Made by a program: the position numbers and the translations under genes
NCBI GenBank assembly: GCA_030697555.1
Contig: JAUYPV010000020.1
Coordinates: 1 to 36,799 of the forward strand
Direction: 5' to 3'
Origin: Hyphomonadaceae bacterium
GTDB lineage: Bacteria; Pseudomonadota; Alphaproteobacteria; Caulobacterales; Hyphomonadaceae
Length of the DNA stretch: 36,799 bases
Notes under the pieces: generated by a model
Databases searched by the model: none
The model's input: the letters and a program-made list of their open reading frames with translations, nothing else
What the model was told of the DNA's origin: nothing
Shown: positions 1 to 36,799 of the stretch, one piece after another
Layout: each line of letters opens with the position of its first letter
How positions within the stretch are numbered: the stretch's first letter is position 1

Positions 1-276
1 GGTCTCGACTGGATCGCAACCGTGCCGCCGACAGTGAAGCTCACCGCTGAAGCCTTCGGGCCAGCGCGCGCCAACCTTGTGTTCGGCTGGATCTTCGCCG
101 CGCATCAGCTCGGCGCCGGGTTCGCCGCGCTTACCGCCGGCATCGTGCGCACCGAACTTGGCTCCTACGCACTCGCATTCCAGGGCGCGGGCCTGCTCTG
201 CATCGTGGCCGCGCTTGCGGTCCTCGCCGCCAACCGGCGCAAGGGACAAGTCTCTCCGGCCGCAGCAGCGGCATAG
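1..276 (+). CDS. MFS transporter, C-terminal fragment
   Basis: This is the last 91 codons of a gene that enters from the left edge and ends with TAG at 274-276. The fragment starts GLDWIATVPPTVKL and continues with VFGWIFAAHQLGAG, then a final hydrophobic helix near its end followed by a short basic tail. The DW(I/V)ATVPPT and FGW.FA.HQ.GA patterns are typical of the last transmembrane helices of major facilitator superfamily permeases. The substrate cannot be read from this fragment. It lies just upstream of a TonB-dependent receptor and LacI-type palindromes, so it could belong to the same sugar-acid uptake locus, but that is inference. The 220 bp that follow are non-coding and regulatory. 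Confidence 0.8.
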   Translation, partial: GLDWIATVPPTVKLTAEAFGPARANLVFGWIFAAHQLGAGFAALTAGIVRTELGSYALAFQGAGLLCIVAALAVLAANRRKGQVSPAAAAA

Positions 277-300
277 CGTTTTTTTCCATCGGTATGTCCG

Positions 301-316
301 CGGAAACCGGTTTCCG
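301..316. promoter_or_regulatory. LacI-family-type operator, perfect palindrome (site 1)
   Basis: CGGAAACCGGTTTCCG is a perfect 16-bp palindrome with a central CCGG, typical in size and symmetry of LacI-family operators. It lies 181 bp before the TonB receptor ATG and its centre is 57 bp from site 2. The regulator is not encoded in the window. Confidence 0.65.
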
Positions 317-358
317 TGACGTAAAAACAGCGGTTTTGGAGATAATTGCGGAATTTAT

Positions 359-372
359 GGAAACCGGTGTCA
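359..372. promoter_or_regulatory. LacI-family-type operator (site 2)
   Basis: GGAAACCGGTGTCA is identical over all 14 bases to the site at 8927-8940, in front of the pectate lyase genes. It lies 125 bp upstream of the TonB receptor start. The exact sharing of a semi-palindrome between two promoter regions of related function is the main evidence that it is an operator. Confidence 0.65.
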
Positions 373-496
373 TTTTTTCTTGCGAGCGGTCCGCTTCGCC
401 TCTATCGCTAGTGTCAGCGCAGGGTGGGGGAGCCCGCCTGTGACGATAAACGGACCTCGAAACGAGAGTCCTGCGCGCGGCATAGGGAGCGAAACA

Positions 497-3400
497 ATGG
501 CTCAACGGAGCATGCGCGCGGCATTGGCGCGTCTCGGATTTGGTGCATCGCTGATCGCACTGACGACAGCCTTTGCCGAAACGGCAATGGCGCAGCAGAC
601 CCCAACACCGCCTCCCGCCGAGGATGGCGGCGAGGTCGTAACCATCACCGGCTTCCGCGGAAGTCTGGCTGCCGCGATCGAGACCAAGCGCGAGGAAACT
701 GGCATCGTCGACGCCATCACGGCGGAAGACATCGCCGACTTCCCCGATCTCAACCTCGCTGAATCGCTCCAGCGCGTGCCCGGCGTGCAGATCGACCGCG
801 ATGGCGGCGAGGGCCGCACCATCAACGTGCGCGGCCTGTCATCCGACTTTGTCCGTGTCCGCCTCAACGGCCTTGAAGCGCTTGCCACCACGGGCGGCCG
901 CGATGGCCGCCAGAACCGCAACCGCGCCTTCGACTTCAACGTGTTCGCGTCCGAACTCTTCAATTCGATCAAGGTTTCGAAGTCGCAATCCGCCGAAACC
1001 GAGGAAGGCTCGCTCGGCGCCACGGTCGATCTCACGACCGCGCGTCCGTTCGACTATGCCGGCTTCACAATGGCTGCTGGCGTCCAGGGCTCTTACAACG
1101 ACCTCGCCCAGAACACCGACCCGCGCGCCACCTTCCTGGTCAGCGACCGCTGGCTCGACGGCAAGCTGGGGGCACTTTTCTCGGTCGCTTACACCAAGCG
1201 CAATACGATCGAGGAAGGCTCGAGCTCCGGCCGCTTCCGCATCCCGACCGCCGACGGCTGCACCTCGACGCCACCGAACACAGGCACGGCCGTAGGCGCC
1301 AACCGCTGCTACCAGACCATTTCCGGCCCGATCGAGACGCCCAATGGCACTCTTACCGGCGCTGCCGCTGCGCTTGCGGCCAACAACGCCGCTCACCCAC
1401 GCATTCCGCGCTATGGCCGCATCTCCTACGACCGCGAACGCATCGGCTCGACCTTCACCCTCCAGTTCCAGCCTTTCGAGTCGACCAAGTTCACCTACGA
1501 CCTGCTCTATGCCGACCTGAAGGAGACCCGGCACGAGGAATTCCTCGAAGCGATCTCTTTCGCCCGCGAAGCCAACGCGCCGGGCCTGCGCGCCACCGAT
1601 CTCCTCACCGGCCGCATCGACAACAACAACACGCTGGTCGCGGGCACGTTCAACGACGTCGATATCCGCGTCGAACAGCGCCGCGACAACCTGGAGACCG
1701 AGTTCTTCCAGAACGCCTTCAAGGTCGAGCACGAATTCTCGGACCGGCTGCGCGGTGAATTCCTTGCCGGCCACACCCGCGCCGTGCAGTACAATCCCAA
1801 CCAGACCACGCTGTCGTTCGAGCGCTACGACGTCGATGGCTACTCCTATGATTACAGCGACAAGAACCTGCCGGCGTTCAACTACGGCTTCGACGTCACC
1901 AACCCGGCCAGCTACCAGTTCTCGGCCGCCAACACGCTGGGCGATCCCTCCCTCATCCGCATGCGGCCGAACAAGGCGATCAACACGTTCGAGACGTTCG
2001 CGGGAGATCTCGAATACGATCTCAACGACTGGCTGACGCTGAAAGGCGGCGCCTCGCAGAAAACCTTCAACTTCCGCGGTTATGAGGAGCGCCGCGCCAA
2101 CCCGGAGCCGCTGCCCGCCAGCGTGCTCGCTGCGTTGGCTGCCCAAGGCATCACCATCAACCAGTACGCGACTTCGGTCACTGGCTTCGGCAAGAATATG
2201 GACCTGCCGGCCGGCACGCCAACCACCTGGGTGGTCCCCTCGATAGACGCCCTGCTCGGAATCATCGATTTCGAGTGTGACTGCGTGAATGCGTTCGGCG
2301 ACTTCCGCGTCGACGCGACGAACAACCTCGGCGAAAACCGCTCGGCCGAGGAACAGTCGACCGGCGCCTACGTCCAGGCCGATTTCGACACCGATATCGC
2401 CGGCGCGCGCGTACGGGCAAATGTCGGCCTGCGCTATGTCGAGACCGAACTCACCTCCACGGGCTTCACCAATCTCGGCGCCGGCTTCGTGCCGCTTTCG
2501 GTGACGAACTCATATGAGGACACGCTGCCATCGTTCAATCTGTCGATTGAGCCGACCGACGGCTTCATCGTGCGAGTCGCCGCATCGAAGGTGCTGGCGC
2601 GGCCAACCCTTCCGGCCCTCACGCCCGGCGGTACGGTCGACACCAGCCCGCCGACCTTCTCGATCAACGCGGGCAACCCGTTCCTCGAACCGATCCGCGC
2701 TAACACCTACGATCTTTCGATCGAATGGTATCCCTATGACGAGGCGCTGTTTGCGGTCGCTTTCTTCGCCAAGGACATCGACACCTTTGTCCAGCGCCTG
2801 CGCACGCTAATGCCATACAATGAGTCCGGTTATCCAGACTCGCTCCTGCCCGCCGGCGTTTCCAATACCGAGCTGTTCGACGTCAACTCCTTCGTCAACA
2901 CGCCCGGCGGCGAGGTCACGGGTTTCGAAGTGTCGGCGCAGACGCCGTTCACCTTCCTGCCAGGCTTCCTTTCCAACTTCGGCGGCCAGCTCAGCTACAC
3001 CGAGATCCAAAGCCAGATCTCCTACGTTCTGAACACCAGCCTCAGCGTCGTAACTCCCTTCGTGAAGGCGCCGATCATCGGCCAGTCGCCAAGGTCGCTG
3101 TCAGCCACGATCTACTATGCTGACGGGCCGTTCGAGGCGCGTCTGTCGAGTGTTTACCGCGACGAGTACCTCACGCTGGTTCCCGCCGCTTCGGGCAACG
3201 ATGTCGAGGGCAAGGCCGAAACGCTCAATCTCGACTTCTCGGCCTCCTACGAGATCAACGACAATTTCTCGCTGTCGTTCGAGGCGATCAACCTCACCGA
3301 CCAGTATGACGAGCGCTGGATCAACTCGGTCCGCAAGAACTCGAACAACTACGAGCACACCGGCCGCGAATTCGTGGTCGGCGTCCGGTACAAATATTGA
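497..3400 (+). CDS. TonB-dependent outer-membrane receptor (Caulobacter/Xanthomonas type)
   Basis: An outer-membrane beta-barrel of 967 residues for energised uptake of a large or scarce substrate. I chose the ATG at 497 because AGGGAG lies just upstream and a good signal peptide follows (basic MAQRSMRAALARLG, hydrophobic core, cleavage near AMA-QQ). The frame is open further upstream, but that part overlaps operator site 2. A TonB-box-like VVTITGF occurs near residue 49, then a plug with NLAESLQRVPGVQIDRD and TINVRGLSSDFVRVRLNG. The barrel ends in an aromatic residue (VGVRYKY), as barrel-assembly signals do. The plug matches the Xanthomonas/Caulobacter carbohydrate-receptor family (TIGR01782 type). 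Two LacI-type palindromes precede it, one identical to that before the pectate lyases, so pectic oligosaccharides are the likely cargo (inference). A hairpin terminator follows at once. Confidence 0.92.
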   Translation: MAQRSMRAALARLGFGASLIALTTAFAETAMAQQTPTPPPAEDGGEVVTITGFRGSLAAAIETKREETGIVDAITAEDIADFPDLNLAESLQRVPGVQIDRDGGEGRTINVRGLSSDFVRVRLNGLEALATTGGRDGRQNRNRAFDFNVFASELFNSIKVSKSQSAETEEGSLGATVDLTTARPFDYAGFTMAAGVQGSYNDLAQNTDPRATFLVSDRWLDGKLGALFSVAYTKRNTIEEGSSSGRFRIPTADGCTSTPPNTGTAVGANRCYQTISGPIETPNGTLTGAAAALAANNAAHPRIPRYGRISYDRERIGSTFTLQFQPFESTKFTYDLLYADLKETRHEEFLEAISFAREANAPGLRATDLLTGRIDNNNTLVAGTFNDVDIRVEQRRDNLETEFFQNAFKVEHEFSDRLRGEFLAGHTRAVQYNPNQTTLSFERYDVDGYSYDYSDKNLPAFNYGFDVTNPASYQFSAANTLGDPSLIRMRPNKAINTFETFAGDLEYDLNDWLTLKGGASQKTFNFRGYEERRANPEPLPASVLAALAAQGITINQYATSVTGFGKNMDLPAGTPTTWVVPSIDALLGIIDFECDCVNAFGDFRVDATNNLGENRSAEEQSTGAYVQADFDTDIAGARVRANVGLRYVETELTSTGFTNLGAGFVPLSVTNSYEDTLPSFNLSIEPTDGFIVRVAASKVLARPTLPALTPGGTVDTSPPTFSINAGNPFLEPIRANTYDLSIEWYPYDEALFAVAFFAKDIDTFVQRLRTLMPYNESGYPDSLLPAGVSNTELFDVNSFVNTPGGEVTGFEVSAQTPFTFLPGFLSNFGGQLSYTEIQSQISYVLNTSLSVVTPFVKAPIIGQSPRSLSATIYYADGPFEARLSSVYRDEYLTLVPAASGNDVEGKAETLNLDFSASYEINDNFSLSFEAINLTDQYDERWINSVRKNSNNYEHTGREFVVGVRYKY

Positions 3401-3450
3401 GCTGACTTCCGGCCGCCCTCTCCCCGCGGCCGCTTCTGAGGAACTCCCGA

Positions 3451-3483
3451 GGGCGCCCGGCATCCCACGCCGGCGCCCTTTTT
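3451..3483 (+). terminator. Rho-independent terminator after the TonB receptor
   Basis: The arms GGGCGCCCGGC and GCCGGCGCCC pair with one bulged base around a 7-nt loop and are followed by five T. It lies 50 bp after the receptor stop codon and insulates the receptor from the thymidine kinase gene. Confidence 0.8.
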
Positions 3484-3575
3484 CTTAGTAGAATCATCCG
3501 CCCCCGCATTTGCCCCCAACCAATTCGCAGGCGCAGCCTTGGCGGCCTACCCCGCGTTCGGGCACAAACGGGTCC

Positions 3576-4295
3576 ATGTCCAAGCTCTACTTCTCCTACG
3601 CCGCGATGAACGCGGGCAAATCGACCGTGCTGCTGCAGGCCTCCTGGAACTATCAGGAGCGCGGCATGCGCACCCTGCTGTTCACCTCCGCGCTCTACGC
3701 CAAGGCCGACGATGGCTGCATCACCTCGCGCATCGGCATCAGCGCGCCGGCCAAGCTCTATTCCGAGACGGACGACCTCCACGCCTGGATCGTGCGCGAG
3801 CACAGAAAGAAGAAAGTCGACTGCGTCTTCGTCGACGAGGCGCAGTTCCTGACCAAGAGCCAGGTCTGGCAGCTCGCCCGCATCGCCGACCGCCTCGACA
3901 TCCCAGTACTGTGCTACGGCCTGCGCACCGATTTCCGCGGTGAGCTTTTCCCCGGCTCGGCCGAACTCCTCGCCATCGCCGACAACCTCCGAGAGATCCG
4001 CACCATCTGCCATTGCGGCCGCAAAGCCACGATGGTTGTGCGACGCACGGCCGATGGCCGCGCAATCACTTCCGGCGATCAGATCAGCATCGAGAAGTCG
4101 ATGTACCTCTCCCTCTGCCGCGTACACTGGGAGGAAGAAACAGGACGCTGGGCTGAGTCCGCGCCGGCAAAGACGAAAGCTTCCCGCACCCGAAAGAAAC
4201 CCGCCACGAAGAAAAAGCCTGCGGCCGCCTCGAAGAAAGCGCCGCTGCGCATCGCCGCCGCCCGCATGAAGCGCCCGCCACGCACGCGCCGCTAG
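3576..4295 (+). CDS. tdk: Thymidine kinase (type II) with a basic C-terminal tail
   Basis: Phosphorylates thymidine to dTMP with ATP in the pyrimidine salvage pathway (cytoplasm). The 239-residue protein opens with MSKLYFSYAAMNAGKST, very close to the E. coli Tdk N-terminus with its P-loop. Other landmarks are a Walker-B-like VDEAQFL, the lasso segment CYGLRTDFRGELF, and zinc ligands ICHCGRKA and CRVH. The ATG at 3576 is chosen because homology starts exactly there; no strong ribosome binding site is visible. The catalytic core ends near residue 195. The last ~45 residues are almost all Lys, Arg, Ala and Pro (for example RKKPATKKKPAAASKK), like a histone H1-type tail and absent from E. coli Tdk. 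Its stop shares a CTAG with the convergent hydrolase stop. No functional link to the pectin genes is apparent. Confidence 0.95.
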   Translation: MSKLYFSYAAMNAGKSTVLLQASWNYQERGMRTLLFTSALYAKADDGCITSRIGISAPAKLYSETDDLHAWIVREHRKKKVDCVFVDEAQFLTKSQVWQLARIADRLDIPVLCYGLRTDFRGELFPGSAELLAIADNLREIRTICHCGRKATMVVRRTADGRAITSGDQISIEKSMYLSLCRVHWEEETGRWAESAPAKTKASRTRKKPATKKKPAAASKKAPLRIAAARMKRPPRTRR

Positions 4296-5119
4296 CGGAA
4301 CATCCCGCGCGCCCGGCCCCAGCGCAGGAACAAGTCCGGCCAAACTTCCACCGGCTTGCCCGCCGCGCGTGCAATGCCGAACCCATGGCCACCTTCGGGA
4401 AACACGTGCAGCTCAGCCGGCACACCGGCGGCTTTCAGCGCCTGATACATCCTTACCGAACTTTCGACCGGAACTGTTGTATCGTCCGCCGCATGCAGCA
4501 GGAAGATAGGCTGCGTGTCGCGATCCACCGCGGCGATCAGGTCACGCGCCGCGCCCGTTCCTCTCAACAGTGCGGGCGAACCCGCGCCACCCAGATAGGC
4601 CGCATAGATCAGCGCCGCGAAATCCGGTCGAGCCGACGTCACATCCGCTGCATCGACATCGCCATAGGTCCGACGCGCGCCATCCAGTGCCAGGGCCGCC
4701 GCAAGATGCCCGCCCGCTGAAAAGCCGAGCACGCCTATCCGCTTCGCATCCAGGCTCGTCGCCACGCGATCAGAACGCAGCAGCCGCATCGCCCTCTGCG
4801 CATCCTGCAGCGGCGCATCGCGTCCCGCCTCCCAGCCATCCTCCGGCAGGCGATAGACCAGCACCGCCGCCGTGACGCCAGCCCGCGCGAGGCGCATCGC
4901 CGTCTCGTCGCCCTCCTTGTCGAGCACGACACGCTGGTATCCCCCGCCCGGCAGAACCAGCACCGCCGATCCATCCGGCTTCGCCGGGCGAAACACCTTC
5001 AGCGTCGGCTTGCGCACGTGAAGCACGGCGCGGTCGCGAACCGCGGGATCCTTCGACCGCTCAATGATCTCTTCCGTCGCCGTCACGCCCTCGTCGCCTG
5101 GCGGATCACCTGGCCACAC
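4292..5119 (-). CDS. Alpha/beta-hydrolase, acetylesterase-like (main open frame after an in-frame stop)
   Basis: The fold and motifs are those of the BD-FAE/acetylxylan-esterase-like alpha/beta hydrolases: an oxyanion segment VLPGGGYQ, the nucleophile elbow GFSAGGHLA, an acid in HAADDTTVPVE, and the catalytic His in PEGGHGFG. Such enzymes deacetylate plant polysaccharides or oligosaccharides. This is the last gene of the hydratase-TRAP operon, so a role in deacetylating pectic fragments is a reasonable inference. The GTG at 5119 opens the longest uninterrupted frame but has no ribosome binding site. Homology-like sequence (ISVETFDVWPGDPPGDE) begins before it, so the natural start is the ATG at 5218, which is cut off by an in-frame TGA (see the next entry). 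The gene may be inactive or the base may be a sequencing error. The stop codon shares CTAG with tdk. Confidence 0.8.
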   Translation of the reverse strand: MWPGDPPGDEGVTATEEIIERSKDPAVRDRAVLHVRKPTLKVFRPAKPDGSAVLVLPGGGYQRVVLDKEGDETAMRLARAGVTAAVLVYRLPEDGWEAGRDAPLQDAQRAMRLLRSDRVATSLDAKRIGVLGFSAGGHLAAALALDGARRTYGDVDAADVTSARPDFAALIYAAYLGGAGSPALLRGTGAARDLIAAVDRDTQPIFLLHAADDTTVPVESSVRMYQALKAAGVPAELHVFPEGGHGFGIARAAGKPVEVWPDLFLRWGRARGMFR

Positions 5120-5218
5120 GTCGAACGTCTCGACAGAAATCCCGCCCGCCCCCGGCCCCGTCGCTCACGCCGCCAGCATCGCAACGCTCGCGCAGAGAAA
5201 AGTCCGGCGCTGGATCAT
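5120..5218 (-). pseudogene. Signal-peptide leader of the hydrolase, separated from its enzyme by an in-frame TGA
   Basis: The ATG at 5216-5218 overlaps the dctM stop as ATGA, the usual coupling seen throughout this operon. It starts MIQRRTFLCASVAMLAA, a Tat-like signal (QRRTFL) ending at an Ala-Ala site. The next codon, 5165-5167, is TGA. The same frame then continues without any shift as ATGPGAGGISVETFDV into the hydrolase. There is no ATG, GTG or TTG between this TGA and the GTG at 5119. One base change to Ser, Arg, Trp or Gly would restore a normal exported enzyme of about 308 residues. I read this as a recent nonsense mutation or a base-call error. Confidence 0.75.
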
Positions 5219-6495
5219 TTGGCCCATTGCGGCAGGCTCAGCGAGAGTGGCGGCCACAGCACGACCGTCATCAACACCGCCAACATCGCGATGTAGAATG
5301 GCCACAGCCCTTTGACCGTCTTCGCCACGTCGATCTTTCCGATCGCCGCGCCGATGAACAGCACCGAACCCACGGGCGGCGTCAGCAGGCCGATGCCGCA
5401 CGAGAGGATCATGATCACTCCAAAATGCACCGGGCTGACCTCGTAGGCCCGCGCCACCGGCAGGAAGATCGGCGTCGCGATGATCACCAGCGGCGCCATG
5501 TCCATGAACGTACCCAACACCAGCAGCGCCAGCACCATCAGGATCAGAACCGTCGTCCTGTCATGCGCGATGGACTGCATCAGATCGACCGCCTGCGCCG
5601 GCGCCTGCAGGTAAGCCATCAGCCAGCCGAACGCCCCCGCCGCTCCTATGACGAAGAGAATGCGCCCCGTCGACTGCACCGCACCCGAGATCGCATGCAG
5701 GAAGTCCGGCCATTTCAACTTACGATAGACCAGCACGGTGATCAGCACCGCATAGATGACGGCGACCGTAGCGCTCTCGATCGCGGTGAAGATGCCGCTC
5801 TTGATGCCGAAGAAGATGATGCCGACAAGCAGAAGCCCCGGTATCGCCGCCACCAGCCTTCGCAGAATCGCACCGAAGCCTGGGAAGGGCTCCGCCGCAT
5901 AGCCGCGCTGGCGCGCCACGATGTAGGCGGTCACCATGATGGCGACAGCCAGCATCAGCGCCGGAAAGATGCCGGCCAGGAAGAGATCCGTGATCGAAAT
6001 TCCGCCGCCCGCCGCCGCCGAATAGAGGATCATGTTGTGCGACGGCGGCACTAGCAACGCCACCAGCGCCGCCGAGATCGTCACGTTGACAGCATAGTCC
6101 CGCTGATAGCCGCGCTCGATCATCTGCGGGATGATCGCGCCGCCCACGGCGGAAACGTCCGCGATCGCAGACCCAGACACGCCGCCGAACAGCGTCGAGG
6201 CGACGACGCTCACCTGGCCTAGCCCGCCGCGCAGACGCCCAACCAATGCAGCGGCAAGTGCGATAATCCGCTCCGAAATTCCGCCGCGCAGCATTAGCTC
6301 GCCGGCGAATATGAACAGCGGAATCGCCAGCAGCGACACCGACGACAGGTTCGCCGTCATCTGCTGCACCAGAGCAATCTCCGGAAGCCCCAGCGCCAGC
6401 GCCGCTACCAATGTCGATACAGCGAGAGCCGCCGCAACCGGCGTGCCGATCAGCAGCAGGAAAGCGAACACGCCAAAGAGAATTCCGAGTTCCAT
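5215..6495 (-). CDS. dctM: TRAP transporter large permease, DctM family
   Basis: The large membrane subunit of a tripartite ATP-independent periplasmic transporter, which couples sodium flow to uptake of the solute held by the binding protein. The 426 residues are the usual DctM length and consist of about a dozen hydrophobic helices, with family motifs such as IPLFIFAGELM, TLFGGVSGSAIADVSAVG and the C-terminal GLLTPPVGSVLFIG. The ATG at 6495 is chosen because it follows the dctQ stop by two bases and gives the canonical N-terminus MELGILFGVFAFLLLIGTPV; the longer frame is only read-through of dctQ DNA. Third of the TRAP genes, with its end overlapping the hydrolase start (ATGA). Confidence 0.95.
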   Translation of the reverse strand: MELGILFGVFAFLLLIGTPVAAALAVSTLVAALALGLPEIALVQQMTANLSSVSLLAIPLFIFAGELMLRGGISERIIALAAALVGRLRGGLGQVSVVASTLFGGVSGSAIADVSAVGGAIIPQMIERGYQRDYAVNVTISAALVALLVPPSHNMILYSAAAGGGISITDLFLAGIFPALMLAVAIMVTAYIVARQRGYAAEPFPGFGAILRRLVAAIPGLLLVGIIFFGIKSGIFTAIESATVAVIYAVLITVLVYRKLKWPDFLHAISGAVQSTGRILFVIGAAGAFGWLMAYLQAPAQAVDLMQSIAHDRTTVLILMVLALLVLGTFMDMAPLVIIATPIFLPVARAYEVSPVHFGVIMILSCGIGLLTPPVGSVLFIGAAIGKIDVAKTVKGLWPFYIAMLAVLMTVVLWPPLSLSLPQWAK

Positions 6496-6497
6496 GG

Positions 6498-7040
6498 TCA
6501 GGCCGCCTCCGCCTGAACGGAAGTTGGCGCCGCATCCTCGCGCTTCTCGCTTAATCCGCGGATCAACCGCTCCAGCGCAAACAGCGTGATCAGCGCGCCG
6601 CCCCACGACACGGGCGCAAAGCGCAATCCCACCGGCAAGGGCGCTCCCGCCATGGCGACACTCGACGCATCCGCCATCAGTATGAAACCGAACCAGCCCA
6701 GGCCCGCCCCGAGCCCCAGCATCGCCAACCGCGCCAGCGCCCGGCATGTCTGCCTCACCGGCCAGGGCGCGGAATCCGCCAGCAGCGGAAAGCTGAAATG
6801 CGTCTCGCGCCGCACGCCTACCGCGGCGCCCAGCATCGCCGTGTTGGCAATGAAAACCAGCGCCAGCGGCTCGGTCCAGCTTGGACTGTCGTTCAGCACA
6901 TAGCGCGCAAACACCTGCCAGGCCTGCACGGCGACAACGGCGACAAGAGTTGCGGCGGCGAACACCAGCGCGGCCTGCTCCAACCGGTCCAGTATGCCTT
7001 TCCCCCCTATCTCGCCGGTTTGCCCGGTCTCGTCGCTCAT
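6498..7040 (-). CDS. dctQ: TRAP transporter small permease, DctQ family
   Basis: The small membrane subunit that pairs with DctM. The protein has 180 residues and four hydrophobic segments (roughly residues 23-45, 60-80, 105-125 and 145-165). The family signature near residues 45-60 is recognisable: QVFARYVLNDSPSWTEPLAL, matching the typical (V/A)xxRYxxxxxxxWxEE(L/V)A. It lies 7 nt after dctP and 2 nt before dctM, so the three are surely co-transcribed. The C-terminal tail is short and charged. Confidence 0.92.
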   Translation of the reverse strand: MSDETGQTGEIGGKGILDRLEQAALVFAAATLVAVVAVQAWQVFARYVLNDSPSWTEPLALVFIANTAMLGAAVGVRRETHFSFPLLADSAPWPVRQTCRALARLAMLGLGAGLGWFGFILMADASSVAMAGAPLPVGLRFAPVSWGGALITLFALERLIRGLSEKREDAAPTSVQAEAA

Positions 7041-7047
7041 GATCCCG

Positions 7048-8028
7048 TCACCCCGATAAATTCCGCACGCGCGTGTACAGCGACGCCAGCACCGGCGTTT
7101 CCGTTTCGCGCTCCAGCAGGTCTGCGACCGAGGCGCGGAACGCCGGAATGTCGGCGTCGTTCGCCTTGATCCCGGCCTTGAGAACTTTCGCCTTGCTGGA
7201 TTCCGAGAATGCTGCCCAGTTCTCGCGCATCACCGGCACCGAGCGCGCCGCCGCGTCGCGGATCAGCTCCTGGTCCGTCGTCGACATCGCAAGGAACCGC
7301 TCCTTCGACATCGTCAGGATTTCCGGCGAATAGCTGTGCCGCGTCTCAGACCAGTAGGTCGCCATCTCGTAATGGCTCGCCGATTCAAACGTCGGCCAGT
7401 TGTTCTCCGCGCCATCGATCAGGTGTGTCGACAGTGCCTGGAACACGCCGTTCACCGCCAGCGGCGTCGGGTTGGCTCCCATCACCGCAAAGGAGCGCAG
7501 GAACACATCCGACATGGGCGAGCGAATCTTGAGTCCCTTCAGGTCGCCCGGCTCAACGATCGGCTTGCGCACATTGTAAAAACACCGAGCACCCGCATCG
7601 TAGATCGCCAGCCCGATCAGCCCTACGCGATCGAACGCCGCGCGAATCTCCGCGCCTATATCGGAATCGACCGCCCGGTGCAGGTGCTCCATCGAATCGA
7701 TCGTGAACGGCAGGCACAGCACCCGCGTCTCGGGCACCAGATTGTTGACCGCCGCGAAATTCACCCGCGCGAAATCTACCGCGCCGAACCGCGCCAGCCC
7801 GATGGAATCGTCCTCCGCACCAAGCTGGCCCGAGGGATACTGTTTCAACCGCAGCCGCCCATCGGTTGCTTTCGTGAGTTCCGCGCCCATCCACTTCACA
7901 GCTTCGACGGTCGGATAGCCGGCGCGATGGACGTCCGCCTCGGTCAGCAAACCCGCTTCGCCTTTGGAACACGCTGCAAGGCCCGTCGCAGCCGCAAGCG
8001 TTGCAAGAGCTGCGCGGCGGGAAATCAT
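7048..8028 (-). CDS. dctP: TRAP transporter solute-binding protein, DctP family, lipoprotein-like
   Basis: The periplasmic binding protein that delivers an organic acid to the DctQM permease. The start at 8028 overlaps the upstream hydratase stop as ATGA. The N-terminus MISRRAALATLAAATGLAAC combines a twin-arginine pair with a lipobox (LAAC), so it is probably a membrane-anchored lipoprotein, possibly Tat-exported. Of 326 residues, the segment PGDLKGLKIRSPMSDVFL carries the conserved Arg that binds the carboxylate of the ligand in DctP proteins. AVNGVFQALSTHLIDGAENN is the other family signature. Beside pectate lyases, galacturonate or an unsaturated oligogalacturonide is the likely ligand (inference). 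Confidence 0.93.
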   Translation of the reverse strand: MISRRAALATLAAATGLAACSKGEAGLLTEADVHRAGYPTVEAVKWMGAELTKATDGRLRLKQYPSGQLGAEDDSIGLARFGAVDFARVNFAAVNNLVPETRVLCLPFTIDSMEHLHRAVDSDIGAEIRAAFDRVGLIGLAIYDAGARCFYNVRKPIVEPGDLKGLKIRSPMSDVFLRSFAVMGANPTPLAVNGVFQALSTHLIDGAENNWPTFESASHYEMATYWSETRHSYSPEILTMSKERFLAMSTTDQELIRDAAARSVPVMRENWAAFSESSKAKVLKAGIKANDADIPAFRASVADLLERETETPVLASLYTRVRNLSG

Positions 8029-8849
8029 TTCGCGCCCACAGCCTTGGCGCGCACGGCTCGGCACAGGATCTCGCCATCGCCACCAAAGCTCAGCGTGGCG
8101 CTCTGCCCGTCGACAATGTCGTGCACGCCCGTCACAGCGCCAGAGGACACATACTGCCCAGCCTTCAGCGGCCGGTTCCGTTCCGCCAGGTGCGCCAGCA
8201 GAAAACGCAGCCCGGCTATCGGCCCGCCCGGCAGGCCCATCACGGCGCCCTCGCCCACCGTCTTGCCTTCGATCTCCGTCTTCGCTCGCAGGTCCTTCAG
8301 CCGCGCGCGCCAGTCCTTCACCTCGCCGCCAAGGATCAGCCCGGCATTGTTGCCGAAGTCGGAGGCAACCACCGTCGGTCCCAGGTCATTGATGAAGCTC
8401 ATGGGCGAGCCCGCCGTCTCGACGCCGATATGCAGTGCGGCCACAAGAGCAGCAGCCTCATCGTCCGTCCAGTTCACCTTGCCTTCAGGCGCATCGCGCC
8501 CCATGCGGAAGACGTACTCTGCCTCCACCGCAGCGAAGCCGCCGTCGAACACTGGAAACTCCACCACGCCGCCCGACGCCTCGCGGACGCCGCGCAAAAA
8601 GATCGGCCCCGCCACGCGGTCCGATCCCAGCTTTTCCCGCAGAGGCGGCGGCACCAGCCCGATTTTCCATCCCGCAATCGTGTCGGGCCACAGATGGATC
8701 GCCATCTCCTGCACCAGGTAGCCCTGCTCCAGCGTCGCCGGTTGCACGCCCGGAAACGCCTGCAGCGACCGCGCATCCAGCCGCGCAGATACCAGCCGCG
8801 CGGCGATTTCCGGCGGCTTCGCATCGCTGCGCACTGCGGGCTGGGTCAT
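8025..8849 (-). CDS. 2-keto-4-pentenoate hydratase-like protein (FAH superfamily)
   Basis: Members add water to, or cleave, 2-keto-enoic acids using a Mg or Mn ion. In this 274-residue protein the metal ligands seem intact: an ExE pair in AAVEAEYVFRM and a further Glu in IGVETAGSP. GWKIGL and DFGNNAGLILGG are also typical of the MhpD/HpaH type. The ATG at 8849 is favoured over the in-frame GTG three codons earlier; neither has a good ribosome binding site. It is the first gene of the operon with the TRAP transporter and hydrolase. Classical pectin catabolism (KduI, KduD, KdgK or the oxidative uronate route) has no such enzyme, so it may handle an unsaturated keto-acid derived from lyase products. 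That role is inference. Confidence 0.85.
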   Translation of the reverse strand: MTQPAVRSDAKPPEIAARLVSARLDARSLQAFPGVQPATLEQGYLVQEMAIHLWPDTIAGWKIGLVPPPLREKLGSDRVAGPIFLRGVREASGGVVEFPVFDGGFAAVEAEYVFRMGRDAPEGKVNWTDDEAAALVAALHIGVETAGSPMSFINDLGPTVVASDFGNNAGLILGGEVKDWRARLKDLRAKTEIEGKTVGEGAVMGLPGGPIAGLRFLLAHLAERNRPLKAGQYVSSGAVTGVHDIVDGQSATLSFGGDGEILCRAVRAKAVGAK

Positions 8850-8926
8850 GGACGGCACAACGGACCAGCAAAAGCTTGCCGTCCGCTCCCTGAAACGATG
8901 AAATCAGGTGCTAGGTTGCGCGCGAA

Positions 8927-8940
8927 GGAAACCGGTGTCA
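8927..8940. promoter_or_regulatory. LacI-family-type operator in the lyase/TRAP divergent promoter region (site 3)
   Basis: GGAAACCGGTGTCA is base-for-base the same as site 2 at 359-372. It lies in the 138-bp gap between the divergently transcribed hydratase-TRAP operon and the pectate lyase pair, 48 bp before the lyase ATG, so one bound repressor could control both directions. Confidence 0.65.
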
Positions 8941-8987
8941 ATTCTAGTCTAAACAAACACCTGCGCAAAATGCAGGGGAGGAATCCG

Positions 8988-10379
8988 ATGCCAGGACAGA
9001 TGCTGGAAGGAGGGTCTTCACGACCGCTCTGGACCGCTGTTTCCGCGTTGCTTTTTGCCGCCTGCTCGGCCCTTCCCGACTCCCCGGTCCCATCGCCGCA
9101 GGCTGCCGAGGCGCCCTCCGGACCGCTAGCCTTCCCCGGCGCGCTCGGCTGGGCGGCGCAGACGAAAGGCGGCCGCGGCGGCGAGATCATTCGCGTCACA
9201 AATCTCGACGCGCAAGGCCCAGGCTCGTTACGCGCAGCAGTCGAAGCCAAAGGCCCGCGCATCATCGTGTTCGAAGTCGGCGGCGTCATAGATCTCGGCG
9301 CCAGGACGCTTACCGTGCGCGAACCTTTCGTGACAATCGCCGGCCAGACCGCACCCTCACCCGGCATTTCACTCATTCGCGGCGGCATGGACCTCGGCAC
9401 GCATGATGTCGTCGTTCAGCACATCCGTGTCCGTCCCGGCATGGCGGGTGGCTCCTACCGCAAGGGCCCAGACTTCGATTCCATCTCTACCCAGGGCGGC
9501 GCCTACAACATCATCGTCGACCATTGCTCACTCACCTGGGGCACGGACGAAAACCTCTCCGCCTCCGGCAACCGCTTCACCGGGCCCACTGTGAGGGAAT
9601 GGCGCGTCGGCGCATCGCACGACATCACCTTCTCCAACAACATCATCGCGGAAAGCCTCGCCGTCGCCACGCATGCGAAAGGCGAACACTCTAAAGGCTC
9701 GTTGATCCACGACAACGCGACGAACATCCTGATCGTCGGCAACCTCTACGCTCACAACATGGAGCGCAATCCGCTTTTCAAGGGCGGCGTCCACGGCACG
9801 GTCGTCAACAACCTGATCTATAATCCCGGCTGGAAGGCGCTGCACTACAACCTGATGGCCAACGAGTGGGCAGGCTACACACCGGTCAACGGCCAGATGA
9901 CGGCCGTGGGCAACGCGCTGCGCGGCGGCTTCGACACTGCTCCCGGCCTACCCTTCCTGATGATCGGCGGCATAGGCGATCTCGACTATTACGGCCGCGA
10001 CAACATCATGGTCGACAAATGGGGCGTGCCCCTGCCCGAGCTCGGCAGCTACGAAGCCGGCCCTGCAAAGATCATCCGCCACAACGCTCCGCTCGACTGG
10101 CCCGCGGGCCTGAAAGCGATGCCCGCAGCCGAGGTCGAAACCCATGTCCTCACGACCGCCGGCGCCAGACCCTGGGACCGCGACGCCCACGACGTGCGTT
10201 TGCTTGCCGACGTGGCGGAATCGCGCGGCGAAATCATCGACAACGAAACTGAAGTCGGCGGCTATCCCGTGCAAGCCACGACTCACCGCGCCTTTGACAC
10301 CTCGAAATGGAATCTCGACGACATGACGCCGAAGGACCCCTCCGTCCTCGACGCTTCGGCCAAAGCGAGGGGAACATGA
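8988..10379 (+). CDS. Pectate lyase-like right-handed parallel beta-helix lipoprotein
   Basis: A secreted enzyme expected to cleave polygalacturonate by beta-elimination. The ATG at 8988 has a strong GGGGAGGA site 5 nt upstream; the much longer open frame upstream is antisense to the hydratase. The 463-residue protein has a lipobox (LLFAAC) and a low-complexity Pro/Ala/Ser linker. The parallel beta-helix starts at LAFPGALGWAAQTKGGRGG, the standard opening of PL1-like bacterial pectate lyases. Family motifs follow: VTNLDAQGPGSLRAAV, VTIAGQTAPSPGISL, IIVDHCSLTWGTDENLSASG, and the late HAKGEHSKGSLIHDN and YAHNMERNPLFKGG. It is translationally coupled to a paralogue downstream. Activity on pectate rather than another uronan is inferred. 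Confidence 0.88.
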   Translation: MPGQMLEGGSSRPLWTAVSALLFAACSALPDSPVPSPQAAEAPSGPLAFPGALGWAAQTKGGRGGEIIRVTNLDAQGPGSLRAAVEAKGPRIIVFEVGGVIDLGARTLTVREPFVTIAGQTAPSPGISLIRGGMDLGTHDVVVQHIRVRPGMAGGSYRKGPDFDSISTQGGAYNIIVDHCSLTWGTDENLSASGNRFTGPTVREWRVGASHDITFSNNIIAESLAVATHAKGEHSKGSLIHDNATNILIVGNLYAHNMERNPLFKGGVHGTVVNNLIYNPGWKALHYNLMANEWAGYTPVNGQMTAVGNALRGGFDTAPGLPFLMIGGIGDLDYYGRDNIMVDKWGVPLPELGSYEAGPAKIIRHNAPLDWPAGLKAMPAAEVETHVLTTAGARPWDRDAHDVRLLADVAESRGEIIDNETEVGGYPVQATTHRAFDTSKWNLDDMTPKDPSVLDASAKARGT

Positions 10380-11629
10380 TCATCCGCCGCCGCACTCTAC
10401 TCGTGGGCGCCGCCGCGCTCGCATTGGCGCCACGCGCAAACCCCCAAGGGGTCGACGCCTTCACTGTCGGCGGCGCCGGCGGTCGCATCATCCGCGTCAT
10501 CACGCTGAGGCCGGACGGACCGGGTTCGATCACCGAGGCGATCAAGGCCAGGGGCAAGCGCATCGTCGTCTTCGAAGTCGGCGGTGTCATCGACCTCAAC
10601 ATGAAGACGCTGCGCATCGACGAACCCAACATCACCATCGCCGGCCAGACCGCGCCCGCGCCTGGCATCACTTTCATCCGCGGCGGCATCAGCCTGCGTG
10701 GGCCAGACGCCCTCATACAGCACATCGCCGTCCGCCCAGGCGAAGCGGGCCAGGCAAAAAAATCCGGCTGGGAGTGCGACGGCATCAGCGCCTACGCCGC
10801 CGACAGCATCGTGGTCGAGAACTGCTCGATCACCTGGGCCACCGACGAGGGCCTCTCCGCCTCCGGACCCCGGTTCGGCGTCGGCGAGAAAGGCGCAACC
10901 GCCGCTGACTGGCGTGACGGCACATCCTCAAACATCCTTTTCCGCCGCAACATCGTGGCCGAGGGCCTTTCCAACTCGACACATTCCAAAGGCGAGCATT
11001 CAAAAGGCTCACTATTCCACGACAACGTCCGCAACGCGGTGATCGAACAATCGCTCTACGCGCACAACATGGAGCGCAACATCCTGTTCAAGGGCGGCGC
11101 GCAGGGCGTGATGAACCGCTGCGTGGTTTACAATCCGGGAAAACGCTTCGCCCACTACAACCTGCACGAAAACGAGTGGGGTGATCACCCGTGGCAGCAA
11201 GGAGACCTCACGATCACCGGAAACATCTTCATGGCAGGTCCCTCGACCGACCCGAAGGCCGCCGCCTTCATGCTGGGCGGCGAAGGCGACCTTCGCCTCG
11301 CCATGGCGAACAACCACGCGGTCGACGCAAAGGGCGCCCGGCTTGCGGAATTCGGAACCTTCGGCTCGAAGAAGGCGAAGGTGGTCGATCGGCCCGACAT
11401 CACGCCTGTCGATCTAATCCCCGAGATGATCGACACGCTCGCGGCGTGCGGAGCGCGCCCGTGGGATCGTGACCCCATCGATGCCCGCATCGTCGCCGAC
11501 GTTAAGAACGGCACGGGCAAGATCATAGACTCGGAACAGGACGTCGGCGGCTATCCCGTCCGACCGGAAACCCGAGCAGCTTTCAAGGAAGTCGAATGGA
11601 ATCTCGAAACGATGGAACGCAAAGCCTAG
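10376..11629 (+). CDS. Second pectate lyase-like beta-helix protein, Tat-type signal
   Basis: A 417-residue paralogue of the preceding gene, starting inside its stop codon (ATGA at 10376-10379). The N-terminus MIIRRRTLLVGAAALALAP is a twin-arginine-type signal without a lipobox, so this copy is probably released folded into the periplasm, whereas the first is lipid-anchored. The core motifs are shared: VFEVGGVIDL, TIAGQTAPAPGITFIRGG, ENCSITWATDEGLSASG, HSKGEHSKGSLFHDN, YAHNMERNILFKGG and the C-terminal GARPWDRDPIDARI. The PGA.G opening seen in the first copy is shortened here. Two lyases of different location suggest stepwise depolymerisation outside and then inside the outer membrane (inference). 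It ends on a CTAG shared with the convergent MerR gene. Confidence 0.88.
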   Translation: MIIRRRTLLVGAAALALAPRANPQGVDAFTVGGAGGRIIRVITLRPDGPGSITEAIKARGKRIVVFEVGGVIDLNMKTLRIDEPNITIAGQTAPAPGITFIRGGISLRGPDALIQHIAVRPGEAGQAKKSGWECDGISAYAADSIVVENCSITWATDEGLSASGPRFGVGEKGATAADWRDGTSSNILFRRNIVAEGLSNSTHSKGEHSKGSLFHDNVRNAVIEQSLYAHNMERNILFKGGAQGVMNRCVVYNPGKRFAHYNLHENEWGDHPWQQGDLTITGNIFMAGPSTDPKAAAFMLGGEGDLRLAMANNHAVDAKGARLAEFGTFGSKKAKVVDRPDITPVDLIPEMIDTLAACGARPWDRDPIDARIVADVKNGTGKIIDSEQDVGGYPVRPETRAAFKEVEWNLETMERKA

Positions 11630-12396
11630 GCCTGCCTCGCCGCATGCGCCTTCATCGCCGTGGTGAGATAGTCGGTAAAGCCCGGCTCGATCGTCTCGTA
11701 CCGCTTCACGAAATCAGGATGCGACAGATAAAGGTCCGCCAGTCCTGAATATGCCTCCGCCGTGCACGGCCTATCCCACGCCGCCGCAACCCAGGCGCGA
11801 TGCCGCGCGATCATCCGCTCGACCGCATCCGACGCTGGGTCGACGCCTCGCCGCAACCCTTCCGCCAGCGCCTGCTCGACGTCGTGCAACTCCTGCATCG
11901 CCGCCTTCTGCTCGGCCTCGCTCATCTTCGCCATGGCCTTCTTCGTGCGGGCAATGTCGTCCTTCATGCGATCGCCATAGCGCTCGACCAGCCAGGCCTC
12001 GTATTCGTCCTGCTTCTCCGCCGAGAAGCCCTTGTAGAGATCCGCGTTCTTCATCTCGTCCTGTCCTTGCAAGCCAGCGATCGTGCGGTCGATCGTCTCG
12101 ATAAGGTCGGCATAGCGCCTGGCTTCGGCTTCGAGCTTCTCGCGATGGCGCAGCAGGAGACCGACCTGGTCCTCGCCGTCCAATTCGAGCAGCTCCGCGA
12201 TCTCGTTCAGAGGAATGCCGAACTCGCGGTGGAACAGGATCTGCTGCAGACGCAGAAGCTGTTCGCGCTCGTAGTACCGATAGCCGTTCTCGCCGACATA
12301 GGCAGGCTTCAGCAGGCCGATCTCGTCATAGTGGTGCAGCGTCCGGACGGTTACGCCCGAAATCGCCGCAAGCTGTTTGACTGTCAGGGCCTTCAT
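11626..12396 (-). CDS. MerR-family regulator with TipA-like effector domain
   Basis: A DNA-binding activator or repressor of 256 residues. The N-terminal MerR domain reads LTVKQLAAISGVTVRTLHHYDEIGLLKP then NGYRYYEREQL. A coiled-coil dimerisation helix follows (about residues 75-110). A C-terminal half of about 140 residues resembles the TipAS antibiotic-recognition domain (FSAEKQDEYEAWLVERYG, ...ARHRAWVAAAWD). The ATG at 12396 is where MerR homology starts. Upstream, an interrupted palindrome at 12443-12463 sits inside a 19-bp promoter spacer, the usual MerR arrangement, so autoregulation is likely. The ligand is unknown. Its end overlaps the second lyase through CTAG, but nothing ties it to pectin. 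Confidence 0.9.
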   Translation of the reverse strand: MKALTVKQLAAISGVTVRTLHHYDEIGLLKPAYVGENGYRYYEREQLLRLQQILFHREFGIPLNEIAELLELDGEDQVGLLLRHREKLEAEARRYADLIETIDRTIAGLQGQDEMKNADLYKGFSAEKQDEYEAWLVERYGDRMKDDIARTKKAMAKMSEAEQKAAMQELHDVEQALAEGLRRGVDPASDAVERMIARHRAWVAAAWDRPCTAEAYSGLADLYLSHPDFVKRYETIEPGFTDYLTTAMKAHAARQA

Positions 12397-12435
12397 GTCG
12401 CCAGTCTTTCTTCCATGCCTTTCCGCAGGACACGG

Positions 12436-12466
12436 GTCTTGCACCCTCACGAGGCGTGAGGGTCAA
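12436..12466 (-). promoter_or_regulatory. MerR-type promoter and operator
   Basis: On the minus strand, TTGACC (12461-12466) is followed by a 19-bp spacer and a poor -10 (CAAGAC). The perfect inverted repeat ACCCTCACG-AGG-CGTGAGGGT (12443-12463) fills the spacer. An over-long spacer holding a palindrome is the hallmark of MerR-activated promoters. It lies 40 bp before the MerR start. Confidence 0.65.
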
Positions 12467-12496
12467 CAGGCGACTACAGAATTTTCTAGAAGGCCG

Positions 12497-12853
12497 TCAG
12501 GCGTAAGCCGAGATCGAGCGCACCACCTTGCCATCCTTCCCGAACACGAACGTCTCCGCCACATATTGCGAGCGCTCGTTGGTATAGAGGATGGTCAGCG
12601 CATCCGACCCCGGCAGCACCTGATCGATCTCGAAGAAAAGGTCGCGTAGCCGGCTCAGAGCCGTGCCCCAGTACGCTCGCAGCTCCGCCTTGCCGCTCAC
12701 GCTGTCCAGCTCGCGCCCCGTCACCATCCGGATGCGCGGAGAGTGGAACACCACATCCTCTGCATAGTGCGACAGGATCGCTTCGAGATCATGGTCATTC
12801 CACGCCTTCACCCAGTCGCGGGCAAAGTCTCTCGCAAATTCAGCATCAATCAT
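12497..12853 (-). CDS. NTF2-like / SnoaL-like domain protein
   Basis: A small 118-residue protein of the cone-shaped NTF2-like fold. It begins with helices rich in aromatic and acidic residues (FARDWVKAWNDHDLEAILSH), then YAEDVVFHSPR, and ends in strands such as VAETFVFGKDGKVV, the usual SnoaL/NTF2 order. It has no signal peptide, so it is cytoplasmic. Its ATG overlaps the stop of the caspase-family gene (ATGA), so the two are translated together. NTF2-like domains bind small hydrophobic ligands or act as isomerases; the specific function is unknown. Confidence 0.82.
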   Translation of the reverse strand: MIDAEFARDFARDWVKAWNDHDLEAILSHYAEDVVFHSPRIRMVTGRELDSVSGKAELRAYWGTALSRLRDLFFEIDQVLPGSDALTILYTNERSQYVAETFVFGKDGKVVRSISAYA

Positions 12854-13575
12854 TTGAGAAACGGATCATCCCTGCAGCTGGCGTAGAGAACAAGATTCAC
12901 GCTCCGCGCCTGCCCTGCTTTGCCGATCTCGTCCAGCGAGATCGCATGCGTAGGCAGCCACTTCTCATCCTGTTCCGGATAATCCCCCATCATCCAGTAG
13001 ACCAGTCGCTTGTGCTGGATGCCGTGCCCGCCGACATAGATCAGTGATGCATCCGCGTCCGCAGACTTCGCCGAAAACTCCGTGATCGCCTTGCGCGCCG
13101 CAGCCGCGTCATTGTCCAGCACCAGCATCGTCTCGAACCCCGCCGCCTTCAGCGCCTCGGGTACGCGCCTGGCGTCCAACGCCGCGCCCGGCAGCGAATA
13201 GACGCCTGCCGATTTCGAATAGTCGGCGTTGATCAGGATCAGCGCCACGCGCTTCTTGCTTGGATCGTCCAGCCTCCAAAAAGGAAGCTTCTTGGGAAAC
13301 TGCATCTGTTGCCAGCCGCCGCTGTGCCGCGCATTCGCCGCCGACAACAGCGCCGTGAAATCCACCAGCGTCCGCGGCTCCCGCTTCAGCACCTCGACCA
13401 GCGCACTCGCAAACGGATTGCCGCCCAGCGCATCGCGATCCTGCGTCAGCCGCCCCGGCTGTCCGGCATAGTACATCAGCGGGCCGGTCGGCGCATTTGC
13501 CGAAGGCGATGTCTGCGCCGAAGCGCCGGCAATCGCCGCCGCCGCCAGCACACACAAGAGAAGCCGCCGGATCAT
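12850..13575 (-). CDS. Exported caspase-family (C14-like) protein with apparently permuted domain order
   Basis: A 241-residue protein with a clear Sec signal peptide (MIRRLLLCVLAAAAIAGASA). The C-terminal ~135 residues look like a caspase p20 unit: KKRVALILINADY, SLPGAALDARRVPEALKAAG, catalytic His184 in IYVGGHGIQ, and catalytic Cys234 in LYASCRDDP. The protein stops seven residues after that Cys, where caspases normally continue into the p10 half. The stretch after the signal peptide (about residues 32-100: LMYYAGQPGR, GGNPFASALVEVLK, HSGGWQQMQFP) instead resembles the p10 end of bacterial caspases (AYATAPG..., NSPFA.AL, TGG.Q.P). It may thus be a circularly permuted orthocaspase. A hairpin abuts the start codon, and the gene is coupled to the NTF2-like gene. 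Substrates are unknown. Confidence 0.8.
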   Translation of the reverse strand: MIRRLLLCVLAAAAIAGASAQTSPSANAPTGPLMYYAGQPGRLTQDRDALGGNPFASALVEVLKREPRTLVDFTALLSAANARHSGGWQQMQFPKKLPFWRLDDPSKKRVALILINADYSKSAGVYSLPGAALDARRVPEALKAAGFETMLVLDNDAAAARKAITEFSAKSADADASLIYVGGHGIQHKRLVYWMMGDYPEQDEKWLPTHAISLDEIGKAGQARSVNLVLYASCRDDPFLK

Positions 13576-13598
13576 GCGGCGCAGACTAGCTGCGCCGC
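13576..13598 (-). promoter_or_regulatory. Hairpin abutting the start codon of the caspase-family gene
   Basis: GCGGCGCAG and CTGCGCCGC form a perfect 9-bp stem with a 5-nt loop. Its last base is next to the ATG at 13575, exactly where a ribosome binding site should be. It lies in the 39-bp gap after serA and has no T-run, so it could limit translation or mark an RNA end. Confidence 0.5.
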
Positions 13599-13614
13599 CG
13601 GACCGAGGCCAGAC

Positions 13615-15198
13615 CTAGAACTTCAGCACCTTCACATACCGCACCTGCGGCAGCGCCTGGATCGCATCCAGCGTATTCGCCGGTACATCCTGGTCGACGC
13701 CGACGATGGCGATCGCGTCGCCGCCCGCTGCCTCACGGCCCAGATTGAACGTCGCGATGTTCACCTTCGCCTCGCCCAGCAGGCCCGCCATGGCGCCGAT
13801 GAAGCCCGGCTTGTCCGAGTTGTTGACGAACAGCATGTAGGGCTGGAAATCGGCCTCCAGCTTCATGCCCTTCACCTCGACGATGCGCGGCTGGCCGCCC
13901 ACGATGGCGCCGGCGACCGAGCGCCACTTGCCTTCCACCTTCACCTTGATGCGGATCAGGCTGTCATAGATCGGGCTGGCGTCGCTCTTGGATTCCTTCA
14001 GCGAGCCGCCGCGCTCCTGCAGGATGGCCGGCGCCGAGACCATGTTCACTTCGGCAAGGAACGGACGCAGCAGGCCCGCCAGCGCCGCCGACGTCAGCGG
14101 CTTGCGGTTGATCTGCGCCACATGGCCCTCGTACTCAATCTCGACTTCCGACAGCCCGCCGTCGGCAACCTGCCCCGCAAACTGCCCCAGCTTCTCGGCC
14201 AGCGCCACGAACGGCTTCAGGCGCGGAGCTTCCTCCGCCGTCACGCTCGGCATGTTGAGCGCGTTGGTCACCGCGCCCGTCAGCAAGTAATCCGCCATCT
14301 GCTCGGCCACCTGGAACGCTACATTGTCCTGCGCCTCCACGGTCGAGGCGCCCAGGTGCGGCGTCGCAATAAAATTCTTCGCGCCGAACAGCACGTTGGT
14401 CTTCGCCGGCTCCTCGCCGAACACGTCGAACGCCGCGGCCCCGATATGGCCGCTGTCCAGCGCCGCCCGCACCGCCGCCTCGTCGGCAAGACCGCCGCGC
14501 GCGCAGTTGACCAGGATCACGCCCGGCTTCATCTTGGCGATGTTCTCCTTCGACAGGATGTTCTTCGTCTGGTCGGTCAGCGGCGTGTGCAGCGTGATGA
14601 TGTCCGCCCGCGCCAGAAGCTCGTCGAGCTCCACTTTCTCGACGCCGATCTGCATCGCCCGCTCGGCCGACAGGAAGGGATCGTACGCGACCACCTTCAT
14701 TTTCAGGCCCAGCGCCCGGTCAGCCACGATCGAGCCGATATTCCCGGCGCCGATCAGGCCCAGCGTCTTCGCGAACAGCTCGATGCCGATGTAATCCTTC
14801 TTCGGCCACTCGCCGGCCTGTGTGCGCGAGGAGGCGGACGGAATCTGCCGCGCCGCCGCGAACATCATGGCGATGGCGTGCTCCGCGGTCGTGATAGCGT
14901 TGCCGAACGGCGTGTTCATCACCACGACCCCCTTGGCCGTCGCCGCCTTCACGTCGACATTGTCGACGCCGATGCCCGCGCGCCCGATCACCTTCAGCTT
15001 CGTCCCCGCCGCGATCACATCCTTGTCCGGCTTGCACGCCGAGCGCACGGCAAGGCCGTCATACTGGCCGATGATCTTGATCAGCTCGTCCTTCTTGAGC
15101 CCGACCTTGAAATCCACCTCGATCCCGCGATTGCGGAAGATGTCAGCGGCGCCCGGCGCGAGATCGTCGGCGATAAGAACTTTCACCTTGTTGGTCAT
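13615..15198 (-). CDS. serA: D-3-phosphoglycerate dehydrogenase
   Basis: Catalyses the first step of serine synthesis, oxidising 3-phosphoglycerate to phosphohydroxypyruvate with NAD. The 527 residues match the long form of the enzyme. The substrate-binding and NAD domains carry GRAGIGVDNVD and the Rossmann loop LGLIGAGNIGS. Catalytic residues are Arg in NCARGGL, Glu in FDVFGEEP and His in TPHLGAST. An intervening ASB domain follows, and a C-terminal ACT domain (LFVNNSDKPGFIGAMAGLLG, ...VGVDQD) gives feedback control by serine. It is the last gene of the serC operon, 6 nt after the GNAT gene, whose 3' end supplies the AGGAG site. Confidence 0.97.
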   Translation of the reverse strand: MTNKVKVLIADDLAPGAADIFRNRGIEVDFKVGLKKDELIKIIGQYDGLAVRSACKPDKDVIAAGTKLKVIGRAGIGVDNVDVKAATAKGVVVMNTPFGNAITTAEHAIAMMFAAARQIPSASSRTQAGEWPKKDYIGIELFAKTLGLIGAGNIGSIVADRALGLKMKVVAYDPFLSAERAMQIGVEKVELDELLARADIITLHTPLTDQTKNILSKENIAKMKPGVILVNCARGGLADEAAVRAALDSGHIGAAAFDVFGEEPAKTNVLFGAKNFIATPHLGASTVEAQDNVAFQVAEQMADYLLTGAVTNALNMPSVTAEEAPRLKPFVALAEKLGQFAGQVADGGLSEVEIEYEGHVAQINRKPLTSAALAGLLRPFLAEVNMVSAPAILQERGGSLKESKSDASPIYDSLIRIKVKVEGKWRSVAGAIVGGQPRIVEVKGMKLEADFQPYMLFVNNSDKPGFIGAMAGLLGEAKVNIATFNLGREAAGGDAIAIVGVDQDVPANTLDAIQALPQVRYVKVLKF

Positions 15199-15204
15199 TG
15201 GGGA

Positions 15205-15759
15205 TCAGTCTCCTGGAAACAGTTTGCGCCAGTCGGCGCGCGTCAGCTTGTGAACGAGGCAGTCGTCATCGCCGAACGTCTGGCGATGCGTGGGTTTGAA
15301 ACCGAGGCGCTGATAGAATTTGTGCGCCCGGGCGTTGGAATTCAGCGGATCGATCACAATCGCGGTGACCGTCGGTTCGGCAAAGCAGAGCCGGAAAGCC
15401 AGCCGCATCATTTGCTCGCCATAGCCCCCGCCGAGATCGGCCTCGTCGCCGATCCAGATGTCGACGGCCCGCAGGTCGCGCTCGATCTCGCCCCAGTAGT
15501 GCGTCTTCTCCTTGTGCGGATCGATGATCTGCATCGCGCCGACCGGCCTGCTCCCACCACCAGACAAAGTGAGTTCCGCGATGAAGTACTGATAGTACTC
15601 GTCCTGCATCGCGATCTCGTCGGGCCAGTAGGCGTCCTCGAACGCTTTCTCCGCGTCGGGATCATCGCTCGTGGCGGAAATCACATGCGGTTCGCGATCC
15701 CAGCGGTCGAACGTGGGGACATCGGCAAGGGTGGCTGGGCGCAGCGTCACGTCAGACAT
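15205..15759 (-). CDS. GNAT-family N-acetyltransferase
   Basis: A 184-residue acetyl-CoA-dependent acetyltransferase. N-terminal strand LRPATLADVPTFDRWD, central IWIGDEADLGGGYGEQMMRL (the acetyl-CoA loop, here with an acidic lead-in), and C-terminal IDPLNSNARAHKFYQRLGF are standard GNAT landmarks and resemble the AAC(6')/RimJ-like subgroup. I chose the ATG at 15759 because it overlaps the preceding gene by 8 nt and homology starts there; a longer in-frame start has no support. The acceptor substrate is unknown. It lies between serC and serA, so it is presumably expressed with serine biosynthesis. Confidence 0.87.
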   Translation of the reverse strand: MSDVTLRPATLADVPTFDRWDREPHVISATSDDPDAEKAFEDAYWPDEIAMQDEYYQYFIAELTLSGGGSRPVGAMQIIDPHKEKTHYWGEIERDLRAVDIWIGDEADLGGGYGEQMMRLAFRLCFAEPTVTAIVIDPLNSNARAHKFYQRLGFKPTHRQTFGDDDCLVHKLTRADWRKLFPGD

Positions 15760-16048
15760 GGCCCCCCGTCCCGTCTCCCGCCGCCTTCCATGCGCGTGCA
15801 CGGTTCACCGCCATCTTGGCGTCGACCTGCTCGGAGAGCTCCATCCCCGCCAGCGCAACCAGACGATGCAGCAGGATGACGACATCGGCCGCCTCCCTGC
15901 CGATCTCCGGCTTGTCATTGGCCTTGATCGCCTGCTCAAGCTCGTCGAGTTCGCGCCGCGCGCGCGCGACAAGCGCGGAAAGGTCTGCGACCTTGCCGAA
16001 CGTCTCATCGCCCCAGGCACGGATCGAGTTGCTGGTTTCAGTCGCCAT
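15752..16048 (-). CDS. MazG-like nucleotide pyrophosphohydrolase-like protein
   Basis: A 98-residue all-helical protein. The second half, REAADVVILLHRLVALAGMEL followed by DAKMAVNRARAW, fits the MazG-type pattern E(A/L)ADVxxxLxRL...KMxxNxxR. The acidic Glu/Asp residues (ELDELEQ, EAADV) could bind Mg. Such proteins hydrolyse non-canonical or stress-related NTPs. The ATG at 16048 has GGAGG 5 nt upstream; the earlier GTG overlaps that site. It follows serC by 24 nt and overlaps the GNAT gene, so it sits inside the serine operon. The exact substrate cannot be told. Confidence 0.75.
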   Translation of the reverse strand: MATETSNSIRAWGDETFGKVADLSALVARARRELDELEQAIKANDKPEIGREAADVVILLHRLVALAGMELSEQVDAKMAVNRARAWKAAGDGTGGHV

Positions 16049-16072
16049 GGCGACCTCCACGCTCTTCGGGTT

Positions 16073-17236
16073 TTACGAAAGCTCTTTCGCGGTCTCTGCG
16101 AACGCCCAGTCGAGCCATGGCGTCAGCTTCTCGAGATCGGCCGCTTCCACCGTTGCCCCGCACCAGATGCGCAGGCCCGGAGGCGCCGCCTTGTAGCCGC
16201 CGATGTCGTAGGCCGCATTCTCTTTCTCGAGAAGCCCGGTGAACTTCTTCACGAACTCCTGCTGGCCTTTTTCATCGAGCCTGGTCACACGCGGATCGAC
16301 GATCGAGAACGTCACCGACGTGTTGGAACGGGTCTTCGGATCGGCCGCGAGGAATTCCACCCACGGCGTCTTCGCAACCCACTTCGCCAGCACCGCAAGG
16401 TTGGCATCCGACCGCTTGTACAGCGCCTCGACCCCGCCCAGCCCTTCGACCCAGCCCAGCGCATCGAGATAGTCCTCGACCGCCAGCATGGACGGCGTGT
16501 TGATCGTCTCGCCTTCGAAGATGCCTTCCGTCACCGCTCCGCCCTTCGCCATGCGGAACAGTTTCGGCATCGGCCATTTCGGCGTGTAGGTCTTCAGACG
16601 TTCGATGGCGCGCGGGCTGAGCACCAGAATCCCGTGCGCGCCCTCCCCACCCAGCACCTTCTGCCAGGAGTAGGTCAGCACATCGATCTTCGCCCAGTCG
16701 ATCGCCATGGCGAACACGGCCGACGTCGCGTCGCAGAAGGTGAGCCCCTCGCGATCCGCCGCGATCCAGTCCGCATTCGGAACCTTCACGCCTGATGTCG
16801 TGCCGTTCCAGGTGAATACGATGTCCGCATCCTTGCGAGCCTTCGACAGGTCCGGCAGTGCGCCGTAACCAGCCTTGTGCGTCGTCGCATCGACCTTGAG
16901 CTGCTTGGTGATGTCGGTGACCCAGTCCTCGCCGAAGCTCTCGAACGCGAACACGTCCACAGGACGCGCGCCCAGCATCGACCAGAAAGCAGCCTCGATC
17001 GCGCCCGTGTCCGAGCCCGGCATGATGCCGATGCGATAGTCCGCAGGGATCTTCAGAACAGCCCGCGTCTTGTCGATCGCGAGCTTCAGACGCGCCTTGC
17101 CGAGCTTCGAACGGTGCGACCGTCCCAGCGATTCCAGCTTCAGGTTGTCGGGGCTCCAGCCTGGGCGCTTGGCGCATGGGCCGGAAGAAAAGTGTGCGCG
17201 ATCAGGGCGCACTGCCGGTTTGGCGGCGGTAGTCAT
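16073..17236 (-). CDS. serC: Phosphoserine aminotransferase (alphaproteobacterial type)
   Basis: Converts phosphohydroxypyruvate and glutamate to phosphoserine, the second step of serine synthesis, and also serves pyridoxal-phosphate synthesis. The 387 residues open with FSSGPCAKRPGW, typical of the alphaproteobacterial SerC group. The PLP lysine is in TYSWQKVLGGEGAHG, and IMPGSDTGAIEAAFWSMLG and WNGTTSGVKVP are cofactor-binding stretches. I chose ATG 17236, which has GGGAG upstream; an ATG at 17251 also fits but lies inside a hairpin stem. It is first in the operon serC - mazG-like - GNAT - serA. The leader holds two hairpins resembling the known alphaproteobacterial serC leader, so RNA-level control is likely. 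Confidence 0.95.
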   Translation of the reverse strand: MTTAAKPAVRPDRAHFSSGPCAKRPGWSPDNLKLESLGRSHRSKLGKARLKLAIDKTRAVLKIPADYRIGIMPGSDTGAIEAAFWSMLGARPVDVFAFESFGEDWVTDITKQLKVDATTHKAGYGALPDLSKARKDADIVFTWNGTTSGVKVPNADWIAADREGLTFCDATSAVFAMAIDWAKIDVLTYSWQKVLGGEGAHGILVLSPRAIERLKTYTPKWPMPKLFRMAKGGAVTEGIFEGETINTPSMLAVEDYLDALGWVEGLGGVEALYKRSDANLAVLAKWVAKTPWVEFLAADPKTRSNTSVTFSIVDPRVTRLDEKGQQEFVKKFTGLLEKENAAYDIGGYKAAPPGLRIWCGATVEAADLEKLTPWLDWAFAETAKELS

Positions 17237-17244
17237 TGCGATGT

Positions 17245-17288
17245 CTCCCATCCTTACAGATGGGCTGGTCGCCGTTGGGGGCGACTGG
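17245..17288 (-). ncRNA. Candidate serC leader RNA (two hairpins)
   Basis: On the minus strand a first stem GTCGCC/GGCGAC (17268-17285, 6-nt loop) is followed by a second stem CCCATC/GATGGG (17247-17264, loop TGTAAG). The 3' arm of the second stem contains the GGG of the ribosome binding site and the alternative ATG at 17251, so it could block translation. A conserved serC leader motif has been described for alphaproteobacteria (Rfam serC leader). Position, two-hairpin form and downstream gene all match; the covariance match itself is untested. Confidence 0.55.
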
Positions 17289-17297
17289 CCCGGGGCG

Positions 17298-17326
17298 GAT
17301 ATGCTCCCGAACCGGTTTCACGTCAA
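17298..17326 (-). promoter_or_regulatory. Likely sigma-70-type promoter of serC
   Basis: On the minus strand TTGACG (17321-17326), a 17-bp spacer, then CATATC (17298-17303). Transcription would start near 17290, at the 5' edge of the leader hairpins. The spacer contains GAAACCGGTT, which shares its first nine bases (GAAACCGGT) with the LacI-type sites of the pectin locus. Confidence 0.5.
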
Positions 17327-17683
17327 TTAAGACCTCTCACTCTCATGAATAGCCCTGCTGTCCACAGGCGCATGAGCGCGCTCATTCATGCCGTAGTCGC
17401 GCAGGACCTCGGCAATACGCAGCCTGTAATCGCGGAATATCTCGGCCCGTCCTGCCGTGTGGGCCGCGCGATGCGGTCCAAGATTGCGCCATGCCTTCAC
17501 CGCCGCCTCGTCCCGCCAGAACGACAGCGAGAGATATTTTCCCTTCTGCGCCAGGCTCTCGAACCGTTCGATCGAGATGAACCCGTCGATCCCGTCGAGC
17601 AGCGGCCGGAGGTCAGCAGCGATGTCGAGATAATCCCCGGCCCGCCCTTCCCCCGGCTCCACCTCGAAGATGACGGCGATCAC
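17327..17683 (-). CDS. Antibiotic biosynthesis monooxygenase (ABM) domain protein
   Basis: A 118-residue dimeric alpha/beta-barrel protein. IAVIFEVEPGEGRAGDYLDIA and FISIERFESLAQKGKYLSLS then FWRDEAAVKAWRNLGPHR are the usual pattern of ABM-family heme-degrading or monooxygenase-like proteins. It starts with GTG overlapping the preceding stop (GTGA), so it is coupled to the NIPSNAP-like gene. The C-terminal ~20 residues are charged and non-conserved in appearance. Substrate unknown; stress or quinone chemistry is typical for the family. Confidence 0.85.
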   Translation of the reverse strand: MIAVIFEVEPGEGRAGDYLDIAADLRPLLDGIDGFISIERFESLAQKGKYLSLSFWRDEAAVKAWRNLGPHRAAHTAGRAEIFRDYRLRIAEVLRDYGMNERAHAPVDSRAIHESERS

Positions 17684-18006
17684 CGCCGCAACTCCCCATG
17701 TGGGCCCGACACCAGCGAAACGAAGATGCGGTCTTCCTTGAGAATGAACTGCTCGCGTTTAGCGAACTCGAAATTCTCCCGGCCCAGCGGATCCGCCTTC
17801 AGCCGCGCGCGATACCCCTCGTAATCCGCCAGCGACGGAATGTTGTAGACGCCATAGGCCGTCGTCAGCGACCCCTCGTGCGGCGCGAAGTATCCGATCA
17901 GGTCTGCCCCGTTTCGCGGAATCGCCTGGCCCCAGTTGCGCGCATAGGCCTCGAACTGCTCGCGTTTGAAAGGGTCGATCTCGTAGCGGATGAAACACGT
18001 GATCAT
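17680..18006 (-). CDS. NIPSNAP-family protein
   Basis: A 108-residue protein of the dimeric alpha/beta-barrel superfamily. MITCFIRYEIDPFKREQFEAYARNWG and the central DLIGYFAPHEG...AYGVYNIPSLADYEGYRARL match the NIPSNAP pattern well. The ATG at 18006 is the point where this pattern starts and has GGAG upstream. It is first in a two-gene operon with the ABM-domain gene and diverges from the ArsR-type regulator, which lies 98 bp away and may control both. Biochemical role unknown. Confidence 0.85.
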   Translation of the reverse strand: MITCFIRYEIDPFKREQFEAYARNWGQAIPRNGADLIGYFAPHEGSLTTAYGVYNIPSLADYEGYRARLKADPLGRENFEFAKREQFILKEDRIFVSLVSGPHGELRR

Positions 18007-18104
18007 GGGCGTCTCCTTCTCCGCCCTCTCTACCGCTGCCAGCCACACCCATGGTACGATCCCGCTCGAACCATCATGCCCGCGCTTGAGGCTAGGCTCA
18101 CGTC

Positions 18105-18779
18105 ATGAAGGAAGGCCCCGACATCGCCCGCATCGCTGCGCTGATCGGCGATCCTGCGCGCGCCAACATGCTGGCCGCCCTCATCGACGGGCGCGCCCTC
18201 ACCGCCAGCGAACTTGCCGCCGAAGCCGGCGTCACCAAGCAGACTGCCTCCTCCCACCTCGCGCGCCTCAGCGAGGGCGGCCTTCTCGCCTTCGAATCGC
18301 AAGGCCGTCACCGCTACTTCCGCCTCGCCGATCAGGATGTCGGCCACGCCCTTGAGACGCTGATGGGTCTCGCCAGCACACGAGGCCTTTCGCGCACCCG
18401 CACCGGCCCGAAGGACCCGGCGTTGCGCCACGCCCGCGTCTGCTACGGCCACCTCGCCGGCGAGATGGGCGTGGCGCTTCTCAACGGCATGGTCGCGCGC
18501 CGCTGGTTCAAACCGGATGACGGGCTCAGTCTCACGCCCTCCGGCCGGCGTGCGCTCATCGATTTTGGCGTCGATATTCCCGCGCTCGAAAACCTCCGCC
18601 GCCCGCTCTGCCGTCCCTGCCTCGACTGGAGTGAGCGCCGTCATCATCTGGCAGGCAGTCTTGGCGAGGCCCTGTTTGACCGGATCGCCGCGCGCAACTG
18701 GGCTCGCCGCGAGAAAGGCACGCGCGTCGTTTACTTCACGCCCAACGGCGAACGCGCTCTCGTCAAATGGCTGGGCTGA
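18105..18779 (+). CDS. ArsR-type winged-helix regulator with extra C-terminal domain
   Basis: A 224-residue transcription factor. Residues about 8-85 form an ArsR winged helix: IARIAALIGDPARANMLAAL, the recognition region LAAEAGVTKQTASSHLARLSEGGLL, and the wing FESQGRHRYFRLAD. Most ArsR proteins stop near 100-120 residues. Here a second half carries CYGHLAGEMGVALLNGM and CRPCLDWSERRHHLAGSLG, ending in RVVYFTPNGERAL. The Cys and His residues there could sense metal or redox state, though this is inference. It diverges from the NIPSNAP-ABM operon, the likely target. Its last 17 bases overlap the convergent EamA gene. Confidence 0.9.
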   Translation: MKEGPDIARIAALIGDPARANMLAALIDGRALTASELAAEAGVTKQTASSHLARLSEGGLLAFESQGRHRYFRLADQDVGHALETLMGLASTRGLSRTRTGPKDPALRHARVCYGHLAGEMGVALLNGMVARRWFKPDDGLSLTPSGRRALIDFGVDIPALENLRRPLCRPCLDWSERRHHLAGSLGEALFDRIAARNWARREKGTRVVYFTPNGERALVKWLG

Positions 18780-19749
18780 CCTTCTTCGCCGGCCGGTTCG
18801 CCACCGCGACGCCCACTAGGATCAGCGCCAGCGCACCCACCATCGACCAGTGCAGCTCCTCATTGAGGAACAGAACACCCAGCGCCGTCGCCCACAGCGG
18901 CGACATGTAGGTTGTGAACGACACGAACACGGCGCCTGCCCGTTGGATCAGCCAGACATAGAGGAACATCGCCAGGGCCGTCGGCAGCAGCGCCAGCATC
19001 ACCATGGCGATCATCGACGCCGTGCTCGCCTCTGTCGGAAACGGCGACGTCAGCAAGGCAAGCGCCAGGGTAGAAAGTCCCGCCGAGAACACGATGATGA
19101 AGCTCGACATCGCCGGCTCCACGCGCGGCGCCCGGCGCGTACCGACATTGCCCACCGAGTAGAGCAGCGCCCCGCCGATCGCGAGCAGTATTCCGGTCAG
19201 GGTGCCGCCCGCCTCCTCGCCGAACTCAGGCAGCACCAGCACGACAAGCCCCAGGAACCCCAGCATCACTCCTGCAACGCGCCGCCCGCTTAGCCGGTCG
19301 CCGACGAAGAAGTGCGCGAGGATCGCTGTCCCGAACGGCGTTGCGCCATTGCAGATCGCCAGCACGGCCGATCCGGTCGTCTGCGCCGCGGTGGCGTAGA
19401 GAACAAAAGGCACGGCCGTCGCCGTCACGCCGATGAAGCAGAACCATCCGATGGCCTTCATCGACACTGGCGCCGATCCATCCGCCCGCACGCGCCGGTT
19501 CAGCACCCGCGAGCCCAGTATCCAGATCGCCAGGAAGGCCGAAGCGCCGAGCAGCCGCCCAGTCACCAGCCAGGCCGGATCGATCGTCTCGACGCCGATG
19601 CGGATGCCCGCAAAGGTCGAGCCCCAGATCACCACAAGAACGAGAAGCAGCGTCCAGTTCAGCGCCGCGCCGGTCGGCGCACGAAAAAAAGAGTGGCCGG
19701 TCGGCGCGGAAAAGCGCGGAGCAGCTTTCGTCTCCTCCGCCGTCTCCAC
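18763..19749 (-). CDS. EamA-family (DMT superfamily) transporter
   Basis: An inner-membrane exporter-like protein of 328 residues with ten predicted helices in two EamA repeats. The first repeat begins LLVLVVIWGSTFAGIRIGVE, the second includes LLAIGGALLYSVGNVGTRR, and late SFTTYMSPLWATALGVLFLNE is the usual EamA end motif. The start is GTG with GGGAGG 6 nt upstream. The cytoplasmic N-terminus of ~30 residues is polar. DMT exporters carry amino acids or metabolites; the substrate is unknown. Convergent with the ArsR-type gene (17-bp overlap). Confidence 0.92.
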   Translation of the reverse strand: METAEETKAAPRFSAPTGHSFFRAPTGAALNWTLLLVLVVIWGSTFAGIRIGVETIDPAWLVTGRLLGASAFLAIWILGSRVLNRRVRADGSAPVSMKAIGWFCFIGVTATAVPFVLYATAAQTTGSAVLAICNGATPFGTAILAHFFVGDRLSGRRVAGVMLGFLGLVVLVLPEFGEEAGGTLTGILLAIGGALLYSVGNVGTRRAPRVEPAMSSFIIVFSAGLSTLALALLTSPFPTEASTASMIAMVMLALLPTALAMFLYVWLIQRAGAVFVSFTTYMSPLWATALGVLFLNEELHWSMVGALALILVGVAVANRPAKKVSPAI

Positions 19750-19852
19750 GCAACGCCTCCCGCTTCACTGTCGCGTGCCTGCTAGAGGAGTTTTCCGCCC
19801 CACGCAAAGCGAAGCGACGCAATGCTGGGTAACAATAGACAAAAGCCGCAAT

Positions 19853-19880
19853 GAAAAGGCCCGGAGCAAGCTCCGGGCCT
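19853..19880 (-). terminator. Strong Rho-independent terminator of the CsbD-like gene
   Basis: A perfect 10-bp stem (AGGCCCGGAG/CTCCGGGCCT) with a four-base loop is followed on the minus strand by TTTT-C. It lies 35 bp after the CsbD-like stop codon, as expected for a highly expressed short transcript. Confidence 0.85.
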
Positions 19881-19915
19881 CGTCGCAATGTCAGTGCGTT
19901 GTCAGTGGGAAGAAA

Positions 19916-20128
19916 CTACCAGCCGCGCTTTTCAGCTTCACGGTTGGCGTCCTTGCGGACCTTCTTTGCGTCTTCCTGCATGTTGCCGGCCGCCTTCTGC
20001 GTCTTGCCGACAACTTCCTTGGCTGTGCCCTCGATCGCGTGCTTGGGCGAATCCACAGCCTTGCCGAATTCCTTCTGCACGACGCCGGCCGCTTCCTTGG
20101 CCGCGCCCTTCACCTGATTCTTGTTCAT
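19916..20128 (-). CDS. CsbD-like stress protein
   Basis: A 70-residue hydrophilic, helical protein. MNKNQVKGAAKEAAGVVQKEFG and GTAKEVVGKTQKAAGN are the duplicated CsbD pattern (KGxxKExxGxxQ). CsbD-family proteins accumulate in general or osmotic stress; their mechanism is not established. The ATG at 20128 has AGAGGAC upstream and fits the family start. The gene has its own strong terminator, so it is monocistronic. Almost no aromatic residues apart from a C-terminal Trp. Confidence 0.88.
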   Translation of the reverse strand: MNKNQVKGAAKEAAGVVQKEFGKAVDSPKHAIEGTAKEVVGKTQKAAGNMQEDAKKVRKDANREAEKRGW

Positions 20129-20224
20129 GGGTCTTGTCCTCTGGCTGAAACACGTCCGTCTCGGCCAACAAACGTTACGAACCACTCATGGTTCCGCGCG
20201 CGTAACCTGAGTTAGTGCGGCAAA

Positions 20225-21040
20225 TCAGGCGTAAAAAACACCCTCGATCACCGTACGCGCCCGGCCGATCAGCTTCACGCGATCGCCCGCCATCCGCGTG
20301 CCGACATCTGCGCCGCGGCCCGGATAGGCCTGGAAGCATTTCAGCTCCGCCTTGCCCAGCCGCTCGGAAAAGAACGGCCCGATCATGCAGTGCGCCGATC
20401 CCGTCGCCGGATCCTCCGGAATGCCATCCGCCGGCGCGAAGAAGCGCGAGATCACGTCGTATCCCCCAAAAGGACCAGAAGAGTCGCCCGGCGCAACGCA
20501 GCACACATCCATGCGTTTGCCGCCGAGCGCCGCGATCTTCGCCATGTCCGGCTTGAGCGCGCGAATCTGAGCGGCGCTCTCGAACACGACTAACAGGTAC
20601 TGCCCGCCCCACACTTCCTTCGGCTTCGCGCCCAGCGCCTCCGCCAGGGTCGGCGGCGCATCTATCCGCTTCGGTATGTCCGCCGGGAAATCCATCTCGA
20701 GCCGCCCGTCCGCTAGACGCTTCACCGTCAGCCGCCCCGACTTCGTGTCGAAGCCGATCTCCGGCCCGTCGAACTTCAGGTGCGTGAAGATCGCATGCGC
20801 GCTCGCCAGCGTCGCATGTCCGCACAGCGGCACTTCCACTGCCGGCGTGAACCAGCGCAGGTCCCAAACGCCCTTGCCCTTCGCGACGATGAAAGCCGTC
20901 TCGGCGAGATTGTTCTCAGTCGCGATCGCCTGCATCACCTCGGCGGTTGGAAATGCATCCATCGGCATCACGCCAGCCGGCCCGCCGGCCATCGGCCGCT
21001 CCGCGAATGCATCGATCTGGAAGAATGTGTAGTCGGCCAT
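20225..21040 (-). CDS. PhzF-family isomerase-like protein
   Basis: A 271-residue protein of the PhzF/diaminopimelate-epimerase fold. The order is YTFFQIDAFAERPMAGGPAGV, catalytic Glu in ATENNLAETAFI, FTPAVEVPLCGHATLASAH, and late PEDPATGSAHCMIGP, all standard PhzF signatures. GGAGG lies 5 nt before the ATG. PhzF enzymes isomerise or hydrate diene acids, but no phenazine or other biosynthetic genes are nearby, so this is a general member with unknown substrate. Confidence 0.92.
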   Translation of the reverse strand: MADYTFFQIDAFAERPMAGGPAGVMPMDAFPTAEVMQAIATENNLAETAFIVAKGKGVWDLRWFTPAVEVPLCGHATLASAHAIFTHLKFDGPEIGFDTKSGRLTVKRLADGRLEMDFPADIPKRIDAPPTLAEALGAKPKEVWGGQYLLVVFESAAQIRALKPDMAKIAALGGKRMDVCCVAPGDSSGPFGGYDVISRFFAPADGIPEDPATGSAHCMIGPFFSERLGKAELKCFQAYPGRGADVGTRMAGDRVKLIGRARTVIEGVFYA

Positions 21041-21275
21041 CGCGGCCTCCGCGGTTCATACCCGGTGAGTGGAGGCAAGCCATCTATCCCGCCGCCATCG
21101 CGCGCGAAAACGATAATCCCTGATCGGTCGATGAGTTTTGCTGCGCCGCGCTGCGCACTGCCAGGCACTCCTTCCACTCTACTTTGCGAGACCTTCCATC
21201 AATACATCTTTAATCTTACGATTACGGTCTATTCTCAGATTTTGCTTTGCCGCAGCGCGACGAACACTTTTCCTG

Positions 21276-21312
21276 ATGACGGTATGTCATTCGTCTGTCA
21301 TACTACTGTCAT
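21276..21312 (+). promoter_or_regulatory. Leaderless-type promoter overlapped by Pho-box-like triple repeat
   Basis: TGTCAT occurs at 21285, 21296 and 21307, an exact 11-bp period. The last two form CTGTCATACTACTGTCAT, which closely follows the PhoB box pattern (7-bp repeat, 4-bp gap, 7-bp repeat). A possible -35 ATGACG (21276-21281), 17-bp spacer and -10 CATACT (21299-21304) would place the transcript start at or next to the ATG at 21311, which has no ribosome binding site. The 130 bp before it are clearly more AT-rich than the rest of the window. Confidence 0.5.
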
Positions 21313-21703
21313 GAAACTGATACATGCGATTCTAGGGGTTGGGGCGGCGAGCCTTTTGCCGACCGCTTTGGCCCAAACGCCGTCGTCTCCGGACGCCCGT
21401 CCTTTCACCGTCTCCTTCAGCTCGGATATCGCCCCGCTCGACCACGCGGACCTGCGCTATCCGTCCTACGCGGGCGTGCGAAACCTCGACGGCTCGTGTG
21501 AAGTGAAGTTCGCGGTAAACCCTGCCGGCAAAGCGGACGCCATCCGCGTCGGCGAATGCTCTTCGGATGTCTTCCGCGGCGCGGCGAAAAAGACGGTCGA
21601 AGCGATGCGCTTTGCGCCGCGTGAGTCGACCGTCGACAACGCCAGCATGAAGATCCACTGGGCGATGGGCGAACCCTCCGTGCGGACGGCCAGCCTCGAT
21701 TAG
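21311..21703 (+). CDS. Exported solo TonB C-terminal-domain protein
   Basis: A 130-residue protein with a Sec signal peptide (MKLIHAILGVGAASLLPTALAQ) and then a single domain. YPSYAGVRNLDGSCEVKFAVN and GECSSDVFRGAAKKTVEAMRFAP match the TonB C-terminal fold (strand - G.V.V.F.V...G - helix - A...W/RF.P). Unlike true TonB it has neither an uncleaved membrane anchor nor a Pro-rich spacer, so it cannot transmit energy from ExbBD by itself. It may bind TonB boxes or peptidoglycan in the periplasm (inference). The start codon lies in a Pho-box-like repeat. Two cysteines (GSCEV, GECSS) could form a disulfide. Confidence 0.75.
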   Translation: MKLIHAILGVGAASLLPTALAQTPSSPDARPFTVSFSSDIAPLDHADLRYPSYAGVRNLDGSCEVKFAVNPAGKADAIRVGECSSDVFRGAAKKTVEAMRFAPRESTVDNASMKIHWAMGEPSVRTASLD

Positions 21704-21717
21704 GTGATCGCAGCTAG

Positions 21718-22593
21718 CTAGCTCGGCTTCCACTTCGCGAACATCGACGCGAACGCCTCCGGGTCACGCGCCGGCCAGCCATGGTCGACCGGCCCGTTGC
21801 CTTGCCCCAGTCCCGGCGCCCGCCTGATCGCCTCGACCAGATAAGCCCGCGCCAGCGCCACCGCATCCTGCAGGCTCAGCCCGCGCGCAATCCCCGCCGC
21901 AATCCCGGACGCCAGCGTGCACCCCGTCCCGTGCGTCGCTTTCGTCACGATGCGCGGTCCGTCGAAGAAATGCTCGCCCGCCTCCGTCGCCAGCACGTCG
22001 ACGATCACATCCCCCGGCACATGCCCGCCCTTCACCAGCGCCGCCCGCGCGCCCATGTCGAGCAACTTCTCCGCCGCCCGCCGCTGGCCGTTGAGCCCAT
22101 CCACCGCCTTGCCCGTCAGTACCTCCGCCTCCGGCGCATTCGGCGTCACCAGCGCAGCCCCCGGCACCATCAGTCGCCGCACCGCATCCACCGCATCCTT
22201 CGGCAGCAGGCTGTCGCCCGAACTCGCCACCATCACCGGATCGATCACGCGCGGCATTCCCGCGGCCAGGTCCTCGAACGCCTCCGCGATCGTCTCCACC
22301 AGCAGCTTGTCGCCCAGCATCCCGGTCTTCAGCACGTCCGCGCCGATATCCTTGAGCACCGCCTCCATCTGCGCCCGCACCGCCTTGGGCGGCGTCGCCA
22401 CGATGCCCGAAACGCCCAGCGTGTTCTGGATGGTCAGCGCCGTGATCGCCGTCGCCGCATAGCCGCCCAGCACCGTCACCGTCTTGATGTCCGCCTGTAT
22501 GCCCGCCCCGCCCCCGGAATCCGATCCGGCGATGATCAGAACTCTTCCCTTGAATTCGGGACCTTTCGGCTTGTCTTTTTTCGCGTCAGCCAT
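21718..22593 (-). CDS. thiD: Hydroxymethylpyrimidine/phosphomethylpyrimidine kinase
   Basis: Phosphorylates HMP and HMP-P in thiamine synthesis. The 291-residue ribokinase-like protein has LIIAGSDSGGGAGIQADIKT and GGYAATAITALTIQNT at the N-terminus, VIDPVMVASSGDSLL in the middle, and the anion-hole/base motif KATHGTGCTLASGIAAG near residue 225. About 14 charged residues precede the usual start (MADAKKDKPKGPEFKG). It stands alone, convergent with the TonB-domain gene; no other thi gene or TPP riboswitch is visible here. The stop lies in AGCTAGCTAGCT, a 12-bp palindrome. Confidence 0.95.
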   Translation of the reverse strand: MADAKKDKPKGPEFKGRVLIIAGSDSGGGAGIQADIKTVTVLGGYAATAITALTIQNTLGVSGIVATPPKAVRAQMEAVLKDIGADVLKTGMLGDKLLVETIAEAFEDLAAGMPRVIDPVMVASSGDSLLPKDAVDAVRRLMVPGAALVTPNAPEAEVLTGKAVDGLNGQRRAAEKLLDMGARAALVKGGHVPGDVIVDVLATEAGEHFFDGPRIVTKATHGTGCTLASGIAAGIARGLSLQDAVALARAYLVEAIRRAPGLGQGNGPVDHGWPARDPEAFASMFAKWKPS

Positions 22594-22637
22594 GAAGCCT
22601 CATAGCCGGAGACGGACATCGAAGCCACGGGGATGAA

Positions 22638-23420
22638 ATGGCCAGGAAACCTGCAGCGAAGAAACCAGCGCCTCGCGTAGCGCCGCTAAAGGCCGCCGGC
22701 GCGAAGGACCTAACGGCGAAAAAATTCATCGCGCAGATGATGACCTACCAGTCCGACGACGAACTCCGGAAGATCCAGGGCTACTTCAAGTCGGGCGAAG
22801 GCGATTACGCCCACGGCGATAAATTCATCGGCATCCGCATGGGCCAGCTGTTCGCGCTCGCCAAATCCTTTGTCGACATGAGCCCAGCCGAAATCGAAAA
22901 GCTGATGGACTCCGACATTCACGAAGCCCGCGCCGGCGCGATGAGCATCATGGGCCAGCAGGCCATGCTCAAGAAAACCACCGAGGCGCGCCGTAAAGAA
23001 CTCTACGACCTCTATCTCCGCCGCCATGATCGCATCAACAACTGGGACCTGGTCGACCTCGCCGCCAAGCCCGTCATCGGCCAGTACCTGGCCGACAAGC
23101 CCCGCACGATCCTGCGCAAGCTGGCGAAATCGAAGAACATGTGGGAGCGCCGCACCGCGCTCTACGCCTGCCTCTGGTTCATCATGAAGCAGAAATCCGT
23201 CGACGACACCGAAGCCGTCTGCGAACTCTTGATCGACGAAAAGGAAGAGATCATCCAGAAGGCGGTCGGCGGGCTCGTCCGCTGCATCGGCATCGACCGC
23301 CCTCGCCTACACGCCTTCCTCGACAGGCACGCCGCAAAGATGCCTCGCGTCGCCCTGCGCTACGCCATCGAGAAGCTCAGCCCGGCTGAAAAGAAGCGCT
23401 ACATGGCGATGGGCAGGTAG
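22638..23420 (+). CDS. AlkD-like DNA alkylation repair enzyme
   Basis: A HEAT-repeat DNA glycosylase-like protein of 260 residues that would excise alkylated purines. NNWDLVDLAAKPVIGQYL holds the Trp and Asp, and WERRTALYACLWFI the Arg, that line the AlkD active-site cleft. The first ~25 residues are basic, Lys/Ala/Pro-rich (MARKPAAKKPAPR) and may give extra DNA affinity. The remaining helices repeat a two-helix pattern. It diverges from thiD (44 bp apart). A large palindromic element follows its stop codon. Confidence 0.88.
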   Translation: MARKPAAKKPAPRVAPLKAAGAKDLTAKKFIAQMMTYQSDDELRKIQGYFKSGEGDYAHGDKFIGIRMGQLFALAKSFVDMSPAEIEKLMDSDIHEARAGAMSIMGQQAMLKKTTEARRKELYDLYLRRHDRINNWDLVDLAAKPVIGQYLADKPRTILRKLAKSKNMWERRTALYACLWFIMKQKSVDDTEAVCELLIDEKEEIIQKAVGGLVRCIGIDRPRLHAFLDRHAAKMPRVALRYAIEKLSPAEKKRYMAMGR

Positions 23421-23427
23421 CAGTTCG

Positions 23428-23510
23428 GGGGAGCGCCGGGCGCCTGCCCGGCCAAGCCACGCGATTTCGCCGGGCGTAAGAAAGAGCCGGGCAGGCGCCC
23501 GGCGCTCCCC
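23428..23510. repeat. BIME-like double palindrome (two inverted REP-type hairpins)
   Basis: Two perfect 25-bp inverted arms (23428-23452 and 23486-23510) are separated by 33 bp. Each arm is itself a hairpin: GCCGGGC-GCCT-GCCCGGC and GCCGGGC-AGGC-GCCCGGC. It fills the space between two convergent genes. The form is that of a pair of inverted REP units (BIME); no RAYT transposase is in the window. It may also end transcripts from both sides. Confidence 0.8.
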
Positions 23511-23514
23511 AGAG

Positions 23515-23955
23515 TCAGGCCTGTGGCCTCCTATGCGGCATAGGAAACGGATGCTTGAAATCAAACGCATCCTCGGTCGGTCCCACGCGCCCGATCAGCT
23601 CCAGCTTCGCCCTGCCTTCGCTCAGCGTCGGAACCGTTCCCGACGGAACCCACCACAGCGCCAGATAGGCCGGCATCTCGATGAACCACTCCTTGCGCCG
23701 CCGCATCACGCCGCGGTGCGTGGCGTTGCGATAGGCAAACGCCGCCAGCGCATCAATCGACTCCCACACCGTCATGTTGACGGTGACCTGCGGATCGTCG
23801 TTCTCCCCCTCGCCCGTCATCCTCCAGACAAACCCCGGCGACGCCTCCGCCAGCGCGTTCACCTCACCGAGCGCCACCTCGAAATCCGCATTGACCGGAT
23901 CCTCCCGCGCCACGCGGAAGATCGCGACATTGATCTGCGCGATATGCCAAGTCAT
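23515..23955 (-). CDS. DUF3291-like protein (copy 2 of a tandem pair)
   Basis: A 146-residue cytoplasmic protein of the dimeric alpha/beta-barrel type. It shares most of its length with the gene just upstream: NALAEASPGFVWRMTGEGE, NMTVWESIDALAAFAYRN, HRGVMRRRKEWF and LALWWVPSGTVPT. This pattern is that of DUF3291. No catalytic residue is known for the family. It is the last gene of the operon that starts at the ABC ATPase, 9 bp after its paralogue, and arose by tandem duplication. Confidence 0.85.
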   Translation of the reverse strand: MTWHIAQINVAIFRVAREDPVNADFEVALGEVNALAEASPGFVWRMTGEGENDDPQVTVNMTVWESIDALAAFAYRNATHRGVMRRRKEWFIEMPAYLALWWVPSGTVPTLSEGRAKLELIGRVGPTEDAFDFKHPFPMPHRRPQA

Positions 23956-23964
23956 CCAGTCAGG

Positions 23965-24447
23965 TTAAGCGCACTCGTCCAGCACGGGGTCAACCGCCAG
24001 CCCGCTCGGCGCCGGGAAGGGCTGCTTGAACGTGAAGGCGTCGGCCGTCGGCCCCAGCCTTTCCAGCAGCTCCAGCTTCGCCTTGGCGTCCTCGATCGTC
24101 GGCAATGTCCCCGCCGGAACCCACCACAGCGCCATGTAGACTTCGCGCGGCTCGAACCATTCGCGCCGCCGCCGCATCACGCCGCGATGATCCATGTTGC
24201 GATAGACGAAGGCCGCGAGCGCCTCGACGCTTTCCCACACCGACATGTTGATCGCCATCTGCGGGTCGGGAAAAGGCTTGATGTCGATGGCGCCGCTCCC
24301 CTCACCCTTCAGCCGCCAGACGAACCCTGGCGAGGCGTCCGCCAGCGCATTCACCTGATCTAGCGCATTCACGAAGTCGGCGTTTGCCGGGTCTTCAACC
24401 GGCTTGATGAACCGGCCGATGTTTACCTGGGCAAGATTCCATTTCAT
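23965..24447 (-). CDS. DUF3291-like protein (copy 1 of a tandem pair)
   Basis: A 160-residue paralogue of the following gene with the same signatures (NALADASPGFVWRLKGEG, NMSVWESVEALAAFVYRN, HRGVMRRRREWFEPREVY). It has an insert of about ten residues (AIDIKPFPD) and a longer C-terminus. The ATG at 24447 lies one base after the TGA of the upstream gene; a TTG three codons earlier has a weak AGGA site and is the alternative. Role unknown. Confidence 0.85.
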   Translation of the reverse strand: MKWNLAQVNIGRFIKPVEDPANADFVNALDQVNALADASPGFVWRLKGEGSGAIDIKPFPDPQMAINMSVWESVEALAAFVYRNMDHRGVMRRRREWFEPREVYMALWWVPAGTLPTIEDAKAKLELLERLGPTADAFTFKQPFPAPSGLAVDPVLDECA

Positions 24448-24448
24448 T

Positions 24449-24958
24449 TCAAGCAAATCCTAGCTCAACATGGACCCGACGAAACGTTTCAAGCGCGGTG
24501 GAGACAAAAACGGTAGTGGTCTGTTGTAGGTGCTTAAGCTCGTCCGGCGTGAAATTTCTGTGCGCTGGAGTCCATTCATCGCCAGAGCGCGGCACAAACC
24601 TCCGAAAAACTAATCTGACATTCCCTTGCTTGTCATGCTCGCAAATGGCGAAGCCGTGAGTAAGGAAGTGGCGATCTTCTTCTAGCGCCAGGAGCTTGTC
24701 GGCGATTGGCACCAAGTCATTTTGGAACTGGTTCAGCGGCCCAGCCATCGCGCAGAGCTTTTTGATGGCTTTCGCACGCGCTTCGACGCCGTACGGCAAT
24801 TTTGAAATCTCGCTCGCGTAGTCCGGAAGTTGCCGGCACCTCGCGACAAGGTCCGCAAGCATGAACTCAACTTGCGCGTATGCGTTTACAATAGCGCCCC
24901 TGAACGAGTGAGAAACAGTGACGAACTCTTGGGCGTTGGGCGGCGGAGCTCGGCTCAT
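24449..24958 (-). CDS. Uncharacterised helical protein with a HEPN-like R-x4-H motif, low GC
   Basis: I do not recognise a named family with certainty. The 169 residues are mostly helical: an amphipathic stretch NAYAQVEFMLADLVARCRQL, then ALEEDRHFLTHGFAIC, then a strand-rich part LVFRRFVPRSG and a final helix. R-H-F-L-T-H-G fits the R-x4-6-H motif of HEPN RNases and resembles the RN.LAHG patterns of small defence-associated proteins. The DNA is plainly more AT-rich than its neighbours, suggesting recent acquisition. It has a good GAGGGG site overlapping the end of the ABC gene, so it is co-transcribed with it. A nuclease function is only a possibility. Confidence 0.6.
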   Translation of the reverse strand: MSRAPPPNAQEFVTVSHSFRGAIVNAYAQVEFMLADLVARCRQLPDYASEISKLPYGVEARAKAIKKLCAMAGPLNQFQNDLVPIADKLLALEEDRHFLTHGFAICEHDKQGNVRLVFRRFVPRSGDEWTPAHRNFTPDELKHLQQTTTVFVSTALETFRRVHVELGFA

Positions 24959-24968
24959 TCATATCCCC

Positions 24969-25916
24969 TCACCCGCTCGTCAACGCCACGAACACGTCCT
25001 CGAGGTCCGGCTCCTCGGTCGCAAGATCGCCGATGTCGATATTGGCGCCGCGCAGCCGGACGATGAGTTTCTCCACCGAGTGCTCGCCCGTGCGATAAGT
25101 GATCGCGATCTGCCCATCCTTGCGCAGCACCGGATCGAGATCCCTCAGCGCGGCGGGGATTACGGTCACCGCCGGATCAGGCCGCACCACCAGTGTCTTG
25201 TAGTTCAGTCGCTTCAGCAGGTTCGGCGTCGGCTCGCACGCGGCGACGGCGCCGTGATTGATGATGGCGATGGTGTCGCACATCTCCTGCGCTTCCTCGA
25301 GATAGTGGGTGGTCAGTACGATCGTCGTTCCGGCGGCGTTGAGCTTGCGCACATACTCCCACAGCGACCGGCGCAGCTCGACATCGACGCCCGCGGTCGG
25401 TTCGTCGAGAATCAGGATCGGCGGCGTGTGGACGAGAGCCTTCGCCACCATCAGCCGCCGCTTCATGCCGCCCGAAAGCTGGCGCACATAGGCGTGCTTC
25501 TTGTCGCCCAGCCCGAGCGCGTCGAGGATCTCGTCCGTGCGCCGTTCGCTCGACGGCACGCCATAGAACCCCGCCATCAGCTCCAGTATCTCGCGGGGGG
25601 TGAAGAACGGATCCATGTTGATCTCTTGCGGCACGACGCCCAGCGCCGCGCGGCTCTCGCGCGGCTGCTTGTCGGCGTTGACGCCCCAGATGTTCACCGT
25701 CCCGGACGTCTTGTTCACCAGCCCCGCGAGAATGTTGATGAAGGTGGATTTCCCCGCCCCGTTCGGCCCCAGCAGCCCGAACACTGAACCTCGCGGAATC
25801 GCCAGGTCGATGCCCTTGAGCGCCTGCTTGGCTGGCATCTTCTTGGAAGCAGCGTAGGTCTTGGTCAGCCCCACGGCCTCGATCGCTAAGTCCGGCTGCC
25901 CGGTGGATTTCAGCAT
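24969..25916 (-). CDS. ABC transporter ATP-binding protein
   Basis: A 315-residue ATPase subunit. Walker A GLLGPNGAGKST, Q-loop VVPQEINMDPFFTP, signature RQLSGGMKRRLMVAKAL, Walker B ILILDEPTAGVD and H-switch TTHYLEEAQEMCD are all intact. After residue ~230 there is a C-terminal extension typical of the YadG/drug-exporter type. The cognate permease normally follows directly, but here the next genes are the HEPN-like and DUF3291 genes and no ABC permease occurs in the window. It may work with a permease elsewhere, or the permease was displaced. Confidence 0.93.
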   Translation of the reverse strand: MLKSTGQPDLAIEAVGLTKTYAASKKMPAKQALKGIDLAIPRGSVFGLLGPNGAGKSTFINILAGLVNKTSGTVNIWGVNADKQPRESRAALGVVPQEINMDPFFTPREILELMAGFYGVPSSERRTDEILDALGLGDKKHAYVRQLSGGMKRRLMVAKALVHTPPILILDEPTAGVDVELRRSLWEYVRKLNAAGTTIVLTTHYLEEAQEMCDTIAIINHGAVAACEPTPNLLKRLNYKTLVVRPDPAVTVIPAALRDLDPVLRKDGQIAITYRTGEHSVEKLIVRLRGANIDIGDLATEEPDLEDVFVALTSG

Positions 25917-26037
25917 CGCCTGAACCTTCTATTCGGCATCTGGCGCCACATTGACGGCGGGCGCCGGGCTCCCATACCTAGGGCCGCCCGGATGCCTCGC
26001 AAAGAGGCGTGCGTCACGAGAAAAAGGCTATGACAGG

Positions 26038-26235
26038 ATGACCGACCAGTCCTGGTATGTGGACCACCCCGAACGAATGGTGGTGACGACCAAGAAAGTC
26101 GCCTGCGATGGCGGCGGCGGCGCGCTGGGCCATCCCAAGGTCTGGTACGACATGTCCGAAGAGGACTTCGTCGAGTGCAAATACTGCGACCGGGTCTTCG
26201 TCCTCAAGGGCGGCAGCCACGACAAGGTCGGCTAA
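26038..26235 (+). CDS. CHCC zinc-finger domain protein (NDUFS6-like)
   Basis: A 65-residue protein. The zinc ligands follow the zf-CHCC order: Cys in KVACDGG, His in LGHPKVW, then the pair in VECKYCDRVF. The same module forms the end of mitochondrial complex I subunit NDUFS6, and stand-alone alphaproteobacterial copies are common. The ATG at 26038 is chosen because the family start (TDQSWYVDHPE) lies there; the longer frame starting at 25951 is not supported. No nuo genes are nearby. Confidence 0.85.
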   Translation: MTDQSWYVDHPERMVVTTKKVACDGGGGALGHPKVWYDMSEEDFVECKYCDRVFVLKGGSHDKVG

Positions 26236-26254
26236 ACCCAACCTGCGGTACATT

Positions 26255-26300
26255 GTAACAAGGCCTGTAACGGCCTGAAACTGAGGCCTGTTACGGTAAT
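26255..26300. promoter_or_regulatory. Repeat cluster in the promoter region of the second TonB receptor
   Basis: AGGCCTGTAACGG (26261-26273) and AGGCCTGTTACGG (26284-26296) are direct repeats with one mismatch, 23 bp apart. GTAAC/GTTAC occurs three times (26255, 26267, 26290), and GTAACGGCCT also pairs with AGGCC(T)GTTAC. It lies 110-155 bp before the receptor ATG, so it is a likely operator for an unidentified regulator. Confidence 0.5.
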
Positions 26301-26410
26301 TCACCTGTCCGCGCGCGGTCTTCCCGGACAGAAGCCCTCCAACAACCCGTGAAACGGGCAAACGGCGAATCGTCCGCATGGACGGCGAGTGGCGTTGGAG
26401 GAACTCCCCG

Positions 26411-28519
26411 ATGAAGGCCTGGACCCGCTACCTGATGGGCGGGGCAAGTGCGCTTGTCCTCAGCGCCCTCGCCCCGGCCTTCGCCCAGACCGCCGACGCG
26501 CCTCAGACCGTCCAGGCCGGCCCTTCCGCCGACGAGCCCCAATCCGCTCCCGACCAGTCCGCCCAGAGCAGCGAGACAGTCACCATCTTCGGCCGCGCCA
26601 TCGAGCAGATCGGGACCGCCCAGTCCGCCTCCGAAGGCATTGTCGGTTACGCTGACCTCTCCACCCGCCCGATCAGCCGCGCCGCCGAACTCGTGGAAGT
26701 CATCCCCGGCATGATCGCTACCGAGCACTCCTCGGGCGGTAAGGCCAACCAGTACTTCCTCCGCGGCTTCAACCTCGACCACGGCACGGACTTCGGCGGC
26801 TTCATCGACGGCGTGCCGATCAACCAGCGCTCGCACCCGCACATGAGCGGCTATCTCGATCTCAACTTCCTGATGGCTGACCTGGTCGAGCGCGTCGAAT
26901 TCAAGAAAGGCATCCAGTACGCCGAAAACGGCGACTACACGTCGGCGGGCTCCGCCTCGTTTGTTCTCTACGACAAACTCCCCGCCAACTACGTCGGGCT
27001 CCGCATCGACGGCGAAGGCGAATACCGCGCCACAGTCGCCGGCTCATGGGATGTGGGCGAAGGAACTCTGCTCGCCGCCGTGGCGCATGAAGGCGGCGAC
27101 GGCTCGTTCGACCTGCCCGCTGAACTCAACAAGACCACCGCGTATCTCAAATACACCCAGCCGCTCGGCAATGCGAAGCTTCGCCTCGGCTTCATCGGTT
27201 ACAGCAATGACTGGGTCGCCATCGACCAGATCCCGCTGCGCGCCGTCGAGGCAGGCGACATCGGCCGCTTTGGTTTCATCGATCCGACCAATGGTGGGGA
27301 AAGCCGCCGCTACATCGCCTCCGCCGGCCTCGAATGGGACAACGCCAGCGTGCTCGGCTACGTCCAGAAGTCAGAACTGAACCTGTTCCACAACTTCACC
27401 TACTTCCTCGATCCGGTCCTGGGCGATCAGGTCGAGCAAGTGGAAGATCGCAACGCCGCCGGCCTGCGCGCCAGGATCAAGCGCGACTTCGAACTGTTCG
27501 GCGTCAAAGCCGAAGGCCGCGTCGGCGCCGACACCCATTTCGACTGGCTCGATGAATCGAGCCTCTACAAGACAACTGCCCGCGTCCGCACCTCCGCCAT
27601 CTCCGAAAACGCGGTAGACGTCATGTCCGCCGACGTCTGGAGCGATATCACCCTGCACTGGACCGACCGCTTCCGCACCACCATCGGACTTCGCGCCGAC
27701 TACATCGACGGCGAAGTCGAAACGCCGGTCGCCGCCAATGCCGGCAGCGATAGCGGCGTGCAGTGGAACCCGAAAATCAACGTCGCCTACACCATCAACG
27801 ACAATCTCGAAGTCTATGCCGGCGCAGGCTACGGCTTCCACTCCAACAACATCATCGGCGTTATGCAAACCGTGGATCCGGTCTCTGGCGACCCCGTCGA
27901 CTCCCCCACCGTTTTCTCCGAAAGCCGCGGCGGCGAATTCGGCGTGCGCTGGGAGCCGAACTCCACCTTCAACCTCTCCGCTGCCGCCTTCGTGCTCGAG
28001 TTCGATTCGGAACTGATCTATGTCGGCGACGCTGGCATTTCCGAACCGTCCGACCCGACCCGCCGCCATGGCTTTGAAGTCGCAGCCTTCTGGAACCCGG
28101 TGGACTGGCTGGCCTTCGACGCTTCCTACGCCTACTCGCAGTCGCGCTTCGAGGATGCGCCGTCCAACCTCGACCGCGTGCCCAACACGGTCGAAGGCGT
28201 CGCCGCTGCCGGCGTCACCTGGCTGCCGGGCGATGGGTGGGAAGGCTCACTCCGCGTCCGCTATCTCGGCCCCGCCCCGTTGCTGGAGGACAATTCCATC
28301 CGCGCGCCCTCCACCACTCTGGTCAATGCCGGCATCTCCAAGGACTTCGGGCGCTTCGAGATCGGGCTCGACGCCCTCAACCTGCTCGATTCTGACGACT
28401 ACGACATGGTCTATTTCTACGAGAGCCAGCTGCAGGGCGAAGCCAACCCGGTAGAGGACATCCACTTCCACCCTACCCATCCGCGGACTTTCGTCCTGAA
28501 CCTCAAGGCGAAATTCTAG
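26411..28519 (+). CDS. TonB-dependent outer-membrane receptor
   Basis: An outer-membrane receptor of 702 residues. The ATG at 26411 has GGAGGAA 7 nt upstream and gives a clean signal peptide (cleavage near AFA-QT). A 35-residue Ala/Gln/Ser/Asp-rich linker and a TonB-box-like ETVTIFGR follow. The plug holds VIPGMIATEHSSGG, NQYFLRGFNLDHGTDFGG and INQRSHPHMSGYLDLNF, rich in His and Asp. The barrel ends PRTFVLNLKAKF with a terminal Phe. The LDHGTDF type of receptor is distinct from the first TBDR in this window; its substrate is unknown, and the His-rich plug might suit a metal complex (inference). A repeat cluster precedes it. It is followed by 180 bp without a gene. Confidence 0.92.
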   Translation: MKAWTRYLMGGASALVLSALAPAFAQTADAPQTVQAGPSADEPQSAPDQSAQSSETVTIFGRAIEQIGTAQSASEGIVGYADLSTRPISRAAELVEVIPGMIATEHSSGGKANQYFLRGFNLDHGTDFGGFIDGVPINQRSHPHMSGYLDLNFLMADLVERVEFKKGIQYAENGDYTSAGSASFVLYDKLPANYVGLRIDGEGEYRATVAGSWDVGEGTLLAAVAHEGGDGSFDLPAELNKTTAYLKYTQPLGNAKLRLGFIGYSNDWVAIDQIPLRAVEAGDIGRFGFIDPTNGGESRRYIASAGLEWDNASVLGYVQKSELNLFHNFTYFLDPVLGDQVEQVEDRNAAGLRARIKRDFELFGVKAEGRVGADTHFDWLDESSLYKTTARVRTSAISENAVDVMSADVWSDITLHWTDRFRTTIGLRADYIDGEVETPVAANAGSDSGVQWNPKINVAYTINDNLEVYAGAGYGFHSNNIIGVMQTVDPVSGDPVDSPTVFSESRGGEFGVRWEPNSTFNLSAAAFVLEFDSELIYVGDAGISEPSDPTRRHGFEVAAFWNPVDWLAFDASYAYSQSRFEDAPSNLDRVPNTVEGVAAAGVTWLPGDGWEGSLRVRYLGPAPLLEDNSIRAPSTTLVNAGISKDFGRFEIGLDALNLLDSDDYDMVYFYESQLQGEANPVEDIHFHPTHPRTFVLNLKAKF

Positions 28520-28702
28520 GCTCGATGGGCGGGCCCTGCCCCGTCCTGACCATTGCGACTTGGTCATCGTGCAAAATCCCGAGTCGAATTCGCGCACTAG
28601 GAGAAACCTCCGTGTGCGGCGCTATTTCCTCTGGGCTGTGGCCGCGGCTTCCGGTACGGCGATTCGTGTGGGGCAAGTTTCCTGTCGGGCTGACGTCTTT
28701 TC

Positions 28703-29140
28703 ATGAATCCGCTGACTGCAAGATGGGTCTATTGCGCGGGACTGTTCTTCGTCACCGCCTGCGCCGTGCTGCCTGAGACGCTGGTGGCGCCGGCGCCAGC
28801 TGTCGTCGCCGTGGCGCCGCCAACGCCGGAACAACAGCTTGCCCACGCCATGCGCGACCGGATCGAGCTTCAGCGGAACTACGGTAAGGCGCACCCCGCA
28901 ATCGCCACGGCCGCCGCCGCCGAGGATACACTGCGGGATTTCGCCCTCTCCGCGAACCCCGAACACTTTCACCGCGATCTGCTGCGCGCGCTCACCAACG
29001 AACTCAGCGACGCGCTTGCCGACCGCACCGCGGCCTCGCTGAAATACGCCGCGAAGCATCCGGAACATCAGAAGGCCGACCTCGCCGTGTCAGGCCTGAT
29101 GGCCGCCATCAACGTCGAAATGCGCAAGCGCGACGTCTGA
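28703..29140 (+). CDS. Uncharacterised lipoprotein
   Basis: A 145-residue protein I cannot place in a family. MNPLTARWVYCAGLFFVTAC is a lipoprotein signal with the lipidated Cys at 20. A 20-residue Ala/Pro/Val linker follows, and then a helical, His- and Ala-rich region (AHAMRDRIELQRNYGKAHPA, NPEHFHRDLLRAL, AAKHPEHQKADL). The spaced heptad-like leucines suggest short coiled coils in the periplasm. No obvious ribosome binding site precedes the ATG. It sits between the TBDR and an SGNH hydrolase on the same strand. Confidence 0.7.
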   Translation: MNPLTARWVYCAGLFFVTACAVLPETLVAPAPAVVAVAPPTPEQQLAHAMRDRIELQRNYGKAHPAIATAAAAEDTLRDFALSANPEHFHRDLLRALTNELSDALADRTAASLKYAAKHPEHQKADLAVSGLMAAINVEMRKRDV

Positions 29141-29218
29141 TCTTCCCGCCATCGGTCCAAACCATTGGCGATGCCCCCTGCCCGCGCTAGCGTGGCCAAG
29201 TACATTCGGGGAAACACC

Positions 29219-29935
29219 ATGAAGACCCGCTCCTTCGTCAGCCTCATCGCTCTCGGCCTCGCCGCCTGCACGACCGTTGGCGCGGGCCCCGATCCCGTGC
29301 AGACCGCCGCGCCCAGGGCGCCACGCTTCGACGAGGCGATCGCCGCCTTCGAGGCGTCGGACAAGACAGCCATGCCGCCGAAGTGCGCCACGCTCTTCGT
29401 CGGCGCATCCTCCATCCGCTTCTGGCGCACGCTGAAGGAGGACTTCCCCGACCGCGCCGTCATCCAGCGCGGCTTTGGCGGCTCGACCGTGTGGGAGGTC
29501 GACCACTATTTCGACCGCGTCGTCGCGCCCTATCATCCCAAGGAAATCGTCTTCTACGCCGGCGAGAACGATCTCTGGATCGACAAGCGCACGCCCGACG
29601 AGGTCTATGCCGACTTCGTCCAGTTCATGAAGCTGAAAGACAAGGCGCTGGGCTCGACGCCGGTCTGGTTCATCGCCGCCAAGCCCTCGAAGCAGCGCTT
29701 CGAACAGCTGCCGGATCAATCCAGGTACAACGCGAAGGTCGAAGCGCTTGCGGACAAGCGCAATGATCTCGCCTACATCGACGTCGTCGGACCGATGCTG
29801 AAACCTGACGGCACGCCGAAGGACATCTTCGTCGAAGACAACCTCCACATGACGCCCGAAGGCTACGCCATCTGGACGCCGATCGTGGATGCTGCCCTCG
29901 ACAACGGCCAGAAGGCGAAAGCGCCGGGCTGCTGA
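29219..29935 (+). CDS. SGNH/GDSL-family hydrolase lipoprotein
   Basis: A secreted esterase-like protein of 238 residues with a lipobox (LAAC, MKTRSFVSLIALGLAAC). The SGNH blocks are present: Ser in FVGASSIRFW (block I, with Ala in place of Asp of GDS), Gly in RGFGGSTVWE (block II), Asn in YAGENDLW (block III), and the Asp-His pair in DNLHMTPEGY (block V). Such enzymes remove acetyl or acyl groups from carbohydrates or lipids. The ATG at 29219 gives the lipoprotein signal. It ends 22 bp from the convergent histidine kinase gene. Confidence 0.9.
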   Translation: MKTRSFVSLIALGLAACTTVGAGPDPVQTAAPRAPRFDEAIAAFEASDKTAMPPKCATLFVGASSIRFWRTLKEDFPDRAVIQRGFGGSTVWEVDHYFDRVVAPYHPKEIVFYAGENDLWIDKRTPDEVYADFVQFMKLKDKALGSTPVWFIAAKPSKQRFEQLPDQSRYNAKVEALADKRNDLAYIDVVGPMLKPDGTPKDIFVEDNLHMTPEGYAIWTPIVDAALDNGQKAKAPGC

Positions 29936-29956
29936 CGGCAGGAAGCCCACCCTCGC

Positions 29957-32173
29957 TCAGGTGCCCGTCTTCGCATCCCGCACAGCCGGCGCGACCCCGG
30001 CGGGGGCAGCCAGCTTCAGCACGGTGTGCATTTTGGCGATCAACTCGCGCTGGTCGACCGGCTTGGACACGTAGTCCGTCATGCCAAGCGCAATATAGCG
30101 CTCACGGTCGCCCGTCATGGCGTCCGCCGTCAGCGCGATCACCGGCAGGTCGGCGAATTTGGCAATGTGACGGATCCGGACGATGGCTTCCTTGCCGTCC
30201 ATCACCGGCATGTGCACATCGAGCAGTACAAGGTCGAACTCGCCGCTCGAAAGCCGGTCGAGCGCTTCCTTGCCGTTGGTCGCCTCGGTGATGTCGCAGC
30301 CCTGCGGAGCAAGGAACAGCTTGATGACCTGACGGTTGATCGCATTGTCGTCGGTGAGAAGAACGCGCGTGCCGCGCAGGCTGCGGCTCCTCGGCGCCTC
30401 GGCCGGCGTCGACCGGGACGGCGCCGGTTCGGCGGCAGCCGCCGCTTGCTGCGCCCGGAAGGTGAAGCGGAAGACCGATCCCTTGCCTTGGGTGCTTTCG
30501 ACAATGATGTCGCCGCCCATCATGCGGGCGAGCTGGCGCGAGATCGCAAGGCCGAGGCCCGAACCGCCGAACTTGCGCGTCGTCGCCCCGTCCGCCTGCG
30601 TGAACACAGTGAACAGCCGGCCAACCGTCTCTTCGTTCATGCCGATGCCGGTGTCGGAAATCTCGACGCACACCTGGTGCGCCTCCCCGCCTAGCGCCTT
30701 GGCGCTGATCCCCACCTCGACCCGGCCTTTCGTGGTGAACTTGATCGCATTCGACAGGAGGTTCGACACGCACTGCCGCACGCGCACCGGGTCGTAGCTG
30801 AGGCGCTGCGGGAAGTTCGAGTCATAGCGCACGAACAGGTCGATGCCCTTGTCCTCGGCCTGCGCCTGGAACAATTGGCGCGTGCGCTTCATCGTATGCA
30901 GGAAGTCGCCGGGCACCGCCGAAATCTCAAGCTTGCCGGCTTCGATCTTGGTGAGGTCGAGCACGTCATTCAAAAGGGCCATCAGCGATTTCCCCGAATC
31001 GAGGATGATGGCGACCTTCTCCTTATGCGAGGGGGCGAGTTCGTCTGTTTCAAGCGCCTGGGCCATGCCGAGCACGCCATTGAGCGGCGTGCGGATCTCG
31101 TGGCTCATGTTGGCGAGGAACTGGCTCTTGGCGCGGCTGGAGGCCTCAGCGGACTCTTTCGCCGCGCGAAGCTCCTCCTCCAGCCGCTTGCGGTCCGTCA
31201 GGTCGACCAGCGTGCCCAAGAGCACGCGCGTCTTCTGCTTCTTGTCATCGAGCACGCGCGCTCTCAGGTGCATCCAGCGGAATTCGCCCGAAGCGACTTT
31301 CGTGCGGACGTCCTGGTTCCAGCTGTCCAGCCGCCCCTCGCGGGCTGCAATCATGTTGGCGAACAGCTCATCGACGTCATCGGGATGGGTGCGGCTGCGA
31401 AGGACATCGAGGCCCTTCTGACCGGCGTCGAAGTTGAGAAGCTTCTCGAGCGAAGGGTCTGGCGAATAGTGGCGCGTATCGAGATTGAACTCGAAATAGC
31501 CGTCGCCCGCGCTCTGGATCGCGAACTCGAGGCGCGTCTTGGTGGCGCTCGCCTCCGACATCGCTTTCTGCAGCTCGACGAAGTTCCGGTTCGACCACTG
31601 CGCCGAGGAAGCGATCGAGAGCACCATGCAGATCGAGGAGACTGTCATCGGAATGGCGATCCACGCCGGGTACTCGCTCCACGTCGAGTCCACCAGGAAG
31701 CCGAGAAGGGGGATGGTGCAAATGGACAGGATGCCCAGGGTCACCTTCAGATCGCCGCGGGTGGCGAAGATGATATGGATCGACCACGAGGCGCAGATTG
31801 TCACCGCGAGCACCCAGGCCGTCGGATTGCCCGTCGCCCACAATGCCACCGCACTGGCCATCCAAAGCGCGACGAGCGACGCCTGAAGAACGGTCGCCGG
31901 CACCACCGCCGAGTTGTCGCCGAGGCTCACCCTCATCCCAAACACGACGAGCACCAGCAGCAGGGCAACCGCTGGAATGGTCCAGAGCACAGCGGGCCAC
32001 ACGCCGAAGAAATAGAAGAGAGGCAGGCCCCCAATTATCGCGAGCACGACACCGAGAATGGTCGTGGAGTTGGCGAAGTATCCCCAGCTGAACGCCGGAA
32101 TCCGCGCGGCCTGGCCGGCTGACCTGTCCTGCGCGCCGCTTTCTGCGGCTATCGCGGGTTTTGCGGTGTCCAT
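29957..32173 (-). CDS. Hybrid sensor histidine kinase (membrane, PAS, HisKA, HATPase, REC)
   Basis: A 738-residue inner-membrane sensor. About six hydrophobic helices fill residues 35-190. A PAS domain follows (about 212-330, FAIQSAGDGYFEFNLD ... RWMHLRARVLDD), then HisKA with His ~358 in FLANMSHEIRTPLNG. The ATPase domain has N box LLSNAIKFT, G1 SDTGIGM and G2 GGSGLGLAI. A linked receiver domain carries Asp ~652 in LVLLDVHMPVMDG and Lys in YVSKPVD. No HPt domain or partner regulator is adjacent, so the phosphorelay goes to a protein encoded elsewhere. The signal is unknown. It diverges from polA across a 174-bp gap. Confidence 0.93.
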   Translation of the reverse strand: MDTAKPAIAAESGAQDRSAGQAARIPAFSWGYFANSTTILGVVLAIIGGLPLFYFFGVWPAVLWTIPAVALLLVLVVFGMRVSLGDNSAVVPATVLQASLVALWMASAVALWATGNPTAWVLAVTICASWSIHIIFATRGDLKVTLGILSICTIPLLGFLVDSTWSEYPAWIAIPMTVSSICMVLSIASSAQWSNRNFVELQKAMSEASATKTRLEFAIQSAGDGYFEFNLDTRHYSPDPSLEKLLNFDAGQKGLDVLRSRTHPDDVDELFANMIAAREGRLDSWNQDVRTKVASGEFRWMHLRARVLDDKKQKTRVLLGTLVDLTDRKRLEEELRAAKESAEASSRAKSQFLANMSHEIRTPLNGVLGMAQALETDELAPSHKEKVAIILDSGKSLMALLNDVLDLTKIEAGKLEISAVPGDFLHTMKRTRQLFQAQAEDKGIDLFVRYDSNFPQRLSYDPVRVRQCVSNLLSNAIKFTTKGRVEVGISAKALGGEAHQVCVEISDTGIGMNEETVGRLFTVFTQADGATTRKFGGSGLGLAISRQLARMMGGDIIVESTQGKGSVFRFTFRAQQAAAAAEPAPSRSTPAEAPRSRSLRGTRVLLTDDNAINRQVIKLFLAPQGCDITEATNGKEALDRLSSGEFDLVLLDVHMPVMDGKEAIVRIRHIAKFADLPVIALTADAMTGDRERYIALGMTDYVSKPVDQRELIAKMHTVLKLAAPAGVAPAVRDAKTGT

Positions 32174-32347
32174 AACTGGTGTCCCCGAAGACGAAATATT
32201 CGCGGAGGCTGGCAGGGATCGATTAATTTCCGGTACAGCGCGCTTACTTTCCGGCCATCAGTTTCCGCGTCGAAGTTAATCCATATCAACCAATTCTGGC
32301 CCTCTCCCGCCGGGACTGTTACTGGAAGGCCGCGAGGAGTTTACGAG

Positions 32348-35266
32348 ATGCCCGTCAAGCGCCCGGTCGACAAAACCAGCCACGTCTATCTGATCGATGC
32401 GTCGGGCTTCATCTTCCGCGCCTTCCACGCCCTGCCCCCGCTCACCCGCAAGACCGACGGCCTGCCCGTCGGCGCCGTCTCGGGTTTCTGCAACATGCTG
32501 TGGAAGGTGCTGGAAGACCTCAAGGCCGGCGACCAGCCCACCCACTTCGCCTGCATCTTCGACGCCGGGGCGATCACCTTCCGCAACGAGCTTTACGACC
32601 AGTACAAGGCCCAACGCCCGCCGCCGCCCGAGGACCTGATCCCGCAATTCCCGCTGGTGCGCCGCGCCGCCATCGCCTTCGGCCAGCCCGCGCTGGAGAT
32701 GGTTGGCTTCGAAGCCGACGACCTCATCGCCACCTATTCCCGCCAGGCCGCCGCCAAAGGCGCCCGCGTCTCCATCGTCTCCGCCGACAAGGACCTGATG
32801 CAGCTTGTCGACGACCGGATCTGCATGCTCGACACCGTGAAGGACCGGAAGATCTGCGCCCCGGAAGTCTTCGAGAAGTTCGGCGTCACGCCGGACAAGG
32901 TCATCGACGTGCAGGCCCTCTGCGGCGACAGCGTCGACAACGTCCCCGGCGTCCCCGGCATCGGCATCAAGACCGCCGCCCTCCTCATCCAGGAATACGG
33001 CGACCTGGAAACGCTCCTCGCCCGCGCCGGCGAGATCAAGCAGCCCAAGCGCCGCGAGAGCCTCATCGAACACGCCGACAAGGCGCGCCTCTCCAAAATC
33101 CTCGTGACGCTGAAGGACGACGTTCCCGTCGCAACGCCGCTGGAAGACCTCGGCGTCTCCGATCCCGACCCGGCCCCGCTTATCGCCTTCCTCGAAGAGA
33201 TGGAATTCCGCACGCTCACCAAGCGCGTCGCTGAAACCCTCGGCGCGCCCGTGCCCGCGTCCGCTGCCAAGTCCGCATCATCCTCCGCGGGCGGCCAGGC
33301 CCTGGCCAACGCCGTCGCCGCCGCGGGCGGAAAACCCACCGCCTCCTCCGCCCCCGCCAGCCGCACCGAAATCGGCGAGTCCTCGACGCCTCTCCCGCCC
33401 GAAAACATGCCCTTTGACGTCGACAACTACGAGACCGTCACCGACGCCGCCCGCCTCGGCTGGTGGATCGAGGAAGCGAAGGCGCAGGGCTTCGTCGCGG
33501 TCGACACCGAAACCGACGGCCTCAACCCCGTCTCGGCAAAACTCGTCGGCGTCTCGCTCGCCCTCGCGCCCGGCAAGGCCTGCTACATCCCCCTCGCCCA
33601 CGGCGCCGGCAAAACCGATCTGCTCTCCGGCGAGAAGCCCGTGCAGGTCGATCTCGCCACCGCCATGGAAATGCTGAAGCCGATGCTGGAGGACCCCGCC
33701 GTCCTCAAGATCGGCCAGAACATCAAGTACGACATCTCCGTCTTCTGCGGACACGGCATACGCGTCGCGCCGATCGACGACACCATGCTGCTCTCCTTCG
33801 TGCTCTCCGCCGGCGCCAACAACCACGGCATGGACGAGCTCTCCGAGCTACACCTCGGCCACAAGCCGATCCCGATCAAGGACCTGATCGGCTCCGGCAA
33901 GACCCAGATCACCTTCGACCAGGCGCCGCTGGACAAGGCGACACGCTACGCCGCCGAGGACGCCGATGTGACGCTGCGCCTGTGGCAGCGGCTCAAGCCC
34001 CGGATTTCCAGGGAAGGCGTCGCCACAATCTACGAGACCCAGGACCGTCCGCTCATTCCCGTGGTCGCCGACATGGAGCGCGCGGGCGTGCTGGTCGACC
34101 GCGACCGCCTCTCGCAACTCTCGGGCGATTTCGCGCAAGGCATGGCCCGGCTGGAGGACGAGGCGCACAAGCTCGCTGGCCATCCGTTCAACCTTGGCAG
34201 CCCGAAACAGATCGGCGAAATCCTGTTCGACAAGATGGGCCTCGCCGACGTCGCCGGCGCCAAGAAGACCAAGACCGGCGCCTGGGCCACCGGCGCCGAT
34301 ACGCTGGAAGACCTCGCCGCCTACGGGCACGAGCTGCCCAAGGTGCTGCTCGACTGGCGCATGCTCTCCAAGCTGCGCTCGACCTACACAGAGACCTTGC
34401 GCGATGCGATCGACGCCAACACTGGGCGCGTCCACACCAGCTATTCGCTCGCCGGCGCACAGACAGGCCGCCTCGCCTCCACCGATCCCAACCTGCAGAA
34501 CATCCCGATCCGCACCGAGGAAGGCCGCAAGATCCGCGAAGCTTTCATCGCGGAAAAAGGCAACGTCCTCGTCTCGGCGGACTACAGCCAGATCGAACTG
34601 CGGCTTCTTGCTCACGTGGCGGACATACCGAGCCTGCGTCAGGCGTTCCTGGACGGCATCGACATCCACGCCATGACGGCCAGCGAAATGTTCAACGTGC
34701 CGGTGAAGGGCATGGACCCTATGGTCCGCCGCCGCGCCAAGGCGATCAATTTCGGCATCATCTACGGCATCTCCGGCTTCGGCCTCGCCCGCCAGCTTTC
34801 GATCCCGCGCGAGGAAGCCGCCGCCTACATCAAGAAGTACTTCCAGAAATTCCCGGGCATACAGGACTACATGGAGCACTATCGCGCCTTCGCGCGCGAG
34901 CACGGCTATGTCTCGACCATCTTCGGCCGCAAGGTCTGGCTGCCGCAGATCAAATCGCCAAACGGCGCCGAGCGCTCCTTCGGCGAGCGCCAGGCCATCA
35001 ACGCCCCACTGCAGGGCTCCGCCGCCGACATCATCAAACGCGCCATGATCCGCATGCCCGCCGCCCTGAAAGCCGCCGGCCTCAAATCAAAGATGCTCCT
35101 GCAAGTCCACGACGAACTCGTCTTCGAAGCCCCCGAGAAGGAAGCGAAGAAGCTGATCGAAGTCGCCAGCGCCGTGATGGCGAAAGCCCCGCATCCCGTC
35201 GTCCAGCTCAACGTCCCGCTGGTCGTCGAAGCACACGCCGCGAAGACATGGGCGGAGGCGCACTAA
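32348..35266 (+). CDS. polA: DNA polymerase I
   Basis: A 972-residue DNA repair and Okazaki-fragment polymerase with all three activities. The 5'-3' exonuclease fills about residues 1-290 (YLIDASGFIFRAFHALPP, EADDLIATYSR, ALCGDSVDNVPGVPGIG). After an Ala/Ser-rich linker (about 300-350) the proofreading exonuclease keeps DTETDGL, NIKYDISVF and YAAEDADVT, so it should be active. The polymerase has motif A DYSQIELRLLAHVAD (~744), motif B RRRAKAINFGIIYGISG (~794, with the dNTP-selecting Phe) and motif C LLQVHDELVFE (~918). A GAGGAG site lies 8 nt before the ATG. Confidence 0.98.
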   Translation: MPVKRPVDKTSHVYLIDASGFIFRAFHALPPLTRKTDGLPVGAVSGFCNMLWKVLEDLKAGDQPTHFACIFDAGAITFRNELYDQYKAQRPPPPEDLIPQFPLVRRAAIAFGQPALEMVGFEADDLIATYSRQAAAKGARVSIVSADKDLMQLVDDRICMLDTVKDRKICAPEVFEKFGVTPDKVIDVQALCGDSVDNVPGVPGIGIKTAALLIQEYGDLETLLARAGEIKQPKRRESLIEHADKARLSKILVTLKDDVPVATPLEDLGVSDPDPAPLIAFLEEMEFRTLTKRVAETLGAPVPASAAKSASSSAGGQALANAVAAAGGKPTASSAPASRTEIGESSTPLPPENMPFDVDNYETVTDAARLGWWIEEAKAQGFVAVDTETDGLNPVSAKLVGVSLALAPGKACYIPLAHGAGKTDLLSGEKPVQVDLATAMEMLKPMLEDPAVLKIGQNIKYDISVFCGHGIRVAPIDDTMLLSFVLSAGANNHGMDELSELHLGHKPIPIKDLIGSGKTQITFDQAPLDKATRYAAEDADVTLRLWQRLKPRISREGVATIYETQDRPLIPVVADMERAGVLVDRDRLSQLSGDFAQGMARLEDEAHKLAGHPFNLGSPKQIGEILFDKMGLADVAGAKKTKTGAWATGADTLEDLAAYGHELPKVLLDWRMLSKLRSTYTETLRDAIDANTGRVHTSYSLAGAQTGRLASTDPNLQNIPIRTEEGRKIREAFIAEKGNVLVSADYSQIELRLLAHVADIPSLRQAFLDGIDIHAMTASEMFNVPVKGMDPMVRRRAKAINFGIIYGISGFGLARQLSIPREEAAAYIKKYFQKFPGIQDYMEHYRAFAREHGYVSTIFGRKVWLPQIKSPNGAERSFGERQAINAPLQGSAADIIKRAMIRMPAALKAAGLKSKMLLQVHDELVFEAPEKEAKKLIEVASAVMAKAPHPVVQLNVPLVVEAHAAKTWAEAH

Positions 35267-35311
35267 GCAGCACAACCTTCGCGAAGTAGTCGTCCGTTAT
35301 TGGAGAAGCGC

Positions 35312-35722
35312 ATGGCATCGTCTGAGGCCGAAAGGCGTAGTCACTACGACCTTGTGGCGCGCGCAGTCGCTTCATTAAGGCGTTCGCCAGACAACTTGGC
35401 GGTTACAGCCTCTTGGACCGACGTCCGAGGTTGGGACGCAGGCATAACAGCGGACAACGAGGGCATGACGGTCTTTTACGGTCCGGCATCAGCGACGGCG
35501 GCTGGCTCCGAAGAGGCAGCACGCTTGCTGAAAGGGATCTTTGATGACGAAATCGTCTGCGTCACCGCGCTTGAGAAAGATGTTCCGGTTCACGAGGCCT
35601 TGGCCAGGCACGACGATCCCACCGCTTCGTTTACCAGGCTCGATAGACCTATTGTGCGAGATATGCCTGCAATCGATCATGTGATGATTCGAAGCTGGAC
35701 GGGCAAACGCGATCAGGAGTGA
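35312..35722 (+). CDS. Uncharacterised small protein, low GC
   Basis: A 136-residue protein I do not recognise. It is soluble, with an N-terminal helix (AERRSHYDLVARAVASLRRS), a stretch of strands (NLAVTASWTDVRGWDAGIT, MTVFYGPASAT), a helix (EEAARLLKGIFDDEIVCVTAL), and an Asp/Arg-rich end. No signal peptide or membrane segment is seen. GGAG lies 8 nt before the ATG at 35312. The base composition is clearly more AT-rich than polA before it and the deaminase after it, hinting at a foreign origin. Confidence 0.65.
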   Translation: MASSEAERRSHYDLVARAVASLRRSPDNLAVTASWTDVRGWDAGITADNEGMTVFYGPASATAAGSEEAARLLKGIFDDEIVCVTALEKDVPVHEALARHDDPTASFTRLDRPIVRDMPAIDHVMIRSWTGKRDQE

Positions 35723-35787
35723 CGCGATGCTGAGCGATGTTCATCGTGAGTCCTCAACCGGCAGATAGGTCCGTTAGAGTCCAGATC

Positions 35788-36234
35788 ATGCTCTCCCCCG
35801 CCGACCTCCGCTTCATCGACCTCTCCTTCCGCGAAGCCAAGACGAGCCTCGACGCCGGCGGCCTTCCCATCGGCTCCGTCCTCGCACGCGGCGATGCGCT
35901 GATAGCCTCCGGCCACAACCAGCGCGTCCAGCATGGCGATCCCATCGCCCATGGCGAGATGGACTGCCTGCGCAAGGCCGGCCGCCAGGCGACCTACCGC
36001 GACACCACGCTCTACACGTCCCTGTCGCCCTGCATGATGTGCGCAGGGACAATCGTTCAGTTCAAGATCCCGCGCGTCATCATCAACGACACGATCAACT
36101 TCGGCGGCAACGAAGCCTTCCTCCGCAGCCACGGCATCGAAGTCATCGACGCCGCGCACGACCCCTCGATCCAGCAGATGCGAAAATTCATCGCGGAGAA
36201 TCCGGCGTTGTGGAACGAAGACATCATGGAGTAG
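35788..36234 (+). CDS. Cytosine deaminase, yeast FCY1-like
   Basis: A zinc-dependent deaminase of 148 residues expected to convert cytosine to uracil for pyrimidine salvage. The zinc site is intact: HGEMDCLRKAGR gives His and the catalytic Glu; SLSPCMMCAGTIVQF gives the two Cys. The rest follows yeast Fcy1 closely: GGLPIGSVL, GHNQRVQ, YRDTTLYTSLSPC, INDTINFGG, and the C-terminal FIAENPALWNEDIME, like FIDERPQDWFEDI. That C-terminal helix closes the active site in the yeast enzyme. Escherichia coli CodA is unrelated. The ATG at 35788 is where this match begins. A related ammelide/isocytosine-type specificity cannot be excluded. Confidence 0.88.
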   Translation: MLSPADLRFIDLSFREAKTSLDAGGLPIGSVLARGDALIASGHNQRVQHGDPIAHGEMDCLRKAGRQATYRDTTLYTSLSPCMMCAGTIVQFKIPRVIINDTINFGGNEAFLRSHGIEVIDAAHDPSIQQMRKFIAENPALWNEDIME

Positions 36235-36288
36235 CGCCGGCGCCGTAGGGTGCATTGAGCAGAGCGAAATGCACCGTTCCCACCGGCG
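36235..36288. repeat. Palindromic repeat of the GTAGGGTGCAT...ATGCACC type
   Basis: GGTGCATT (36249-36256) and AATGCACC (36268-36275) form a perfect 8-bp stem with an 11-nt loop. Outer arms CGCCGG (36235-36240) and CCGGCG (36283-36288) extend it. The GTAGGGTGC...GCACC form is known as a dispersed intergenic palindrome in many proteobacteria. It begins directly after the deaminase stop. Confidence 0.65.
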
Positions 36289-36304
36289 CGGCATAACTAT
36301 CGCT

Positions 36305-36455
36305 GGTGAGCCCCGCCCTCGTGGTTCGACGGACGCTTGGCCAGACGTCGTCCGCCCAAGCTGCTCACCATGGTGAGCGACGGCGCCGAAGGCGAGATTT
36401 GGTCCAGTGGACCAAATCGAGAAGCGAACGCCCCGGCAGGGGCGCGGGGCTCACC
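36305..36455. repeat. 151-bp element of nested palindromes with 12-bp inverted ends
   Basis: The ends GGTGAGCCCCGC (36305-36316) and GCGGGGCTCACC (36444-36455) are perfect inverted repeats. Inside lie GCTCACCATGGTGAGC (36363-36378, perfect), GATTTGGTCC-AGT-GGACCAAATC (36396-36418, perfect), and CGCCCC-GGCA-GGGGCG. The CCCTCGTGGTTCGA and CTCACCATGGTGAG words are common in dispersed alphaproteobacterial repeats. No coding sequence is supported. It may be a MITE-like or structured intergenic repeat. Confidence 0.65.
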
Positions 36456-36649
36456 AACGTCAGACAAGCCCTTAACCTGCGGGGTTAAGCGATGAAATCC
36501 GCAGGTTAAGGAGACGCGCCAAAAGTTTTTCGAATAAAAGATTCGCAACCAGCTCAGAGACTTGCACCGCTTTCCGCCAAAACCCGCCTGAAAAAATCGT
36601 GCAACTTATCCTGCTGGGTCCCGCGCTGGCGGATAATCGCCGCGTGACC
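36456..36649. other. Rest of the gene-free region 36235-36649: one further inverted repeat, otherwise no recognised feature
   Basis: The 415 bp between the deaminase and the edge gene hold the two repeats above and a third, CTTAACCTGCGG (36471-36482) with CCGCAGGTTAAG (36499-36510), perfect 12-bp arms 16 bp apart, which also contains TTAACC-TGCGG-GGTTAA. An AT-rich stretch at 36530-36545 could be part of a promoter for the gene at the right edge. No other gene or RNA is visible. Confidence 0.55.
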
Positions 36650-36799
36650 ATGACCGAAATCATCTTCTGGCTCCTTGGCCGGCTTGCGCCGATGCTCTGG
36701 TACGCCCATCGCCTCGGCTACTTCCTGCGGGTGGCCGTACGCGTGATCGAGGATGAGCCCTGCCTTCACTGGCTGGCGGACAACCCCGAAGGCCGCGCA
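36650..36799 (+). CDS. Possible N-terminal fragment of an unidentified protein, cut by the window edge
   Basis: The frame is open from the ATG at 36650 to the end of the window (50 codons); it also stays open upstream to a GTG at 36599. It starts MTEIIFWLLGRLAPMLWYAH and continues with RLGYFLRVAVRVIED, a hydrophobic and aromatic N-terminus that could be a membrane or membrane-surface helix. I cannot name a family. There is no strong ribosome binding site, and an open frame on the opposite strand competes, so the call is tentative. Confidence 0.35.
   Translation, partial: MTEIIFWLLGRLAPMLWYAHRLGYFLRVAVRVIEDEPCLHWLADNPEGRA

Follow-up and report, generated by a model that had tools for sequence, protein, structure and literature searches.

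A natural circularly permuted caspase-fold protein, with its p10-like part ahead of p20, in a Hyphomonadaceae bacterium and its relatives

The window, meaning the whole stretch of 36,799 nucleotides that was analysed, comes from a contig of a Hyphomonadaceae bacterium. It carries an ATG-initiated open reading frame for a 241-residue caspase-fold protein, flanked by a SnoaL_2/NTF2-like gene and serA (Table 1). Along the chain, a leader (MIRRLLLCVLAAAAIAGASA-Q) is followed by a p10-like part, a short loop at about residues 96-106, a p20 part and the stop codon. This means that the two parts of the caspase fold stand in swapped order.

Table 1. Features of the caspase locus (window coordinates)
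Feature	Position	Strand	Basis
Circularly permuted caspase-fold protein, 241 aa	12850..13575	-	ORF; Pfam C14; swapped-order profile matches; structure model
Signal-peptide-like leader, residues 1-25 (MIRR, hydrophobic core, ASA-Q)	13501..13575	-	Sequence reading; low pLDDT; weak TAT_signal matches
p10-like part, residues 32-95 (strand 33-36, helices 54-64 and 70-85)	13291..13482	-	p10 profile and shuffles; hhalign; model
p20 part, residues 107-239, with His184 and Cys234	12859..13257	-	p20 profile; invariant dyad
SnoaL_2/NTF2-like gene	12497..12853	-	Pfam PF12680, E 1.5e-15; 4-base overlap (ATGA) with caspase stop
serA (phosphoglycerate dehydrogenase), upstream neighbour	13615..15198	-	Pfam 2-Hacid_dh, PGDH_inter, ACT

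The NTF2-like gene that an earlier, sequence-only reading had placed directly after the caspase stop is borne out by its Pfam match, and the overlap of the two genes suggests co-translation. Among the regions of 14 relatives, serA lies upstream within about 200 bases in 11, and the contig ends there in one more. SnoaL_2 lies downstream within about 75 bases in 11 of the 14 and about 950 bases away in one; at two loci (L077 and L078) neither gene adjoins the caspase. These are metabolic genes, from which no clear function for the caspase follows.

By profile match and its predicted catalytic His and Cys, the protein is a member of peptidase family C14. Pfam PF00656 matches it in two stretches (E 2.4e-13, 50.7 bits, cut-off 21.4), the better of which aligns residues 108-218 with profile positions 1-112, and it matches all 15 members of the family described below (searched up to E 10, best 3.3e-16). 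A p20 profile scores 86.6 bits over residues 107-239, within which His184 lies in a GGHG motif. Other matches were weaker: the NCBIfam model caspase_w_EACC1 stayed far under its cut-off (25.1 vs 140), and a sequence search of solved structures gave as its best match an ancestral caspase (E 0.0069, residues 107-197). Pfam CHAT, another caspase-like domain, was also matched in two of the 15 family members.

The swapped order is seen with several profiles. An ordinary-order profile was built from 15 relatives (L017-L031) that had been picked through their p20 match and not for p10. It matches each of the 15 permuted proteins twice, with the N-terminal part falling on the profile end and the C-terminal part on the profile beginning. 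When ordinary-order relatives are used to build a p10 profile, the N-terminal segment of the 241-residue protein reaches 15.6 bits, compared to a best of 4.8 bits in 400 shuffles. Across the 15 members the p10 parts by themselves score 5.1 to 25.3 bits, and in 14 of the 15 this exceeds all 400 of the protein's own shuffles; the exception is L012 (5.1 vs 6.3 bits, 400 shuffles). Of all stop-to-stop frames in the window with 50 residues or more (395), the caspase frame is the best p10 match, with 12.6 bits against 4.1 for the next. In addition, hhalign aligns the two segments with separate regions of the ordinary domain, the N-terminal one with columns 151-227 (E 8.6e-9) and the C-terminal one with columns 3-134 (E 1.3e-27), each E value referring to a single comparison.

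At loci L001-L089, which give 49 distinct p20 sequences, p10 precedes p20 in 15 and follows it in 34. The room left beyond the end of the p20 profile is 1-4 residues in all 15 permuted proteins and at least 104 residues in all 34 ordinary relatives. Odd search hits (partial match, internal stop or short frame) yielded no further permuted member: p10 follows p20 in six of six such loci (L106-L111) and in eight of eight others (L090-L097), L096 being the same place as L108; the remaining odd hits were judged solely by where the match starts, among the matches listed. The sequence-only reading had held that Cys234 lies seven residues from the C-terminus, that the p10 half is absent behind it, that a p10-like stretch stands ahead of p20, and that this motif order points to a circular permutation. 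All of these points stood. Moreover, no homologue with an ordinary p10 half after the Cys, which would speak against permutation, was found among the 15 full-length proteins.

Structure prediction, which the same reading had proposed as a check, agrees. An AlphaFold2 model from the alignment of the 15 permuted proteins (A1) has a mean pLDDT of 88.6 and a pTM of 0.85. The case in which residues 30-105 fail to resemble p10 beside the p20 core did not arise, since the model gives residues 31-100 block pLDDT values of 94-98 and shows them as a strand-helix-helix unit like the p10 part of an ordinary-order control. That control (alignment A2, mean pLDDT 87.6) ends in a strand at 162-165, helices at 182-190 and 198-212 and a strand at 220-222; these final elements correspond in the models to the opening strand and two helices of the permuted protein. 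The control has an extra helix, 134-142, in the linker region.

When the permuted model was compared with the PDB by Foldseek, ranks 1-4 went to an engineered permuted caspase-2, JF1cpCasp2 (9c2y, 8vp4), with E 4.1e-10 to 1.6e-8 and TMq 0.68-0.69 over 243-259 columns, which amounts to a full-length match. Ranks 5-50 (MALT1 and caspases) reached TMq 0.41-0.49 over 132-181 columns among the best 50 of 1233 matches, and several of these chains are roughly as long as a large subunit by itself. For the ordinary control, ranks 1-32 are ordinary-order MALT1 (234-248 columns), and cpCasp2 is absent from its best 50 of 1453 matches. The caspase fold in the 241-residue protein is thus almost certainly permuted by nature. 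The likeness to cpCasp2 extends to the small-subunit part standing first and the termini lying at the old intersubunit junction. The two proteins differ in that cpCasp2 is man-made from human caspase-2, with 13-14% identity to the bacterial protein, whereas the latter is natural and has a leader and another S1 pocket.

The permuted proteins form a narrowly distributed family. When 398 genomes of the order were searched with the protein, 59 gave a match at E 1e-5; the match was near full length in 15 (own genome included), and the other matches listed began at residue 76 or later. A profile search with A1 of the Hyphomonadaceae sample (105 genomes) found full-length matches in 14; the genus accounts for 12, in the 15 of its genomes listed, and two other genera of the family for one each. 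In the order sample the same profile gave 15 of 398, the additional genome, G122, being of another family. Among the matches listed for wider samples, of the class at E 1e-25 (385 genomes) and of the phylum at E 1e-15 (398 genomes), the sole full-length one was in the own genome. At most seven candidates were scored per genome in the order, class and phylum samples, so that diverged members can have escaped. Three contigs carrying a relative belong to metagenome assemblies labelled Alphaproteobacteria or Hyphomonadaceae and are probably the same records as sampled ones. The homologue search that the sequence-only reading had called for thus yielded 14 homologues in other genomes, all with p10 ahead of p20.

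In a tree of p20 alone, the 15 permuted proteins lie on one side of a branch with support of 100/99, opposite the 34 others, and a tree with two further sequences again sets them apart. These trees carry a long-branch warning (L016 among the branches concerned), and the 34 others had been chosen by similarity to the query. Both halves of the protein are under purifying selection, with dN/dS no higher than 0.41 in either half (p10 part 0.03-0.40, p20 part 0.10-0.24; seven overlapping pairs, 10 of the 15 genes). The same bacterial order also has ordinary-order caspases, and one genome, G122, carries a permuted caspase (L016) together with at least five ordinary-order ones (L084, L086-L089). A donor or sister caspase was sought in the own genome and none was found at these settings; the sole other match up to E 10 has E 0.47 and four internal stops. 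Carriage by phages or plasmids was likewise rejected: there was no relative among 36 pattern matches in IMG/VR, and none of 162 matched plasmid records covers 80% of the query.

A leader is visible by eye in all 15 permuted proteins. A loose twin-arginine test (RR, any residue, then F, I, V, L or M within the first 15 residues) is passed by 12 of the 15 leaders, and Pfam TAT_signal gives weak matches in three of 15 (best E 0.0035). The protein is probably sent to the periplasm by Sec or Tat, judging from these leaders. If the twin-arginine motif means Tat export, folding would precede export.

The reading that we favour, with a probability of roughly 0.55, is that the protein is an exported, permuted caspase-fold cysteine protease that works as a single chain and needs no linker cut; its activity is a prediction. 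The state of the active site bears on this directly. His184, Cys234 and the S1 residue Asp134 are invariant in all 15 permuted proteins. The position two residues before the catalytic Cys (Cys-2) is Asp in all 34 ordinary relatives and Ala, Gly or Ser in all 15 permuted ones, where a Tyr or Trp immediately precedes it. We take Asp134 to correspond to Asp95 of TbMC2, and Cys-2 to Asp211, having matched them by hhalign, by the distance from the Cys and by the TbMC2 numbering. For TbMC2, a survey describes these two Asp residues as highly important for basic residues (PMC6426788). Two acidic S1 residues are the mark of an orthocaspase or type I metacaspase that takes a basic P1; here one is kept and one is lost in every member, and the family may therefore prefer a P1 residue other than the Arg or Lys of known orthocaspases.

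The loss of this second Asp, together with the long branch to ordinary relatives, could also mean that the permuted fold is no longer a protease and binds peptides or a partner instead. We consider such a pseudoprotease unlikely, if deserving of serious weight, because the dyad and Asp134 are retained throughout the family. Published bacterial pseudo-orthocaspases show the opposite pattern, in which the dyad is lost and both Asp are retained (PMC6426788).

For the favoured protease, the position of the break in the fold suggests a route to activity. In the 15 ordinary relatives measured, a linker of 19-31 residues, with an Arg or Lys in each, separates p20 from p10. The permuted family has no such linker, and the chain ends occupy its place. 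The short loop before p20 would connect what were once the N- and C-termini of the fold, and the new termini would sit where the linker lies in ordinary relatives. After export by the leader and its removal, the mature chain would start a few residues ahead of the first p10 strand and stop two residues past CRDDPF. Such a chain would already possess the free ends that a linker cut gives to animal caspases and type II metacaspases, and so should be competent without an intersubunit cut.

Engineered cpCasp2 offers the closest precedent. It is reported to be constitutively active as a single chain and to reach the active state uncut because the end of the small subunit lies near the start of the large one; of the permuted caspases made before it, all but one still cut themselves at the intersubunit linker (PMC7760212). 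In the bacterial protein the break falls at that same junction, and nothing of the linker is left. In a review, animal caspases and type II metacaspases are said to require a linker cut for activation, type I metacaspases never to autoprocess between p20 and p10, and metacaspases in general not to activate by dimerisation (PMC5756287). It is the statement on type I metacaspases that lowered our estimate of a cleavage-free mechanism, which is offered tentatively and at somewhat less than even odds. A fuller proposal, on balance unlikely, is that permutation freed a secreted caspase from cleavage, so that export and leader removal would switch it on, with a rebuilt S1 pocket giving it a new cleavage specificity; nature would then have arrived independently at the equivalent of the engineers' zymogen-free caspase.

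The same statement on type I metacaspases favours a different account of the permuted protease, in which its activation has nothing to do with the permutation. If ordinary bacterial relatives are also uncut, the permutation would be without effect on activation, and control might lie with calcium, a partner or expression. The p10-first enzymes of algae are indeed calcium-regulated, as two papers report (PMC8455989, PMC5756287): PtMCA-IIIc of a diatom autoprocesses, needs calcium and cleaves at Arg (PMC8455989), and GtMC2 requires calcium-dependent removal of an N-terminal domain (PMC5756287). Since both are regulated, cleavage-free activity of the bacterial protein stays a proposal. The account is nevertheless improbable in our view, as the break falls in the linker, and the basic residue in each of the 15 measured linkers is a putative cut site.

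It is also conceivable that two chains form a domain-swapped dimer, the N-terminal p10 part of each lying against the p20 part of its partner. Caspases dimerise via the p10 side, and the loop between the two parts is short. This arrangement is quite improbable, because the single-chain AlphaFold2 model closes the fold confidently and matches single chains of cpCasp2.

The arrangement is not new in kind, since it is known from the type III metacaspases of algae and from engineered reversed caspases, which Srinivasula reportedly made in 1998. For bacteria it is new within the literature searched. A 2019 survey that covered 11,208 caspase homologues from prokaryotes reports no protein with p10 before p20, and may have overlooked such cases through its p10 cut-off of 30 bits (PMC6426788). 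The p10 scores of the 15 permuted members run from 1.8 to 25.3 bits with the profile built here, which is not that of the survey. No bacterial case was found in the open-access literature searched, including the available parts of PMC8195603, PMC7760212, PMC8580257, PMC8455989, PMC6426788 and PMC5756287. Bacterial orthocaspases and type I metacaspases (C14B) share the p20 homology and the dyad with the permuted family, and differ from it by the p10-like part after the Cys and by the linker. A conserved bacterial clade thus exists where the survey reported none. It is a compact natural test of the role of the intersubunit linker, and possibly supplies a single-chain protease of novel specificity.

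Beside the algal enzymes, the clade provides a second case for asking how often the caspase fold has been permuted. A p10 part that ends before p20 begins, present in 15 of 15, and a His-Cys dyad are shared with type III metacaspases (PMC6426788, PMC8455989), so that one ancient permutation, or a transfer, might connect the two. Such kinship has little probability. Type III metacaspases belong to algae of secondary endosymbiosis, whereas the relatives found here are Alphaproteobacteria; the diatom p10 pattern [QE]TSAD, given in PMC8455989, occurs in none of the 15; and so narrow a spread, within one bacterial order, suggests that the permutation arose locally. Finally, a frameshifted ordinary gene, which the sequence-only reading had already thought unlikely, can be dismissed along with a broken gene or an assembly error, as the same order and a similar length recur in 15 genomes, a six-frame p10 search of 11400-13700 finds nothing above 0 bits apart from the caspase frame, and both halves are under selection.

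Elsewhere in the family, one locus (L106:888-2588; G031:C15, about 35387-37087) encodes, in a single frame of 566 residues, two caspase units in tandem, in the order p20-p10-p20-p10. In its second unit GYG replaces GHG, putting Tyr in place of the catalytic His, so that an intact and an inactive caspase appear to be combined in one chain. As a tandem-duplication ancestor of the permuted clade this locus was rejected, given the missing His and a placement outside the permuted clade, on very long branches. It indicates that an intermediate of the expected kind can occur, and is not evidence of ancestry.

Some further observations concern the surroundings of the gene. In G319, a genome of the same genus, serA and SnoaL_2 lie about 20 bases apart with no caspase gene between them (L112:1183-3135), a state that represents either loss or the condition before gain. 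Beyond SnoaL_2 in the window, a MerR-family regulator with a TipAS antibiotic-recognition domain is encoded at 11626-12450 (-), and it is found nearby in six of the 14 relatives' regions. Next to it, at 8001-11629 (+), lie genes for two adjoining proteins that look alike by eye; a Pfam scan of the second gave a weak Beta_helix match under the cut-off, and both are presumably pectate-lyase-like.
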